Assembly: GCF_018326425.1 (NCBI RefSeq) | Contig: NZ_AP024601.1 | Span: forward strand, 284,501-348,500 | DNA length: 64,000 nucleotides | Direction: 5' to 3' | Source: Polycladomyces abyssicola | GTDB lineage: Bacteria; Bacillota; Bacilli; Thermoactinomycetales; JIR-001 | In this document: piece after piece, positions 1 to 64,000 of the stretch | Layout of the letters: the number at the start of each line of letters is the position of its first letter | Numbering within the stretch: position 1 is the first letter of the stretch | Notes under the pieces: model-generated | The model's database searches: none | The model's input: only the letters and a program-made list of their open reading frames with translations | Told to the model about the DNA's origin: nothing | Program-made: the position numbers and the translations under genes

Positions 1-1
1 T

Positions 2-538
2 CGTGAGGAGATCAGTGCCATTGGAGAAGTGGGATTGCCCTATTACACCCTGCCGGAACCGCAGAGAAAACAACCGCCCTCTCCCGATGCGATTGCCCGG
101 TTGTCCCGTTTTCTTTCGTTGGCGGCAGAGCTCGATTTGCCGGTGGTGCTGCATGCCGTCCACGAAGCGGCGGAACCAGTCCGACAGCTATTGCGCCGAC
201 ATGGGGTAAAACAGGCGGTGTTTCACTGGCTCAAAGCGCCCGCTGATGTGTTGCACCGCATCGTGGATGATGGTTATCTCATCTCGGTGACGCCAGATGT
301 GCTTCGCAGGGAACGGGACCGTGAGTTGGCCCGTCAAGTGCCTTTGTCCCAGCTGTTATTGGAGACGGATGCACCGTGGGAATACGAGGGAAAAAGAGCG
401 GAGCCGGCGTGGGTGAAGGAAGTGGCGGAGGAAGTGGCCAGGGTGAAGGGTGTGACGGTTCGGCAAGTGTGCCAGCAAACGACGGAGAATGCACGTCGTC
501 TGTTCAGCATCGACGGATCAATGACGACGGGGTGGTAA
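2..538 (+). CDS. TatD-family metal-dependent hydrolase, C-terminal part
   Basis: The reading frame is open from the first bases of the window, so the N-terminus lies upstream. The 178 visible codons fit the C-terminal half of a TatD-type TIM-barrel deoxyribonuclease. Visible family marks are a metal-binding His in LPVVLHAVH, a second His in VFHWLK, and the strand-end motif LLLETDAPW carrying the conserved acidic residue, followed by a typical final helix (VKGVTVRQVCQQTTENARRLF). Such proteins are cytoplasmic and act on DNA ends or small phosphoesters; the true substrate cannot be read here. The 3' end overlaps the convergent cmpA-like gene by 21 bp. The family call is firm; the exact paralogue is not. 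Confidence 0.85.
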   Translation, partial: REEISAIGEVGLPYYTLPEPQRKQPPSPDAIARLSRFLSLAAELDLPVVLHAVHEAAEPVRQLLRRHGVKQAVFHWLKAPADVLHRIVDDGYLISVTPDVLRRERDRELARQVPLSQLLLETDAPWEYEGKRAEPAWVKEVAEEVARVKGVTVRQVCQQTTENARRLFSIDGSMTTGW

Positions 539-652
539 AGAACCCTGTTCCTTTTCTCGGTACGTGAACCAACACGCGTTAAGAAACCGGATCTGCTTGC
601 GGTCTTTCCCGTAAAACGCGCGCATCAGCTGGTTGCGCAACCATTTGGGCAT
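518..652 (-). CDS. cmpA: CmpA-like cortex morphogenetic protein
   Basis: This 44-residue protein starts MPKWLRNQLMRAFYGKDRKQ and continues IRFLNACWFTYR. The pattern of a basic helix, then KD(R/N)xQI, then LNxCW(F/Y)xYR matches the small Bacillus protein CmpA, which coordinates spore coat and cortex assembly with the ClpXP protease during sporulation. The start was chosen because GGGAGG lies just upstream on the minus strand. Its C-terminal extension (EKEQGSLPPRRH) is a little longer than in Bacillus. It converges with and overlaps the 3' end of the TatD gene. It is too small for most gene finders, but the motif match is good. Confidence 0.8.
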   Translation of the reverse strand: MPKWLRNQLMRAFYGKDRKQIRFLNACWFTYREKEQGSLPPRRH

Positions 653-919
653 GGTGATCCCTCCCGGTATCAACGTTCTCTCAATACAGGGTATGAAAAA
701 GCCCTGGTCGGCGTGAACAGCGATCGGGACTGTCGGGATCACAAATGTGAAGGCGTTGTTTTCGGTTAACCAGATGAGCTTACCGACAAGGTGGTTGAAC
801 TACAGGCCATTTTGTGAGCGGAGCCGAATTTCCCGTCGAGCGACTTTAGCTGTTGCGAATCGCTGGACGGGAAATCGGAGCTCAAGGACTTTGTCATCAA
901 CTTGGTCTCGTTCACCGGG
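653..919. other. Intergenic stretch with possible decayed coding fragments
   Basis: No intact gene is visible here. The plus strand holds short protein-like runs in different frames (for example DELTDKVVELQAIL before a stop at about 812), which could be debris of an old gene. Positions 816-876 also resemble the dispersed repeat described elsewhere in this window (shared core CGAGCGACTTT). Both readings are weak. Confidence 0.25.
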
Positions 920-1051
920 TCAAGCGTAATGTTCGGCGATTTGCTGTCTGATCCACTCTTGGGTACAGCAATCATCCAACGGCTCTTGATCTGATGAAAT
1001 GGGCAATCCGCAGGTCGGGCAGACCGGTTGGGGGGGCGATTCGAGTTTCAT
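920..1051 (-). CDS. Small four-cysteine protein, probable zinc ribbon
   Basis: This is a 43-residue ORF beginning MKLESPPQPVCPTCG and ending in EHYA. AAGGAG lies at good spacing upstream, which supports translation from 1051 rather than from the long chance ORF that continues upstream. Two cysteine pairs (CPTC at residues 11-14 and CC at 28-29) suggest a small zinc-binding fold. It has no recognised family; a regulatory or chaperone-like role would be guesswork. The neighbours give no functional hint. Confidence 0.55.
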   Translation of the reverse strand: MKLESPPQPVCPTCGLPISSDQEPLDDCCTQEWIRQQIAEHYA

Positions 1052-1140
1052 AAGGCCACTCCTTGAGAAGGAAGTTTGGTATAGTATATTATAACAGTCA
1101 AATAAATGTGATTGTGTACTATAACAAACAGCGATAACAA

Positions 1141-1213
1141 AAAACGGTTTCCCCAACGGCTGGTTGAGACCTTCGTGGTTTCGTCTCGGAAAAAGCCGTA
1201 GGCGAACCGTTTT
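1141..1213. terminator. Long nested inverted repeat downstream of the hydrolase
   Basis: AAAACGGTT (1141-1149) pairs with AACCGTTTT (1205-1213). Inside it ACGGCT (1156-1161) pairs with AGCCGT (1194-1199), and GAGAC (1166-1170) with GTCTC (1183-1187). It lies just after the minus-strand hydrolase stop and probably works as its terminator. The flanking T tract is weak, so another structured role is possible. Confidence 0.45.
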
Positions 1214-1245
1214 CCTGTTTTCTGCGGACTTTCCCCCTGATTCGG

Positions 1246-2043
1246 TCAACTCTGTGCGTGCCGTTCCAAAAAACGGAGCAGATGAGCGTGAAACGAATCC
1301 GGTTGTTCCAAAGGCGGGAGATGTCCCGTCCCCGCCATCGTGATCAACTCCGCTTGCGGAATGGCGGATGCAATCCGTTGGGCAAGCGTTTGGATTTCCT
1401 CCCAATCCCGATCTCCCCGCATCACCAGCGTGGGTACGCTTATTTCGGACAAGCGGTCGACAGCGGGTGGGAAATGCGGCATCCCTTTGCTTTCGCGTTT
1501 CCAGTAATCCAATACGGTTTGTCGCACGTATCGTCGAACTGAAGGAACCACTTTCGACTGCTTGCGAAAGGGACCTTCCACCCAAGTTTGTAAAAACCGT
1601 TCCAACGCTTGTTCCAACCGTCCTTCTTTACGAAGCCGCTGGATTTCCCTCTCGTTGGCGAGAAACGCGTCCGACCAACGATAGCCGCTCACCCCCGGGT
1701 TGATCAGCACCAGGCTCCGTACCGTATCCGGATATCGCAAGGCGTAATCGATCGCGATTTTGCCGCCGACCGAGATACCGACGATGGATGCGCGATCCAC
1801 TTCCAATGCCTCGAGAAGTGCGCGTAAGTCGTCGTGATGCTCGAACCGGCCTTCGCCGTCTCCTGAACGCCCTGCGCCGCGCAAGTCGTAACGGATGACG
1901 CGATAGCGACGATGCAACACCCTGACGGTTTCATCCCACATGCGATGATCCAACGGCATGCCGTGCAATAACACGACGGTCGGTCCTTCCCCGACCGATT
2001 GAACATACAACGAAACACCGTTCAATTCGATTCGGCCGGACAT
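1246..2043 (-). CDS. Alpha/beta-fold hydrolase
   Basis: This 265-residue protein has the full alpha/beta-hydrolase layout: an oxyanion motif in VVLLHGMPLDH near residue 25, the nucleophile elbow GISVGG, an acidic residue in the MRGDRD strand end, and the catalytic His in AGTGHLPP near the C-terminus. There is no signal peptide, so it is cytoplasmic. Family members include esterases, C-C hydrolases and haloperoxidase-like enzymes; the substrate cannot be told. The start at 2043 is set by GGAGGAAGGGG directly upstream. It sits just downstream of, and slightly overlaps, the reading frame of the broken EamA gene, so the two were probably one operon. Confidence 0.85.
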   Translation of the reverse strand: MSGRIELNGVSLYVQSVGEGPTVVLLHGMPLDHRMWDETVRVLHRRYRVIRYDLRGAGRSGDGEGRFEHHDDLRALLEALEVDRASIVGISVGGKIAIDYALRYPDTVRSLVLINPGVSGYRWSDAFLANEREIQRLRKEGRLEQALERFLQTWVEGPFRKQSKVVPSVRRYVRQTVLDYWKRESKGMPHFPPAVDRLSEISVPTLVMRGDRDWEEIQTLAQRIASAIPQAELITMAGTGHLPPLEQPDSFHAHLLRFLERHAQS

Positions 2044-2971
2044 CCCCTTCCTCCTTTCTGAGTGCGGGCCGGGGACCGGTTGATGATCACAATCCCGCCG
2101 ATTACAGCCCAGCCAGTGTGTAAGGGGAAAACGACTCATGCAACAGTACGCTTGACAACAGTGAGCCGAACAAAGGGATCAAAAACAGAAACAGGGAGAC
2201 TTTGCCCACTGGATGCACTTTCATTACCGAATTCCACAGCAGGAAACCGGTGGCCGACACAAAGGCGAGATACAGGAGAATCAATAGGGAGCGTGGGTCG
2301 AAGTGGAATGGAAACAACCCGATCCGAACCGTGCCGACGGCGATGAGTCCGATCGAACCGATCAGCATTTGCCAAGCCGTCAAATAAAAGACGCCCATGC
2401 GGTGTGTTTCGTTTCGCGCCAAAAGATTGCCGAACGATCCGGACATTGCAGATGCCAACACCAACAGAGACCCGATTCCCAACGAGGAAGAAAGCGCACC
2501 ATGGGAGAGATTGGCCAACCAAACACCGGAAAAACCGGTGATCAAACCGACGGTTTTGCGCCAATCGATTTTGTCGTCGGGATACATCCAGTGGGCAAAC
2601 AGAATCTGAAAAAAGGAACCCGTACCTGCGAGAATCGACGCATGGATGCCGGTGGTGTAGGTAAGTCCGACATAGAAACAGACGTATTGCAGAAAGGTTT
2701 GAAACAGCGCGATCCGCAGACATGGGATCAGCGTTTGTTTTCGATAACGAACCGGATGTCCCAATAGTTTCATCACGACGAAGATCATCAAAGCGGCCAG
2801 AAAAAATCGGTAACCCGCGAAGAGAATTTGCCGGTCGGTCTGATGGGGCGCAATCGCCAGCATATGATAGTTCAGTTTGATGAAAGGAAAAGCACTGCCT
2901 CACAAAAAGGTGGCCAGCAACGCGGTGATGACCATTCCGGCTGTGCCGGACAGCCATCGGGATGCGTTCAT
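2022..2971 (-). pseudogene. EamA/DMT-family transporter, broken
   Basis: The frame starting at 2971 reads MNASRWLSGTAGMVITALLA, reaches a TGA at codon 23 exactly where the family motif LWGSxFPxIK needs its Trp, and then continues as a good multi-helix EamA transporter. Near the C-terminus a single missing base after YTLAGL shifts the frame; in the next frame the expected last helix (VIGGIVIINR) appears and ends at 2022. Two independent lesions argue against one sequencing error. An intact protein would be a ten-helix drug/metabolite exporter of about 310 residues. A weak GGAAGAAG precedes the ATG. Readthrough or internal initiation could still give a truncated product. Confidence 0.8.
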
Positions 2972-3008
2972 CGAATCATTCTTCTTCCGTTTTGCAATGG
3001 ACAAAGGG

Positions 3009-3046
3009 AAAGTCCGATTCCGTGCTTCCCGCCGAAATCGGACTTT
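3009..3046. terminator. Perfect 11-bp hairpin upstream of the broken transporter
   Basis: AAAGTCCGATT and AATCGGACTTT flank a 16-base loop. It lies in the leader of the minus-strand transporter gene, so it could be an attenuator or simply a terminator reading either way. The U tracts are short. Confidence 0.4.
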
Positions 3047-3168
3047 TGTAGCGTACAAAGGGTTTTGCACAGTCACTTTTATGGTTATACCACATTACGA
3101 TATGAACCGTAAACAACGGTTTTCGTCGTGTGAGCTTCCGCTTAACAATGATCGTAAACTTCCCTTTC

Positions 3169-3195
3169 CCCCTGTGGAGCAGGGGATTTTTGTTT
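3169..3195 (+). terminator. Rho-independent terminator without an obvious gene
   Basis: CCCCTG pairs with CAGGGG around a 5-base loop, and ATTTTTGTTT follows. No upstream plus-strand gene is visible, so it may end a small RNA or a lost gene. Confidence 0.5.
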
Positions 3196-3428
3196 GAGAT
3201 CCGGGTCAGTACGGGAAAAAAGTGAGCGGGACTGCAGAGGTACGCAACAATATGGATTATAATTTCAAAAATATATTCACTCGAATGGAAAAGGAATATC
3301 CGGATGACAATGTGTGGTAAGCGAAAGAGGCGGGTTTTCATCTTTTGGTGCAATCAGCAAAGATTTGGTATATTTTTATATATTAATTGTAACTTTTATA
3401 TAAAAGCGTTATGATGATGTTGTGGGTT

Positions 3429-3467
3429 TGTAACCGTTTCTAGCGGTTTGATCGGGAAACAGTTACA
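3429..3467. promoter_or_regulatory. Inverted repeat upstream of the thioredoxin-like gene
   Basis: TGTAACCGTTTC and GAAACAGTTACA form 12-base arms with one mismatch around 15 bases. The right arm merges with the -10-like TACAAT that precedes the gene. This could be an operator; no regulator is identified. Confidence 0.3.
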
Positions 3468-3502
3468 ATGAAAGCAGAATACGGGAAAAGGAGGACAGGC
3501 GC

Positions 3503-4069
3503 ATGAAGCTTCTGGGGGGCTGGTTTGATAAGGGCATGACCTGGGATGAATATGTGAGCGGCATGCAAGTGAACAAAGAAAACCTGCTGTACATATACGA
3601 ACAATACCGCCTGCCTGCTGAAGATCAGTTGTTCTACCGGCAGTTGCGTGATCGACAATGGCGGGTGATTGCGCTCACGGCGGATTGGTGCGGAGATGCC
3701 ATGTTGTGCAATGCGGTTTTGAAGCGGATTGCGGAGGCGGCAGGACTTGAGCTTTCCTTCCTGATCCGTGACGAGAATCTGGAGTTGATGGATCAGTATT
3801 TGACCAACGGCAAATCCCGCTCCATTCCCATCTATATTTTTATTGACAGGGAAGGGCGGGAACAGGCGGTATGGGGCCCACGCTCTCCGGAAGTGCAGCG
3901 GTTGGTGGATGAGATGAGAAGTCAGTTACCGGACAAAGCGGATCCCCGGTTTGAGACAAAGCAGAAAGAAATGTTTCGCGGATTCAAGGAACGCATACTG
4001 ACCGATCAGTCGTTGTGGGAGACGGTGAACCGCAGCATTCGGGCGCGGTTGGAACAAGCGCTGCGATAA
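3503..4069 (+). CDS. Thioredoxin-family protein
   Basis: This 188-residue cytoplasmic protein has a thioredoxin-like core: a beta strand WRVIALTADWCGDA ending in a Cys, a second Cys six residues later (WCGDAMLC), then a helix, and the cis-Pro strand SIPIYIFIDREG. The spacing CxxxxxC differs from classical CxxC thioredoxins and resembles Bacillus proteins annotated only as thioredoxin family. The N-terminal 60 residues form a helical extension. AAAAGGAGG precedes the ATG. The next gene follows 13 bp later with its own strong RBS, so they are probably co-transcribed. The redox partner is unknown. Confidence 0.75.
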   Translation: MKLLGGWFDKGMTWDEYVSGMQVNKENLLYIYEQYRLPAEDQLFYRQLRDRQWRVIALTADWCGDAMLCNAVLKRIAEAAGLELSFLIRDENLELMDQYLTNGKSRSIPIYIFIDREGREQAVWGPRSPEVQRLVDEMRSQLPDKADPRFETKQKEMFRGFKERILTDQSLWETVNRSIRARLEQALR

Positions 4070-4082
4070 GGAGGAGACCGGG

Positions 4083-4976
4083 ATGCAATCTTTACGTGTC
4101 GGTTTTATCGGATTGGGGATTATGGGCAGGTCGATGGCTCGTAACATTCACCGCGCAGGATTTCCGGTTACCGTATGGAACCGGACTGAACGAAAAATGG
4201 CGGAAGCAAGGGAATGGGGGGCGGAAACGGCTGCTTCGCCCCGGGCTGTGGCAGAAGTGAGTGACGTGGTCATTACCTGTGTTGGCGACACGCCGGATGT
4301 GCGGGAAGTAGCGGAAGGGCCAGAAGGGTTGCTGAAAGGGGCCCGTGAAGGGTTGATCTGGGTGGATATGAGTACGATCGCACCTGAGGCAACCCGGGAA
4401 TTGGCTGCTCGTGCCGCGGAACAAGGCGTCCGCATGCTCGATGCCCCTGTCAGTGGAGGAGATATCGGCGCACGGCAAGGTACGTTGTCCATCATGGTCG
4501 GAGGAGACGCCGAGGTATTGGAAACGGTTCGCCCGGTATTGGAGGCGATGGGAAAAAACATCGTACATTGCGGTCCGCATGGAGCCGGGCAGACGGTCAA
4601 AGCGTGCAACCAGATTTTGTGCGGGCTTAATCTGCTGGGCGTGGTGGAGGCCTTGGCATTCGCCAAAAAAGCGGGCGTCGATTTGGAAAAGATGATTGAA
4701 GTGACCACGCAGGGAGCGGGAGGTTCCTGGGCGTTGGCCAATCTGGCGCCTCGCATTGTCAAGGGAGATCTGGCCCCTGGATTTTCGGTCCGTTTCCAGC
4801 AAAAAGATTTGCGCATCGTGCTTCAGGAGGCGGAACAGATGAACCTGCCGTTGGTGGGTACAGCGGTTGTGCAACAGTTGCTACGGTCGGTGCAGGCTTA
4901 TGGTGGGGATGATGACGGAACCCATGCGCTGATTCGGGTGATGGAACGGTTGGCCAGACTGGATTTTACCCGATGA
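4083..4976 (+). CDS. NAD(P)-dependent beta-hydroxyacid dehydrogenase
   Basis: This 297-residue protein of the 3-hydroxyisobutyrate / tartronate-semialdehyde reductase family has the Rossmann dinucleotide motif GFIGLGIMG at residues 7-15, the substrate-binding DAPVSGG at 120-126 and the catalytic Lys 173 in GAGQTVKACNQ. The C-terminal half is the all-helical dimerisation domain, and the length is normal for the family. It would oxidise a 3-hydroxy acid or reduce a semialdehyde in the cytoplasm. The sequence does not separate 3-hydroxyisobutyrate dehydrogenase from GarR-type enzymes. GGAGGAG precedes the ATG, and the gene follows the thioredoxin-like gene closely. Confidence 0.85.
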   Translation: MQSLRVGFIGLGIMGRSMARNIHRAGFPVTVWNRTERKMAEAREWGAETAASPRAVAEVSDVVITCVGDTPDVREVAEGPEGLLKGAREGLIWVDMSTIAPEATRELAARAAEQGVRMLDAPVSGGDIGARQGTLSIMVGGDAEVLETVRPVLEAMGKNIVHCGPHGAGQTVKACNQILCGLNLLGVVEALAFAKKAGVDLEKMIEVTTQGAGGSWALANLAPRIVKGDLAPGFSVRFQQKDLRIVLQEAEQMNLPLVGTAVVQQLLRSVQAYGGDDDGTHALIRVMERLARLDFTR

Positions 4977-5083
4977 GGACGGAACAAGAAATAACCGGTT
5001 CAAAACTGGACGATGGAGCCAAAACTGATATGCACTGAAGAGCAGACGGGAGCCGGCTTGTTCTCCGGCTCCCTCAATCACGG

Positions 5084-6115
5084 TTACGCCCCGATATATT
5101 TGGCCACGACAGAGCGTGCCATCGACGGATCTTGCGTTCCTTGGACCAAAATGCGTCCGTCCGGGAAAATGACCAATCGGTAAGGATCAATATCTGCCCG
5201 CAAAAGAAAGCGATTTTTTTCCACCCGTCCGAGCGGTGCCAGCCGTTTCGCCAATTGTTCCAGATCCATCGGTTGGGGCGCGGATGGGGAGATCTGGACG
5301 GTGTCTCTCCCGCAAAGGGAAACGGCTTGAGGTTCTTTGTCCGCTGGGTCCAGAAACTCCCATATGCCTTGGCCGCATGTCGGACAATCGGGCTTTCTAT
5401 TTTGGCTTACTTCCATCGCGGTATCGTGATTGTACCAGCATTCAAAATGTCGTAGCCGCGTATCCAAGGCTTGTTCGTCACGAACCAACAATTTGAGCGC
5501 TTCCACCGCTTGGTGGGCGGCCACGATGTGGATGATCGGACCGATCACACCGGCCGTATCGCATGTCTCCGTCGTTCCCGGAGCGGGAGGATTCGGAAAC
5601 AGACAGCGGAGACAAGGAGTGATCCCCGGCCTGATTGTGAACACCATGCCCCGGGAGCTGACCGCGCCGCCGTATATCCACGGGATGCCGTGTTTGACAC
5701 TGACATCGTTGATCAAAAATCGTACGGAGAAATTGTCCGTACCGTCCAAAATCAGGTCGACGTCGGACAGAAGCGATTCGGCGTTTTGCCATGTTAAGTC
5801 GGTGACGTGTGCTTCCAGGCGGACCCCCGAGTTGATGGCACGTAGTTTCCGTTCTGCCGCCACTGCTTTGGGAAGGCCTTCTCTCGCATCCGATTCGTCA
5901 TACAGCATTTGGCGTTGCAGGTTGCTGGGTTCGACGAAGTCGCGGTCAATCAATCGGACGAATCCGACTCCTGCACGAACCATATGATTGGCCAGCGCGG
6001 AGCCGAGAGCACCCATGCCGACAATGGCGATGCGGGCTTGTTGGAGTTTCCTTTGGCCTTTTTCTCCAATGGGAGCGAACAGGATTTGTCTGGAATATCG
6101 TACATGATCTGTCAC
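5084..6115 (-). CDS. ThiF/MoeB-family adenylyltransferase
   Basis: This E1-like enzyme activates the C-terminal Gly-Gly of a sulfur carrier protein with ATP, either ThiS (thiamine) or MoaD (molybdopterin). The 343-residue product starts VTDHVRYSRQILF, with the nucleotide motif GMGALGS at 33-39, the SNLQRQ arginine finger region, DGTDNF, and zinc-ligand pairs CLRC and CPTC. The last 90 residues form the extra C-terminal domain seen in Bacillales ThiF proteins instead of a rhodanese domain. The GTG start at 6115 is fixed by GGAAGGAG, which lies across the end of the upstream gene. Directly downstream of moaD-moaE, it probably serves molybdopterin synthesis, possibly also thiamine. Confidence 0.85.
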   Translation of the reverse strand: MTDHVRYSRQILFAPIGEKGQRKLQQARIAIVGMGALGSALANHMVRAGVGFVRLIDRDFVEPSNLQRQMLYDESDAREGLPKAVAAERKLRAINSGVRLEAHVTDLTWQNAESLLSDVDLILDGTDNFSVRFLINDVSVKHGIPWIYGGAVSSRGMVFTIRPGITPCLRCLFPNPPAPGTTETCDTAGVIGPIIHIVAAHQAVEALKLLVRDEQALDTRLRHFECWYNHDTAMEVSQNRKPDCPTCGQGIWEFLDPADKEPQAVSLCGRDTVQISPSAPQPMDLEQLAKRLAPLGRVEKNRFLLRADIDPYRLVIFPDGRILVQGTQDPSMARSVVAKYIGA

Positions 6116-6120
6116 CGTGA

Positions 6121-6849
6121 TTACTCCTTCCCTGAGGATGGGTCGGCATCCGTTTCCGGCGGGTCCATCGGATTCCAAGGGCCTTGTTGGTGACCGATCC
6201 ATTCCGACCCATCTTCCCATTTTTCTTTTTTCCAGATGGGAACGATGGCCTTCAACCGTTCAATGGCATAGCGTCCGGCGGCGAAAGCTTCGTCCCTGTG
6301 CGGGGTGGCCACGGCGATGATCACACTGATCTCTTCAATGTCCAGACGGCCCACTCGATGCGCCATTGCGACACGGGCGGAGGGCCATCGCGTACTGATT
6401 TCTTCGGTGATTTGCTTCATTTTCTTGAGGGCCATCGGCGCGTACGCTTCGTATTCCAAATGGACGGTGCGGCGACCGCGCGTAAACTCGCGTACCGTTC
6501 CCACAAAGGTTAACACCGCCCCGGCGTGTGGGTTGGAGACTTTTTGTATCAGTAAGTCGGCAGACAAAGGCTCTTCCGTAATAATCAGATGATCATCTAC
6601 CTCTTCCCCGCCACTGACAGGCGGGATGATCGCAATTTCTGCCTCCGGAGGGATGGGTCGTTCCGGAGCGGCGTACTCATGGTTGATGGATACAAACGAT
6701 TGACGAAGCAATGATGCGGCATTCGGATATTGGTTCGCCAGATGTGCCAGCAAGTCACTGACAGTGGTATCATCAGGCAATTCCATATCCAGCTGACGGG
6801 TACCGATCTCCTCAGCGATTCCGGCGAACAAAAGGATGGATATTTTCAT
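6121..6849 (-). CDS. MoaD-MoaE fusion, molybdopterin synthase
   Basis: One 242-residue chain carries both subunits of molybdopterin synthase, which inserts two sulfurs into cyclic pyranopterin monophosphate. Residues 1-81 are MoaD-like (MKISILLFAG through PPVSGG) and residues from about 87 are MoaE-like, with the conserved AHRVGRLDI and the lysine-rich active-site IVPIWKKEKWEDG. The MoaD Gly-Gly at 80-81, which must be free to be adenylated, lies inside the chain. The same arrangement in mycobacterial MoaX is resolved by cleavage after Gly-Gly. The start at 6849 is taken from the MoaD N-terminus; the nearest SD-like GGGAGGG is rather far upstream, so the exact start is uncertain. The adenylyltransferase gene follows 5 bp later. 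Confidence 0.85.
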   Translation of the reverse strand: MKISILLFAGIAEEIGTRQLDMELPDDTTVSDLLAHLANQYPNAASLLRQSFVSINHEYAAPERPIPPEAEIAIIPPVSGGEEVDDHLIITEEPLSADLLIQKVSNPHAGAVLTFVGTVREFTRGRRTVHLEYEAYAPMALKKMKQITEEISTRWPSARVAMAHRVGRLDIEEISVIIAVATPHRDEAFAAGRYAIERLKAIVPIWKKEKWEDGSEWIGHQQGPWNPMDPPETDADPSSGKE

Positions 6850-7019
6850 CGTACTGGCGTACGCCTTCCCTCCCCGTTTAAAGGTGATTATGCGGACGTG
6901 TTGATCTCGTCTCAGCACGCCATTCAGCTGCTTTGTCTTTAGCTTACTACGAGAAGTTCCCAGAATGAAACCTTCAGGTACAAGAAATGCAACCCTCGTG
7001 ATGGATAAGGGTGAAAAGG

Positions 7020-7457
7020 ATGGTCAAAGAGCAAGAGATCGCCTATTGGCTATTTCAATTGTTGGTCGAGGATTTAGAGAAGATGGACGAGGAAGAGCGT
7101 GTCGTGAAACGACTGGAAGTGTTGGATGAAACACTGGACATATTGATGAAAAGCGGAGAAGGATTCAAGGTCCGCGTCGAACGTGCCGATTTGGATTGGA
7201 GAGCGAAAGGAGAGTCTGAGATGGAAAACGCGTCATCCGCTGAGAACAATACCATCCAAATTTCCGTGGAGGACTGGGAGAATCTGTTGGAGGCATGTGA
7301 AGCCGTTCTGAACTTTTTGGAGTACGACCAGCGCAAGATGCGGGACGTGCAGCAGGCTACGCCGGATTTCCCATGGGACAAGCGCGCCTACATGATCAAC
7401 AAGTTGGCTGACCATCTACGCGAGGCATTGATTCGCATTGATGAGGATTTGGGATAA
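7020..7457 (+). CDS. Conserved acidic hypothetical protein
   Basis: This 145-residue, highly charged, soluble and mostly helical protein has no signal peptide or membrane segment. It has two parts: an N-terminal helix pair (EIAYWLFQLLVEDLEKMDEEE) and, after a low-complexity linker near residue 75, a second helical part (VEDWENLLEACEAVLNFLEYDQRKM). I recognise no family. An ATG at 7020 with GGGTG-type spacing is preferred to the GTG at 7011. It stands alone between molybdenum cofactor genes on opposite strands. Codon use looks native. Confidence 0.55.
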   Translation: MVKEQEIAYWLFQLLVEDLEKMDEEERVVKRLEVLDETLDILMKSGEGFKVRVERADLDWRAKGESEMENASSAENNTIQISVEDWENLLEACEAVLNFLEYDQRKMRDVQQATPDFPWDKRAYMINKLADHLREALIRIDEDLG

Positions 7458-7548
7458 TTTCGGATAAAGAAATTTATCAATCCCAGTGAAAATGGCCGTA
7501 GCAGCCAATACCATTGATTCGGTAAAGGGATGATCTGGTTCATGTAAA

Positions 7549-7589
7549 CTGTCACCATCGGGCCATTTTTTGTGGTCCGATGGTGACAG
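7549..7589. repeat. 17-bp stem hairpin with a T-rich loop
   Basis: CTGTCACCATCGGGCCA (7549-7565) pairs with TGGTCCGATGGTGACAG (7573-7589), with one G-T pair and a loop of six T and one G. The downstream sequence has no T tract. It lies between the hypothetical gene and the split membrane gene. Confidence 0.6.
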
Positions 7590-7649
7590 GAATGGGAGAG
7601 TTTATTGCGAGTGGGATTGAGGAGTACAGGTAAACAAGAGGGGAGACAT

Positions 7650-8156
7650 ATGAAAACTCCGTGGGGGGTACGTGTTCTAGCTGTTATACAGATCATTTAC
7701 GGATCGGTTGTTGCTCTGGCGCAAGGATGGAGCACACATATCGGTATGCAGGAATCCATTTGTACACCGATTTGAGGCTGCGGGGGAATTACAGTTACTC
7801 ATCAGTACCTTTTGTTTGTGGTTATGGTGATCGGGTTGGTTCCGGTAATGGGCGGATTCGGCATGTTGTTGAAAAAAACTTGGGGCTGGTGGATGAGTAC
7901 AGGATATCTATCCTATCTTTTATTATCTGAGGCAGGGAATGGGATTGACGCGTTGTTTCGTCCATCCACCAGTGTCGATATGAGTCTGTTTTATATATTG
8001 ATTGTGGGATTCCTTCTGCTGTATTTGTGTAAGGAACGTGTTATACAATCATACGAGGTAACTATTTCCAGAAGCGAAGTGATTGCGTGGTTATCCGGTG
8101 CGGCCGTTTTCGTATCCGTTCTGTACGAAGTCATTTTATTCAGTTCTTCCGTCTGA
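7650..8156 (+). pseudogene. Small integral membrane protein, interrupted by an in-frame TGA
   Basis: An ATG at 7650, preceded by AGAGGGGAGACAT, opens MKTPWGVRVLAVIQIIYGSV, and a TGA at 7773 stops it after 41 codons. The same frame then stays open to 8156 and supplies three further hydrophobic segments (for example FVVMVIGLVPVMGGFGMLL). Together they make a plausible four-helix protein of about 168 residues, so the stop is probably a mutation, although a short peptide plus a downstream TTG-initiated protein is possible. No family is recognised. The gene is more AT-rich than its neighbours. Confidence 0.55.
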
Positions 8157-8272
8157 TCCAAATCGGTATGATTGTAAACACAATTTTGAATTGGAAGTCG
8201 GGATGCGGTTGATCACACATGATTGATCGAATATACTGGGAAGTAGTAGTCCAAAAATTGGAGGGGACACTA

Positions 8273-8965
8273 TTGCATCCATACCACTACAATACCGGGA
8301 CCAATGTGGCGGTTGCGCAACAGCGGTTTGTGATGAAGGTCTTCGGTTGGATGTTCGCCGGATTGTCGTTGACGGGAATCATCGGTCTCCTTTTGGTGGC
8401 CAATCCGGACGTATACTTATATTTTAATCAGAATCCGCTGGTCTTTTATGGCATCCTGGGGGCGGAAATTCTCCTGTTGTTCTTATTACCTTCGATCCTG
8501 CACCGAATTTCCGCTTTCACAGCCACGTTCTTCTTCTTTTTGTACGCTGCGCTCAATGGTATCAACTTTTCGTTGATCATCGCCCCGTACACTGGTGTGA
8601 CGATTGTCTACACCTTCTTTGTCACGGCCGGTATTTTCGGGATTTTCGCCTTGTACGGTTACCTGACCAAACGGGATTTGTCCAGTTTGGGCAATCTGTT
8701 GTTTTTCGCACTGTTAGGATTGATCTTGGCGACGATCGTCAATATTTTTATGGATAACAGCATCCTGGACACCGTCATTTTGTACGCGGGTATCCTGATC
8801 TTCGTCGGTCTGACGGCGTACGACATTCAGCGTATCAAGCAAATGTATGTGGCCGGCGGTGACGAGGAAGTGACCAAAGCGGCCATTATCGGTGCGCTGG
8901 CTTTGTACCTCGACTTTATCAACCTGTTTTATTATTTCTTGCGTTTGATCGGTGATCGGGACTAA
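8273..8965 (+). CDS. Bax inhibitor-1 family membrane protein
   Basis: This protein of about 230 residues has seven hydrophobic segments and the family hallmarks: an N-terminal helix FVMKVFGWMFAGLSLTG, the middle LYAALNGINFSLI and the final acidic/aromatic segment ALALYLDFINLFYYFLRLIG. In Bacillus the relative YetJ is a pH-dependent calcium leak channel; here the function is inferred from the family. A TTG start at 8273 is chosen because GGAGGGG lies six bases upstream, whereas the earlier ATG at 8219 lacks an SD and adds non-conserved residues. A terminator follows at 9011. Confidence 0.8.
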   Translation: MHPYHYNTGTNVAVAQQRFVMKVFGWMFAGLSLTGIIGLLLVANPDVYLYFNQNPLVFYGILGAEILLLFLLPSILHRISAFTATFFFFLYAALNGINFSLIIAPYTGVTIVYTFFVTAGIFGIFALYGYLTKRDLSSLGNLLFFALLGLILATIVNIFMDNSILDTVILYAGILIFVGLTAYDIQRIKQMYVAGGDEEVTKAAIIGALALYLDFINLFYYFLRLIGDRD

Positions 8966-9010
8966 GAAATTCTTGCCCCATTTTTTTGTACCATCTGATC
9001 AACTGTTTTC

Positions 9011-9032
9011 GGCCCCGTTGCGGGCCTTTTTT
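9011..9032 (+). terminator. Rho-independent terminator after the Bax-inhibitor gene
   Basis: GGCCC and GGGCC flank a 6-base loop and are followed by TTTTTT. Confidence 0.8.
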
Positions 9033-9111
9033 CATGAAACAAACCAGCTCGACGCTAATGATGGGCAATGGTATAGTTATGTTAAGTTTTTTATCAAGAG
9101 GTGAAGCGCCC

Positions 9112-10977
9112 TTGCGTCAAACGGAGTGGAAACTGGCCCCGTTGGACGAGGCGCGGGAACGTTTTTTGCGGGAGGTTCGCTTTTCCCCTTCCGTCGAGTC
9201 GGTGCCCGTCCTTAAGGCGCATGATCGTATTACAGCCAAGCCAGTGGTGGCCCGGCGGTCTGTTCCGGAATATCCCTTGGCTGCGATGGACGGCGTTGCC
9301 GTTCGAGCGGAAATGACGGTGCAAGCGGCACCGGACAACCCGGTGCAATTGTCCTTGGGGCGGGAAGCGATATGGATCGATACGGGCGATCCGTTGCCCG
9401 ATTTCGCTGATGCGATCATCCCTGTCGAACAGATCGGGGTCGTGGATGAACAAAAGGTGCAGATTTTTAATCCAGTTCCATCGTGGAAGCATATACGAAT
9501 GGTTGGGGAAGACGTATGCGCGGGAGAAACGATCCTTCCGGCTAACCATCGGATTCGTCCGATCGACTTGGGCGTGATGTTGGCCTCTGGTGTGGAGGAA
9601 GTTTCGGTATGGAAGCCCCCGCGCGTGGCCGTGATACCGACGGGTAGTGAGTTGGTTTTGCCCGGGCAGGCTCCCGAGCGTGGGCAGATCGTGGAAAGCA
9701 ATGGAACCATGATATCGGGTTATCTGCGGGAGTGGGGGGCCGTTCCGGATTACTGTGGTATCGTGCCCGATGAGCCGGATCACTTGCTTCAATCCGTACA
9801 GTCGGCAGTCAAAAAATGTGACATGGTTGTTCTCAATGCCGGATCTTCTGCCGGTTCGGAAGATTTTACCGTTTCCGTCATACGTAAGTTAGGCCGCGTT
9901 GTTCAGCACGGTGTGGCGACACGCCCGGGAAAACCGGTCATTCTCGGCATCGTGGAAGGGAAGCCGGTGGTGGGTCTTCCGGGTTATCCCATCTCCGCCT
10001 ATCTTGGTCTCCAATGGTTCGTCAGACCGTTGATCGAAAAGTGGTTCGGTGTAAAAATGGGCGAAGCAAATGAAATCCGTGTCCGATTGGGAACAGACGT
10101 GGTGGTCAAAACAGGAGCGGAAGATTTTGTGCGTGTCGCTGTCGGAGAGGTTCGAGGCGAAATGGTGGCTTATCCCTTGGCCAAAGGGGCGGGAGTGGCT
10201 TCCTCGCTGTCCCGTGCGGACGGTTGGCTTCGCGTACCGACCGATCACAATGGGTGGAAGGCCGGAGAAAGCGTAACGGTGGAGCTGATCCGTCCCCGTG
10301 GATCATGGAAAAGCCGTTTGTTGGTAGCAGGTGAGCCTGACGCCGGATTGGATGTGCTGGCAGATCAGCTATCGTCTCGCGGGTTCACCCTTTTTCCTTT
10401 GCCGATGGGGCAGGAGGAAGGTTGGCATACGCTGTGGGAAGGACGCTGCCATCTCGTGTTGTCGGCTGGCGACATATCCGAAACGAAGAAAGTGGAAATG
10501 AAAGACCCATCATGGGTGCGAATCCATGGATGGCGCCGGGTGCGCGGGTGGATGATGCGATCCGTTTCCGGCCCAGGGTCTATTTCCAAATGGCTGAGGC
10601 AGGGAGCTCAATTGATGATCCATCCCAGTGGTACCCGTTCCCGGCAATGGTTGGAGGCACAGTGGGCCGATTGGGGGATCAATCCTGAAGACATGCAATA
10701 TCGAGTGGCGGCGAATGACCGGCAGATTGGCGCTGCCATCGCTGCGGGGGCTGCGGATATCGGCATCGGATGTCCGGCAGTGGCGCGCGAATTCGGTTTG
10801 CTCTTTGTCCCTGCGTGGGAAGAGGATGTCCAATTTGTCGCGCCGAAGGATTGGCTCCGGTCATCGATGGGGCGTTTGTTGATGGAGGAGTTGCAGTCCC
10901 CTTCTTTCCGTACGCGTTTGGAAATGATGGGTGGTTATCGGTGCGGGAAGAGTGGGGAAATGATCGGTAGCTTCTGA
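9112..10977 (+). CDS. MoeA-like molybdotransferase fused to a periplasmic-binding-type domain
   Basis: This long 621-residue protein has two parts. Residues 1 to about 400 are MoeA-like, inserting molybdate into adenylylated molybdopterin: [22 protein letters not shown], the MoCF-binding segment with [11 protein letters not shown], and [13 protein letters not shown]. The remaining 220 residues (from about [11 protein letters not shown]) resemble the LysR/ModA-type substrate-binding fold used in MoeA-PBP proteins of Firmicutes and archaea, with [12 protein letters not shown] and [13 protein letters not shown]. There is no signal peptide, so the binding domain is cytoplasmic and may sense or hold molybdate. 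The TTG start at 9112 has AGAGGTG at good spacing. moaA follows 19 bp downstream. Confidence 0.85.
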
Positions 10978-10996
10978 TCGAAAGGGTGTGAGGCAA

Positions 10997-12016
10997 ATGC
11001 CCGGCCAATTGGGCCGTCCGCTGGACCGGTATCAGCGGCCGCTTCATGATTTGCGCGTGTCGGTGACCGATCGGTGCAATTTCCGTTGTACGTATTGCAT
11101 GCCGAAAGAAGTGTTTGGACCGGATTATCCGTTTCTTGCGAGAGAGGCATTGTTGACGTTTGAAGAAATTGTCCGCTTGGTTCGGCTGTTCGCGTCCCTC
11201 GGAGTGAGAAAGGTTCGGATCACGGGAGGCGAACCGCTACTGCGTCGTGACTTGCCCGATTTGATCCGGATGCTGAATGAAGTGGATGGCATTGAAGACA
11301 TCGCGTTGACTACCAACGGGGTGTTGCTCCCCCGATACGCGGCAGCCCTGAAACAGTCGGGATTGCAGCGGATCAACGTCAGCCTCGACGCCATCCATGA
11401 TGAGGTGTTTCACCGGATGAACGGCGGGGCTGCCAGCGTCCGGCAGGTACTGGACGGCATCCGTGCTGCAGCGGATGCAGGGCTGGGCGTCAAAGTGAAT
11501 ATGGTGGTGCAAAGAGGCGTCAACGACAGCGAAATCGTGCCGATGGCCCGCCATTTTCGCGGAACCGGTCACATCGTGCGCTTTATCGAATACATGGATG
11601 TGGGAAATACCAACGGGTGGCGCTGGGATCAAGTGGTATCCAAACAGGAAATATTGGAACGAATCAACCGTGAGATGCCGTTGGAGCCCCTTCCGTCCCG
11701 CTATTACGGGGAAGTGGCCGACCGATACCGATATGTGGGGACGGATGAGGAGATCGGCGTGATTTCTTCCGTGACGGACGCGTTTTGCGGCACATGCACG
11801 CGGGCGAGACTATCGGCTGACGGCCAGCTGTTCACGTGCCTGTTCGCCGAAAAGGGGCACGACTTGCGCTCCTTGTTGAGAGGGGGCGCTCCGGATGAAG
11901 AGATACGCCGATGGATCGCGGGAATTTGGCAAAACCGTAATGACCGCTATTCGGAAGAACGGGGCCAATCAACGAAACAGAAAAAGAAAGTGGAGATGTC
12001 TTATATCGGTGGTTAA
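10997..12016 (+). CDS. moaA: GTP 3',8-cyclase MoaA
   Basis: This radical SAM enzyme makes the first step of molybdenum cofactor synthesis, GTP to 3',8-cyclo-7,8-dihydro-GTP. The 339-residue protein has the N-terminal cluster motif CNFRCTYC, the SAM motif [10 protein letters not shown], the C-terminal second-cluster cysteines in [14 protein letters not shown] and LFTCLF, and the functional C-terminal Gly-Gly (SYIGG). The ATG at 10997 is preferred to the GTG at 10988 by spacing to GTGAGG. It lies between moeA and moaC on the same strand, consistent with one transcript from moeA to mogA. Confidence 0.95.
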
Positions 12017-12030
12017 GGAGTGATGATGGC

Positions 12031-12510
12031 GTGGAAAAGTTGACGCACATCAACGAACAAGGACGGGCCAAAATGGTGGATGTTTCCGGAAAACCGGTGA
12101 CGCGGCGTGTCGCTGTGGCACGGGCGCGCGTGTGCATGAAGCCGGAAACATTGAGTCGTATTCGTCAGGGGAACATGGAAAAAGGAGACGTGTTGGCTGT
12201 GGCCCAGGTGGCCGGGATCATGGCGGCCAAAAAAACTTCGGAACTGATTCCCATGTGTCATCCCATCCCTCTTCGCGGTGTCGACCTCCGTTTTTCCGAG
12301 GAAGGGGATTCTACGCTTGTTATTGAAGCAGAAGTGAAAACTGACAGCGTCACCGGAGTGGAGATGGAGGCGCTCACGGCGGTCAGTGTAGCTGCTTTAA
12401 CCGTCTACGACATGTGCAAAGCCATTGATAAAGAAATCACCGTGGAACAGACTTGCCTGATTCGTAAAACGGGGGGCAAAAGTGGTGACTTCATCCGAAA
12501 GGGAGAGTGA
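12031..12510 (+). CDS. moaC: Cyclic pyranopterin monophosphate synthase MoaC
   Basis: This enzyme converts the MoaA product to cyclic pyranopterin monophosphate. The 159-residue protein carries the family signatures [15 protein letters not shown] and [16 protein letters not shown], and its length is normal. The start is GTG at 12031, 16 bp after moaA, with AAGGAG upstream. Its stop is followed after 4 bp by the ATG of mogA, so translation is probably coupled. Confidence 0.95.
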
Positions 12511-12514
12511 ACGC

Positions 12515-12994
12515 ATGAGGCGCGTAGGGATCCTGACCATCAGTGACAAAGGAGCGCGCGGTGAGCGCGAGGACCGGAGTGGGCAAGTGCTCCGTGAGCT
12601 GGTGCAGCGCATCGACGGAGAAGTGGAAGCATATGAAATCATTCCGGATGACATGGATGCCATCCGTGAGATGTTGATCCATTTGACAGATGAGAAAAAA
12701 CTGGATTTGGTGTTGACCACGGGCGGAACGGGGCTCGGTCCCAGAGACGTGACGCCTGAGGCGACGTTGTCCGTCATTCGACGTCAGGTACCCGGGTTGG
12801 CGGAGGCCATGCGCGCCGCCACGATTGGCAAAACACGGTTTGCGATGTTGTCCAGGGCTGTGGCAGGAACACGGGGACAAACCCTGATTCTCAATTTGCC
12901 CGGCAGTCCCAAAGGTGCCGCAGAATGTTTGGAGGCAGTGTTGGACGTATTGCCGCATGCTCTGGATCTCTTGAAAGGTCAGACGGAGCACTAG
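12515..12994 (+). CDS. MogA/MoaB-family molybdopterin adenylyltransferase
   Basis: This 159-residue protein of the MoCF-binding fold activates molybdopterin with AMP before metal insertion. The key motif [16 protein letters not shown] lies near residues 70-85 and [13 protein letters not shown] near the C-terminus. The ATG at 12515 is chosen because GGGAGAG lies upstream and [13 protein letters not shown] is the conserved N-terminus; the frame extends further back but that part is inside moaC. The sequence alone does not separate MogA from MoaB; in Bacillus the equivalent protein is called MoaB. Confidence 0.9.
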
Positions 12995-13027
12995 AGTGGG
13001 TCTGATCCATCATGTTGATTGGAGTGT

Positions 13028-13100
13028 GCCTTTTCCCTCTCACTTCTGTAACGCACACGCTTGAAGGTCGCTCGCAGGATTTTGGCCACCCTTCTCTCAA
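13028..13100 (-). repeat. Dispersed ~70-bp intergenic repeat, copy B
   Basis: On the minus strand this reads GAGAGAAGGGTGGCCAAAAT, then CCTGCGAGCGACCTT, and ends near GTGAGAGGGAAAAGG. The first part is nearly identical to copy D (20539-20590); the central GCGAGCGACC is shared with copies C and E. Confidence 0.6.
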
Positions 13101-13180
13101 GTTCGTGAATGACCACACCCACCCTGAGTGATTCAGGTGAAACCCGTCATGCGACAATACTGTCCAGGCGGGGCAATTTC

Positions 13181-13200
13181 TTATCCCCTACCGGGGATAA
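13181..13200 (+). promoter_or_regulatory. Perfect 8-bp hairpin immediately upstream of an RBS
   Basis: TTATCCCC and GGGGATAA surround the loop TACC, eleven bases before the GGAG of the next gene. It could be an operator or an RNA element that controls translation. The position is striking, but no binding factor is known. Confidence 0.4.
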
Positions 13201-13221
13201 ACAGAGAGAGGAGCGGGATGG

Positions 13222-13707
13222 ATGCATTCATCGTGGACGATCGAAGTGTATGGTACGGTTCTCAAGCCGGCAGCGTTTACTTACGAGGAATTCCGGCGGA
13301 TGGACGATGAAACAGTTGAACCGGAGAAATGGGTATCGGGTGTGCAGGGAAACGCATTACGGTTGTGGGTTTTGCTCAGGCGTGTGGGATTGCGGGTTGA
13401 AACCACCCACCTGCGCTTTTTGGGTGCCGATGATTTTCAGGCTGAAATTCCCGTAACTGACCTGCAGGATGCGTTTTTGCTGTACCGGCAAAACGGTCGC
13501 CCGTTGAAAAAAGGGTATCCTGTGAGGTTGTATGTGCCACAAGGGGACAGCAACTGTCTGAACGTCAAATCGATTGTCCGAGTGGAAGCAGTGGCGTATG
13601 ACGGAGCAGATGCGAAAAAACCTGCCTCCTTTGGATTTCGCAACATCATCCGACCGGAAGAGCTGTTGCGGCGGGACTTGTCCGGTATGGCCCCCAAACA
13701 GCGCTGA
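13222..13707 (+). CDS. Small sulfite-oxidase-fold (molybdopterin-binding-like) protein
   Basis: This 161-residue protein lacks a signal peptide. Its order of motifs fits the oxidoreductase molybdopterin-binding domain: an N-terminal WTIEVYGTVLKPAAFTYEEF, then VSGVQGNALRLWVLLRRVG, DAFLLYRQNGRPL, YPVRLYVPQ and a closing VKSIVRVEAV strand. However, no cysteine is seen where the domain usually supplies the molybdenum thiolate ligand; the only Cys is in SNCLNVK. It may bind cofactor without catalysis, or be a degenerate relative. It lies downstream of the moa genes and has its own strong RBS (GAGAGGAGCGGG). Confidence 0.6.
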   Translation: MHSSWTIEVYGTVLKPAAFTYEEFRRMDDETVEPEKWVSGVQGNALRLWVLLRRVGLRVETTHLRFLGADDFQAEIPVTDLQDAFLLYRQNGRPLKKGYPVRLYVPQGDSNCLNVKSIVRVEAVAYDGADAKKPASFGFRNIIRPEELLRRDLSGMAPKQR

Positions 13708-14072
13708 TGGTGTCTACGGAAATCTCCTGTCGGGGATTGTGAGTCCAATTCGTAGTTCTAAGCAAGAAGTGGCCGAATTCCTGCGAGCAAAATCTAGCTG
13801 TCGCTACGGAGAATAAGATGGGAAACCAAGCAGGAAGCCCGAATTCAGCCGATCTGTTTTGGATATGGGAGTTAGGTATAATCTCCTTATGATGGCGTAT
13901 TTTTCAAGTTAAAAAAATGTATTTTCCCTATTGACAGCGATTCGATGTCTGTGCTAATTTATATATCGTCTCCGCGACGCCAGTCCAATGGAGACAGCCA
14001 AAAAGAAAATAAAAAAACCACTTGCAAATGTGATCTCAATCCAGTATAATAATTGATGTCGCTTCGAAACGA
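13708..14072. other. Intergenic region before the tRNA array
   Basis: The frame 13743-13892 stays open for 49 codons and reads LAVATENKMGNQAGSPNSAD before ending in WELGIISL. The QAGSP motif resembles the C-terminus of TnpB-type IS605 proteins, so this may be the tail of a lost element. The rest is AT-rich and ends with the tRNA promoter. Confidence 0.35.
14022..14050 (+). promoter_or_regulatory. Sigma-A promoter of the tRNA array
   Basis: The -35 TTGCAA (14022-14027) and -10 TATAAT (14045-14050) are separated by exactly 17 bp, and the first tRNA begins 23 bp downstream. Confidence 0.85.
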
Positions 14073-14147
14073 TCCTCAGTAGCTCAATGGTAGAGCGCCC
14101 GGCTGTTAACCGGTAGGTTGCAGGTTCGAGTCCTGCCTGAGGAGCCA
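14073..14147 (+). tRNA. tRNA-Asn (GUU)
   Basis: The acceptor pair TCCTCAG/CTGAGGA, anticodon GTT at 14105-14107 with A37, the T-loop GGTTCGAGTCC and an encoded CCA are all present. It is an ANN decoder and so a substrate of the t6A enzymes encoded just downstream of the array. Confidence 0.95.
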
Positions 14148-14156
14148 TCTTTTCCT

Positions 14157-14249
14157 GGAGAGATACTCAAGTGGCCGAAGAGGACGGTTTGCTAAACCGT
14201 TAGGGGGTCAAATGACCCCGCGCGGGTTCGAATCCCGCTCTCTCCGCCA
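14157..14249 (+). tRNA. tRNA-Ser (GCU)
   Basis: The acceptor begins GGAGAGA and ends TCTCTCC-G-CCA. The anticodon loop contains GCT, and a long variable arm (GGGGGTCAAATGACCCC) marks it as a class II tRNA for AGY codons. Confidence 0.95.
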
Positions 14250-14288
14250 GAAGGCCTTTAAAGTGGTCGAGCCCATAAAATGTTACGT

Positions 14289-14365
14289 GGCCCGTTGGTG
14301 AAGTGGTTTAACACACCAGCCTTTCACGCTGGCATGCAGGGGTTCGAATCCCCTACGGGTCACCA
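14289..14365 (+). tRNA. tRNA-Glu (UUC)
   Basis: The acceptor GGCCCGT pairs with ACGGGTC, the anticodon is TTC in CCTTTCACG, and ACCA is encoded. Confidence 0.95.
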
Positions 14366-14369
14366 ATAT

Positions 14370-14444
14370 GGACGGTTAGCTCAGCGGGAGAGCACCTGCT
14401 TCACACGCAGGGGGTCGGCGGTTCGATCCCGTCACCGTCCACCA
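14370..14444 (+). tRNA. tRNA-Val (CAC)
   Basis: The acceptor GGACGGT pairs with ACCGTCC. The anticodon loop TTCACAC gives CAC, the GUG-specific isoacceptor. CCA is encoded. Confidence 0.9.
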
Positions 14445-14472
14445 AATACGGGGAATACTCCCCTTCCTACGC

Positions 14473-14549
14473 GGAGCTGTGGTGAAGTTGGAGTTCACGC
14501 CGGCCTGTCACGCCGGAGGTCGCGGGTTCGAGTCCCGTCAGCTCCGCCA
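14473..14549 (+). tRNA. tRNA-Asp (GUC)
   Basis: The acceptor GGAGCTG pairs with CAGCTCC, the discriminator is G, CCA is encoded, and the anticodon is GTC in GGCCTGTCACGCC. Confidence 0.95.
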
Positions 14550-14556
14550 TTATTAT

Positions 14557-14633
14557 GGCGGCCATGGCGAAGTGGTTAACGCACCGGATTGTGGCTCCGG
14601 CATTCGTGGGTTCGATTCCCACTGGTCGCCCCA
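14557..14633 (+). tRNA. tRNA-His (GUG)
   Basis: The anticodon is GTG. The extra 5' G (position -1, at 14557) pairs with discriminator C73, as expected for tRNA-His. CCA is encoded. Confidence 0.95.
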
Positions 14634-14639
14634 TGATAC

Positions 14640-14714
14640 TGGGGAGTAGCCAAGTGGTAAGGCAACGGACTTTGACTCCGTGATGCGTAGGTTCGATCCC
14701 TACCTCCCCAGCCA
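14640..14714 (+). tRNA. tRNA-Gln (UUG)
   Basis: The acceptor TGGGGAG pairs with CTCCCCA, the anticodon is TTG in GACTTTGACTC, and GCCA ends the gene. Confidence 0.95.
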
Positions 14715-14718
14715 TTGC

Positions 14719-14794
14719 GAGCCATTAGCTCAGTTGGTAGAGCACCTGACTTTTAATCAGGGTGTCCCAGGTTCGAGTCCTGGATGGCTCACCA
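14719..14794 (+). tRNA. tRNA-Lys (UUU)
   Basis: The acceptor GAGCCAT pairs with ATGGCTC, the anticodon is TTT with A37, and ACCA is encoded. It is a t6A substrate type. Confidence 0.95.
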
Positions 14795-14886
14795 CATCAT
14801 CATAGCAATATTAATCAGCGGCGGTTTTTCCCACATAGGCCGGTTGGTGCCGGTTGGGTGACGGCCGGTCGCCTCCGGATCTCTAT

Positions 14887-14970
14887 GCGGGTGTGGCGGA
14901 ATTGGCAGACGCACTAGACTTAGGATCTAGCGCCTCTGGCGTGGGGGTTCGAGTCCCTCCACCCGCACCA
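14887..14970 (+). tRNA. tRNA-Leu (UAG)
   Basis: This is a class II tRNA with acceptor GCGGGTG/CACCCGC, anticodon TAG in ACTTAGGA and a variable arm GCGCCTCTGGCGT. A 92-bp spacer separates it from the tRNA-Lys gene. Confidence 0.95.
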
Positions 14971-14985
14971 AGCGGATGAAAACAT

Positions 14986-15072
14986 GCGGTCGTGGTGGAA
15001 CTGGCAGACACGCTATCTTGAGGGGGTAGTGGCCGTAAGGCCGTGCGAGTTCGAGTCTCGCCGACCGCACCA
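14986..15072 (+). tRNA. tRNA-Leu (GAG)
   Basis: This is a class II tRNA with acceptor GCGGTCG/CGACCGC, anticodon GAG in TCTTGAGGG and variable arm TGGCCGTAAGGCCGT. CCA is encoded. Confidence 0.95.
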
Positions 15073-15127
15073 GTTTTGAAAAATCGCCAATTGATACAGC
15101 CAATTGATACAATAGATACTACTGTTC

Positions 15128-15204
<77 letters not shown>

Positions 15205-15233
15205 TTCCCTTACTCAGGACAAGTTGATGAAAT

Positions 15234-15307
15234 GCGGGTGTAGTTCAGTGGTAGAACACCGGCCTTCCAAGCCGGATGCGTGGGTTCGATTCCCATCACC
15301 CGCTCCA
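15234..15307 (+). tRNA. tRNA-Gly (UCC)
   Basis: The acceptor GCGGGTG pairs with CACCCGC, the anticodon is TCC in GCCTTCCAAGC, and TCCA ends the gene. It is the last tRNA of the array. Confidence 0.95.
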
Positions 15308-15311
15308 AAAC

Positions 15312-15352
15312 AACGACCGTGGCGATGGGCTGCGGTCGTGTTTCTTTTATTT
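15312..15352 (+). terminator. Terminator of the tRNA array
   Basis: ACGACCG (15313-15319) and CGGTCGT (15333-15339) form a stem followed by GTTTCTTTTATTT. It lies only 25 bp before the thiL start, so thiL may rely on readthrough or a promoter within the array. Confidence 0.75.
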
Positions 15353-15376
15353 GCAGGAAGATCGGGGGGCTCTCCA

Positions 15377-16369
15377 TTGCGGGACGAATTTGCCTTGATC
15401 CACTTGTTGACACAATATCGACCGTCCCCTCCGCCGTCCGTTGAGGTGGATGTGGGTGACGATGCCGCTGTTGTCCATCCCTTGAATCGTTCCCTTGTCA
15501 TCACGTCCGATACCATGATCGAAACCGTTCATTTCCTGCCGGAGACCATGAACCCCGCGGATATCGGTTGGAAACTGGCGGCGGCCAACATCAGTGATAT
15601 CGCGGCGATGGGCGGATTGCCACGTTACGGTGTCGTCTCGTTATCTGTTCCCCGTCATTGGGAGATGAATGCGCTGGTCGATCTGTACCGGGGGATGTAT
15701 GATTTGGCAGATCGGTTTGGTTTGGTGATTGTCGGCGGAGATACGGTGAAGGCGCCTCATGATCTGACTGTCACTTTGACGGTGATTGGAGAAGTGGAGG
15801 GCGGACAAGCCCTGAAACGATCTGCAGCTCGTGAGGGCGATGTGGTGTTTCTGACGGGTACTGTGGGGGATTCGAGCGCGGGTTTGCATGTGCTGTTGAA
15901 CGGAAACGATGGGACAAAGAAGCGGTTTTCCGACTTGATCCGTGCCCACCGCCGTCCCATTCCCCAGGTGGCGGCCGGTCGTTTGTTGTTGTCATTGAAC
16001 GCAGGGGCAGCGGCCAATGACATCAGTGATGGTTTGGCACAAGAATGTTGGGAGATCGCCGAAGCGAGTGGCGTTCGCATCGTATTGGAAAAAGATCGAA
16101 TCCCCTTATCCGATGCGTTGGTCGACTATGCCAGCCAAACAGGTTATGATCCGTACGAGTGGGCTCTGTACGGAGGGGAAGACTTTCAATTGGTGGGGTG
16201 CGTGCCGGAAGCAGAGTTTGCGCGCTTGGAACAAACGGCGCATAATGAAGGTGTGACCCTATATCGGATTGGTTGGACGGAACAGGGCAAACCTGCGGTG
16301 GAATGGGTGACAGATCAAGGCAGGACCTTGCTGGAACGACGGGGATATAACCACTTCACGGACGGGTGA
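15377..16369 (+). CDS. thiL: Thiamine-monophosphate kinase
   Basis: This 330-residue enzyme phosphorylates thiamine monophosphate to the active diphosphate. The AIRS-type fold is marked by VDVGDDAAVV near residue 25, VITSDTMIETVHF, the metal-binding VGGDTVKAP and the C-terminal ANDISDGLAQE and YGGEDFQLV. The TTG start at 15377 is set by GGGGGG about eight bases upstream and by the conserved N-terminus DEFALIHLL; the open frame extending back through the tRNA genes is chance. The tsaE start overlaps its stop by one base. thiL upstream of tsaE-tsaB-rimI-tsaD is a common Bacillales order. Confidence 0.92.
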   Translation: MRDEFALIHLLTQYRPSPPPSVEVDVGDDAAVVHPLNRSLVITSDTMIETVHFLPETMNPADIGWKLAAANISDIAAMGGLPRYGVVSLSVPRHWEMNALVDLYRGMYDLADRFGLVIVGGDTVKAPHDLTVTLTVIGEVEGGQALKRSAAREGDVVFLTGTVGDSSAGLHVLLNGNDGTKKRFSDLIRAHRRPIPQVAAGRLLLSLNAGAAANDISDGLAQECWEIAEASGVRIVLEKDRIPLSDALVDYASQTGYDPYEWALYGGEDFQLVGCVPEAEFARLEQTAHNEGVTLYRIGWTEQGKPAVEWVTDQGRTLLERRGYNHFTDG

Positions 16370-16836
16370 TGGAGATGCAAGTACCATGTCGCTGGATCGT
16401 CAAATCGGAACAGGAGACGAGAGAGCTGGGCCGAAGCTTGGCTCCGCTGCTTCAACCCGGTGACGTGCTGGCGCTGGAGGGGGACCTGGGTGCGGGAAAA
16501 ACGACATTTACCCAAGGGGTGGCCCAAGGTTTGGGAATCGAAACGTACATCGACAGTCCCACCTTCACCCTGATCAAGGAATATCACGGGCGTCTTCCAC
16601 TGTATCACATGGATGTTTATCGGCTAGAGGGAGCGGATGAGGATCTGGGATGGGACGAGTATTTTTATGGTGACGGTGTCACGCTGGTGGAATGGGCGAG
16701 CCGTATCCGACCGCTGTTGCCGGAGGAGACCGTCTGGTTCACGTTTCATGTGCTGTCCACTGGTGAACGGGAAATCCGCCTTCATTTGCGCAACGCCCGT
16801 TCCAAGCGGATGTGTGAGGAGCTGAGCGGTATATGA
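16369..16836 (+). CDS. tsaE: tRNA t6A synthesis ATPase TsaE
   Basis: This 155-residue P-loop ATPase supports t6A formation at A37 of ANN-decoding tRNAs. It has the Walker A motif [10 protein letters not shown] near residues 43-52, [11 protein letters not shown] (a TsaE signature) and a hydrophobic strand before LVEWASRI, the site of the catalytic acidic residue. The start ATG overlaps the thiL stop (TGATG). Its own stop overlaps the tsaB start (ATGA). Confidence 0.93.
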
Positions 16837-17537
16837 AAATCCTGGCGATGGATACGTCCACATTGGTGATGGGCGTAGCAGTCTTGGAGGAAGATCGCGT
16901 ACTCGGGGAATGGACAACCAATTTGCATCGAAATCACTCTGTCCGTTTGATGCCCGCGATTGACCGTTTGTTACGGGAGTTGGCACTTTCGGTGGATGAT
17001 TTGGATGCGGTGGCGGTGGCGCAAGGGCCGGGTTCGTACACCGGGGTGAGAATCGGTGTCACGACGGCCAAAACGATTGCCTGGAGCCGGAAATTGCCGT
17101 TGATCGGGGTTTCCAGTTTGGCTGTATTGGCGATGAACGGTCGCCATTTTGACGGCGGGATCGTCCCGTTGTTTGATGCCAGGCGTAATCGAGCCTATAC
17201 GGGACTGTATCAACGAACCGACGACGGGTTGGTGCAGACAGCCCGGGAGGAGCGAGTCGTACCGGTGGATCAGTGGTTGAGCGAACTGTCGGGCTTGGGG
17301 CCGATGCTGTTTCTCGGTGACGATGTGAACCGTTTTCGTGATCAAATTGAGGCTGCTCTCGGCAACCAGGCGGTGTTCGGCTACCCGCCGGAAAACGTGC
17401 CGCGGGCATCGATGCTGGGGCAATTGGCATATGCCCGATGGCAAAGAGGTGAGGTGGCCGATGAGGCGTTTGCACCCAATTATCTGCAGAAGACCGAAGC
17501 GGAAGTCAAATGGTCGGCTCGACAACAAACGGAGTGA
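16833..17537 (+). CDS. tsaB: t6A synthesis complex dimerisation subunit TsaB
   Basis: This 234-residue protein of the ASKHA fold pairs with TsaD. It begins [18 protein letters not shown] and has the characteristic AVAQGPGSYTGVRIGVTTAK, but it lacks the metal-binding histidine motif of TsaD, as expected for the non-catalytic partner. It overlaps tsaE by 4 bp and is followed after 6 bp by rimI. Confidence 0.94.
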   Translation: MKILAMDTSTLVMGVAVLEEDRVLGEWTTNLHRNHSVRLMPAIDRLLRELALSVDDLDAVAVAQGPGSYTGVRIGVTTAKTIAWSRKLPLIGVSSLAVLAMNGRHFDGGIVPLFDARRNRAYTGLYQRTDDGLVQTAREERVVPVDQWLSELSGLGPMLFLGDDVNRFRDQIEAALGNQAVFGYPPENVPRASMLGQLAYARWQRGEVADEAFAPNYLQKTEAEVKWSARQQTE

Positions 17538-17543
17538 ACAGTC

Positions 17544-18053
17544 ATGGAACGGTCGCGGATTGCATTTCGCCCGATGAAAATGGCTGATCTGCCGATGATC
17601 ATGGAAGTGGAACGCGCCTCGTTTCCCACACCCTGGCCGAAAGAGGCGTTTGTCAACGAATTGTTGCACAGCCCGTTTGCGCATTACACCGTGGTCACCG
17701 TCGACGGGGAAATCGCCGGATATTGCGGTATGTGGATTGTAGTGGACGAAGCGCACATCACCAATATCGCGATCCATCCAAAATACCGCGGGAAAAAGCT
17801 GGGGCAGGCTACGTTGGCCTATATGAAAAGATTGGCCCGGTTGTTGGGCGCCGACAAAATGACATTGGAAGTGCGGGTATCCAATCATGTGGCCCAGCAC
17901 GTGTACCGCAAATTGGGATTTGAAGCCAAAGGCATTCGTCCCCGTTATTATTCGGACAATCAGGAGGATGCCTTGATCATGTGGGTGACATTGGATGAAG
18001 ATGACGGAGAACATACAGTTGAATCAAACAAGAACACTGGTACTGGGGATTGA
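17544..18053 (+). CDS. rimI: Ribosomal-protein-alanine N-acetyltransferase
   Basis: This 169-residue GNAT acetyltransferase has the acetyl-CoA loop [15 protein letters not shown] (R/Q-x-x-G-x-G/A type) and the aromatic ending [15 protein letters not shown] typical of RimI, which acetylates the N-terminus of ribosomal protein S18 in E. coli. A start at 17544 is the only in-frame ATG at the conserved N-terminus. Its 3' end overlaps tsaD by 59 bp, and the order tsaB-rimI-tsaD is widely conserved in Firmicutes. Confidence 0.9.
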
Positions 18054-19032
18054 AACGAGCTGTGACGAGACGGCTGCCGCCGTAGTTGAAAACGGACAAC
18101 GGGTGTTGTCCAACGTCATTTCTTCCCAGGTGGATGTGCACCGCAAATTTGGAGGCGTCGTACCGGAGGTGGCTTCGCGCCGCCACGTGGAGCGGATCAC
18201 GCAGATCATTCAAGAAGCGTTGGATCGTGCCGGCGTCACATTGGACGACTTGTCCGCCGTGGCCGTCACCCAGGGTCCCGGTTTGGTGGGAGCGCTCTTG
18301 ATCGGGGTTTCTGCTGCCAAGGCGCTGTCGTTTGCACGTGGGCTTCCATTGGTACCGGTGCATCACATCGCCGGTCACATTTATGCCAGCCACCTGGTGG
18401 AGCCGCTTGCGTTCCCGTTGGTGGCGCTGGTTGTATCCGGCGGCCATACCGAGCTGATTCTGATGCGGGAACACAACCGGTTTGAACGACTGGGCCGGAC
18501 AAGGGACGATGCAGCCGGGGAAGCCTACGACAAAGTGGCCCGGCTGCTCCATTTGCCATATCCCGGCGGACCGGAGATTGACCGACTGGCCAAAGATGGC
18601 AGTGATGTGCTGGATTTTCCGCGGGCATGGTTGGAGCCGGACTCCTTCGATTTCAGTTTCAGCGGGTTGAAATCCGCGGTGATCAACTACCTGCACAACG
18701 CGCGTCAACGGGGAGAGACGGTCAATCCGGCGGATGTGGCCGCCAGTTTTCAGGAGTCGGTCGTCGAGGTGCTGGTGGAAAAAGCGATGAGAGCAGTCGC
18801 CCACACCGGTGTGAAGCAGTTGGTATTGGCGGGCGGCGTATCAGCCAACAGCCGCTTGCGCGAAGCGTTGGGCGCACGGTGCCGGGAAGCCGGGATCACC
18901 CTGCGTGTACCGCCACTGTCGCTGTGCACTGACAACGCGGCGATGATCGCCGCGGCGGGAACCTACCGCTTCTTTGACGGGCAAGTGGGTGATTTGTCGC
19001 TCAACGCGGAACCCAATCTGCCGTTGGTGTGA
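17995..19032 (+). CDS. tsaD: tRNA t6A threonylcarbamoyltransferase TsaD
   Basis: This is the catalytic subunit of the t6A complex, of 345 residues. It has [17 protein letters not shown] at the N-terminus, [13 protein letters not shown], the metal-binding [21 protein letters not shown] and the C-terminal [12 protein letters not shown]. It starts inside rimI; ATG at 17995 is used, with ATG at 18001 an alternative. After its stop comes a 660-bp non-coding region with mobile-element remains. Confidence 0.95.
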
Positions 19033-19093
19033 ATGCAGCGTGTAGGCGAGTGGCAAGGATAGTCCGTGGGCTCTCGGCCCCGCCCTCCTAAAA

Positions 19094-19162
19094 AAGGGTG
19101 AGCGTTTTCCCACGAGCGACCTTTGAGCGCAGCGATTCAGGAGCAAGAGGGATCACAGCGCA
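19094..19162 (+). repeat. Dispersed ~70-bp intergenic repeat, copy C
   Basis: The core CACGAGCGACCTTTGAGCGC, followed by GGAG and AGAGGGATCAC, matches copy E at 26076-26150 over about 65 bp and copy B in the centre. Confidence 0.6.
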
Positions 19163-19695
19163 CACGAAATCACGAGTGGTTTGACCACTTTGTCAGCAGT
19201 TTCTTTCAGAAACTGCCGCCTAAAAGCCCACAGTTTTAATCGTGGGATGAAAGGCGGCGTTGTTCGGAATCCCCCTTGTGGGGATGGCAAGAGCAACTTG
19301 TGTACGTATGAGCGGTGCTCATCCCACTGGTAGTGGGTTCCGTTCCTTGAAAACGTTATGGTATGGGGTTCCAGCGGCGAACCAGTCTCTCCCGCTGGGT
19401 AAAACCATAAGAGTGAAAAAAGGAACTAGGACACTGGTAATACCACGGGCACTTCCGTTGGTCGCTGGTGTCCCGCCCATGCGGGTACATACAGCCCAGC
19501 TGTAGAACGGCATGGGATGGGCTGATGAGACAGCCCTGAACTTGGGAGTTGTCCGAAACAGAAATGGACTGAGGACGTGAACTCCCCAAGAATCCTACGG
19601 CGACCATAGGGAGTGCCTGTGGTACTTCAGCCGTGTGGAGTCTCAACCCTGTTATCTGATAACAGGGTTTTTGGGTCCATCACAACATCCCCGTT
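19163..19695. mobile_element. IS200/IS605-like relic with omega-RNA-like sequence, copy 1
   Basis: No transposase gene is present. A hairpin CAGTTTCT/AGAAACTG (19198-19216) precedes an imperfect palindrome CCCAC...GTGGG with the ending GGGATGAAAGGCGGC that is common at IS605 ends. From 19207 to 19440 the sequence is nearly the same as 41745-42016, apart from insertions in the latter. The 3' part contains ACGGCGACCATAGGGAGTGC, then TGTGGTACTTC, before CCGTGTGGAG at 19638. This layout suits a TnpB-element end with its guide-RNA scaffold, but that identity is inference. A short inverted repeat (CCCTGTTATC/GATAACAGGG, 19648-19667) may terminate transcription. Confidence 0.45.
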
Positions 19696-20520
19696 TTATC
19701 CGATGAAGCGTATAAGCTCGCGATGAAATTTCTCCAACTCTTCGTAGAACAATCCATGACCACTGTATTGAAAGGGGATGAGTTCCGATTCCCTGATACC
19801 GGCGTGCATCAATTTGGCAAATGAGAATGGGCAGACTTTGTCCTGTACACCATGGAAAATTGCGGTTGGTACATTGATTTTAGAAAAATCTCTCCCTAAA
19901 TCCTCATCTCGAAGGGAAACTGCACACATCGCCGATGCATGGCCAGACGCCTCTATTCCCAATCCGTGGAACCAGTTTTTGAAACTCTCCGTTACATAAC
20001 GTGCGAAAAATATGTCCCCAACGCCATCCAGCATTTTGGGGCGATCGGTATAGGTAGCGACCATTAGCTTACTCCATGACCGTTCCCAACGTTTCATTTC
20101 CTCTTTTGTTAGTCCATACGGTATTCCGGGGCGTCTGGTGAAGCCCGCAGCTCCTATGAGGGCTAGTTTAGAGACTTTATGCCCTGCATGCCGAGCCATG
20201 TACCGGATGGCAATAGCTCCTCCCATCGAATGTGCAGCAAAGGTGACATCCTCTAACTGTAGAGTATCAATCACGATACGGACATCATCTGCCAATCGGT
20301 TGTACGAATATCCTTCCCAGGGACGATCCGACTTCCCGAATCCGCGCAAATCAATCCCAATACAACGATAGCCCATTTTGGGGAGTTGGTTGAATTGATA
20401 TTCAAACATTTTATGGTTAAGCGGCCATCCGTGTATAAAAAGGATTGGTTTTCCATGCCCAGGATCGCAATCCTCGACGAAGATATTTACGTTTCGTTCA
20501 ACTGGAATGTAGTAACCCAT
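19696..20520 (-). CDS. Alpha/beta-fold hydrolase, haloperoxidase/esterase type
   Basis: This 274-residue protein has the oxyanion-side motif ILFIHGWPLNH, the nucleophile elbow FAAHSMGGA, an acidic residue in HGVQDKVCP and the catalytic His in QYSGHGLFYEE. The RGFGKSDRPWEGY loop and N-terminal strand suggest the non-haem haloperoxidase-like group, whose natural role is usually ester or lactone hydrolysis. The start at 20520 is supported by TAGGAGGGG; the frame runs further upstream without support. It is a single gene whose promoter region overlaps repeat copy D. Codon use is more AT-rich than in the tsa operon. Confidence 0.82.
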   Translation of the reverse strand: MGYYIPVERNVNIFVEDCDPGHGKPILFIHGWPLNHKMFEYQFNQLPKMGYRCIGIDLRGFGKSDRPWEGYSYNRLADDVRIVIDTLQLEDVTFAAHSMGGAIAIRYMARHAGHKVSKLALIGAAGFTRRPGIPYGLTKEEMKRWERSWSKLMVATYTDRPKMLDGVGDIFFARYVTESFKNWFHGLGIEASGHASAMCAVSLRDEDLGRDFSKINVPTAIFHGVQDKVCPFSFAKLMHAGIRESELIPFQYSGHGLFYEELEKFHRELIRFIG

Positions 20521-20538
20521 CTGTACCCCTCCTAAACT

Positions 20539-20590
20539 CGAGAGAAGGGTGGCCAAAATCCGGGCGACTTTGAGCGTGAGCATTACAAAT
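20539..20590 (+). repeat. Dispersed ~70-bp intergenic repeat, copy D (short)
   Basis: GAGAGAAGGGTGGCCAAAAT followed by CCGGGCGACTTTGAGCGTGA matches copy B over most of its first half. It sits just upstream of the alpha/beta hydrolase start on the opposite strand. Confidence 0.6.
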
Positions 20591-20720
20591 CTTGTCGATA
20601 TCTCTGTAATCCTTATCGCCCCGCACATCTTCCATCATATGCTCGAAGTTTACCGAAAAGAATCCAAGGTAATACCGGAATCACGGTAGATCATTCTCCA
20701 GGACACAGTTCCTGAAAACG

Positions 20721-20749
20721 AAAAACCACCCACAATGAGGGTGGTTTTT
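20721..20749 (-). terminator. Terminator downstream of the OsmC gene
   Basis: AAAAACCACCC and GGGTGGTTTTT form an 11-bp stem with T tracts on both strands, so it may work in both directions. Confidence 0.8.
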
Positions 20750-20758
20750 CCGTTGGGA

Positions 20759-21202
20759 TTATGACGTCTTCTGCCCCGTCACCGCCACGGTAGGCACGCC
20801 CTGTAAGGTGTCCTTCACTGGGCAGACCCGCTCTACGTGTTCGATCAATGCTTGGACTTTTTCCGGGTCGGACGGGGAGTCAATTTGAATATGGTAGCGG
20901 ACTTCCAGGAAGCCAGGGCGGACATCGGCTTTTTCCATGAAACCGTCGGGATCCAAATCGCCCTCCACATGCACTTGGCTTCCTTTCAGTTCTACTCCGT
21001 GCTGTTTGGCAAACAGAGAGACCAGCACATTAATGCATCCGCCCAGGGCAGCCAGGATGAGTTCCACCGGATTGGGCCCTTGATCCGTTCCGCCTAAAGC
21101 CGGGGGCTCGTCGATGATCACCTGTTTGCCGTTGATCTCAGCCACCGAGCGCACTCCCTCACCGGACCATTTTACATCAGACACAAAAGTAATCTTAGGC
21201 AT
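20759..21202 (-). CDS. OsmC-family peroxiredoxin-like protein
   Basis: This 147-residue OsmC/Ohr-fold protein is expected to reduce organic hydroperoxides with two cysteines. The first lies in AALGGCINVLV and the second in VERVCPVKDTL, in the positions usual for the YhfA/OsmC branch. The start at 21202 follows GGGAGG at good spacing. It is a single gene with its own terminator, divergent from the riboswitch-controlled transporter. The subgroup (Ohr or general OsmC) is not settled from sequence. Confidence 0.85.
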   Translation of the reverse strand: MPKITFVSDVKWSGEGVRSVAEINGKQVIIDEPPALGGTDQGPNPVELILAALGGCINVLVSLFAKQHGVELKGSQVHVEGDLDPDGFMEKADVRPGFLEVRYHIQIDSPSDPEKVQALIEHVERVCPVKDTLQGVPTVAVTGQKTS

Positions 21203-21365
21203 GAAATCAAACCTCCCAACGGATAAATTAGTATAAGAATAATCCATTAATTCCGATTTGACAAGTATGAATTATGATAAAAAGTGTGATTGAAAAAATA
21301 CACCCTGACAAAGCCGAAGGGTGGTAGATTGTGGGAGGGTTATTCCTGATGACAAAAACTCCGAG

Positions 21366-21394
21366 TTGCGATTCTCTTTTTCATTCGATACAAT
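21366..21394 (+). promoter_or_regulatory. Promoter of the riboswitch-transporter transcript
   Basis: TTGCGA (-35) and TACAAT (-10) are separated by 17 bp upstream of the aptamer. The same promoter with TTGCTA occurs in the second copy. Confidence 0.7.
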
Positions 21395-21437
21395 AAATAG
21401 AGATTTTGATCGAGATTTTGACAATTGCATATTGAAA

Positions 21438-21608
21438 GGGAAAAGGTGGAGTGGTTCGTCCACTCCCGAAGAGGGAAGCCGGTGAAAATCCGGCGCGGTC
21501 CCGCCACTGTGAATGGGGAGCGATGCCGCGGTCACTGTCGCCAGTGTGCGATGGGAAGGCCCGGTATGGTTTCGCGATGATCCATGAGCCAGGAGACCTG
21601 CCTTTTCC
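21438..21608 (+). promoter_or_regulatory. Cobalamin riboswitch 1
   Basis: The core GCCGGTGAAAATCCGGCGCG, the following GTCCCGCCACTGTGA and the B12-box-type GAGCCAGGAGACCTGCC are the hallmarks of the adenosylcobalamin aptamer. GGAAAAGG at the 5' end pairs with CCTTTTCC at the 3' end (P1). A terminator lies about 130 bp downstream, before the NiCoT gene, so ligand binding should lower cobalt uptake. Confidence 0.93.
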
Positions 21609-21735
21609 AACAACACCGTTGACCTACGAGGATAGGGAGGTGTTTGATGACGCCGCATGCCGTCAAATTGGTGTCGATTGGCCTGGCATAGGCCGTGAGT
21701 CTTCTTGTGTACTTGTATGTGGATACGTGATCATC

Positions 21736-21771
21736 AAACACTTCTCATAACGGGAAGTGTTTTTATTTTTT
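21736..21771 (+). terminator. Riboswitch 1 expression-platform terminator
   Basis: AACACTTC and GAAGTGTT form a stem followed by TTTATTTTTT, between the aptamer and the transporter gene. Confidence 0.8.
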
Positions 21772-21836
21772 CAGTATTTGGGGATGGAAGGGTTAAGGTC
21801 ACAATTTTGAATGAATATTCTGTAAGGAGAGAAAAG

Positions 21837-22673
21837 ATGGAAAACGTATCTCTTCTCATACTGGTATTTACTTTAGGTCTTCGTCACGGTTTGGATGCTG
21901 ATCATTTAGCTTGTATTGATGGTTTGGCTCGCTACAATTGGCGTAAAGGAAGTTCGATTGCGCGTTGGGTCGGTACCTTATTCTCCTTTGGACACGGTTT
22001 AGTAGTAGCCAGTATTGGGATTATTCTAGGAAACATCAGTCAGAACTTTCGGTTACCGGATTACGTCGACCTGTTTGTGACATGGTTTTCTATTTTGTCC
22101 CTATTCCTGATTGGAACATTAAACATCAATAATCTGTTAAAGACGCGATTAGGGAATCAGGACGAATATCGACCTCAAGGTATCAAAGGAAAACTCATTC
22201 CGAAAAAATTACAGGAAACAAGCAACCCACTTCTCATTATATTGATTGGAGGACTGTTTGCTTTAGCATCAGAGACCGTTAGTCAAGCGTCCGTCTGGGT
22301 GTTGGCAGCGAACAACAACGCGAACTATATGCCTTACATCTTGGGAATCACATTTATGATGGGGATGATGATCACAGATACCATTGATTCTTTGATTACC
22401 AATAAAATACTTCGCCAATCCAGTAAACTTGGGCAATCTGCCTCCAGAGTGATGGGTTGGATCATTGTGTTTTTAGCATATGGAGTCTCTTTCTACGAAG
22501 CCTTTACATTCTTTAACCCTTGGGCAGAATTGGATTTTGAAGTGGTGGGGATCATCATTTTTTTGCTCTTCCTTTTCATTTTTGCATGGGTATCCTATCG
22601 AACAAGAGTTGATCGTCCTTTTGTAGGGTTACATGTATCAGGTGAAGAAAACAGCAACTCATGGAGAAAGTGA
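21837..22673 (+). CDS. NiCoT-family nickel/cobalt transporter
   Basis: This 278-residue membrane protein has about seven or eight hydrophobic helices. The family signature in helix II, H-x4-D-H, is present as RHGLDADHLACIDG, and LFSFGHGLVVASIG and LFALASETVSQASVW supply the other conserved segments. Such permeases bring Co2+ or Ni2+ across the cell membrane; the cobalamin riboswitch upstream points to cobalt. The ATG at 21837 follows AAGGAGAG. Its base composition is clearly more AT-rich than the cbi genes downstream, which suggests separate acquisition. It is enclosed between the two repeat units. Confidence 0.92.
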   Translation: MENVSLLILVFTLGLRHGLDADHLACIDGLARYNWRKGSSIARWVGTLFSFGHGLVVASIGIILGNISQNFRLPDYVDLFVTWFSILSLFLIGTLNINNLLKTRLGNQDEYRPQGIKGKLIPKKLQETSNPLLIILIGGLFALASETVSQASVWVLAANNNANYMPYILGITFMMGMMITDTIDSLITNKILRQSSKLGQSASRVMGWIIVFLAYGVSFYEAFTFFNPWAELDFEVVGIIIFLLFLFIFAWVSYRTRVDRPFVGLHVSGEENSNSWRK

Positions 22674-22733
22674 TGGCCTAGACGAAAAACGTATATGTGG
22701 AGGTTGCACGTTGATAACTACAGAAGCCAACAC

Positions 22734-23026
22734 CAAAAACTCCGAGTTGCTATTCTCTTTTTCATTCGATACAATAAAGAGAGATTTTGATCGAGATTTT
22801 GACAATTGCATATTGAAAGGGAAAAGGTGGAGTGGTTCGCCCACTCCCGAAGAGGGAAGCCGGTGAAAATCCGGCGCGGTCCCGCCACTGTGAATGGGGA
22901 GCGATACTGCGGTCACTGTCGCCAGTGTGCGATGGGAAGGCCCTGTATGGTTTCGCGATGATCCATGAGCCAGGAGACCTGCCTTTTCCAACAACACCGT
23001 TGACCTACGAGGATAGGGAGGTGTTT
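22734..23026 (+). repeat. Direct repeat unit 2: promoter plus cobalamin riboswitch
   Basis: This is the second copy of the 293-bp unit, upstream of the cbi operon. The promoter reads TTGCTA (22747-22752), 17 bp, TACAAT (22770-22775). Confidence 0.9.
22819..22989 (+). promoter_or_regulatory. Cobalamin riboswitch 2
   Basis: The same aptamer core and B12-box elements are present as in copy 1, with changes at only a few positions. It is followed by a different expression platform ending in a terminator at 23152, so it should repress the whole cbi operon when adenosylcobalamin is abundant. Confidence 0.93.
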
Positions 23027-23526
23027 AGATCGGGCTGGACGACTGTCCGCTGAATGAAAGCAGCCCGCCTGGGGAATCGTGTACCTTTTTCAGGCCCTCG
23101 GACGGGAGTCGCTGCATTTAGCTAGGTTAAGGGATAACAACTGCGCGATTTAAGCACTTCCATTTTGGAAGTGCTTTTATTTTTTTTGGTATAGTAGGCA
23201 GTTTATGATTCGTGTCGTGGCGGAGCATTTTTCTGGGGCACTCTTATGGGATGCGAGGCAATTGAGATGGGGGTTGTAGGTTGGAAGCGGACAGGTTTTC
23301 CAAATGGGTGACATCTCACGTTCCAAATCACTCATGGATCAGATGATGAGGGCGATTTGGCAGCAGATGCTGGAGCCGATCTGTCATGCCGTCCCATGTG
23401 GAAAAAGCGGTGGCGTGGATTCGTCCGTTTTACGAACGACATGGATCGTCGGTGCCGATGTGTTCCGGCAAACGCAACACGGAGAGGGAACAACCATCCA
23501 TCACGGCAAGATAGGAGGAAGCGGAA
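23027..23526. other. Leader of the cbi operon with a possible decayed cbiW
   Basis: After the riboswitch and terminator about 340 bp precede cbiH60. In B. megaterium this slot holds the small gene cbiW. Here an ORF at 23304-23534 (76 codons, no good RBS) and protein-like runs in another frame (for example VEKAVAWIRPFYERHGSSVP) suggest a degraded or very divergent gene. I cannot call it. Confidence 0.3.
23152..23188 (+). terminator. Riboswitch 2 expression-platform terminator
   Basis: AAGCACTTCC and GGAAGTGCTT form a stem with loop ATTT, followed by TTATTTTTTTT. Confidence 0.85.
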
Positions 23527-25152
23527 ATGAGTGAGAAAGGCCGCGGCAAGTTGTACGTGGTGGGCTTCGGTCCGGGTCATTTCGACCACATGACGCACCG
23601 GGCGCGGGAAGCACTCAGCGACAGCGATGTGATCGTCGGGTACAACACCTATGTCGACATCATCCGGGATTTGTTGGACAATCAGGAGATCGTGCAAACC
23701 GGCATGACGGAAGAAGTCAGTCGGGCACAGACGGCGGTCGAGCTGGCCGAGAGCGGAAAAAAGGTGGCCGTGATTTCCAGCGGAGATGCAGGCGTGTACG
23801 GCATGGCCGGACTGGTGTACGAGGTGTTGGTGGAAAAAGGAAGGCATCGGGGCGAAGGTGTGGAAGTGGAGGTGATCCCCGGGGTATCAGCAATCAATTC
23901 CTGCGCGGCACTTTTGGGGTCGCCCGTGATGCACGATGCTTGCATGATCAGTCTGAGTGACCATCTCACCCCCTGGGAAACGATCGCCCGCCGGATTGAA
24001 GCGGCCGCAGCAGCCGATTTTGTCATCGCTTTGTACAACCCCAAAAGTGGACGGCGTACCCGCCAGATCGTGGAGACTCAACGCATCCTGCTCCAGTATC
24101 GGTCACCGGACACACCTGTCGGATTGGTGAAAAGCGCCTATCGGGAACGGCAACACGTGGTGATCACGAAGCTGGGTGAGATGCTGGGACATGAGATTGG
24201 CATGTTGACTACGGTGTTGATCGGCAATTCCACCACTTTTGTTCATCACGGTTTGATGATCACACCGCGCGGCTATCAGCGAAAATATACGCTTACCCAA
24301 AAGGAACAGGCCTTGAAGCCACATGAACGCCTGCGGACGGACACCGAGCCGTGGTCTCTCAACGCGCAAACAGAGCAATTGGACAAACCCCGAACCAAAG
24401 AGGCGAAACATCCGGTTGCATGGGCCGAGGAAGCGTTGGCACTTCTTCAGGTCGCAGGCAAGGTTCCTGTCACCGGTACTCCTCCCACTGCGGTGCCCAA
24501 TGTCACCCCGGTTTTGGAAGTGGCCGTCTCTTCCGGCGTCGCCGAAAAAAAGTGGACGCCGAACCAAATGGCTGCACTGGCATCGCTGGCGGGAGACAAA
24601 GGGGAGATCACGTATACACCCGATCATCAAATGATCCTGCGGATCCCGACCGATGATCCCGACTCAGTGGTTCGTCGCCTGACGGATGCGGGATGGTCGG
24701 TTCACCCCGTCGGCGATGTGGTGCAGGTAAAAGCATGCGATTTTTGCGATGGCGATAAAGGTGAGTCGATTCCCCACGCCGAGGAGTTGACTCGCCGGTT
24801 GGGCGGGATGAACATCCCCAAGGAATTGAAAATCGGCTTCAACGGCTGTGCGATGGCCTGCTATGGTGCGGTGACGGAAGATATCGGGATTGTCTACCGA
24901 CGCGGCACGTACGATTTGTTTCTGGGCGGTAAAAGGATCGGCCGCAATGCCCATCCCGCCCAGCGGGTGGCGGAAGGACTCTCACCGGAAGAGATGTTGG
25001 TGGCGGTGGAAAACGTCGTGCGGGAATATGCGGAAAAAGGGCACCCCAACGAGCGTTTCCACAAATTTTTCAAACGTGTCCAAGAGGTGAACGGGTTCCG
25101 GTACCGGGAACAACCTCAACCGGTAGCGGTGGATACCGTCTGCGGGGACTGA
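23527..25152 (+). CDS. cbiH60: CbiH60: cobalt-precorrin-3 C17-methyltransferase with a redox domain
   Basis: This 541-residue protein joins two modules. Residues 1-260 are the SAM-dependent tetrapyrrole methylase (LYVVGFGPGHFDHMT, VAVISSGDAGVYGMAG, EVIPGVSAINSCAALLG) that methylates C17 and contracts the ring. After a linker near 270-345 comes a C-terminal sulfite/nitrite-reductase-like domain with Cys residues in KACDFCDGDKG and GFNGCAMACYG, which fit a 4Fe-4S cluster. The same long form is known as CbiH60 in B. megaterium. ATAGGAGGAAG precedes the ATG. It is the first clear gene of the riboswitch-controlled cbi operon. Confidence 0.92.
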   Translation: MSEKGRGKLYVVGFGPGHFDHMTHRAREALSDSDVIVGYNTYVDIIRDLLDNQEIVQTGMTEEVSRAQTAVELAESGKKVAVISSGDAGVYGMAGLVYEVLVEKGRHRGEGVEVEVIPGVSAINSCAALLGSPVMHDACMISLSDHLTPWETIARRIEAAAAADFVIALYNPKSGRRTRQIVETQRILLQYRSPDTPVGLVKSAYRERQHVVITKLGEMLGHEIGMLTTVLIGNSTTFVHHGLMITPRGYQRKYTLTQKEQALKPHERLRTDTEPWSLNAQTEQLDKPRTKEAKHPVAWAEEALALLQVAGKVPVTGTPPTAVPNVTPVLEVAVSSGVAEKKWTPNQMAALASLAGDKGEITYTPDHQMILRIPTDDPDSVVRRLTDAGWSVHPVGDVVQVKACDFCDGDKGESIPHAEELTRRLGGMNIPKELKIGFNGCAMACYGAVTEDIGIVYRRGTYDLFLGGKRIGRNAHPAQRVAEGLSPEEMLVAVENVVREYAEKGHPNERFHKFFKRVQEVNGFRYREQPQPVAVDTVCGD

Positions 25153-25170
25153 AACGAGGAGGAAAAACCG

Positions 25171-26040
25171 ATGGAAGCTTGTTTGTTTGTGGGTCACGGC
25201 AGTCGAGACCCGGAAGGGAACGCCCAGTTGCTGGACTTTACGTCGCGAGTGGGACGGTTCCTCTCTTTTCCCATCGTGGAGACGTGTTTTCTGGAACTCA
25301 CCGAACCGGACATTCCCGAAGGCATCCGCCGCTGTGTGGAAAAAGGGGCCAAACGGATTACAGTGGTCCCCATCATGCTCCTGTTTGCGGGGCATGCCAA
25401 GGTACATATCCCGTTCCCGATCCGGGAAGCCGCCCGACGGTATCCCGATGTCACGTTCACATACGGGCGGCCGGTTGGGGTGGATCAATCGGTGGTGTCC
25501 ATATTGGAACGGCGTGTCCGATCTGTCACCGATCTGCCGCAAGACCGAAACGAAAGCGACACGGCTGTGCTGGTCGTGGGCCGGGGATCAAGCGATGCGG
25601 AGGCCAACAGCGATTTGTTCAAAATCGCGCGGCTGTTGTGGGAGCGCTTGCCAGTGCGGTGGGTGGAAACGGCATTTGTCGGGGTCACGGATCCCGGATG
25701 GGAAGAGGGAGTGGAGCGATGTGTCCGGCTGGGGGCCAAAAACATCATCATTCTGCCCTATCTGCTGTTTACCGGAGTGCTCATCAAACGGATGAACGGC
25801 CGCTTGGACGACCTTCGTAAACGGTATGCAGGTGTTCATTTGAGTATGACTGACTATCTCGGGCTGGATGACGGATTGGTCGGCGTGATGATGAACCGGC
25901 TGTTGGAAGCCGCCGGAGGTCAGGGATTGGATTGGGAGCAGTTGGTGTCGGTCGCTGAGGCTAACGGTCATCATTTGCATCACCATAATCATGACCATCA
26001 CCATCACCCTCATGAGTCGGCTGTTGACCAACCATCGTGA
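25171..26040 (+). CDS. cbiX: Sirohydrochlorin cobaltochelatase CbiX
   Basis: This enzyme inserts Co2+ into sirohydrochlorin. The 289-residue protein is the long form with two repeated chelatase halves: LFVGHGSRDPEGN at the N-terminus and LVVGRGSSDAEAN near residue 135. The metal-binding histidines lie in the first half (FVGHGSRD and LLFAGHAKVHIP). The C-terminal tail is strongly His-rich (HHLHHHNHDHHHHPH), probably a cobalt store or delivery segment, as in Bacillus CbiX. It follows cbiH60 after 18 bp. A 194-bp gap with a dispersed repeat separates it from cbiJ. Confidence 0.93.
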   Translation: MEACLFVGHGSRDPEGNAQLLDFTSRVGRFLSFPIVETCFLELTEPDIPEGIRRCVEKGAKRITVVPIMLLFAGHAKVHIPFPIREAARRYPDVTFTYGRPVGVDQSVVSILERRVRSVTDLPQDRNESDTAVLVVGRGSSDAEANSDLFKIARLLWERLPVRWVETAFVGVTDPGWEEGVERCVRLGAKNIIILPYLLFTGVLIKRMNGRLDDLRKRYAGVHLSMTDYLGLDDGLVGVMMNRLLEAAGGQGLDWEQLVSVAEANGHHLHHHNHDHHHHPHESAVDQPS

Positions 26041-26234
26041 AGGTGGTCTTTCAGCCTAACGATCCAGTGCTTGGATGAGAGAAGGATTGTCGTTTTCCGG
26101 CGAGCGACCGTTGAGCTTTGCGAAAGAGGAGAGAGGGACTCACCCGAAGCAACTGGACGAAACAGAGAAGAGCATAATGCACCTGGTATCGTAGACGCTA
26201 CACGGAATCCACTTACAGGACGGGAGGGGAGAGG
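26041..26234. repeat. Intercistronic gap with dispersed repeat copy E
   Basis: Positions 26076-26150 contain the dispersed element (GGCGAGCGACCGTTGAGC core, then GGAG and AGAGGGACTCAC), in the same orientation as the operon. The gap has no gene and no terminator-like hairpin, so transcription probably continues. Confidence 0.55.
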
Positions 26235-27050
26235 ATGATCCTGTTTTTGGCCGGTACCAGTGATGCGCGGGCGTTGGCTGTTCGCATCCGGCAAGCGGGA
26301 CATCCACTGCTGGCGACGGTGGTTACCGAAAATGCCGCCAAAAGTTTGCGGGATGCTGATTTACAGGTGCGGGTAGGAAGACTGACAGCAGAGGAGATGG
26401 CCGCACTGATCCGGGAAAAACATGCATACGGCGTCGTGGATGCCAGTCATCCCTTTGCCGAAGAAGCCTCCCGCAACGCGATGGAGGCGGCCCAAACCGC
26501 GGGTGTGCCCTATGTTCGCTACGAACGGCCGTCGTGGGTATATGACGATCATCCACGCCTGACAGTTGTCGATTCGTATGAGGCGGCGGCGGAAGAGGCC
26601 GCTCGGTTGAAAGGGGTCGTCATGTTGACGACCGGAAGTAAGACACTGGACGTGTTTGCCAAACGGCTGCTGCATGAACCCGGTGTACATCTGGTGGCGC
26701 GGATGTTGCCACGCAAGGAAAACATGGAGAAATGTGCCGCACTCGGGATCGAGCAAAAACAGATCGTGGCCATGCAAGGGCCGTTCGGACCCGAGTTGAA
26801 CAGGGCGTTGTACCGCCATTTCGGTGTTGATGTGGTTGTGACCAAGGAGAGCGGAAAAGTGGGGGCGGTGGACGAAAAGGTGACGACGGCGTTGGAGATG
26901 GGATTGCATGTGATTCTCATCTCCCGCCCTCGTCTGGATTACGGTACCGTTTATGCCGAACCGGACAAGATCATCCGACACATACAGCAATGGAAGGGAG
27001 AGGACAACCGTGACACCACGGGAGTTTCAGCCGGTCACCACACGTCCTGA
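26235..27050 (+). CDS. cbiJ: Cobalt-precorrin-6A reductase CbiJ
   Basis: This NADH- or NADPH-dependent enzyme reduces the macrocycle of cobalt-precorrin-6A. The 271-residue protein has the N-terminal ILFLAGTSDARALA, the family segment VVDASHPFAEEASRNA, the glycine-rich TTGSKTLDVF and the late VVVTKESGKVGAVDEK. The start ATG at 26235 follows GGGAGGGGAGAGG. Its C-terminus overlaps the cbiC start by 41 bp in another frame. Confidence 0.92.
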   Translation: MILFLAGTSDARALAVRIRQAGHPLLATVVTENAAKSLRDADLQVRVGRLTAEEMAALIREKHAYGVVDASHPFAEEASRNAMEAAQTAGVPYVRYERPSWVYDDHPRLTVVDSYEAAAEEAARLKGVVMLTTGSKTLDVFAKRLLHEPGVHLVARMLPRKENMEKCAALGIEQKQIVAMQGPFGPELNRALYRHFGVDVVVTKESGKVGAVDEKVTTALEMGLHVILISRPRLDYGTVYAEPDKIIRHIQQWKGEDNRDTTGVSAGHHTS

Positions 27051-27657
27051 GGAGATCGAACAACTCAGTTTTCGCATGATCACCGAGGAGTTGGGCAAAC
27101 ACCCGTTTACGGACGAACAATTTCCCGTCGTCCAGCGGGTGATTCACGCTTCGGCAGATTTCGAGTTGGGACGGAGCCTGATGTTTCACCCCGATGCCAT
27201 CCGAGCCGGGATCGAGGCAATTCGTGCAGGCAAGCCGGTGGTGGCAGACGTTCAGATGGTGCAGGTGGGGATCAGTAAACCAAGGATCCAGCGGTTCGGC
27301 GGTGACGTACGGGTGTACATCTCTGACCCGGATGTGGCGGCGGAAGCGAAACGATTGGGAACGACGCGGGCGATCGTGTCGATGAGAAAAGCCGTGCGTG
27401 AAGCGGAAGGCGGCATTTTCGCGATCGGCAATGCCCCGACAGCCCTCTTGGAGCTGATCCGGCTGGTTCGGACGGGAGAGGCGAAGCCCGGCCTGATCGT
27501 CGGCGTTCCCGTCGGTTTCGTGTCAGCCGCCGAATCCAAAGAAGAGCTGACCAAACTGGACGTACCGTTCATCACCAACCGGGGCAGAAAAGGAGGAAGT
27601 CCGACAGCCGTCGCGATTGTCAACGCATTGTCGTTGATGGCGGAACGGCAGAAGTGA
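27010..27657 (+). CDS. cbiC: Cobalt-precorrin-8 methylmutase CbiC
   Basis: This enzyme moves the methyl group from C11 to C12. The 215-residue protein includes the catalytic-His segment VIHASADFE, the family VVADVQMVQVGISKPR and FAIGNAPTALLEL, and the C-terminal PVGFVSAAESKE. The GTG at 27010 is chosen from GGGAGAGG upstream and the usual length; the ATG at 26953 is inside cbiJ. cbiD follows after 10 bp. Confidence 0.92.
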   Translation: MTPREFQPVTTRPEEIEQLSFRMITEELGKHPFTDEQFPVVQRVIHASADFELGRSLMFHPDAIRAGIEAIRAGKPVVADVQMVQVGISKPRIQRFGGDVRVYISDPDVAAEAKRLGTTRAIVSMRKAVREAEGGIFAIGNAPTALLELIRLVRTGEAKPGLIVGVPVGFVSAAESKEELTKLDVPFITNRGRKGGSPTAVAIVNALSLMAERQK

Positions 27658-27667
27658 GGGAGCGGTC

Positions 27668-28771
27668 ATGAAACAGGCGTCGGAAGCGACCGATCAACGG
27701 GAGATGCGGTACGGATATACGACCGGATCGTGTGCGACCGCCGCGGCAAAAGCCGCACTGACGGCGCTCATCACCGGACGGGTTCCGGATCAAGTGACCA
27801 TCACATTGCCGGTCGGACAAACGGCCGTTTTTATCGTGGAAAACGGCACGGTTACGGCAAAGGAAGCCCGGTGCAGTGTGATCAAGGATGCAGGAGATGA
27901 TCCCGACGCTACTCACGGTGCCGAAATCGTTGCTACCGTCTCGTGGAGGGAGCAGCCCGGTGTGTACATCGACGGCGGTCCTGGAGTGGGCCGCGTCACC
28001 AAACCGGGTTTGCCCGTCCCGGTGGGAGAGGCGGCGATCAATCCCGTGCCGCGAAAAATGTTGCGCCAAACGGTGGATGAAGTGTTGACCCGCTATGGAA
28101 TTGCGCGGGGGGTCCAAGTGGTGATCTCCGTCCCGGGCGGTGAGGAGATCGCCAAAAAAACGCTGAACGAACGTCTCGGGATCGTCGGCGGCATCTCCAT
28201 CTTGGGAACGCGTGGCATTGTGGTTCCGTTTTCGACGGCGGCCTATCGAGCCAGCGTGGCCCAAGCGATCCGAGTAGCACTGGCGGGCGGGTGTCGTCAC
28301 CTTGTGTTGACGACGGGGGGAAGCAGTGAGAAACACGCCATGAAACTGTTTCCCGATCTCCCGGAGGAGGCGTTCATCCAGATGGGCGATTTTGTCGGAT
28401 TTGCTTTGCAGCAAGCCAAACGGGCGGGGGCGGAAAGAGCCACACTGGTGGGGATGATGGGCAAATTCTCCAAAGTGGCCCAAGGTGTGATGATGGTTCA
28501 TTCCAAAAGCGCTCCCGTCGATTTCGGCTTCTTGGCTGATGTGGCCCGGGAGGTGGGCGCGCCGCCCGAGACGGTGGAGGCGGTCCGACAGGCCAATACG
28601 GCGACGCATGCCGGGCAATTGATGGAACAGGCGGGGTATCCGGCCTTTTTTGAACGGTTGAGCCAATTGGTTTGTCGCCGGGGATGGGAGCACGCCGGCG
28701 GCGGTATCACTGTGGAAACGGTGCTGGTTACGATGAAAGGCGCATTGTTGGGGAGGTCGGTATGGTCATGA
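27668..28771 (+). CDS. cbiD: Cobalt-precorrin-5B C1-methyltransferase CbiD
   Basis: This 367-residue protein carries the CbiD signatures RYGYTTGSCATAAAKAA at the N-terminus, VIKDAGDDPDATHGAEI, GGPGVGRVTKPGL and a late LVGMMGKFSKVAQG. In the anaerobic pathway it methylates C1 before deacylation by CbiG. It is preceded by GAGGGAGC, and its stop overlaps the start region of cbiET. Confidence 0.94.
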   Translation: MKQASEATDQREMRYGYTTGSCATAAAKAALTALITGRVPDQVTITLPVGQTAVFIVENGTVTAKEARCSVIKDAGDDPDATHGAEIVATVSWREQPGVYIDGGPGVGRVTKPGLPVPVGEAAINPVPRKMLRQTVDEVLTRYGIARGVQVVISVPGGEEIAKKTLNERLGIVGGISILGTRGIVVPFSTAAYRASVAQAIRVALAGGCRHLVLTTGGSSEKHAMKLFPDLPEEAFIQMGDFVGFALQQAKRAGAERATLVGMMGKFSKVAQGVMMVHSKSAPVDFGFLADVAREVGAPPETVEAVRQANTATHAGQLMEQAGYPAFFERLSQLVCRRGWEHAGGGITVETVLVTMKGALLGRSVWS

Positions 28772-29985
28772 TGCATCCCGTGAAAATCATCGGTGTGGGG
28801 GATGACGGAGCCAATGGGTTGTTCCCAACCTACCGCCAGTGGATCGAGGAGGCGGACACCCTGGTCGGAGGAGAACGGCATTTGGCTTTTTTTCCTGAGA
28901 GTTCCGCCGATCGAATTCCGATCAAAAACGGGCTCCATAAAGTGTTGGAACGGATCGACCGGGCGAGACATCACGGACGGGTCGTCGTGCTGGCGTCCGG
29001 CGATCCGTTGTTTTACGGGATTGCCGGGCTGATCGCTCGGAAACTGGGACAGGAGCATGTGGAGGTTCACCCGCATTTGAGCTCGTTGCAACTGGCGTTT
29101 GCCCGCATGAAAGAGAGCTGGCAGGACGCAGTGGTCGAAAGCGTACACGGCCGCAAGTTGGAGGGATTGGCACAGCGGATCGACGGCAAGGAGAAAGTGG
29201 CTTTACTGACCGATGCCGCCAACGCCCCTTCCGCCATCGCCCGTTATCTCATTCGGTTCGGCATGACCGAATACCGGGCGTTCGTCGCCGAAAATCTGGG
29301 CGGCGAAAGGGAGCGGTGCGGTTGGTGGGAGCTGGAGGAGATGGCCGAAGCATCATTCTCTCCTCTCAATATTGTCATTCTCAAGCGGAAGTCGGACGCC
29401 GATCCGCCGCGATGGGGGTTGGGCATCGATGACCATGAGTTTGCTCAGCGCAAACCGGACAAAGGGCTGATCACCAAAAAAGAGGTGCGCGTACTCAGTC
29501 TGTCCGAAATGCGGTTGGCCCCCGACAGCGTGGTGTGGGACATCGGTGCCGGTTCCGGTTCGGTTTCGGTGGAGGCTGCACGGATGGCTCCTTATGGACA
29601 GGTGTTTGCGATTGAGAAAAATGAAGCGGATTTATCCAATATCGAAGCCAACAAAATGAAATTTCGTGCCGACTTTTCCGTCATTCACGCCAAGGCGCCG
29701 GACGGACTGGATCAAATACCCAATCCGGATGCAGTATTCATCGGCGGCAGCGGCGGTGAACTGCGGGAATTGCTGCAGGTTTGTTGTGACAGGTTGAAAC
29801 CGGGCGGTCGGATCGTGGTAAATGCGGCGACACTAGAAACGCTGCATCAGACACGGGAAGGCTTGCATGAATCCGGATTCAACACACGCGTCACCATGGT
29901 GCAAACCGCCCGCAGCAAGCCGATATTGAATCTGACTCGACTGGAGGGTTTCAACCCTGTTTTCATCATTGTCGGATGGCGATGA
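28762..29985 (+). CDS. cbiET: Bifunctional CbiE-CbiT methyltransferase/decarboxylase
   Basis: This 407-residue fusion of two steps methylates C5 (CbiE, residues 1 to about 215: VKIIGVGDDGANGL, VLASGDPLFYGI) and C15 with loss of the C12 acetate carboxylate (CbiT, from about 230: VWDIGAGSGSVSVEAA, which is a SAM-binding loop, and VFIGGSGGELREL). The fused form is like aerobic CobL and B. megaterium CbiET. ATG 28762 has GGGAGG just upstream and overlaps the cbiD end; ATGs at 28768 and 28771 are alternatives. The gap to cbiL is 130 bp without a visible gene. Confidence 0.92.
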   Translation: MVMMHPVKIIGVGDDGANGLFPTYRQWIEEADTLVGGERHLAFFPESSADRIPIKNGLHKVLERIDRARHHGRVVVLASGDPLFYGIAGLIARKLGQEHVEVHPHLSSLQLAFARMKESWQDAVVESVHGRKLEGLAQRIDGKEKVALLTDAANAPSAIARYLIRFGMTEYRAFVAENLGGERERCGWWELEEMAEASFSPLNIVILKRKSDADPPRWGLGIDDHEFAQRKPDKGLITKKEVRVLSLSEMRLAPDSVVWDIGAGSGSVSVEAARMAPYGQVFAIEKNEADLSNIEANKMKFRADFSVIHAKAPDGLDQIPNPDAVFIGGSGGELRELLQVCCDRLKPGGRIVVNAATLETLHQTREGLHESGFNTRVTMVQTARSKPILNLTRLEGFNPVFIIVGWR

Positions 29986-30115
29986 ACGGAGTCTGCGGGG
30001 TTCGACAAACCCTGGAGTGTGTCTGGTCATTCCGTAAGGAAGCGAGCAGGAAAATGTTTTATCCGGGCAAAGGCGAATGAGCAGACGCGCCTTGGCGATT
30101 GGAGGAGAGATTCGG

Positions 30116-30826
30116 ATGAGTAAAATCGGGACTTTGTACGGATTGGGCGTCGGACCGGGTGATCCGGAACTGATCACAGTCAAGGCGTTCCGCATTATGC
30201 GTGAATCTCCCGTGATCGCCTATCCCAAAAAGCGGATGGGGGAAAAGAGCTACGCGTTGACTATCGCGGAAACCTACGTCAATCCGGCGGAAAAAGAGAT
30301 GCTGGGTTTGGTGTTTCCGATGACGCGGGATCGGGAGATATTGCGTCGGGAGTGGGAAAAAACGGTGGCGACAGTGTGGGAGCGACTCTCTCAGGGGAAA
30401 GACGTGGCGTTTGTCACCGAAGGCGATCCGATGCTGTACAGCACGTTTATTCACATGAGCCGGTGCATGCGGGAGGCACACCCGGAGGTGAACATCGTCT
30501 CCGTCCCCGGCGTCTCCTCTGTCAACGCCGCCGCTTCCCGCCTCGACATCCCATTGGCGGACGGAGACGAGCAGATCGCGATCGTGCCGGCGACTGAAGA
30601 CCGGGCGGCCATGGAAAAAGCCCTGTTGGAGCATGATGCGGTGGTGTTTCTCAAAGTGGCCAAGGTGCTCGACCAGATGATCGACTTGTTGCGAGAATTG
30701 GGGTTGACCGACAAAGCGATGGTGGTGAGCAAGGCCACCTCGGAACAGGAAATGATCTGGCGCCGTGTGGAGGAATTGGCCGGTGCACGTCTGGGATATT
30801 TATCACTGATGGTGGTGAGAAAATGA
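30116..30826 (+). CDS. cbiL: Cobalt-factor-II C20-methyltransferase CbiL
   Basis: This 236-residue SAM-dependent tetrapyrrole methylase acts early, on cobalt-factor II. The N-terminal LYGLGVGPGDPELITVKAF, VAFVTEGDPMLYSTF and VPGVSSVNAAASRLDIPL are the family motifs. The start follows GGAGGAGAG. It overlaps the cbiF start by 4 bp, so translation is probably coupled. Confidence 0.93.
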   Translation: MSKIGTLYGLGVGPGDPELITVKAFRIMRESPVIAYPKKRMGEKSYALTIAETYVNPAEKEMLGLVFPMTRDREILRREWEKTVATVWERLSQGKDVAFVTEGDPMLYSTFIHMSRCMREAHPEVNIVSVPGVSSVNAAASRLDIPLADGDEQIAIVPATEDRAAMEKALLEHDAVVFLKVAKVLDQMIDLLRELGLTDKAMVVSKATSEQEMIWRRVEELAGARLGYLSLMVVRK

Positions 30827-31614
30827 GCTTGGAACCGAAAGTATACATCGTCGGCGCCGGCCCGGGCGATCCCGATCTGATTACAGTGAAAGGGCTGCGG
30901 ATTTTGCAAGAGACGGACGTCGTCGTCTACACCGATTCGTTGGTGAGCCAAGACTTGGTTACCCGCGCCAAAGCGGATGCACGGATTGTTCCCAGTGCGG
31001 GAATGACGCTGGAGGAAATCATCCAAACCATGGTTACCCACGTCCGACGTGGCGAGAGCGTGGTACGCCTGCACACCGGAGACCCGGCCGTATTTGGAGC
31101 GACGTTTGAGCAGATGGCCTTGCTGCGCAAAAAAGGGGTTCCGTTTGAAGTGGTACCGGGGGTGAGCTCGGTGTTTGCCTCAGCCGCCGTGTTGGGAGTG
31201 GAGCTGACCATCCCCGAACTTACCCAAACCGTCATCTTCACCCGGGCGGAAGGGCGTACCCCTGTACCCGAGAAGGAGCGGCTGGCGGAGCTGGCCCGGC
31301 ACCATACCACCATCGCCTTGTTTTTGAGTGCGACATTGGCCAAAAAGGTGACCCACGAGCTGATCACTGCCGGTTGGTCAGAAGAGACACCTGTGGCCGT
31401 GGTTCAGCGGGCGACGTGGCCCGATCAGAAGGTGGTGCGCACCACGCTGGGCCGATTGGATCAGGACATGCGGGAAGCGGGCATACGCAATCACGCAATG
31501 ATTTTGGCCGGATGGGCACTGGACACAGATTTGGAGGAGAAGGGAACATTCCGGTCCAAACTGTACGACAAAACCTTTACGCACAGTTACAGGAAAGGAG
31601 TGAAGCAGCCGTGA
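30823..31614 (+). CDS. cbiF: Cobalt-precorrin-4 C11-methyltransferase CbiF
   Basis: This 263-residue methylase has VYIVGAGPGDPDLITVKGL, VRLHTGDPAVFGATFEQM and VPGVSSVFASAAVLGVELT, the last of these marking the CbiF/CobM branch. It transfers a methyl group to C11. It overlaps cbiL by 4 bp and cbiG by 4 bp (GTGA). Confidence 0.93.
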   Translation: MSLEPKVYIVGAGPGDPDLITVKGLRILQETDVVVYTDSLVSQDLVTRAKADARIVPSAGMTLEEIIQTMVTHVRRGESVVRLHTGDPAVFGATFEQMALLRKKGVPFEVVPGVSSVFASAAVLGVELTIPELTQTVIFTRAEGRTPVPEKERLAELARHHTTIALFLSATLAKKVTHELITAGWSEETPVAVVQRATWPDQKVVRTTLGRLDQDMREAGIRNHAMILAGWALDTDLEEKGTFRSKLYDKTFTHSYRKGVKQP

Positions 31615-32741
31615 GCCGTGATCCTGCCCAGACATCGGAGCGCGTGGCGATCGTCGCCATCACCAAGCATGGAACGGCGCTGGCCCGCACACTGAGAGAC
31701 AAGATACCGGGAGCGGATCTTTACTATATGGAGAAATTCGCCACAGGGGATGAGGCAGACGAGGGGATCCACCTGTTCACCGGTTCGGTCCGGCTGATTT
31801 TGCCCGATCTGTTTCAACGCTATGATGGACTGATCATCTTCATTTCCCTCGGGGCGGTTGTGCGGATGATCGCCCCTTTACTCAAGGACAAAAAGACGGA
31901 CCCGGCGGTTGTTGTTGTGGACGACCGGGCGGAACATGCCATCAGTGTACTGTCCGGCCACCTCGGTGGGGCCAATGCGTTGACCCGGCGCGTCGCTTCT
32001 CTGCTTGGGGCGCGACCCGTTATCACCACCGCTTCTGACGTTCAGCAAACGATCGCGGTGGATTTGTTCGGTCGCGATTTCGGTTGGGAGATCGAAAACT
32101 TTGACAAGGTGACGCCCGTCAGTGCCGCTGTGGTGAATGAGGAACGGATCGCCATCGTGCAGGAATCGGGAGAGCGGAATTGGTGGACGTATGACAAACT
32201 GTTGCCTGCCCACATCCGGGTGTTCCGTACGGCCGCGGAAGCGATCGAGAATGGATTTGACGCCGCACTGGTGGTGACCCACCGGTTGTTGACAGAGGAG
32301 GAAGAGCGGGTCCTTTTGACCAACGGTGTGCTGTACCGTCCCAAAGTGATCGTGCTGGGGATTGGGTGCAACCGGGGTACGTCGATGGAGGAAATCGAGC
32401 AAGTGGTGTTGGAGACGCTCGCTGAATTGCGACTTTCGGTCAACAGCGTCCGCAATCTCGCTTCGATCGATCTGAAAAGGGACGAACCGGGGCTGAAGGC
32501 GCTGTCGGAGAAATACGGCTGGCCGTTCATCGTGTACACGCCGGAGGAACTGAACACGGTTCCACTCCCTCAACCGTCGGAAGTCGTGTACCGGTACACG
32601 GGAGCGTACGGTGTTAGCGAGCCGGCGGCACTGCTGTCGGCCGGAGCGGAAACGTGGCTGATGGAGAAGAAAAAGAGCGGCAATGTCACGATTTCCGTTG
32701 CTGTGGTACCCCATGAGCGAATGGAGGCGGGCGTCCGGTGA
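31611..32741 (+). CDS. cbiG: Cobalt-precorrin-5A hydrolase CbiG
   Basis: This enzyme opens the delta-lactone ring and releases acetaldehyde. The 376-residue protein contains IVAITKHGTALARTL at the N-terminus, the central IIFISLGAVVRMIAPLL and VVDDRAEHAISVLSGHLGGANALT, and the C-terminal CbiG domain with VLGIGCNRGTSMEEI and YGVSEPAALL. GTG 31611 follows AAAGGAGTG and overlaps the cbiF stop; the frame extends upstream inside cbiF but is not coding there. Confidence 0.93.
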   Translation: MSRDPAQTSERVAIVAITKHGTALARTLRDKIPGADLYYMEKFATGDEADEGIHLFTGSVRLILPDLFQRYDGLIIFISLGAVVRMIAPLLKDKKTDPAVVVVDDRAEHAISVLSGHLGGANALTRRVASLLGARPVITTASDVQQTIAVDLFGRDFGWEIENFDKVTPVSAAVVNEERIAIVQESGERNWWTYDKLLPAHIRVFRTAAEAIENGFDAALVVTHRLLTEEEERVLLTNGVLYRPKVIVLGIGCNRGTSMEEIEQVVLETLAELRLSVNSVRNLASIDLKRDEPGLKALSEKYGWPFIVYTPEELNTVPLPQPSEVVYRYTGAYGVSEPAALLSAGAETWLMEKKKSGNVTISVAVVPHERMEAGVR

Positions 32742-34141
32742 AAGAACATCGACCGAGAATCGTCATCGCCGGGACAGGTAGCGGTGTGGGTAAAACCACG
32801 ATTACACTGGGGTTGATGGCGGCGCTTCGCAGAAGAAACATGACAGTCCAGGGGTTCAAAGCAGGACCGGACTACATTGATCCCACTTATCATACTGCGT
32901 TGACAGGCAGACTATCACGCAACCTGGATGTGTGGATGATGCCCCGCAACCGCGTTCGGGAAATTTTTTTACGCGGGAGTGAAGGAGCGGACCTGTCGGT
33001 CGTGGAGGGTGTGATGGGCCTTTATGACGGGAAAGATCCGCTGAGCGACACCGGCAGTACGGCCGACATCGCCATCCTTCTGCAAAGTCCGGTTGTTCTG
33101 GTCGTCGACATCCACAGCATGGCACGAAGCGTCGCGGCGATCGTGATGGGGTTCCAACAACTCAATCCCGAGGTGGCCATCCGTGGTGTCATCGTCAATA
33201 AAGCCGGCAGTGAAGGACACTACCGGTTGGCCAAAGCGGCCATCGAGCAGGAATGCGGCATTCCCGTCCTCGGATGGATTCCCCGCCATGCCGAACTGGA
33301 CATTCCGGAGCGTCACCTTGGCTTGATTCCCGCCGTCGAACGTGGGGAGCTGCAACCCTTGTTTGAACGGTTGGCCGATGTGATTGAGCAAGGAGTGGAT
33401 CTGGATACCTTGCTCTCTCTCGCCGATGAGGCTCCAGCGATGGCGTGGCCGGAGGAGCGCCTTTTCGTTCCTGTCGCCGTGGTCGAGGGTGAGCGCCCGG
33501 TGATCGCAGTCGCCCGCGACGCCGCCTTCCATTTTTACTACCCGGAAAATCTGGAGCTGTTGACACTCGCCGGTGCCGATCTGCTGTTTTTCAGCCCATT
33601 GGCGGGAGAGACCGTCCCGGAGGAGGCGGATGGATTGATGATCGGCGGCGGGTTTCCCGAGGAGTTTGTGACGGAGCTGGCACAGGCCGAGGACGTGAAA
33701 GACTCCATCCGCCGTAAAATCGCCGCGGGTTTGCCCACGTTTGCCGAATGCGGCGGTTACATGTATCTTTGCGAATCGATCATCGACCGTCAGGGACGTG
33801 AACATCCCATGATCGGGGTAATCCCTGCCAAGGTAACGATGCGGGATCGGTTGACGGCGTTGGGATACCGGGAAGTGACAGCATTGTCCGATTCCGTCTT
33901 GTTGAAAAAAGGGGAGAAGGCGAGAGGACACGAATTCCATTATTCTGCCCTGACGCCAGAAACGGAAGACTACCCCCGCGCATACGCTTGCGAAGGTCGG
34001 TTTGGCACCCGATTGGAGGGTTACGTCAGGGGAAACGTGTTGGCCGGGTATGTCCATCTCCATTTCGCTTCCCGTCCGGAGATGGTCCGGCGATGGTTGT
34101 CGATCTGCAGGGAATACGGCAAGCGGAGGGGCGGTGTATGA
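32738..34141 (+). CDS. cbiA: Cobyrinate a,c-diamide synthase CbiA
   Basis: This is an ATP- and glutamine-dependent amidase of 467 residues. The N-terminal P-loop-like GTGSGVGKTTITLGLM starts the dethiobiotin-synthetase-type ATPase; the C-terminal half is a class I glutamine amidotransferase with the nucleophile in TFAECGGYMYL and the late His in GHEFHYS. Its start overlaps cbiG, and its stop overlaps the cobA start (ATGA). Confidence 0.94.
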   Translation: MKEHRPRIVIAGTGSGVGKTTITLGLMAALRRRNMTVQGFKAGPDYIDPTYHTALTGRLSRNLDVWMMPRNRVREIFLRGSEGADLSVVEGVMGLYDGKDPLSDTGSTADIAILLQSPVVLVVDIHSMARSVAAIVMGFQQLNPEVAIRGVIVNKAGSEGHYRLAKAAIEQECGIPVLGWIPRHAELDIPERHLGLIPAVERGELQPLFERLADVIEQGVDLDTLLSLADEAPAMAWPEERLFVPVAVVEGERPVIAVARDAAFHFYYPENLELLTLAGADLLFFSPLAGETVPEEADGLMIGGGFPEEFVTELAQAEDVKDSIRRKIAAGLPTFAECGGYMYLCESIIDRQGREHPMIGVIPAKVTMRDRLTALGYREVTALSDSVLLKKGEKARGHEFHYSALTPETEDYPRAYACEGRFGTRLEGYVRGNVLAGYVHLHFASRPEMVRRWLSICREYGKRRGGV

Positions 34142-34734
34142 CACAGGTGAACGAACAACGTCTGGATATGGACCCGGGGACGGGAACATTGGTACCGAAG
34201 ACGCGAAAAGGTTTGACGCTGGTCTATACCGGTGAAGGAAAAGGCAAAACCACGGCCGCGCTGGGACTGGTGCTGCGGGCAGTGGGCCGGGGCATGAAAA
34301 CGACGGTGTTGCAGTTTATCAAATCCCCGCAACGAACCTATGGTGAGCAAATCGCCTTGGAGCGGTTGGGGGTGCCAATCCGTCAACTGGGCGTAGGCTT
34401 TACCTGGACCCGTACGCCGGAAGAGCACCGGGCCGCCTTGGAAACCGCCTGGCAGACCGCCAAACAAACTGTCATGAGCGGCAAGTACGACTTGGTGATT
34501 CTCGATGAGATCAACAACGCACTGGCCATTCAGAAGTTTCCCATTGAGGATGTATTGCCGCTACACGAGGTGTTGGAGGTGATCGAGCATCGTCCGTCCC
34601 ACGTTCATCTGGTCTTGACCGGTCGGCATGCGCACCCGGAAGTAATCTGTCGGGCCGACCTCGTGTCGGAGATTCACGCCGTCAAGCATTACTACGATGA
34701 AGGTATTCCCGCCGTCAAAGGGATTGAGTTTTAG
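34138..34734 (+). CDS. cobA: Corrinoid adenosyltransferase, CobA/BtuR type
   Basis: This 198-residue enzyme adds the adenosyl group from ATP to Co(I) corrinoid. It has the unusual P-loop YTGEGKGKTTAALGL used by this family, VLQFIKSP, YDLVILDEINNAL and LTGRHAHPEVI. It starts within the cbiA stop codon, and cbiP follows after 17 bp. The gene is also called btuR or cobO. Confidence 0.93.
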   Translation: MTQVNEQRLDMDPGTGTLVPKTRKGLTLVYTGEGKGKTTAALGLVLRAVGRGMKTTVLQFIKSPQRTYGEQIALERLGVPIRQLGVGFTWTRTPEEHRAALETAWQTAKQTVMSGKYDLVILDEINNALAIQKFPIEDVLPLHEVLEVIEHRPSHVHLVLTGRHAHPEVICRADLVSEIHAVKHYYDEGIPAVKGIEF

Positions 34735-34751
34735 AGGGAAAGGAGATCAGG

Positions 34752-36245
34752 ATGGCCAAGGCGATCATGTTGCAGGGTACGGGTTCCGATGTGGGCAAGA
34801 GCGTGTTGTGCACTGCCTTTTGCCGCTATTTTTTTGAGGAAGGATATCGGGTGGCGCCGTTCAAATCGCAAAATATGGCGCTCAACTCCGCCATCACTGC
34901 CGATGGAGGCGAAATCGGGCGTGCCCAAGGTGTCCAGGCAGAAGCAGCGGGGATCGAACCGACCGTCCATATGAATCCCATTCTCCTCAAACCAAAAGGG
35001 GATATGGTCTCCGAAGTGATCGTGCACGGGCGCCATTATGCCGACATGGAGGCGGACGCCTATCGCGGAAGCGTATTGGAAAAAGCGTTGCCCGCAGTAC
35101 GCCGGTCCCTGTCGATTCTGTCCGAAGCATACGAGGTGCTGGTGATCGAGGGAGCGGGAAGTCCGGCGGAGATCAACCTGAAAGATCGGGACATCGCCAA
35201 CATGCGGGTGGCTGAACTGGCCGATGCCCCCGTTATTCTCGTCGGGGACATCGAACGGGGTGGCGTGTTCGCTTCGTTGGTGGGCACATTGGAGCTTCTG
35301 GACCCGGATGAGCGGGCAAGGGTAAAAGGCTTTATCATCAACAAATTTCGCGGCAAACGGGAACTGCTTGATCCCGGAATTGAATGGTTGGAACGGCGGA
35401 CCGGCATCCCCGTACTGGGTGTGGTACCCTATCTGGAAACCGGAATTGACCCGGAAGATTCGCTTTCACTGGAGTCGCTCCGGTTGAAAATGCCCGCATC
35501 CCGAGAGTTTGTGGACATCACCGTGATTGGCCTGCCCCGGATTTCCAATTTCACTGACTTTCTTCCGTTGGCTGACGCCCCCGACGTCCGTCTCCGTTAT
35601 GTCCGATCGGCCAAAGAACTGGGCGAACCCGACGCGGTGATTCTTCCCGGCACCAAAAACACCGTTGAGGATTTGGCGTGGTTGCGTGCATCGGGGTTGG
35701 CCGAGTCCATCCAACTCCTGCGAAACCAAGAAGTGGAAATTGTCGGCATCTGTGGAGGGTATCAAATGTTGGGGCACTCCCTGCACGATCCCGATGGAGT
35801 GGAATCCCATCCCGGCATCCACCCGGGGTTGGGCATGTTGGACATCCGGACGCACTTTATTTCGGACAAACGGACGGTTCGGGCATCCGGAGAAATCCTG
35901 ATCGAATGGGCCGGTGGGGTAAGCGTCTCCGGATATGAAATCCACATGGGCAGAACCGAGCGGGGAACGGATGCGAGCCCGGTGTTACAATGGTCGGACG
36001 GGCGCATGGATGGCGCGGTGTCGGCTGACGGAAGCGTATGGGGCACCTATCTGCACGGGTTGTTCGATAACGTGCCATTTACCCACGCCTGGATCAATCG
36101 TTTACGCAGGAAAAAGGGTTTGCCGCCCCGTTCCAAGGAGCATCTTGGTCGGCGCGCGGACAGGGACGCAATGTATGCCCGACTGTCCCGTTGGATTCGC
36201 GAGTATGTGGACATGGAACGGGTGAAGCAGATCATAGGGCTGTAG
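34752..36245 (+). CDS. cbiP: Adenosylcobyric acid synthase CbiP
   Basis: This enzyme amidates four carboxylates of adenosylcobyrinic acid a,c-diamide. The 497-residue protein has the N-terminal MLQGTGSDVGKSVLCTAFCR, PFKSQNMALNSAITADGGEI, VILPGTKNTVEDLAWLR, the glutamine-amidotransferase nucleophile in VGICGGYQMLG and a late YEIHMGRTER and GTYLHGLFDN. GGGAAAGGAG precedes the ATG. It is the last gene of the operon seen; cbiB, cobU, cobS and cobT are not in this window. Confidence 0.95.
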   Translation: MAKAIMLQGTGSDVGKSVLCTAFCRYFFEEGYRVAPFKSQNMALNSAITADGGEIGRAQGVQAEAAGIEPTVHMNPILLKPKGDMVSEVIVHGRHYADMEADAYRGSVLEKALPAVRRSLSILSEAYEVLVIEGAGSPAEINLKDRDIANMRVAELADAPVILVGDIERGGVFASLVGTLELLDPDERARVKGFIINKFRGKRELLDPGIEWLERRTGIPVLGVVPYLETGIDPEDSLSLESLRLKMPASREFVDITVIGLPRISNFTDFLPLADAPDVRLRYVRSAKELGEPDAVILPGTKNTVEDLAWLRASGLAESIQLLRNQEVEIVGICGGYQMLGHSLHDPDGVESHPGIHPGLGMLDIRTHFISDKRTVRASGEILIEWAGGVSVSGYEIHMGRTERGTDASPVLQWSDGRMDGAVSADGSVWGTYLHGLFDNVPFTHAWINRLRRKKGLPPRSKEHLGRRADRDAMYARLSRWIREYVDMERVKQIIGL

Positions 36246-36684
36246 GAAGCCATGCTCCATTGATTTACGTGTCTAATCAAATTTTTCTCACAATGTTTGA
36301 CTGGAACCTAACATTTTAATTTGAATAAATCAGACCCCGTCCCCAAACGACGTGGGGATTCGTTTCCAAGACGGTAAATAAGAAACAATCACATTGCCCA
36401 TGATCAGTCTTTCTTTAAATACGGACGGCATGACGAATCCTATACGCATGCACGTTCAGTCCTTTTCACTGGTATTAGTTGTATTTGTTTATCTAGGATA
36501 GAGGATGTTGGAATATGCGGCTACCCTTTCGATAAAGGTTTTCAAAACATCTGTTCATTCCTGCTGCATGCGGATGATTTCTGATTAAACGGGGTCGATT
36601 TGAAATTGAAGTCTTTATCATGGGTGGTATGTTAAAACCGATTCGAATTTGGGCGTATATACGCGGAATTGCAGATGTCAGGCT
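36246..36684. other. Non-coding region after the cbi operon
   Basis: This AT-rich stretch lacks supported genes. A weak CCCC/GGGG hairpin near 36350, followed by ATTCGTTT, could end the cbi transcript. Nothing else is recognised. Confidence 0.4.
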
Positions 36685-36924
36685 TTAGCCGTGGTAGACG
36701 TCACAAGAGGGTTTTGAGCTCCATGTTCCCTGTAGTACAAGTTTCATGTAATGTAGTCGAAGCCGGTTAAAGTCTCGTTCTGTAAGCTCAAAACGCCCCA
36801 CACTATTTATTTTAGGAGCAATATCAAGATATTTAGATAGCAACAAGCGGACAGTCCGATAATTAAGGTTCAGACGGCGGGCAGCTTCGTGTAAAGACAT
36901 GGTTACTTCTTGTCCCTTTTCCAA
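36685..36924 (-). CDS. Small helix-turn-helix protein
   Basis: This 79-residue protein (VTMSLHEAARRLNLNYRTVR) has the shape of an excisionase/MerR-like DNA-binding helix-turn-helix, followed by FELTERDFNRLRLHYM. A TTG start at 36924 has GGGAGG nine bases upstream; ATG at 36900 is an alternative. It lies in AT-rich accessory DNA without partner genes, so its target is unknown. A second small minus-strand ORF (36903-37100, MASRRILAIPLIDGKKLASK) overlaps its start and is doubtful. Confidence 0.5.
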   Translation of the reverse strand: MEKGQEVTMSLHEAARRLNLNYRTVRLLLSKYLDIAPKINSVGRFELTERDFNRLRLHYMKLVLQGTWSSKPSCDVYHG

Positions 36925-37093
36925 TTAAGGAAACCTCCCGTCAATTTTTTACACAATCTTTCGTCAGCCACCCACTCCATTTCCTTCCATTCGACCAAAA
37001 ATCCCATTTTAAGACAAAAAAGAAGCCACATTTTAATCCCTTTACTGGCAAGTTTTTTGCCATCGATCAGTGGGATAGCAAGGATTCGCCGCG

Positions 37094-37118
37094 ACGCCAC
37101 AAGAAGTGGCGTTTTTTA
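37094..37118 (+). terminator. Plus-strand terminator without a gene
   Basis: ACGCCAC and GTGGCGT form a 7-bp stem with loop AAGAA, followed by TTTTTATT. No plus-strand gene lies upstream within 800 bp, so it may end an unannotated small RNA. Confidence 0.6.
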
Positions 37119-37173
37119 TTGCCATATTTCACTGTTTGTTTGACAGTATGCCTGACCACAGTAGACCTTAGTA

Positions 37174-37199
37174 GTATCAAAAACGATCGTTTTTCATAC
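37174..37199. promoter_or_regulatory. 26-bp palindrome centred on ACGATCGT
   Basis: AAAAACGATCGTTTTT is perfectly symmetrical and is extended on both sides by GTAT and ATAC after one mismatch. It could be an operator or a bidirectional terminator. Confidence 0.35.
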
Positions 37200-37488
37200 T
37201 TTACCGACGAAACCCCCTGTGTTGCCGACAAACAGGCTTTATTTCGGTCTCAAAACTCAGTATCAAAATCAAAGTCTCAATAGCGACCGTTTCAACGAGT
37301 TATGAGACAATGAAGGAGAATCCGCTAGGTTGCAAGCCCTAGACGGGTTTTGCGAAGGCCTCTCTCGGTTCCAGATCGGAAACAAAACTCATCATGGGGT
37401 TTGTTCGGATATCCGTGCTAATGATGTTAAATAGTTATAATATTTGGTATAACCATTTATTTGATTCTTTGGAGAGGAAGATCATTTG

Positions 37489-37818
37489 ATGAACCGCACT
37501 GTGAAGTACACGCTGTGGGCGCTTGTGACGGTCTTGGTGGAGGCTGGGCTGACCTGGGCGGTGGCCAGGGCGCTGTCCATGCCTTTTGAAGAAATCGCAT
37601 TTTTCATCGCCGTGATCGGTGCAGTCGTGGTGTATTTATTCAGCAGCCAGGGTGGTTTCGGTTCGTCCGCGGTGAATCTGGATGTTCAAGCGTCCACCGG
37701 GATAAAGATGGAGCATGAAGAGCATAAGGTATTCAGGAATCCGCTCTTGGTCGGCTCCATCCAGTACTTGTTGGTGGTGATCGGTTTGACCGTGGTGGCG
37801 TACAGGGAGCATTTTTGA
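37489..37818 (+). CDS. Small integral membrane protein of unknown function
   Basis: This 109-residue protein has three hydrophobic stretches: YTLWALVTVLVEAGLTWAVA, FFIAVIGAVVVYLFSS and YLLVVIGLTVVAY. A polar loop between the second and third (QASTGIKMEHEEHKVF) is charged. The ATG at 37489 follows GGAGAGG at long spacing; the TTG directly before it is another candidate. No family is recognised. It stands alone, with a -10-like TATAAT upstream. Confidence 0.55.
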   Translation: MNRTVKYTLWALVTVLVEAGLTWAVARALSMPFEEIAFFIAVIGAVVVYLFSSQGGFGSSAVNLDVQASTGIKMEHEEHKVFRNPLLVGSIQYLLVVIGLTVVAYREHF

Positions 37819-38316
37819 TTCGATGCACATAGGCTGATCCATGATGGGGCGGGTCTTTCACCCTCCAATTTTGCCGGTTCAGTCGAAAATGCCCGAGTGG
37901 AAATGACATGGAGAAGTTGGCCTCCAACAATGTTTTTCCATCGCCCTAACTTTCGATACGCGATTTATTATCGCTATTGGGAAACAGGAACAAAAAACAG
38001 AAGGAACGAATAGGGTACTCAATTTACTTAAGAGTAGGGGGTTACCTATGAAACCGCTAGTAGGGATCGCGGTTCTTTTTCCGGAAAAAACGATAAATGG
38101 AGATTCCTTGGACACGGGCCTGCGGGTTCAAGTCTCGGAATAAAGGGACCTGCTGCAATGCATTCCATTTTCCATAAAAATATTCCTTTCTCTGAGTTGA
38201 TTTTATTTATTATAATAAATGCAGTGCTAACCGATTTACCACATGCTGAATAGAGAAAACGAAGCCGATGATAAATTTAAAGACGGATAAATCTATTTTG
38301 AGAAGGGGAAACGATT
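37819..38316. other. About 500 bp without a supported gene
   Basis: An ORF of 31 codons at 38048-38143 (MKPLVGIAVLFPEKTINGDS) has a GGGGG-type RBS but no other support. The rest is AT-rich, with several T- and A-rich tracts likely to contain the promoter of the next operon. Confidence 0.4.
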
Positions 38317-38718
38317 TTGGTAAAGATCATTTTATTTTTTCACGTCCTAGGGGCGATTGGAATGGGATTCTACCTCTTATTGCCCTTTTTATTGCAAAAA
38401 ATGTTTATTCAAAAAAGATCCGTTCTCCGAGTATTGTACCGGATGAACTTTATCACTCAATGGATTCTCGTCGTTCAATTGTTTACGGGCGGTTTCTTAT
38501 ATACGCAAGGAGAATATTCCACCCGGTGGACGATGCTTGTGGCATTCACTTATGTGGCGATCGGTGCTTTCGGTGGGTTGTTTGGCTATCACATCCGTCA
38601 TTTTCTTAAGTCCCCCGGTCAATATGAACTTGAACCATGGATGCGAAAAGTTCGCTTTCTCGCTATCCTTACGACTGTCTCCATGTTCATGATAATCGTA
38701 TTGATGTTATTTCCCTAG
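38317..38718 (+). CDS. Four-helix integral membrane protein of unknown function
   Basis: This 133-residue protein starts at TTG with GAAGGGGAAACGAT upstream. It has four hydrophobic helices: the N-terminal IILFFHVLGAIGMGFYLLLP, FITQWILVVQLFTGGFLY, MLVAFTYVAIGAFGGLFGY and FLAILTTVSMFMIIVLML. A His in the first helix (FFHVLG) and YHIRHF after the third resemble small DUF2269-like or haem-copper-associated membrane proteins, but I do not recognise it surely. The NhaC gene follows 46 bp later, so they may be co-transcribed. Confidence 0.55.
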   Translation: MVKIILFFHVLGAIGMGFYLLLPFLLQKMFIQKRSVLRVLYRMNFITQWILVVQLFTGGFLYTQGEYSTRWTMLVAFTYVAIGAFGGLFGYHIRHFLKSPGQYELEPWMRKVRFLAILTTVSMFMIIVLMLFP

Positions 38719-38764
38719 GGGGTTATCTAAAAGGTGATGAAGCCTATAGAGGAGATCGATTCCA

Positions 38765-40168
38765 GTGAGTCTACATGAGGAGAAAACGGATAAAAAAAAC
38801 CGAACCGTTCCTTTTTCTCTGTCCACCGTACCTTTTCTTGTTTCCATCGTGGGATTGATCGCTGCATTAAAATTTATAAAAATCCCTTTGTATTCTGGAC
38901 TTATGGCGGGATGGCTGACAGCCGTAGTGATATCCCTCTTCCATGGAGGGACATTTAGGTCAGTGGTTCGCGCGACATCTCAAGGGATGAAGAGCACTTT
39001 TTTCGTTGTCGCCATTCTCTTGCTGATTGCTGGAATCATCTCAGTATGGCTTGCTTCTGGGACGGTCCCGGCCATGATTTGCTATGGGATACAATTGATT
39101 CACCCCAAGTTTCTTGTTGTGACCGCTTTTTTACTCGCAACGGTCTCGTCGATGGCACTAGGCTCTTCTGTAGCGACCCTATCCACCATGGGAATTGCTA
39201 TTGCAGGGATAGCACAAGTTTTTAATCTATCCCCCGCACTCATCGGAGGTGCACTCATCTCCGGTGCGATGGTTGGAGATCGCACATCACCCGTTTCAGG
39301 AACATTTCACTTGGTTGCCCATATGACAGAAACCAAAGCGGAAGATAATTACAAACCAATGTGGCAGACGGGAATACCGATGATCGTCCTATGTATCCTT
39401 CTCTTCTTTTACCTTGGGTATGGCAAAGCTTCCGGGAGTCTTCATCCCATGAGCCATCCCTTACTGAAAGAATTAATCCTACATTTTCAAATGCCCTGGT
39501 ACGTGTTGATCCCTCCTATTCTAGTGCTCATACTGGCCATGTTTCGTGTTTCTATTCTGCTGAACCTCGGGATCGGCATCGTATTGGGGACCCTCTTCGC
39601 CGTCACGCTGCAAGGAGATTCATGGCTCTCGGTTTTACGTTCTCTGTGGCTCGGTTATGATTTTCAAGTGAATGGACAAGTATTGCTCCACGGCGGAGGT
39701 ATCTGGCCGATGTTCAACGAGGTTTTACTGATTGTCGCGGCGGGGGCTTTAAACGGGGTCATGGAGGAAAGTGGTATGTTACATACGATCCTTGATTCGT
39801 TACTGCAGCGCATCCGCTCGAAAAGCGGATTGATCGGCGTGACTGTCTTACTAAGTATCTCTATGTCATTACTGGCATGCAATCAGTCATTATCCGTGAT
39901 TGTGCCGGGACGAACTCTTCGTTCCACATTTGAGAAGCTGGGAGTTCCTCTTCGTTATTTGGTGAGAAGTTTAGCAGACTCGGGTGTCGTCGTTTCGCCG
40001 CTGATCCCTTGGAATTTACATGGCATCCTCTGTTCTACGGCTATGGGTATACCAACACTCGTTTACTTCCCGTATGCTTTCTTTTTGTGGGGATTGCCCA
40101 TCATAACCCTTCTGCTCGCCTTTCGGCCAAGAAGGTGTCCTTCAAATGATGTCGGAATGAGCAATTGA
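38765..40168 (+). CDS. NhaC-family Na+/H+ antiporter
   Basis: This 467-residue membrane protein has about twelve hydrophobic segments. The family motif is visible as GAMVGDRTSPVSGTFHLVAH near residues 175-195, and MALGSSVATLSTMGIAIAG and ACNQSLSVIVPGRTL provide the conserved half-helix regions. NhaC transporters exchange Na+ (or malate/lactate in some relatives) for H+. The GTG at 38765 follows GAGGAG. Its codon use is more AT-rich than the genome average, in line with the surrounding accessory region. Confidence 0.85.
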   Translation: MSLHEEKTDKKNRTVPFSLSTVPFLVSIVGLIAALKFIKIPLYSGLMAGWLTAVVISLFHGGTFRSVVRATSQGMKSTFFVVAILLLIAGIISVWLASGTVPAMICYGIQLIHPKFLVVTAFLLATVSSMALGSSVATLSTMGIAIAGIAQVFNLSPALIGGALISGAMVGDRTSPVSGTFHLVAHMTETKAEDNYKPMWQTGIPMIVLCILLFFYLGYGKASGSLHPMSHPLLKELILHFQMPWYVLIPPILVLILAMFRVSILLNLGIGIVLGTLFAVTLQGDSWLSVLRSLWLGYDFQVNGQVLLHGGGIWPMFNEVLLIVAAGALNGVMEESGMLHTILDSLLQRIRSKSGLIGVTVLLSISMSLLACNQSLSVIVPGRTLRSTFEKLGVPLRYLVRSLADSGVVVSPLIPWNLHGILCSTAMGIPTLVYFPYAFFLWGLPIITLLLAFRPRRCPSNDVGMSN

Positions 40169-40180
40169 TATGAGGTGTGA

Positions 40181-40288
40181 TTCCCCATTTCAAGAGTACT
40201 CAGTACTTCCCAAGCGGCCATCGAGGTTTCCCATCTTCGTAAAGGTACGGCAAGCAAGTCGCGGTTAGGGATGTCAGTTTTACTGTAG
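40181..40288 (+). pseudogene. Remnant of an ECF sigma factor C-terminus
   Basis: The frame open from 40181 to a TAG at 40286 encodes FPISRVLSTSQAAIEVSHLR and then KGTASKSRLGMSVLL. This resembles the region-4 helix-turn-helix of ECF sigma factors (xISxxLxxSxAAIEVxLxR). The N-terminal three quarters are missing. It ends 14 bp before the broken anti-sigma gene, the usual sigma/anti-sigma order. The identity rests on a short match. Confidence 0.4.
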
Positions 40289-40301
40289 AGGAAGGGGATC
40301 G

Positions 40302-40851
40302 ATGGGGGGAAATAAACTTTGCGATCGTCTCCGATTAAAGGTCGAAATCCGTGAACAGATGGCGGAACACCTCGACGTGTGCGAGGATTGCAGGAAAGAA
40401 TAAGAAGAAATTCGGTTTCTTGACAACATCCTATTCTCGGCATTGTCAATGGAATTATTGCCTCCGGGTTTGACAGAGGAAATTCTACGGCGTACGGACC
40501 TGATACGGGAAAACCTCCCCGAAAGGGATTTGGTCCGGAGGGATCTTCTGCCGGGAATTTTGGGAAGCGGTATGGTTTCGGTGTTGACCCTGCTTTTGGT
40601 GGGGATCTTCTGATTCGGTTTTTTTGGAACTATCCGGGATGCTTGATCCCTTGGGGGATGCGACCATTCCATAGTTTCTGCAACCAGTGGCCGGTTTGTG
40701 GGAGGTCTCCCTCCCCGTTTGGGAAAGCATGGGTGCGAAAAAGTCTCTGGATGCTTTGGGACCATGGATTCAATGGAGGGCTTCTTTGACACCGATCGGT
40801 GAGTTGGGATTTGCGATCATTTGTTTGATGGTTACAGTCCCTTTCTGGTGA
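40302..40851 (+). pseudogene. Broken zinc-finger anti-sigma factor
   Basis: ATG 40302 with GAGGAAGGGG opens MGGNKLCDRLRLKVEIREQM and the zinc-binding H-x3-C-x2-C (HLDVCEDC), then stops at a TAA. The same frame continues EEIRFLDNILFSALSMEL through a hydrophobic LLPGILGSGMVSVLTLLLV and meets TGA. Beyond a frameshift near 40625 the coding pattern resumes (LELSGMLDPLGDAT, another stop TAG, FLQPVAGLWEVSLPVW) and ends with a helix LGFAIICLMVTVPFW at 40851. At least three stops and one frameshift make it dead. Confidence 0.6.
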
Positions 40852-40895
40852 AGGACGGTCAAGGCAACCTATCACGCAAATAAGGAGGGAATATT

Positions 40896-41639
40896 GTGAA
40901 TCGATGGATTTCAGGGTTGTTGATCCTTGTTTTGGCGGCCGGTTTATTGTTGGGGTTCAGTTTCTTGGAGCGGGGCTCGTTGGCTCATCATGTGTTTGGA
41001 ACAGTAGCCCCGCATGGGGACGGTTCCTTCGGTTGGCACGGTTGGACGGGAAAGCACGGCATGCCGGGTGAAGGCATGAAGAATTCGTATTTCCATGGAC
41101 ACGCGGCCGGGGATTGGAATCACGGAAGAAGGGGAGGAATGGGCTCCGTGGCCGCGTGGATTCCCACATTGATCGGAATTATCTCCCTGGTGGTACTCGC
41201 TGATACGTTTTTGCGGCGGGAAATGGACCAGACACAGGAACAAGTGACGACGGCTCCATGGAAATCGCTTTGGATGGGTTTTTTGACGGTGTTGATTACC
41301 GCGGCAGTGTCGTTTTTGCTTGGCATATCCATCGTGGGGATTCCGGTCGTCTTGGCTCTCATGGTGGTCCTGATGATTGCGACCGGCATCGGATTCACCA
41401 CCTTGGCGGTCCATGTCGGAACCCTCGTTTCGGATCGCTTGAACTGGTTGACTGATGCACGCTGGAAAACACTGATTCTGGGGGCTGTTTTGTTGGCCCA
41501 CCTGGCTTGGGTTCCGGCGGTGGGGTGGTTGGTACTTACGGGTATCTTTCTGACCGGCTTGGGTGGAGTAATGATGCATTGGGTTCCGCGCTTGAGGGAA
41601 CGATGGAGAACATGGCGTGAAAAACGGAGGAACCACTGA
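40896..41639 (+). CDS. Multi-helix membrane protein, possible envelope stress effector
   Basis: This 247-residue protein starts at GTG with AAGGAGGG upstream. An N-terminal helix (SGLLILVLAAGLLLGFSFL) is followed by a Gly/His-rich exposed loop (HGDGSFGWHGWTGKHGMPGEG and GHAAGDWNHGRRGG) and then four or five helices ending in an Arg-rich tail. The second half resembles the bactofilin/anti-sigma-linked membrane proteins seen after sigma/anti-sigma pairs, but no family is certain. It follows the dead sigma/anti-sigma remnants by 44 bp and probably was their target or third partner; it remains intact. Confidence 0.5.
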   Translation: MNRWISGLLILVLAAGLLLGFSFLERGSLAHHVFGTVAPHGDGSFGWHGWTGKHGMPGEGMKNSYFHGHAAGDWNHGRRGGMGSVAAWIPTLIGIISLVVLADTFLRREMDQTQEQVTTAPWKSLWMGFLTVLITAAVSFLLGISIVGIPVVLALMVVLMIATGIGFTTLAVHVGTLVSDRLNWLTDARWKTLILGAVLLAHLAWVPAVGWLVLTGIFLTGLGGVMMHWVPRLRERWRTWREKRRNH

Positions 41640-42174
41640 AAAAAGGGGCAGTTGGTTCCTGAGAACCACCATAGGTTTTATTTCTGACACAATGGCCTTT
41701 TGATACATTGGTAAATAGGATTGGACGCCATTTTGTGGATTTTACAGAAACTGCTGCCTAAAAGCCCACGGCGCCCATCGGAAGTGCCCTTGGGGTATTT
41801 TAATCGTGGATGAAAGGCGGCGTTGCTCGGAATCCCCCTTGTGGGGATAGCAAGAGCAACTTGTCTATAGTATAATCGAACGTATGAGCGGTGCTCATCC
41901 CACTGGTTATGGGTTCCGTTCCTTGAAAACGTTATGGTATGGGGTTCCAGCGGCGAACCAGTCTCTCCCGCTGGGTAAAACCATAAGAGTGAAAAAAGGA
42001 ACTAGGACACTGGTAACAGGTGTCCATTCCTTTTTCGTTAGATTTGTTTTAAATAAATGAAAAAGTTGAACAAAGCGTGCGACAATTGTGGGGCAAGTCA
42101 CTAAAATATACTCTAGTCGAAAAAAATAGACGATAGCTATATACAACGGTCAAAATGGTGAAATATATTGTTAC
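41640..42174. mobile_element. IS200/IS605-like relic, copy 2
   Basis: From 41745 to 42016 it matches 19207-19440, including the GGGATGAAAGGCGGC-type end, GAATCCCCCTTGTGGGGAT, GAGCGGTGCTCATCCCACTG and AAAAGGAACTAGGACACTGG. It differs by a 30-odd-base insertion near 41768 (GGCGCCCATCGGAAGTGCCC), which resembles the 3' end of copy 1, and by a short insertion near 41865. It has no transposase gene. The remaining sequence up to the dicarboxylate gene terminator is AT-rich and empty. Confidence 0.45.
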
Positions 42175-42210
42175 AAAAAACCGGCTCCTGCACGTACAGG
42201 GAGCCGGTTC
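42175..42210 (-). terminator. Terminator of the dicarboxylate symporter gene
   Basis: On the minus strand AACCGGCTCC and GGAGCCGGTT form a 10-bp stem followed by TTTTTTG. Confidence 0.85.
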
Positions 42211-42244
42211 ATTCGTGTTTATATTATTTTAAAATTTTTCAAGT

Positions 42245-43528
42245 TCACGATGCGTCCACTCCTACCGCATCGGAAGGAGAGGAGCCATCATGCTTGCCGA
42301 CTTGCGGATGATTAGGATGGAATTCGTTTTCACTTTTGGCCACGACGATCGTGGCGATGCCGTTTCCGATCATGTTGACGATTGCCCGCGCTTCAGACAT
42401 GAAGCGGTCTACACCGAGCAACAGGGCCAATCCCTCCAAGGGAATCGCATGTGTGGCACTCAGCGTGGAGGCCAGCACGATAAACCCGCCGCCCGTTACT
42501 GTCGCCGCTCCTTTTGAAGTCAGCATCAGGATGGCGAGAATCGTCAGCTCCTGCGTCAAGCTCAGATCTACGCCGCTCACCTGGGCCAGGAACACGACGG
42601 CCATGGTCAGATAGATCGATGTACCGTCCAAGTTGAAGGCATATCCTGTCGGCAGAACCAAGCCGACCACCGATTTGGAACAACCGTATTCTTCCATCCG
42701 CTTCATCATGCGGGGCAAAACGGATTCGGACGAGGAGGTCCCCAGCACGATGAGCAATTCTTCTTTGATAAATTTGAGGTAGTTCCACAGACTGAACCCG
42801 TACATCCGGCAAATCAGATTCAAGACAACGAACACGAACAGGAACATGGTGATGTAGACGGCCAGCATCAGTTTTCCAAGCGGAATGAGGGAGGACAGGC
42901 CGTATTTTCCGATCGTGTAGGACATCGCTCCAAAGGCGCCAAGCGGAGCTACTCGCATGATGATGTTGACGATTTTGAAAAACACTTTGGAGATCTGGTC
43001 CAACAGATCGATCAGCGGTTTCCCGAAATTGCCGAGCGTAGCCAAAGCAAACCCGAACAGTACGGAGAAGAAGACTACCTGCAAGGTGTCGCCTTTGGCA
43101 AAGGCATCCACGATGTTGGAGGGAACGATATGAACCAGGAAGTCAACCAGATTCATTTTCTTCCCTTCACTGACATATTGAGAAACTTGATCCTGACCTT
43201 GACTCGGGTCCAGATGAACTCCCATGCCCGGTTTCACCACATTGGCAACAATGAGGCCGATGACCAAAGCGATGGTGGTTACGATCTCAAAGTAGAGGAG
43301 CGCTTTTCCGCCGACTCTCCCCACCTTTTTCATATCGCCCATTTTGGCAATCCCGACAACGATGGTCAGGAAGACGATCGGGGCGATCACCATCTTTACC
43401 ATGTTGATGAAAACGTCTCCAATTGGTTTCATGGCTTTGGCCGTATCAGGAGCCAAAGTACCCAAAATGATTCCGAGCGTAATGGCGGTCAGCACTTGAA
43501 AGGTCAGATTGGTGACCAATCTTTTCAT
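42245..43528 (-). CDS. Dicarboxylate/amino acid:cation symporter (DAACS family)
   Basis: This 427-residue membrane transporter has the DctA/GltP/DctP signatures: the Ser-rich hairpin [37 protein letters not shown] with the cation and substrate residues, [18 protein letters not shown], and [16 protein letters not shown] near the C-terminus. It takes up C4-dicarboxylates or glutamate/aspartate with Na+ or H+. The start at 43528 has AAAGGAGG. The two-component genes directly upstream on the same strand suggest a dicarboxylate substrate, as for DctP with DctSR in Bacillus subtilis. Confidence 0.9.
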
Positions 43529-43724
43529 CCAGGTTAACCTCCTTTGCTGTATCGGGCATCCTATTACTGGAAAATATCTTACTATCATACAGGTCTGAAA
43601 ATGGTAATCGCTTTCATCATTGAATATACCAATGTTTCTTGTATTGTGTCTATCATGTTACGTGAAAATGGATATTTCGTGAATCATGCGAAAGTAAGAA
43701 AATTATTTTGTAACTAAAATAAGT

Positions 43725-43753
43725 AAAAAAGCACCCGATTTCTTAACGGGTGC
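43725..43753 (-). terminator. Terminator of the response regulator gene
   Basis: On the minus strand GCACCCG and CGGGTGC form a stem followed by TTTTTTAC. It separates the two-component operon from the symporter gene. Confidence 0.8.
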
Positions 43754-43757
43754 GATA

Positions 43758-44474
43758 TCACGTTTTCAAGTATGGAGCGATCCGAGCGGTATGGTCTTTA
43801 TTCACATCGTACCGATAGACTGGACGACCGCCCGTTCCATAAACCGGTTCAACCGACAAGAAGCCGATTTCCGTCAAGAACCTCAGGTATTTCCGGGCGG
43901 ACACGCGAGAAATGCCGATGACTTGGGCCAGTTCTTCCGTCGTAAATCCTTTTTTCAAGGTATCAATCGACTCCACCACGCGTTGCAGTGTCTCCTGTGT
44001 CAAACCTTTCGGGAGCTTGGCGGGGGCTGAGTGTGTTTGATCTGGATAAAGCAACAGTTTGTCCAGCTCCTCTTGGCTCCACTCGTTCTGTTCTTGAATC
44101 AGTTCCTGTTCTTTTTGATAGGTTTGTAATGCGGTTTTCAACCGTTCGAACGTAAAGGGCTTGATCAAGTAATCGACCGCTCCGAGCCGGAGAGCCCGTT
44201 TGATGTTTTGAATGTCATTGGCTGCGGAAATGACGATTACATCAACACTTTTTCCTTCCTTGCGGATCTCTGTCAACAACTGCAACCCATTTTTTCCCGG
44301 CATGAAAATATCCAATAATACCAGATCCACGGATTCGTTTCGCAGAAACTCCCAGGCTTCCGTGACATTGGATGCAATTCCGATGCAATGGAATCCCGGT
44401 ATGGATGTCAGATAACGACGGTTGATTTCTGCCACCATCGGATCGTCTTCCACGATTAACACCTGACATGCCAT
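43758..44474 (-). CDS. CitB/DctR-type response regulator
   Basis: This 238-residue regulator has a receiver domain (VLIVEDDPMVAEI, phospho-acceptor Asp 55 in LVLLDIFMPG, YLIKPF) and a C-terminal helix-turn-helix of the CitT/DcuR kind (FTTEELAQVIGISRVSARKYLRFL, then YGTGGRPVYRY). It is expected to activate the neighbouring dicarboxylate symporter gene. Its start overlaps or abuts the kinase gene end, and a terminator follows. It appears intact although its kinase partner is damaged. Confidence 0.9.
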   Translation of the reverse strand: MACQVLIVEDDPMVAEINRRYLTSIPGFHCIGIASNVTEAWEFLRNESVDLVLLDIFMPGKNGLQLLTEIRKEGKSVDVIVISAANDIQNIKRALRLGAVDYLIKPFTFERLKTALQTYQKEQELIQEQNEWSQEELDKLLLYPDQTHSAPAKLPKGLTQETLQRVVESIDTLKKGFTTEELAQVIGISRVSARKYLRFLTEIGFLSVEPVYGTGGRPVYRYDVNKDHTARIAPYLKT

Positions 44475-45400
44475 TCACTCCTTGTCTTCATACGGCAAGT
44501 GAACCGTCACGATTGTACCTTCGGGGTCGGATGTCATGGACAAACGCCCTCCCAACCTGTCAATGCTTTGTCGCACCAAATACAATCCGTATCCACGATC
44601 TCTCCCTTTGGTCGAAAAGCCTTTCTCAAAAACTTTCTCATGCAGCTCTTTCGGGATGCCTTGTCCGCTGTCTCTTACGGTCAGGGAAAGTACGCCGCTG
44701 TCAAATGAGAGAGAAACAGCAATCTCTTTCTTTTGACTTTCTTCCACTGCATCGATCGCGTTATCAATCAAATTCCCGAAAATCGTAATCAACTCTTCCG
44801 TCAGTTCCGGTCTCAGTGACGGCCACACAGGCCCTCCCTGAATGTGCAGATTGACACCGCGTTCCCTGGCGTAGCTGAGTTTGCTCAACAAAAATCCCGC
44901 GAGGACGGGATCTTTGACCAGCCGGGCTACGGATCCGATCTCCATTTGATAATGGTTGGTAATTTGCTGGATGTACGACGATAATTTCTCAAATTCCCCG
45001 ATCTGAACCATACCCAGTACGACATGCAGCTGGTTCATAAATTCGTGAGTTTTCACGCGAAGTGCTTCTGCGTACAGTTTTACGCCTGTCAGTTGTTCAG
45101 CCAAATGCTTCAATTCGGTTTTGTCCCGGAAAGTGGCGATGGCTCCGACCACTTCTTGACCGACTTTGACCGGGATTCGGTTGACCACCATAGTCATGCC
45201 GTTTAAAGAATGTTCCTGATCGTACTCCGGGTTCCCACTTTCCAACACGTGCATCAGACGGGAAGTGGGCAGGTAGTCTTCAATGCTCTTTCCTATGGGT
45301 TTTTCATCGATCCCTGCGCGTTGGAATATGCGAATCGCCTCTGAATTGGCCACGACGATTCGTCCTTCCCGGTTCACTGCCAGGATCCCATCGCGGTGAA
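44475..45400 (-). pseudogene. DctS/CitA-type sensor kinase lacking its N-terminal sensor half
   Basis: The homologous part begins with HRDGILAVNREGRIVVANSE (PAS domain), continues with the H-box LRVKTHEFMNQLH (phospho-His) and ATPase boxes NLIDNAIDAVEES, DSGQGIP and GYGLYLV, and ends at 44475. The usual first transmembrane helix, periplasmic sensor and second helix are missing. At 45399-45403 the sequence changes to the 3' end of an aldo/keto reductase gene on the other strand. An open frame runs on to an ATG at 45581 by chance, adding about 61 unrelated residues. A cytosolic kinase made from an internal start is possible, but it cannot sense outside ligand. Confidence 0.7.
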
Positions 45401-45542
45401 CTGGCTTCTGGCAAAGCCAGCTGTAGCCACAGTCATTACTGGTGCAAAAAACAAAGAGCAAGTGATTCAAAATGTAGCCGCTGCAGAATGGAAACTTGAA
45501 TCTGAAGATGTCATCGCGTTGGATAAAATGACTGATATCTAA
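45399..45542 (+). pseudogene. Aldo/keto reductase, 3' fragment
   Basis: The frame NWLLAKPAVATVITGAKNKE, followed by QVIQNVAAAEWKLESEDVIA and LDKMTDI, is the C-terminal 47 residues of a typical aldo/keto reductase (KPxVxxVIxGAxxxEQVxxN). It begins exactly where the kinase similarity ends. This marks a deletion or rearrangement junction. Confidence 0.8.
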
Positions 45543-45985
45543 TGGGGGATAGAAAAAAGTCAGGGATAAAATAAACTCCAAGGAACAAAAGTGCCTGTCA
45601 ATACAGTGATAGCTGGATCAACGCAAACCAAACAGTCGGGGATATCTTACGAAATGGCTTCTGTGCATCACAGGAGTCATTTTGTTTTTACCATCCCATC
45701 GTTTTGTTAGGATGCAGTCGAATCGCGGGAAATATGTTGTAATGGATCTCACTACTTTTTCGGGGGTGAACGAGGGACGAACGGTGAGGAATGAGTGACC
45801 GCCAAAATTATGTTAAAATTTCGGTGAAAAGTGGAGATGTCGGATATGGGCATATTCTCCCTGGATTAAGGAGGATTTTACCTAAGGGAAGAAAAGCCAC
45901 CCGTGTCAACACGATGGCATGACATGGGAGCCAATGTGGTACGGTAGCGAGTGGGGAATATATGTGTTTCATGAGGAGGATCGGA
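45543..45985. other. Non-coding region upstream of the pxp genes
   Basis: No gene is supported. Near 45807 ATGTTAAAAT resembles a -10 region, but no clear -35 pairs with it. Nothing else is seen. Confidence 0.4.
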
Positions 45986-46717
45986 ATGCTCTCCTTTCAA
46001 CCGATCGGAGATCAGGCGGTGTGCATTCGGCTGGGGGATCGCATCGAACCATCTGTTCACGACAGGGTCCGTCGATGGTGCAGAGCGCTGGAGAGGCAAT
46101 TCATACCGGGTGTGATCGAGTGGGTCCCTTCGTATACGGCTGTGACAGTGCTGTACCGCCCTGCCGAAGTTAGCTATCAGCAGTTGATTCAATTGCTTGA
46201 AAGACTGGCGGAGCAGCTGGATGAAGAACCACTGCCGCAGCCTCGGATCATTTCCTTGCCTGTTTGCTACGGTGGCGAATACGGGCCCGATCTGGAAGCG
46301 TTAGCCGAGCTGTGTGGCAAAACACCGGAAGAAGTCGTCCGTATTCACTCCTCGGCGGAATATGTGGTCTACATGATGGGGTTCGCCCCCGGATTTCCCT
46401 ATCTCGGTGGCCTGCCCAAAGAGATTGCTGCCCCCCGACTGGCAACGCCGCGATCATCGGTACCGGCCGGATCGGTGGGAATTGCCGGTGAACAGACAGG
46501 TGTTTATCCGATTTCCACACCGGGCGGTTGGCGGCTCATCGGACGAACGCCGATTCCACTCTACGATCCGACCCGCAATCCGCCGGTCCTTCTAAAGGCA
46601 GGGGATCGTTTGCGATTCCGCCCCGTCGGTCGGACGGAGTATCTCAGAATCGCGGATGCGGTGGAAAAAGGTGAAGATGTGTGGAATATGGGAGAGTGGC
46701 TGAAGGAGAAGACGTGA
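45986..46717 (+). CDS. pxpB: 5-oxoprolinase subunit PxpB (KipI-like)
   Basis: This 243-residue subunit of ATP-dependent 5-oxoprolinase has the allophanate-hydrolase-subunit-1 fold with LPVCYGGEYGPDL, VYMMGFAPGFPYLGGLP and AGSVGIAGEQTGVYPISTPGGW. The complex opens pyroglutamate to glutamate. The ATG at 45986 follows GAGGAGGA. It is the first of three co-oriented genes; B. subtilis KipI, its relative, also inhibits the sporulation kinase KinA, so a regulatory role cannot be excluded. Confidence 0.9.
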   Translation: MLSFQPIGDQAVCIRLGDRIEPSVHDRVRRWCRALERQFIPGVIEWVPSYTAVTVLYRPAEVSYQQLIQLLERLAEQLDEEPLPQPRIISLPVCYGGEYGPDLEALAELCGKTPEEVVRIHSSAEYVVYMMGFAPGFPYLGGLPKEIAAPRLATPRSSVPAGSVGIAGEQTGVYPISTPGGWRLIGRTPIPLYDPTRNPPVLLKAGDRLRFRPVGRTEYLRIADAVEKGEDVWNMGEWLKEKT

Positions 46718-46761
46718 TTGGGGAATATTACGAAGGATCACCGGAGAAAGAGGGTGGAAGC

Positions 46762-47529
46762 ATGGCTGACCGGATCGATCTCAACTGTGATCTGGGTGAA
46801 AGCTTCGGAATCTATCGGATTGGGCGTGATACCGATGTAATGGACTGGATTACGTCAGCCAACATCGCATGCGGTTTTCATGCAGGTGATCCCCATGTGA
46901 TGCATCGTACCGTGCAGTTGGCACTGGAAAAAGGGGTGGCGATCGGGGCTCACCCCGGTTTGCCCGATCGTCAGTGGTTTGGCAGAAGGTGGATGGAGCT
47001 GACACCGGAGGAAGTGTTCGATCTGGTGGTGTATCAGGTGGGGGCCTTATCGGCTTTTGTTCGGGTTTGCGGGGGAGAGCTCCAACATGTGAAGCCGCAT
47101 GGAGCGTTGTTTAACGTTGCCGCCGTCAACGGTGAAATCGCCCGGGCCGTGGCGGAAGCAGTAGCCCGTGTGGATGATCACCTGATCCTGTTCGGTTTGG
47201 CCGGAAGCGAGTTGGTTCGGGCGGGGCGTCAAGTGGGACTTCGCGTGGCAGAAGAAGTGTTTGCCGATCGTCAATATGAGCCGGATGGCACACTGACGCC
47301 GCGAACACGACCGGATGCGGTTATCCACGATCCGGACCGTGCTGTGGCCCGAGTGATCCGCATGATTCGCGAAGGAAAAGTAACAGCTGCTGATGGCTCC
47401 GAACTGGACATCCGGGCGGACACGGTGTGCGTCCATGGCGATCAGCCCGAGGCGGTGGCGTTTGTTCGCCAGTTGCGGCAAGCATTTGAAGCGAACCGCA
47501 TTCAAGTAAAAAGGGTGGGAGAGCTGTGA
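46762..47529 (+). CDS. pxpA: 5-oxoprolinase subunit PxpA (LamB/YcsF family)
   Basis: This 255-residue cytoplasmic protein has the LamB/YcsF signature IDLNCDLGESFGIYRIG, ITSANIACGFHAGDP, VAIGAHPGLPD and LQHVKPHGALFN. It is the subunit that binds 5-oxoproline. The ATG at 46762 follows AGAGGGTGG. It overlaps pxpC by 4 bp. Confidence 0.93.
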   Translation: MADRIDLNCDLGESFGIYRIGRDTDVMDWITSANIACGFHAGDPHVMHRTVQLALEKGVAIGAHPGLPDRQWFGRRWMELTPEEVFDLVVYQVGALSAFVRVCGGELQHVKPHGALFNVAAVNGEIARAVAEAVARVDDHLILFGLAGSELVRAGRQVGLRVAEEVFADRQYEPDGTLTPRTRPDAVIHDPDRAVARVIRMIREGKVTAADGSELDIRADTVCVHGDQPEAVAFVRQLRQAFEANRIQVKRVGEL

Positions 47530-48482
47530 AGCCGTCACTGGAAGTGCTGGAACCGGGCCTGTTGACCACGGTTCAGGACGGTGGTCGCTGGGGGTATCAA
47601 CAGTATGGTATGGTTGTCTCCGGACCGATGGACCCCTTCGCTTTACAGGCTGCCAATGTTTTGGTTGGAAACGACCGGAGCGATGCGGGTCTGGAAATTA
47701 CCATGGGACGTGCGGTATTCGGATTTCACCGGGATTGCCTCATCGCGATTACCGGTGCGGATTTGGGGGCGACGGTGGACGGAGAGCCTGTTCCCATGTG
47801 GTGCGGGTTTACTGTGAAAAAAGGACAGGTGTTGCGCTTCCAAGGACCGGTGTGTGGCGTTCGTGCTTATCTGGCTGTTGCAGGCGGGATCGATGTGCCC
47901 GAGGTGATGGGAAGCAAATCGACGTATCTCCGCGGACAGATCGGTGGTTTGGGCGGGCGAGCGCTTCAAAAGGGAGATACGTTGGTCGTCGGAACGGCAT
48001 CGGGAAACGTTTCGAAAGAGAGAAAAATATGTTTGTCGCGTCGCCACCTTCCCCGCTACGCACGTAATCCGACGGTTCGAGTGGTGTTGGGACCGGATCA
48101 TGAGTCATTCACCCAAGAGGGTGTCCACACATTTTTGCACAACCGGTTTACCGTGACGACACAAGCCGATCGGATGGGATATCGCTTGCAGGGTCCGCCC
48201 ATCACGCACCGTCGCGGGGCTGATATTCTCTCTGATGCAACGGTGATGGGTACGGTACAGGTACCTGCCGACGGTCAACCGATCATTTTGATGGCAGACA
48301 GGCAAACGACCGGCGGATATGCCCGGATCGCCACCGTCATCTCCGTGGATTTACCGTTAGTGGCCCAAACACTTCCCGGTGGCACCATTGCCTTTCAAGC
48401 GGTCAGTGTGGAAGAGGCACAGCGGTTGGCAGTCGAACGAGAGCAACTGTTGCGTTTGCTGATGGCCGGCGTGAGGAGTTGA
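47526..48482 (+). CDS. pxpC: 5-oxoprolinase subunit PxpC (KipA-like)
   Basis: This 318-residue protein of the biotin-dependent carboxyltransferase-like (allophanate hydrolase subunit 2) family has LEPGLLTTVQDGGRWGYQQY, YLAVAGGIDVPEVMGSKSTY and a late QTTGGYARIATV. It completes the PxpABC enzyme. It starts at GTG inside the pxpA stop region. A permease gene follows 140 bp later. Confidence 0.92.
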   Translation: MKPSLEVLEPGLLTTVQDGGRWGYQQYGMVVSGPMDPFALQAANVLVGNDRSDAGLEITMGRAVFGFHRDCLIAITGADLGATVDGEPVPMWCGFTVKKGQVLRFQGPVCGVRAYLAVAGGIDVPEVMGSKSTYLRGQIGGLGGRALQKGDTLVVGTASGNVSKERKICLSRRHLPRYARNPTVRVVLGPDHESFTQEGVHTFLHNRFTVTTQADRMGYRLQGPPITHRRGADILSDATVMGTVQVPADGQPIILMADRQTTGGYARIATVISVDLPLVAQTLPGGTIAFQAVSVEEAQRLAVEREQLLRLLMAGVRS

Positions 48483-48621
48483 CCGGATTCCTGAAAAGGC
48501 ATCCTTATTTTTCCGATGGTTTTCAAACCGGAATGTGTTATGCAATTCCTGAGCATTTCCCGTAAAATAGAGCAGAGCGATATATTCCATTTACAATCAA
48601 ATAATGCTGAGGGTGGTAGAG

Positions 48622-49962
48622 TTGAGTTTTAGCAGAGATGAGTTTGAGAAACGAGAGGATATTCTCAAGCGAGAGTTGTCTGAGCGACAGTTGATCATGA
48701 TCGGCTTGGGGAGTGCAATCGGAACCGGATTATTTATGGGTTCCAGTTTAACGATCCATTATGCCGGACCGGGTGTTTTGTTCAGTTATCTTCTCAGCTC
48801 CATGATTGTGCTGGCAATGGTTTTTTGCTTATCCAAATTGTCGGTTGCTCATCCGACAGCGGGTTCATTCGGTATCCATGCAGAAAAATACTTGGGACCT
48901 TGGTTTGGCTTTGTCGTGCGTTTTACCTATTGGGCTGCCAACGCGATTACGATCGGCGGAGAAGCGACGGCGATTGGGGTTTATATGAAGTATTGGTTTC
49001 CAGACCTCCCTTCTTGGATCTGGATCATTGGATGCTCCTTGTTGATTATTGGGATTAACGCAATTTCGGTGCGGAGTTTCGGCTGGTTTGAGTACTGGTT
49101 CTCCACCTTAAAGGTAGTCTCCATCGTTGGATTTATCCTGCTGGGTACCGCTCTCATCTTTGGTCATTTTCCGCAAAGCACTCACAATTTGCTTGACCAT
49201 GGCGGCATGCTTCCTCATGGATGGTCGGGTGTGTGGATGGGCAGTGCCATGGCGATGTTTAGTTTTATGGGAGCCGAGATTATCGCGATCACGGCAGGCG
49301 AAGCAAAAAAACCAAAGCAGGCGCTTTCCAAAGCGATGAAATGGATGATGATCCGCCTCGTTGTTTTTTATCTTTTATCCATGCTGGTCATGGTATGTAT
49401 CGTCCCATGGAATCAAATCGGGGGGGATCGGATTGAGGAAAGCCCATTTGTAAAAGTGCTGCAATTACTAAATATCCCCTACGCAGCGGGAGTGATGAAT
49501 TTTATCATACTCACCGCTGCGCTCTCGACGATGAACGCCAATTTGTATGCATGCACGCGCATGATTTTTTCCCTGTCCAGAAGCGGCTATGCTCCCGCCG
49601 TTTTAGGAAAGGTGAATCGTCAAGGGGTTCCGCTTGTTGCCTTGCTCGCATCTTCCTTTGGATTGGGTATCGCGATTCTCCTCAATCTATCCGATCCAAA
49701 AGCTTACAATACGCTGTTTGGCATTTCGATTTTCGGCGGGATTTTCACTTGGATCATTATCTTTCTCACCTACTCTCGTTACCAGAAGAAAGGCTTTTCT
49801 CTCGCGTGGATCGGTGCGGTTGTGTTAGTGTTGGTGTTGTTCAGCATGCTGCTTGATCCGGCATGGAGCTTTGCTGTTTATACCGGGATCGGCTGGTTGG
49901 TACTGCTGACCTTTGCCTACTCGGTGTATAAGGGGTTTCACCGTCGCAATCCATCCATCTAA
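48622..49962 (+). CDS. APC-family amino acid permease
   Basis: This 446-residue permease has twelve predicted helices. The N-terminal LSERQLIMIGLGSAIGTGLFMGSS is the amino-acid-permease motif, and FSFMGAEIIAITAGEAKKPK is the helix-6 signature of the GabP/AnsP/CycA branch. It imports an amino acid with H+ (or Na+). Next to pxpBAC it may supply 5-oxoproline or glutamate-family substrates, but that is inference. TTG at 48622 is preferred because GAGGGTGG lies seven bases upstream; the ATG at 48604 has no SD. A terminator follows. Confidence 0.85.
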   Translation: MSFSRDEFEKREDILKRELSERQLIMIGLGSAIGTGLFMGSSLTIHYAGPGVLFSYLLSSMIVLAMVFCLSKLSVAHPTAGSFGIHAEKYLGPWFGFVVRFTYWAANAITIGGEATAIGVYMKYWFPDLPSWIWIIGCSLLIIGINAISVRSFGWFEYWFSTLKVVSIVGFILLGTALIFGHFPQSTHNLLDHGGMLPHGWSGVWMGSAMAMFSFMGAEIIAITAGEAKKPKQALSKAMKWMMIRLVVFYLLSMLVMVCIVPWNQIGGDRIEESPFVKVLQLLNIPYAAGVMNFIILTAALSTMNANLYACTRMIFSLSRSGYAPAVLGKVNRQGVPLVALLASSFGLGIAILLNLSDPKAYNTLFGISIFGGIFTWIIIFLTYSRYQKKGFSLAWIGAVVLVLVLFSMLLDPAWSFAVYTGIGWLVLLTFAYSVYKGFHRRNPSI

Positions 49963-49980
49963 GATGAAAGTAGATAGAAG

Positions 49981-50016
49981 AACGGCCGAATCTTTGGGGT
50001 TTGGCCGTTTTTTATT
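49981..50016 (+). terminator. Terminator after the permease gene
   Basis: AACGGCC and GGCCGTT form a stem around a 15-base loop, followed by TTTTTATT. Confidence 0.75.
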
Positions 50017-50157
50017 ATCATCGTGGGTCATTTTCTCTAAGCGAAGCGTTCTTTGATCTCGTCCCGGGACTCCTAGGGCTGCCATGATCTCCTTTCTTTC
50101 AGGGCTCAGTTGGAGCGAGCTGGGAAAGCGATGCGGACGATATGGATCAGGTATGCC

Positions 50158-50650
50158 CTAAAGCCGCGTCGGCAGATGGTATTGATACATCTCAAGCGCG
50201 TTGGTGTGCTTCTTCAACACATGGGATGTTTGCGGTCTGGCGTAGATGATGGGATAGTTGATTTCATCCATTTCCGGTCGGACAGGGAAAGCCAGTTTTT
50301 CTTCGTCGATTGAAAATTCGGCCTGCACACCCGGTTTGTTGCCCCTGGCATCGAGACGTACCCATTTGCCTACGGTATCCAGGTAAAAGGCGTTTAACGC
50401 ATGAACGGCATACCCGGTATCCGGAGTGTCACCCAACGTCAACCGCTGATAGCAAAATCCCGTTGGATGTCCCAAGAATGATCAATTTTGTCGCGTACAA
50501 ACTCAAATGCGATTCTCACGCGTTCCAGCGGTGAATGGTGGGCCGCTTGAATTTCCCGCACTTTTTCCTGGATCAGGGGATGGGAAAAATCCACTCTTCC
50601 AACTCACACAAATAGTCTTTCAGATCTGCGGATTCGCAGAAGAGTTTCAT
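50158..50650 (-). pseudogene. Transglutaminase-like protein, broken by a frameshift and an internal deletion
   Basis: From ATG 50650 (GGAGGAGATCGG upstream) the frame reads MKLFCESADLKDYLCELEEW and soon stops. In the next frame the protein continues SHPLIQEKVREIQ through FEFVRDKIDHSWDIQ, then breaks; a third frame resumes at GHPTGFCYQRLTLGDTPDTG and runs to the end at 50158. Comparing with the usual order of transglutaminase-like proteins (HSWDI, then a Cys-containing helix, then GIPTGFCYQR), about 40 residues including the expected catalytic Cys are missing. The gene starts within the stop codon of the MFS gene (ATGA), so both were one operon. Confidence 0.7.
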
Positions 50651-51888
50651 CCGATCTCCTCCTTTCTCTTTTTCGCAAGCAACAGTCCGTTTCCGATCAG
50701 CAACAGGATCAACAGCGACCAGGCAAAGGAGTAGGATTGCAGATCAGCGATCCACCCGAAAACTGCAGGTGCCAGGATGATGGCAACCTGATTCAGCGTC
50801 AATGCGTAGCTGACCATCAGTCCTTCCGAATGCGGAGGAGCCTGTTCCGCGACAGCCAGAAGAAATGAACTGAACCAACCGATGCCGAAAAAGCCCAGCC
50901 ACGCAGACAGCACAAAGAGCGACCAAATGGGCGGAGCGGCGGGCAGGAAAATCAGTGCGGTTATACCGAATACGGATGCCCATATCGACAGTTGAAGCGC
51001 AGACTCCCTGTTACCTTTCCACCACCGATCGCTGATGTGAGCGAGGACAATTCTCCCCACCATACCGGAAATCAACGTGGTGGACAATAGCTGTCCTGCA
51101 AGCACTAGTCCCGTTTTCTTTTCATTTCCAAAAAAGAGCATCAAATGACCTACCAACACCATCTGAAGTGTCACCATGATCACACCGGTGCATAAAATGG
51201 GCACCGCTTTTCGATTGCTGGTGATCTCTTTCAATTTTTTCCGTAAACGGCTGTTTGTCTGATGTTGATGTTCATGGAAAACCTGCGGTTCCCGATATAA
51301 CGCCAGAAACAGCAGTCCTCCGGCAACAGCAAGAACAGATTGAGCATACACGGCGGAGGGCCAACCGAAGTGGAGGGATAAGTATGGCAGCAATGTGCCG
51401 CCGATGGCTCCCCCGATTGGGATGCCCGCTTGTCGCACACCTATCGCCAGTCCCCTTTCCTTTTTCGGGAACCAACGCAGTATCACTTTGCTTCCCCCAG
51501 GTTGGGCTGTACCGTACCAGATCCCGACGATGCCAAGCAACAACAATAGCAGGAGGTAGTGAGTCGTAAAGGAGACAAGGAAAAACGTCATCCCCAGCAT
51601 ACAAGCCCCAAGGCTGACCAGCCACCGTTCCCCATAACGGTCCAATGCGTGGCCAATCAATAGCATCGAAAACAGTGGACCGACTTGAACGGCAGACACT
51701 AGCAGTCCGGCTTGTGCAGCGGTCAATCCCCATTGTTTTTGCCAAATCGCCGCAAGGGGACCTACTCCGTAGGTGACCAAGGTAGACGTCGCTTGTGCCC
51801 AAGTGGCAACCGCTAAAATCAGCCAGCGATACGAAGAGGATGGTTGGGCTACGGAGCGTTCTTTTCGCAGGGGTGAATGGAGCTGCAT
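50647..51888 (-). CDS. MFS transporter
   Basis: This 413-residue, twelve-helix major facilitator has the loop 2-3 motif GHALDRYGERW and a middle loop rich in basic residues (EHQHQTNSRLRKKLKE), with VRQAGIPIGGAIGGTLLP in helix 5, typical of CynX/NarK-like or oxalate/formate-like members. The substrate is unknown. The ATG at 51888 has GGAGGATC upstream with a long spacer. It is co-transcribed with the broken transglutaminase gene downstream. Confidence 0.85.
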   Translation of the reverse strand: MQLHSPLRKERSVAQPSSSYRWLILAVATWAQATSTLVTYGVGPLAAIWQKQWGLTAAQAGLLVSAVQVGPLFSMLLIGHALDRYGERWLVSLGACMLGMTFFLVSFTTHYLLLLLLLGIVGIWYGTAQPGGSKVILRWFPKKERGLAIGVRQAGIPIGGAIGGTLLPYLSLHFGWPSAVYAQSVLAVAGGLLFLALYREPQVFHEHQHQTNSRLRKKLKEITSNRKAVPILCTGVIMVTLQMVLVGHLMLFFGNEKKTGLVLAGQLLSTTLISGMVGRIVLAHISDRWWKGNRESALQLSIWASVFGITALIFLPAAPPIWSLFVLSAWLGFFGIGWFSSFLLAVAEQAPPHSEGLMVSYALTLNQVAIILAPAVFGWIADLQSYSFAWSLLILLLIGNGLLLAKKRKEEIG

Positions 51889-52112
51889 TTTTTGATGATC
51901 CTCCTACTGGATTTTTAAGATCTCTGTACCTGATGATCAGTTGAGGAGAAACCAACCCTGATATAGATGATAATATATTTTTCATATTTTTTAAAATGAA
52001 TGATATTGATTGGATCGATCACAAACCTGATCAATGGCCGTGAGGGTACGATCATCGGATAAATAGAAAGGTTGCTGTCTGTTGAAAACAGATCGGCAAC
52101 CTTTCGTACATT
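51889..52112. other. Intergenic region with a hairpin downstream of the ABC-F gene
   Basis: AAAGGTTGC (52067-52075) and GCAACCTTT (52096-52104) form a stem with an inner TCTGTT/AACAGA stem; on the minus strand CTATTTATC follows, so it is the likely terminator of the ABC-F gene. The rest is AT-rich and carries the MFS promoter. Confidence 0.5.
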
Positions 52113-54014
52113 TCACTCCGCCATTTCTGCCCACTCTTCCGTTTTCTCATTCAATGCGGTTTCTACCCGTGCCAACTCCTCCTGTAAGCGTCGGCTCTCT
52201 TCCGGATCGGTATAGACATCGGGTTGACACAACTGTTCGTGGATCTTTGCCCGTTGTTGTTCCAGCTCCTCGATTTCTTGTTCCAACCGGGCGATGATCT
52301 GTTGACGGCGGCGTTCCTCCTGCCGCTTTTTGCGGTTTTCTTCCCGATGCGCTTCCGCAGGTTTGACATCGTTTTGCACCGATTTAGGCGTTTCTTCGTT
52401 CCGTTTCACCAGGTAATCGTCATAGTTACCGGGATAGGATCGCACCCCGTCCGGCGACAGTTCCAAAATGCGGGTGGCCAACCGGTTGATAAAATACCGG
52501 TCATGGGAGACGAACAGCAAAGTCCCGGTATATCCCGATAACGCCTCTTCCAATCGTTCTTTGCTCCTCATGTCCAAATGGTTGGTCGGTTCGTCCATTA
52601 GAAGGAAGTTGGCGCGGTTGAGCATTCGTTTGGCCAGGGACAATCGGGCCTTTTCCCCGCCGCTCAATTCTTTGACCTGTTTGTACACGTCATCTCCCTG
52701 AAAGAGGAATTGTCCCAACACTGTGCGTATCTGGGTCAGGTTCAGCTCAGGGTGGGCATTCCACAGTTCATCCAGCACGGTGGATGCCGGATCGAGCTCT
52801 TCTTGTTCCTGGTCGTAAAAGTCCATCATGACACCGGTACCCGTGCGTACATTTCCATCCAACAGTGCAATCTTGCCCGCGATGGTTTTGAGCAGGGTAG
52901 TTTTCCCCACCCCGTTCGGACCGATCAATGCCACGCGTTCGCCTCGCTCCAGTTGAAAGGTGAGATTTCGGGCTAATGGAGCTGCAGCGTCATAGCCGAT
53001 GCACAGGTTTTCCACCTGCAACACTTGTCGACCGCTAGTGACGGACGTTTCAAACCGGATAGCGGCTGCAGCGTCCGACCGGAACGGTTTCTCGATTCGC
53101 TCCATTTTCTCCAAAGCCTTTTGCCGGCTTTGCGCCCGTTTGCTCGTGGAAGCGCGGGCGATGTTGCGCCGAATGAATTCCTCCATCTTTCGAATCTCTT
53201 CTTGTTGCTGTTCATAGACCTTTTCCAACTGAGCCAACATCACTTCTTTTTGACGTACATAATCGGTATAATTGCCCGCATATTTCGTAGTCCGGCCTTG
53301 TTCAATCTCGTAGATGGTCTGGGCGAACCGGTCGAGAAAATACCGGTCGTGGGAAATCACCAACAAGGCTCCGGGGTAATTGGCCAGCGTTTGCTCCAAC
53401 CAGGCCAAGGCGTTCATATCGAGATAGTTGGTCGGCTCATCCAGGATGAGTAGATCCGGCTCTTCCAAAAGCAGTTTCGCCAGTGCCAAACGAGTTTTTT
53501 GGCCGCCGCTCAAAGCGGAGCAACGCGTTTCCGTCCAGGGCAAATCCGCCAACCCCAAACCGTGAAGTGCGCCGCGAATCCGCGCTTCGTAGCCGTAACC
53601 CCCCGCTTCTTCGAAACGGGTCTGCAGGGCGGCGTATTGGTCCATGATCTGTTGGTACCGCGCCGGGTCGGACAACACCTCGGCACTTCCCATCTCCTGC
53701 TCCATTCGGCGCAATTCCCGCTCCATGTCCCTCACGTGTTCAAACACGGAGAGCATCTCATCCCACATGGTCCGTTCACTTACAAGTCCAGCGTCTTGGG
53801 CGAGATACCCGATCCGGGCATTTTTGGCCACATGTAATTCGCCTGAATCCGGCGGGATTTGGCCGATAAGGATCTTCACCAAAGTGGATTTGCCGGCGCC
53901 GTTGACGCCGATCAGGCCGATCCGTTCTTTTTCTCGAATCATCATGTCGGCTTGTCTGAGAACGGGCGTGGCACCGAACGACTTTTCGATTCCTTTGGCT
54001 TGCAATAACACCAT
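52113..54014 (-). CDS. ABC-F family ATPase (YdiF/Uup-like)
   Basis: This 633-residue soluble protein has two ABC domains and no membrane segment. The first domain has Walker A GVNGAGKST, signature LSGGQ and LILDEPTNYLD; the second has GPNGVGKTT, LSGGEKARLSLAKRM and LLMDEPTNHLD. The domains are joined by a charged linker with RASTSKRAQSR. A C-terminal coiled coil (REENRKKRQEERRRQQIIAR, EEIEELEQQRAKI) is as in YdiF/Uup. Such proteins act on ribosomes as translation factors; antibiotic resistance is not suggested here. MVLLQAKGIEKSFG is the conserved N-terminus, so 54014 is used although the SD is weak. Confidence 0.9.
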   Translation of the reverse strand: MVLLQAKGIEKSFGATPVLRQADMMIREKERIGLIGVNGAGKSTLVKILIGQIPPDSGELHVAKNARIGYLAQDAGLVSERTMWDEMLSVFEHVRDMERELRRMEQEMGSAEVLSDPARYQQIMDQYAALQTRFEEAGGYGYEARIRGALHGLGLADLPWTETRCSALSGGQKTRLALAKLLLEEPDLLILDEPTNYLDMNALAWLEQTLANYPGALLVISHDRYFLDRFAQTIYEIEQGRTTKYAGNYTDYVRQKEVMLAQLEKVYEQQQEEIRKMEEFIRRNIARASTSKRAQSRQKALEKMERIEKPFRSDAAAAIRFETSVTSGRQVLQVENLCIGYDAAAPLARNLTFQLERGERVALIGPNGVGKTTLLKTIAGKIALLDGNVRTGTGVMMDFYDQEQEELDPASTVLDELWNAHPELNLTQIRTVLGQFLFQGDDVYKQVKELSGGEKARLSLAKRMLNRANFLLMDEPTNHLDMRSKERLEEALSGYTGTLLFVSHDRYFINRLATRILELSPDGVRSYPGNYDDYLVKRNEETPKSVQNDVKPAEAHREENRKKRQEERRRQQIIARLEQEIEELEQQRAKIHEQLCQPDVYTDPEESRRLQEELARVETALNEKTEEWAEMAE

Positions 54015-54237
54015 GACTGAATCCCAACCTTTCCCACGTATCACCAGTGTAGCCGAGCGATGGACAAAGGGCAATCCGTCGGGTGTGGGGGCTGTTCAAG
54101 ATAGAGGAAGCCAGAGATGTTTGTCAGCATTCCATATAATAATATGTCAATTAATCTAACATAATAAGTTGATAAAAGTGACATGATGATTTATACTTTC
54201 AATTAAGCAAATATGTGAATCGGGGGAAATGGAGAGT

Positions 54238-55494
54238 ATGACTGCGGGACTGAACACGGTATGAGTGATTATTGCGACCGCCATGGTGATTTTCATGGAG
54301 GGCGGCTTCAGTTTGCTGGAAGCAGGGTTTGTTCGCAGTAAAAACGCAGTCAATGCTACGATGAAGATTATTGTAGATCTGACGTTTGGCGCACTGGCCT
54401 TTTATCTGATCGGTATTCATCTGATGTTCGGAAAAGATGCCTTCGGTTTTGTGGGTTTCGGTCGTGCGACCGGTCCCGAAGGACTGCCAATGGAAGCTTA
54501 CGTGTTGTTCCAAATCGGATTCGCCATTGCTGTTGCATCTATCATTTCCGGTGCGGTGGCGGAACGGGTGAAGTTTTCCTCCTACATTGTGATCGTACTT
54601 GCCGTTTGTGGTTTGATGTATCCCATTTCCGGTCACTGGATTTGGTCGGCTAACGGGTGGTTGGCCAAAATAGGGATGAAAGATTTTGCCGGATCGGCCG
54701 CCATTCATGCGATGGGAGGGTTTGCTGCCCTTGCGTTGGCCATGATCTTGGGGCCACGGGCCAACCGTTATGACCGGAAAGGCGGTTTCACCCCAAGCAA
54801 CATCCCGTTGGCGGCTGCCGGAGGTTTTATTCTGTGGTTCGGATGGTTCGGGTTTAATGCAGGCAGCACCTTGAACGCGATGGATGGACGGCTGGCGGAC
54901 ATTGCGTTGAATACGTTCCTCGCTGCGGCCGCCGGTGGAGCGTCGGCAATCATGTTCAGCGTCATACGCCTGAAGACGGCCGATCCGGGAATGGCCATCA
55001 ACGGGTTTCTGTCCGGTTTGGTGGCGATTACTGCAGGATGCGCCTTCGTCTCCGCGACGGCTGCCATAGTGATCGGGTTGGTAGCCGGTGTGCTCGTGTT
55101 GTTGGCCGCCGAATGGGTGGATAAGCTGAGGGCGGACGATCCCGTGGGTGCCGTGGCTGTTCATGGATTTAACGGAGCGTTTGGTACCATCGCCGTCGGC
55201 TTGTTTGACCTGAAGGATGGTCTCCTGACCAATGGTCAGACCCACCTGTTGACCGTGCAACTGACGGGGGCAGTAGCGGCTTCGGTATGGGGGTTTGTAT
55301 CAGCATTTGTTGTGGGCTTGTTGGTCAAAAAACTGATGGGGATCAGAGTGGCCGTCGAGGAAGAAGAGCAGGGTCTCGATCCAGTGTATCACGGCATTGC
55401 TTCTGATAAGTCAGATCAGGAGTCACAACCTGCACTGAGCGCGGTGCCTGCTCGGGCGGTGACTTCATCGGGAAGCTTGGCGTCAAGAGGCTGA
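54238..55494 (+). pseudogene. Ammonium transporter (Amt) gene with an in-frame TGA at codon 9
   Basis: From ATG 54238 (GGGGG upstream) the sequence reads MTAGLNTV, then TGA, then VIIATAMVIFMEGGFSLLEA. Amt proteins usually have a Trp at this place, so TGG to TGA is likely. The rest of the 419-codon gene is intact, with eleven helices, the conserved ISGAVAERVKF, SAAIHAMGG and VHGFNGAFGT histidine regions, and a normal C-terminus. Either the gene is dead, or the protein is made by readthrough or from the GTG at 54265 right after the stop, losing half of the first helix. A strong terminator follows at 55520. Confidence 0.7.
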
Positions 55495-55519
55495 GCGGAT
55501 AGAGATGTTTTGTTAACCA

Positions 55520-55559
55520 CTCAGGCAGATTTATACTGTATCTGCCTGAGCGTTTTTTC
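55520..55559 (+). terminator. Terminator after the ammonium transporter gene
   Basis: CTCAGGCAGAT and ATCTGCCTGAG form an 11-bp stem, followed by CGTTTTTTC. Confidence 0.9.
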
Positions 55560-55750
55560 ATCATTTTCCTTAAAACGAAGCGTATTTTGCCCTCGGTCCA
55601 TCATCAACCACATAGGGGCGAAGAGAGTTGTTCCAACGCCATCGATCGGATGGCTTTTTTGTTTTGAAGGCATGAAGTGCCCTCTTTCAGTTACAATGAT
55701 GAAGAGTGGATCATGGAAAAATGCTGTTTGAAGGAAGGGGAAGCAACGCC

Positions 55751-56347
55751 GTGGATCAAAAAGAAGAAAAAAAACGGCTGCGAACGCGACTGCTCCGATT
55801 GCGGGAGACGATGGACGCTGAGACAGTGCGGCGTTGGTCGCGTGCTGTCACGGAAACATTGGTGGATTTGGAATCGTTTCGACGTGCCGGTACGGTCTTT
55901 TTTTATCTCCCCTTTCGAAACGAGGTGGATACATGGGATGCGATCCGGTTCGCATGGCAAGCGGGCAAGCGCGTGGTGGTGCCAAAGACGGACCCGAAAA
56001 CAAAAACGATGGAATTGTATGCGATCCACCCTGATACACCGTTGATCGAGGGAGCATACGGGATCCTGGAACCTCCCGAAGAACCCGGCCGGTGCGTGAT
56101 ACCCGCAGCAGTGGACTTGGCTGTGGTTCCGGGGGTTGGATTTGATGAAAAGGGATACCGCCTCGGTTATGGGGGCGGCTATTATGACCGGTTTTTCTCA
56201 GGAGCGGGAGCTGGCATGATCCGGGTTGGTGTGGCTTATCCGTTTCAAATGGTGGAAACTGTTTTCCCTGAAGTACACGATCAACGGATGCATGTCGTCA
56301 TCACGCCGGAGCGGGTCTGGCATTGTGCCGATGTAAGTGATCTGTGA
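55751..56347 (+). CDS. 5-formyltetrahydrofolate cyclo-ligase
   Basis: This 198-residue enzyme turns 5-formyl-THF into 5,10-methenyl-THF with ATP. It has basic N-terminal helices (DQKEEKKRLRTRLLRLRE), VVVPKTDPKTKTMELY, the conserved PGVGFDEKGYRLGYGGGYYD and a late IRVGVAYPFQ. GTG at 55751 is chosen because AGGAAGGGG precedes it and the N-terminus then fits the family; the frame runs further upstream. It is the equivalent of Bacillus YqgN. The next gene starts 46 bp downstream. Confidence 0.9.
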   Translation: MDQKEEKKRLRTRLLRLRETMDAETVRRWSRAVTETLVDLESFRRAGTVFFYLPFRNEVDTWDAIRFAWQAGKRVVVPKTDPKTKTMELYAIHPDTPLIEGAYGILEPPEEPGRCVIPAAVDLAVVPGVGFDEKGYRLGYGGGYYDRFFSGAGAGMIRVGVAYPFQMVETVFPEVHDQRMHVVITPERVWHCADVSDL

Positions 56348-56393
56348 CTTCCCGGACGGATCTACCGTTAAAATAGATAGGAGGGGAAGGAAG

Positions 56394-57395
56394 ATGAAGA
56401 GCAAGTTAAAAGAAGTGCGAACCCAAGAAGCGGTTGGAATGGTGTTGGCGCATGATTTGACGGCGGTCGTTCCCGGTAAATTTAAAGGACCGTTGTTTCG
56501 CAAGGGACATACCATTCGTGAAGAGGATATCGAAAAACTGCTGAATATCGGTAAAGAGCATATATACGTATTGGAACTGGCCGAAGGGGAACTGCACGAA
56601 GATGATGCGGCGCATCGGATTGCCCGCGCTGCGATGCGCTCGGATGAGGCGTTGGAGCTGACTCGTCCGAAAGAGGGGAAAGTAGATATCGTATCACGGA
56701 TTGACGGTTTGCTTCGGGTGGATGTACCGACGTTAACAGCGATCAACCGTGTGGAACATGTCGTTCTATCCACGTTGAAAACGCACACGCCTGTCCGGAA
56801 GGGACAACAGGTGGCCGCAGCCCGCGTGATCCCATTGGTGGTGCCGGAAAGCCGTATCAAGCAAGTGGAGACGATTGCCGGTCGGCAGGAACATCCCGTG
56901 CTGGAGGTGTTGCCCTTCCGTCCGCACCGGGTCGGTGTGGTGACGACCGGAAGCGAGGTGTATCATGGTCGGATTCAGGATGGCTTCGGTCCGGTCGTAC
57001 GAGAAAAGGTGGAACAGTACGGTTCCAAAGTGATCGGGCAGACATTTGCCGATGATGACAAGGAGATGATCGCCCAACAAATCCGCGCATTTGCCGATCA
57101 GGGGGCCGACTTGATTCTCGTCACCGGCGGTATGTCGGTCGACCCGGACGACCGTACACCGGGTGCCATTGCGGACCTGGGAGCTGATATTGTCAGTTAC
57201 GGTACCCCGATGTTGCCCGGGTCGATGTTGTTGATTGCTTACTACCGCGGGATTCCGCTGATGGGGCTTCCCGGATGCGTGTTGCACGATCCGTTCACTT
57301 CGTTTGACGTCTTTTTGCCTCGTATCCTGGCGGGTGAGAAAATTACGCGGGAGGATATCATCACATTGGGCCACGGTGGCTTACATGCGTGTTAA
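56394..57395 (+). CDS. MoeA/CinA-type molybdopterin-binding protein
   Basis: This 333-residue protein has an N-terminal part with EAVGMVLAHDLTAVVPGKFK and FRKGHTIREEDIEKLLNIG, and a C-terminal MoCF-binding fold with VGVVTTGSEVYHGRIQD, VTGGMSVDPDDRTPGAI and the PGSMLL and GLPGCVLHD segments. It lacks MoeA domains I/II in full, so it is not a normal molybdotransferase; related proteins are annotated only as molybdopterin-binding. AGGAGGGGAAGGAAG precedes the ATG. Its neighbours (folate enzyme, rex) give no clear pathway. Confidence 0.75.
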   Translation: MKSKLKEVRTQEAVGMVLAHDLTAVVPGKFKGPLFRKGHTIREEDIEKLLNIGKEHIYVLELAEGELHEDDAAHRIARAAMRSDEALELTRPKEGKVDIVSRIDGLLRVDVPTLTAINRVEHVVLSTLKTHTPVRKGQQVAAARVIPLVVPESRIKQVETIAGRQEHPVLEVLPFRPHRVGVVTTGSEVYHGRIQDGFGPVVREKVEQYGSKVIGQTFADDDKEMIAQQIRAFADQGADLILVTGGMSVDPDDRTPGAIADLGADIVSYGTPMLPGSMLLIAYYRGIPLMGLPGCVLHDPFTSFDVFLPRILAGEKITREDIITLGHGGLHAC

Positions 57396-57441
57396 TCTTG
57401 CAGGTGAAATGGCTCCGTTGTATGATGTTGATAGCAACACT

Positions 57442-57459
57442 TTGTGAAATTTGACACGA
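57442..57459 (+). promoter_or_regulatory. Possible Rex operator upstream of rex
   Basis: TTGTGAAATTTGACACG contains one good half-site (TTGTGAA) of the Rex consensus TTGTGAA-N4-TTCACAA; the second half is poor. Autoregulation by NADH/NAD+ is known for Rex in other Gram-positives. Confidence 0.3.
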
Positions 57460-57512
57460 TCGGCAAATGAGAACACACGGTCTCAGCGGACCGTTCGGGT
57501 ATGGAGGCGAAA

Positions 57513-58181
57513 ATGGCTGATCAGAAGATTCCCCAAGTAACCGCGAAACGGTTACCCTTGTATTACCGGTATTTGGAGAAGTTGCACGCCATTGGGAAGC
57601 AACGTGTGTCTTCTGCCCAGCTGAGCGAAGCCTTGCAGATCGACCCGGCAACCATTCGACGTGATTTTTCGTATTTGGGAGAGTTGGGAAAGAAGGGATA
57701 CGGGTACAACGTCAATTATCTGCTTCAGTTTTTGCGGGATTTCCTCAAGCAGGACGAAGTAACCAACGTGGTTCTGGTCGGTGTCGGTAATCTGGGCACG
57801 GCGCTGTTGCGTTACAATTTCTACCGCAGTCACAATACCAAGATCGTAGCGGGATTTGATATCGATTCCAACAAAGTGGGTAAGGAGATTGACGGCATCC
57901 CCATTTTTTCGATCGATCGTTTTGCGGAAGTGAAGGATTTGCACAATGTCGAGGTAGCGATCCTGACGGTGCCGGCCAATGTCGCCCAGCAAGTCACGGA
58001 CCGCATGGTAGCAGCGGGGATTCGGGGGATCTTGAACTTTACGCCTGCTCGGTTGACGGCGCCACCCAGTGTACGGATCCACCACATCGATTTGACCACA
58101 GAATTGCAGACCCTGATCTACTTCCTGAAAAAATTTCCGCCTGAAGAAGATCGCGAAACCCCATCCGAAGACCACCTGTGA
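57513..58181 (+). CDS. rex: Redox-sensing transcriptional repressor Rex
   Basis: This 222-residue repressor senses the NADH/NAD+ ratio. It has an N-terminal winged helix ([41 protein letters not shown]), the Rossmann motif [14 protein letters not shown] near residue 90 and a C-terminal swapped helix. The ATG at 57513 is chosen from GGAGG five bases upstream; ATG 57501 is possible. In Gram-positives it represses fermentation and respiratory genes. It is followed by tatC after 39 bp on the same strand. Confidence 0.94.
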
Positions 58182-58220
58182 AAACAATACGGATGAAATC
58201 AGTGAGGGAAGGTTTGACCA

Positions 58221-58988
58221 ATGATGGATGATCAGACTCAGCCGTTGACGGAGCACTTGGCCGAATTGCGCAAACGGATCATATGGGTATTGATATTCTT
58301 TTTCATCTTTTTGGTTGTGGGGTTTCTATATGCCGGGTCGATAATCGAGTGGGTGAAAAAGGATGTTCCCGACAACATCTCGTTTCATATCTTTTCACCT
58401 GGTGAGGCGTTTCGCATCTACATGGGATCGGCCTTTCTCATCGCGGTGATCTTTACGCTGCCCGTTGCGCTCTGGCACATTTGGAGATTTGTCGAACCTG
58501 GTTTGCGTCCGCGCGAACGCCAAGTGACACTCAGCTACATTCCACTGGCGATCCTATTGTTTTTCGGTGGTTTGCTGTTTGCCTATAAGGTGATTTTTCC
58601 GTATGTGATCGGGTTTTCGGCCAATTTGACGCGAGAGTTGGGGGCACAGGAGACATACGGGCTGTATGATTATTTCCGGTTCATGTTCAACATCGTCTTT
58701 CCGATCGCGTTTTTGTTTGAGCTGCCGATTTTGGTTATGTTTTTGACGCGGCTCTCCATCATCACGCCTGCATTTTTGCAGAAAGCCCGCCGGTTTGCCT
58801 ATTTGGCGTTGGTAGTGTTCTCCACTTTGATTTCGCCGCCGGATATTGTCACCAACATCTTGATCGCCTTACCGATGATTGTGCTGTATGAGATCAGTGT
58901 GGTCATCTGCATGTGGGTGTACCGGCGGATGCAACGGGAGGCGGAAGTGGAGATGGAAAAGAACGATGACAGTGAGCCGACGGCATAA
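58221..58988 (+). CDS. tatC: Twin-arginine translocase subunit TatC
   Basis: This is the 255-residue membrane core of the Tat export pathway. It has LTEHLAELRKRIIWVLIFFF at the N-terminus, FSPGEAFRIYMGSAF, EPGLRPRERQ in the first cytoplasmic loop with conserved residues, and six helices ending in a charged tail. GGGAAGG precedes the ATG pair. No tatA is near, so TatA is encoded elsewhere. A strong terminator follows at 59106. Confidence 0.93.
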   Translation: MMDDQTQPLTEHLAELRKRIIWVLIFFFIFLVVGFLYAGSIIEWVKKDVPDNISFHIFSPGEAFRIYMGSAFLIAVIFTLPVALWHIWRFVEPGLRPRERQVTLSYIPLAILLFFGGLLFAYKVIFPYVIGFSANLTRELGAQETYGLYDYFRFMFNIVFPIAFLFELPILVMFLTRLSIITPAFLQKARRFAYLALVVFSTLISPPDIVTNILIALPMIVLYEISVVICMWVYRRMQREAEVEMEKNDDSEPTA

Positions 58989-59105
58989 CCATCATGGGGG
59001 AACGACCGATTGATTACGTTAACCCGATCACTCGAGGATATGCTGGGGAGGCGGGAAAGGACTTTTCACGCTTCTCGTCTGCATCATTGGATCAGGTCTG
59101 CCCTC

Positions 59106-59149
59106 AGCGGGTGCGTGGCGAAAGTACACGCCGGCGACCCGCTTTTTTT
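59106..59149 (+). terminator. Terminator after tatC
   Basis: AGCGGGT (59106-59112) and ACCCGCT (59137-59143) enclose a further GTGGCG/CGCC pairing, and seven T follow. Confidence 0.85.
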
Positions 59150-59220
59150 GTGCCCGGAATCGGGATATTTACAGTGGTTTTCCACTCCCGTTCAAAATCA
59201 ATTTTTTTACAATTGAGGTC

Positions 59221-59249
59221 TTGCAAAATGGGTATCATATGCATATCAT
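59221..59249 (+). promoter_or_regulatory. groESL promoter
   Basis: TTGCAA (-35) and TATCAT (-10) are spaced by 17 bp; an overlapping TATAAT at 59250-59255 is an alternative -10. CIRCE begins 11 bp after the first -10. Confidence 0.65.
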
Positions 59250-59260
59250 TATAATTGGTG

Positions 59261-59287
59261 TTAGCACTCATTTTGGTTGAGTGCTAA
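59261..59287 (+). promoter_or_regulatory. CIRCE operator for HrcA
   Basis: TTAGCACTC and GAGTGCTAA with a 9-base spacer (ATTTTGGTT) match the CIRCE consensus perfectly. The heat-shock repressor HrcA should bind here. Confidence 0.97.
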
Positions 59288-59328
59288 CAAACCCCGACAA
59301 AATGCGCTCGTGAAGGAGGGTGTTTCCC

Positions 59329-59613
59329 ATGATCAAACCCTTGGGCGATCGCGTGGTAATTGAGGCGATCGAAAAAGAAGAAAAAACGGCCAGCGGTATC
59401 GTGTTGCCGGAAACGGCGAAAGAGAAACCGCAAGAAGGAAAAGTTATCGCTGTGGGTACCGGTCGTTATGAAAACGGCGAAAAAATCGCGCTGGAAGTGA
59501 AAGAAGGCGACCGCGTGATCTTCTCCAAATACGCGGGAACTGAAGTAAAAGTGGGAGATAAAGAATATCTCATCTTGCGTGAAAACGATATCCTGGCGAT
59601 TGTGGAAGAGTAA
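59329..59613 (+). CDS. groES: Co-chaperonin GroES
   Basis: This 94-residue protein begins [20 protein letters not shown] and has the mobile loop [20 protein letters not shown] that docks to GroEL, with the C-terminal [10 protein letters not shown]. The ATG at 59329 follows GAAGGAGGG; the upstream GTG adds three residues and is less likely. It lies downstream of CIRCE and is co-transcribed with groEL. Confidence 0.97.
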
Positions 59614-59659
59614 ACCGGCTTGACAACATCTTACTGAAATAAAACCACCCTACATATAG

Positions 59660-61300
<1,641 letters not shown>

Positions 61301-61319
61301 TCGTCTCCCGCAGATTAAA

Positions 61320-61357
61320 AGCCGTCGACCGTTTGAGGTCGGCGGCTCTTATTTTTT
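61320..61357 (+). terminator. Terminator of the groESL operon
   Basis: AGCCGTCGACC and GGTCGGCGGCT form an 11-bp stem (one G-T pair) with loop GTTTGA, followed by CTTATTTTTT. Confidence 0.9.
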
Positions 61358-61588
61358 GTCTCGAACATCGATTTCCCGTTTCCGCTCCATAGCAACAGCT
61401 GGAATCGCTCGACGGGACTTCGACCTGCTCCCCGAAAACGAATGGCGGAACCTCAGTCAGTTTTTTCGGAAGAGTTACAACCATTGTCTGAGGCAAATAG
61501 GGAATCCGCCGGATGGGCGGCCGCCGACACCGGAGATATAATGGGGACAACTCCCATCTAAAACAAAATCTCCAAAGGTGGTGGGGCG

Positions 61589-62926
61589 ATGCGGCGCCGG
61601 ATGGTGGTTGTGGCTTTGGTTTTTTTGCTGTTGACGACCTGGATGATGCCTGCCGGAGGGACTCAAGCGGCTTCTTTACCAAAAGTGGATCCGATTTTAC
61701 AAAACGTGAGTCAATTGGGCAAGTTAACGGATTTGTCACGGGTGCGTGCTGTCGTTACCTATTATGATCAACCGACGGCAGCCGATGTGTCGCTGCTTCA
61801 GGCGTTGGGTCTGAAGACGCGGACATTCCGGCATTTACCGATGGTAGCGGTGGAAGGCCCTTACGTACAACTGCAACAGTTGTTCCAACATGGAGAGATC
61901 CGTTCTATCTACTACGACAAGCCCCTTCGGTACCTGTTAAAGGACAGCGTACCATTCATCGGGGCGGATCGTGTATGGAATGAGCTGGGTTACACCGGAA
62001 AAGGCGTTGGTGTGGCGGTCATCGATTCAGGTATTGATGCAACACATCCCGATCTGAAATTCGGAGAGACAACCATTCAAAATGTGAAGATGCTGTTGGG
62101 GAATTCGCTGTTCGGCGGGGAGACGGTTTATCTCGAAAATGTGGAGAACACCGATACCACCAGCGGTCACGGGACGCACGTTTCCGGGATCATCGCGGGC
62201 AATGGCACCGCAGGCGACGGGACGTACAAAGGGGTGGCCCCAGGAGCGAAGCTGGTCGGGATCGGCACGGGAGAAGCCATCTCCATCATATGGGCTTTGG
62301 AAGCGTTTGACTACGTATTGGAGAAAAGGGATACGTATCACATCCGGGTGATCAGCAACAGCTGGGGTACGACCGGGGACTATGATCCAAACGACCCCAT
62401 CAACGTGGCCAGCAAAAAAGCGCACGATGCCGGTATGGTCGTCGTATTTGCGGCGGGGAATGAAGGACCGGACAATAACACGCTGAACCCCTATTCGGTG
62501 GCACCATGGGTGATCGGGGTGGCAGCCGGGACAAAAGACGGCAAGCTGGCCGATTTCTCTTCGCGCGGCGTACCGGGGGATCCGTTGCTCCATCCGACCA
62601 TCACCGCCCCGGGTGTGGATATCGTATCCACCAAATCCACCACCGGATTGGTGTTAAATTTGTTGGGTACGCAGAAAGACGTGCAGTACATCCCACCCCA
62701 GTATTTGCCGTACTACACCACGGCGAGCGGCACCAGCATGGCCACGCCGCATATCTCTGGCGTCGTGGCGTTGATGCTGGAGGCGAATCCGCGTTTGACA
62801 CCCGATCAGGTGAAGAATCTGTTGGTACAGACGGCCCGACCGATGAGCGGATATCAGAAGTATCAGGTGGGTGCCGGATATGTGGATGCGTATCAAGCTG
62901 TTGTAGCAGCGAAAAACGCACCGTAA
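61589..62926 (+). CDS. Secreted subtilisin-like serine protease (S8)
   Basis: This 445-residue protease starts with a clear signal peptide (MRRRMVVVALVFLLLTTWMM, then an AQA-like region GTQAAS). A propeptide-like domain follows to about residue 115. The catalytic triad is Asp 146 (VAVIDSGIDATHPDL), His 194 (SGHGTHVSGIIAGNG) and Ser 383 (SGTSMATPHISG), with the oxyanion Asn 291 in FAAGNEGP. An insertion before His (ENVENTDTTSGHG) and the long segment STKSTTGLVLNLLG are unusual but fit the AprX/Vpr-like group. AAAGGTGGTGGGG precedes the ATG. A -10-like TATAAT lies at 61537. Confidence 0.93.
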   Translation: MRRRMVVVALVFLLLTTWMMPAGGTQAASLPKVDPILQNVSQLGKLTDLSRVRAVVTYYDQPTAADVSLLQALGLKTRTFRHLPMVAVEGPYVQLQQLFQHGEIRSIYYDKPLRYLLKDSVPFIGADRVWNELGYTGKGVGVAVIDSGIDATHPDLKFGETTIQNVKMLLGNSLFGGETVYLENVENTDTTSGHGTHVSGIIAGNGTAGDGTYKGVAPGAKLVGIGTGEAISIIWALEAFDYVLEKRDTYHIRVISNSWGTTGDYDPNDPINVASKKAHDAGMVVVFAAGNEGPDNNTLNPYSVAPWVIGVAAGTKDGKLADFSSRGVPGDPLLHPTITAPGVDIVSTKSTTGLVLNLLGTQKDVQYIPPQYLPYYTTASGTSMATPHISGVVALMLEANPRLTPDQVKNLLVQTARPMSGYQKYQVGAGYVDAYQAVVAAKNAP

Positions 62927-62968
62927 AGAGGCGGGAAGAAAAAGAGACGCTAATCGCTGATGTCAAAT

Positions 62969-62998
62969 AACCCAGGTTGCAAGTAGAGCTCCTGGGTT
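62969..62998 (+). terminator. Hairpin after the subtilase gene
   Basis: AACCCAGG and CCTGGGTT form an 8-bp stem with a 14-base loop, but only TTTACCCC follows, so termination may be weak. Confidence 0.45.
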
Positions 62999-63047
62999 TA
63001 CCCCGTTTTGGATCAAGGGAGAAAACGATTGCTTGAATAATGGAACG

Positions 63048-63401
63048 TCAGGGACGGATCATCACCGATGTACCGATACCGACTCTTCGACCAAGATCTT
63101 CTACGTGTTGGTTGAACATGCGGATACAACCTCTGGATACCATCTTGCCAATGGAGGATGGACGATTGGTGCCGTGGATACCGTATCCAGGTCGGGACAG
63201 CCCCATCCACAGTGTGCCGTAGGGACTGAGAGGGCCGCCCGGTCGACTGTACGGATACGGAACCTTGTTGATGATCACGTAATTGCCGATAGGGGTTCGC
63301 GTGAGGATTTTACCAATTCCGATCGGATAGCTTCTGATCAGCAAATTTCCCTCATATAGATACAGACGTCTTTTTGACAGAGAGACGTAAATTCTGGGCA
63401 A
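63048..63401 (-). CDS. L,D-transpeptidase (YkuD domain)
   Basis: This short 117-residue YkuD-type enzyme forms 3-3 cross-links in peptidoglycan or attaches proteins to it. It has IYVSLSKRRLYLYEGNLLIR at the start, the active-site His in GYGIHGTNRPSSIGK and the catalytic Cys in SRGCIRMFNQHVEDL. No signal peptide or LysM domain is present, so it may be a spore or cytosolic form like some small Bacillales YkuD proteins. The TTG at 63401 has AAAGGAGGT eight bases upstream; the TTG at 63407 is too close to it. Confidence 0.88.
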   Translation of the reverse strand: MPRIYVSLSKRRLYLYEGNLLIRSYPIGIGKILTRTPIGNYVIINKVPYPYSRPGGPLSPYGTLWMGLSRPGYGIHGTNRPSSIGKMVSRGCIRMFNQHVEDLGRRVGIGTSVMIRP

Positions 63402-63572
63402 ATCCAATACCTCCTTTCACATCAGTTTATGGGCGAAAAAGTGTCGGTGTGAGGATATGCCGGGTCGAACTTTTCTGCCTCGGGGTCTGGTAAATCCGTG
63501 AGGGAGCAAATGCTTTCCTGGGTGAGAGACATACTAAGCCAGCCGAGCATTGCAGGTGATTTTAACGAATAT

Positions 63573-63607
63573 AAAAACAGGCAACCCATTTACACGGGTT
63601 GCCTGTT
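63573..63607 (-). terminator. Terminator overlapping the stop of the TRIC gene
   Basis: On the minus strand AACAGGCAACCC and GGGTTGCCTGTT form a 12-bp stem around ATGGGTTGCC-side loop bases, followed by TTTATATTCG. Its upstream arm overlaps the stop codon at 63607-63609. Confidence 0.8.
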
Positions 63608-64000
63608 CAACTTTCTGCCGGTATATTGGCGGATGGTTTCTTTTCTTCGGCCAGCCCCCGCAATGGCAGCTGCCAGCCAAAATAAAACGACATGGTGCGC
63701 AACACAACGATGGCGACGAACAGGGCATACAGTTCCCAACCTTGCTGTACCACTTTCAATCCGATCAGCAGGCCGATCACCATCGCCCAGATGGCGTAAA
63801 TCTCGCCGCGAAACACGAGCGGTTTGCGGCCGGCCAGTACGTCGCGGATAATGCCGCCGCCGATCCCGGTCAGCACAGCGGCCGAGACGACCGCGACGAG
63901 CGGGTGGTGAGCCTGCACGGCATAAAAAGCGCCTTGGATCGAAAAAGCGGACAAACCGACGGCATCAAAGAAATCAATCCACTTTTTATAGTTATTGATC
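63607..64000 (-). CDS. TRIC/UPF0126-family cation channel, C-terminal part
   Basis: The frame enters from beyond the window end and stops at 63607; about 131 codons are visible. GLSAFSIQGAFYAVQAHHPL, AVLTGIGGGIIRDVLAGRKP (the glycine-rich signature with the GG-IRD motif) and IYAIWAMVIGLLIGL are typical of the second half of TRIC-type (YadS/YvgT-like) trimeric cation channels of about 200 residues. The protein is in the cell membrane. The ion is probably K+ or another monovalent cation. The start lies outside the window. Confidence 0.85.
   Translation of the reverse strand, partial: INNYKKWIDFFDAVGLSAFSIQGAFYAVQAHHPLVAVVSAAVLTGIGGGIIRDVLAGRKPLVFRGEIYAIWAMVIGLLIGLKVVQQGWELYALFVAIVVLRTMSFYFGWQLPLRGLAEEKKPSANIPAES

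Follow-up and report, generated by a model that had tools for sequence, protein, structure and literature searches.

A probable natural riboswitch chimera before a putatively acquired cobalt transporter gene in Polycladomyces abyssicola

The window analyzed here is a stretch of 64,000 nt from the 3.2 Mb chromosome of Polycladomyces abyssicola (G000:C1:284501-348500). A repeat finder recovers a single direct-repeat family, two units (A and B) of 293 nt at a spacing of 1381 (Table 1). An earlier note, made from the sequence letters, had described two near-identical promoter and aptamer units with differing terminators after them and an AT-richer NiCoT gene between them, and this description holds. 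Aligned, the units show six substitutions (21370, 21398, 21459, 21525, 21527, and 21563) and no indels; 98% identity across 293 nt far exceeds what chance would produce. The promoter pattern is identical in both (TTGC[G/T]A-17-TACAAT), and both match RF00174 over its full length (1-189/189), with 112.9 and 112.7 bits against a gathering score of 31.5 (E about 2e-27). The kissing complement that characterizes RF00174 is present by sequence, with GGTC in L5 (21497-21500), GACC in L13 (21621-21624), and AACACC/GGTGTT as P13. Past base 293 the A and B leaders are dissimilar, each with a separate intrinsic terminator, and alignment of the A and B spacers gives a z of about 0. The stretch between the units (21646-22733) has 41.3% G+C, compared with 52.9% for the window, which puts it in the lowest 0.3% of equal-length window stretches. 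The cbi operon behind unit B extends to about 36245. A transposon was considered and rejected: within 20000-25000 no inverted-repeat pair flanks the insert, NiCoT is the sole ORF between the units, and there is no transposase.

Table 1. Features of the locus and of the related ribonucleotide-reductase (RNR) riboswitches; positions are those of the window unless a locus is given
Feature	Position	Strand	Detail
Unit A	21353..21645	+	promoter, cobalamin aptamer 21427-21619, P13
Unit A promoter, sigma-A-like	21366-21394	+	-35 TTGCGA 21366-21371; -10 TACAAT 21389-21394
Unit A P13		+	5' arm AACACC 21612-21617; loop TTGACC 21619-21624; 3' arm within GGAGGTGTTT 21636-21645
Putative chimera crossover interval	21610..21645	+	36 nt without a site separating cbi-type from RNR-type riboswitches
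Unit A expression platform, RNR riboswitch type	21646..21775	+	antiterminator extension and terminator
Unit A antiterminator extension GATGA	21646-21650	+	pairs with TCATCAAACACTTC 21731-21744
Unit A intrinsic terminator	21736-21771	+	stem 21736-21762 and T-run
NicO/NiCoT-type cobalt (nickel) transporter gene	CDS 21837..22673	+	AT-rich, apparently horizontally acquired; PF03824 E=6e-13
Unit B	22734..23026	+	promoter 22747-22775, cobalamin aptamer 22808-23000, P13; its leader corresponds to that of the single G001 unit
Unit B expression platform	23027..23187	+	antiterminator extension AGATC pairs with GATTTAAGCACTTCC 23147-23161
Unit B intrinsic terminator	23152-23187	+	
Debris of CbtB-HEAT-AAA cobalt-transporter module	23238..23520	+	frameshifted HEAT and AAA ATPase gene fragments
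cbiH60-like first gene of the cbi operon	23527..25152	+	tetrapyrrole methylase and NIR_SIR domains; behind unit B, 500-base leader
RNR riboswitch aptamers	L004:1501-1777 = G000:C1:2467109-2467385; L044:1501-1820; L042:1501-1737		P. abyssicola; G001; G002

Cobalt transporters belong to cobalamin regulons (PMC3766115), and transcripts from either unit here would begin with a class-I cobalamin riboswitch that attenuates transcription, placing the NiCoT cobalt importer under the control of unit A and the cbi operon under that of unit B. The final ten bases of either unit have alternative partners: the upstream AACACC of P13 or, when extended about five bases past the unit, the 5' arm of the terminator. 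The extension GATGA of A pairs with TCATC and the extension AGATC of B with GATTT, and both duplexes are complete with G-U allowed; in the congener G002, a substitution of GATGA to GGTGA preserves the pairing as a G-U change. The antiterminator duplexes have energies of -24.8 (A) and -23.3 (B) kcal/mol and the terminators of -13.2 and -16.5, and these structures are maintained in the orthologues. Each terminator, though different from the other, fits its own antiterminator, and antiterminator and intrinsic terminator are mutually exclusive by sequence, as in transcriptional OFF switches. Both leaders are accordingly classed as predicted B12-OFF transcription attenuators with P13, antiterminator, and terminator intact. 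With adenosylcobalamin bound, P13 would form, its loop kissing GGTC of L5, and the downstream terminator would fold, turning the genes off; with the ligand absent, the 3' arm of P13 and about five more bases would pair with the terminator 5' arm, leaving the genes on. A ligand response of this kind is likely for both leaders, and P13/antiterminator logic of an equal kind has been demonstrated by mutation in the Priestia megaterium metE riboswitch (PMC10653944). We propose that separate B12 switches on NiCoT and the cbi operon would allow cobalt uptake and corrin synthesis to increase together at low B12. No terminator-like site was found on the + strand between NiCoT and unit B, and transcripts from promoter A may therefore enter riboswitch B.

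The genus is represented by three genomes (P. abyssicola, G001, and G002), whose branching is near a trichotomy. G002 shows the same A-NiCoT-B order, with the upstream end of A shortened and with A and B leaders that are orthologous, copy by copy, to those of P. abyssicola. An additional 5.4 kb lies between NiCoT and unit B in G002 (L068:7900-13380), encoding two GDPD-like enzymes, a methyltransferase, and a SHOCT protein. G001 has a single unit with a B-type leader and without a corresponding NiCoT. Within the unit, the A and B copies of P. abyssicola and G002, four in all, show 6-12 pairwise differences from one another and 15-20 from the G001 unit; by this measure, the duplication predates the split of P. 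abyssicola from G002 and postdates the split from G001. The earlier note had seen either a recent duplication that put the transporter under B12 control or an insertion between copies. NiCoT does stand behind a B12 riboswitch, and an apparently foreign gene does lie between unit copies, but the duplication is not recent: G002 shares the arrangement, with orthologous leaders and a NiCoT 89% identical to that of P. abyssicola. The same note had reasoned that two riboswitches in all close relatives would mark the duplication as old, and the relatives are divided on this point, with two units in G002 and one in G001.

The NiCoT product scores 49.1 bits against PF03824 (cut-off 27.7) and falls under the NCBIfam cut-offs of nico (TIGR00802) and NicT; cobalt is the substrate preferred from genomic context, and cobalt transport is its likely function. 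All three Polycladomyces genomes hold a second, partial NicO match. In phylogenetic placement, the sister of this NiCoT is that of Thermoflavimicrobium dichotomicum, from another family of the same order (support 100/100), where the gene occupies another genomic place without a riboswitch in front; in Laceyella, NiCoT is the last gene in the cbi operon. Third-codon identity between P. abyssicola and T. dichotomicum is 74.5% for NiCoT, as against 34-43% for cbiH60, cbiX, cbiJ, and cbiC. Between P. abyssicola and G002, NiCoT (83.8%) and cbiH60 (83.9%) have diverged equally. The close kinship with T. dichotomicum, together with this equal divergence, suggests that NiCoT changed lineage before P. 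abyssicola and G002 split. On these comparisons NiCoT is evidently a horizontally acquired gene, and it would have entered from outside, perhaps with the A platform, on the branch leading to P. abyssicola and G002.

The gain of NiCoT has a counterpart behind unit B. Downstream of its single riboswitch, G001 encodes two small unnamed proteins, then CbtB (PF09489, 40 bits), a HEAT protein, and a LonB-like AAA ATPase, with cbiH60 coming next; T. dichotomicum carries the same CbtB module in the same place, between a single riboswitch and cbiH60. The 300 bases before cbiH60 in P. abyssicola and G002 contain collinear HEAT and ATPase fragments with break points in common, and neither CbtB nor CbiM was found elsewhere in these two genomes. 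The distribution of module and debris indicates that the module is ancestral and disappeared in the lineage that acquired NiCoT, and the G001 layout is the ancestral-type state. The older module would have decayed on the same branch that gained NiCoT, one cobalt importer apparently being replaced by another. At the CbtB module loci L067:9095-12519 and L070:1012-4123, the unnamed small proteins measure 176/218 and 175/168 aa and belong to no Pfam or NCBIfam family, and the ATPase resembles archaeal LonB (481 bits, just below the cut-off). The small proteins, HEAT protein, and ATPase are conserved across two families and are candidate CbtB partners.

A search with the A leader in 42 genomes of the order recovered, besides A of G002, only the leaders of RNR alpha-subunit riboswitches, in all three Polycladomyces genomes; matches were confined to the genus, and no donor with an RNR-type riboswitch before NiCoT was found among these genomes. 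The E of 2e-22 between the A leader and an RNR leader was set aside as a measure of likeness, since 45 nt of aptamer common to both leaders had inflated it, and the likeness tests of A against the RNR platform exclude aptamer bases. At diagnostic sites before 21610, A agrees with B, the cbi riboswitch, at 30 of 31; between 21646 and 21771 it agrees with the RNR riboswitch at 24 of 34 and with B at 5 of 34. The earlier note had not remarked on this kinship of the A platform with another riboswitch. Spacer-only alignments of A with RNR stand above shuffles in P. abyssicola (z 2.8-4.2), whereas those of A with B and of RNR with B do not. A covariance model of aptamer-free RNR leaders, searched genome-wide, places the A leader next after its training set (E 0.0018 in G002 and 0.064 in P. 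abyssicola) and never recovers B. Antiterminator pairing energies likewise split the leaders, A and RNR sharing one pairing set and B having another. Outside the terminator, the likeness of the A and RNR platforms is modest, at 53-56 of 86-88 columns with gaps included, and since pairing with GGTGTTT is required of every one of these terminators, part of the likeness could be convergent. These tests are individually moderate; taken together, they make it highly probable that unit A is a chimera. It would be a natural one, the cbi promoter and aptamer having been joined within the conserved P13 block to an RNR-type platform, presumably by recombination. In the RNR riboswitches themselves, a peripheral aptamer insert varies strongly in length among congeners, with aptamer spans of 277 (P. 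abyssicola), 320 (G001), and 237 nt (G002).

The explanation that we consider probable as a whole combines B12-OFF switches on NiCoT and the cbi operon, a chimeric unit A, a foreign NiCoT, and the decay of the CbtB module. The repeats, the pairing potential, the chimeric site pattern, the foreign NiCoT, and the CbtB debris can all be read from the DNA itself; the order of events is a reconstruction. A variant of this explanation, with somewhat less than an even chance of being correct, replaces a single crossover by two steps: an RNR-type riboswitch and NiCoT were first acquired whole, and gene conversion from B then overwrote the promoter and aptamer. Divergence between the A and RNR platforms far exceeds that between the A and B aptamers, the A platform and NiCoT are both low in G+C, and the promoter-proximal site 21413 groups by genome, as conversion predicts. 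Informative sites are few, however, and 21525 and 21527 still group by copy, leaving the site evidence on conversion between A and B in conflict (two sites by copy, one by genome). Because the platforms have diverged further and the A leader is lower in G+C, we lean toward a platform imported together with NiCoT.

It is also conceivable, though unlikely, that the history was one of plain duplication, in which unit A and its leader were copied from B. The A leader would then have diverged past recognition while promoter and aptamer remained under selection, and its likeness to RNR would be convergent on terminator pairing. Every platform does have to pair with the same GGAGGTGTTT, and the likeness of A to RNR is weak outside the terminator. 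But the B leaders remain 86-88% identical across the three species, and the spacer between antiterminator and terminator in A matches RNR leaders above shuffles, as that of B does not. Moreover, the RNR-leader model matches A and not B, and the A antiterminator suits RNR terminators better than B terminators. A chimeric origin of unit A accounts for the locus with greater probability.

The single-riboswitch state that the earlier note had proposed to look for in relatives does occur, in G001, but with the CbtB module intact and a different upstream flank, which indicates that it is not a product of recombination between A and B. The note's further idea of a "ready switch", a recent mobile duplication in which recombination between the repeats removes NiCoT from some members of the population, is unsupported and very improbable as a main reading, for although repeats of 293 bp with 98% identity would be long and similar enough to recombine homologously and one congener has a single unit, the order is conserved in G002 with orthologous leaders, persisting through about 10% DNA divergence, and the single state of G001 keeps the older layout.

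Control of cobalt transporters (NiCoT, CbtAB, CbiMNQO) by RF00174 is an established setting, which this locus resembles in its class-I aptamer and predicted B12-repressed cobalt transporter. B12 riboswitches stand directly before NiCoT in loci of Tumebacillus, Aneurinibacillus, Neobacillus massiliamazoniensis, and Priestia koreensis. At the present locus, by comparison, promoter and aptamer match those of the adjacent cbi riboswitch almost completely, and the platform is of another riboswitch's type. A separate two-switch layout occurs in Aneurinibacillus terranovensis, where NiCoT and cbi are divergent with one B12 riboswitch each (L016:3810-3990 on the - strand and 5779-5966 on the + strand). 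Tandem riboswitches (PMC9481103) likewise have two AdoCbl riboswitches on one strand, and a promoter A transcript could pass both gates; however, tandem riboswitches place two aptamers in one leader with no gene between, whereas here NiCoT and a second promoter intervene and separate transcription units are served. In the lysine riboswitch study (PMC5584792), a riboswitch is duplicated with a transporter gene and the regulated gene is horizontally transferred; the units described there are whole riboswitch-gene units, whereas aptamer and platform here appear to differ in parentage. A limited literature search found no natural instance in which riboswitches had exchanged platforms or undergone gene conversion with each other, which is weak evidence.

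The function suggested for this locus is ordinary (B12-repressed cobalt uptake beside B12 synthesis), but its make-up would be unusual and its history informative. In the laboratory, riboswitches can be given new combinations of aptamer and expression platform. In corrinoid riboswitches, the kissing loop has been said to make a simple swap of aptamer and platform unlikely to work (PMC10653944). The P. megaterium metE riboswitch of that study shares the L5-L13 kissing loop with the units described here but differs in platform sequence, and its chimeras were engineered, whereas the present one would be natural. If real, a natural chimera with its crossover in the shared P13 block would show evolution's way round the kissing-loop constraint, and how a horizontally acquired transporter comes under vitamin control. 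We give about even odds to the broader proposition that bacteria create new riboswitches through recombination within the conserved P13 block, keeping the kissing loop and half of the antiterminator while swapping the terminator, so that an imported gene would gain vitamin control in one step, with this locus as a natural case. The locus would also record a swap of cobalt importers, from CbtB module to NiCoT, at one regulated site, with the old debris remaining.

The region upstream of unit A (window 19355-21250, with a hydrolase and OsmC) is different in all three Polycladomyces genomes and appears indel-prone. Further upstream, twelve consecutive tRNA genes occupy window positions 14073-15304.
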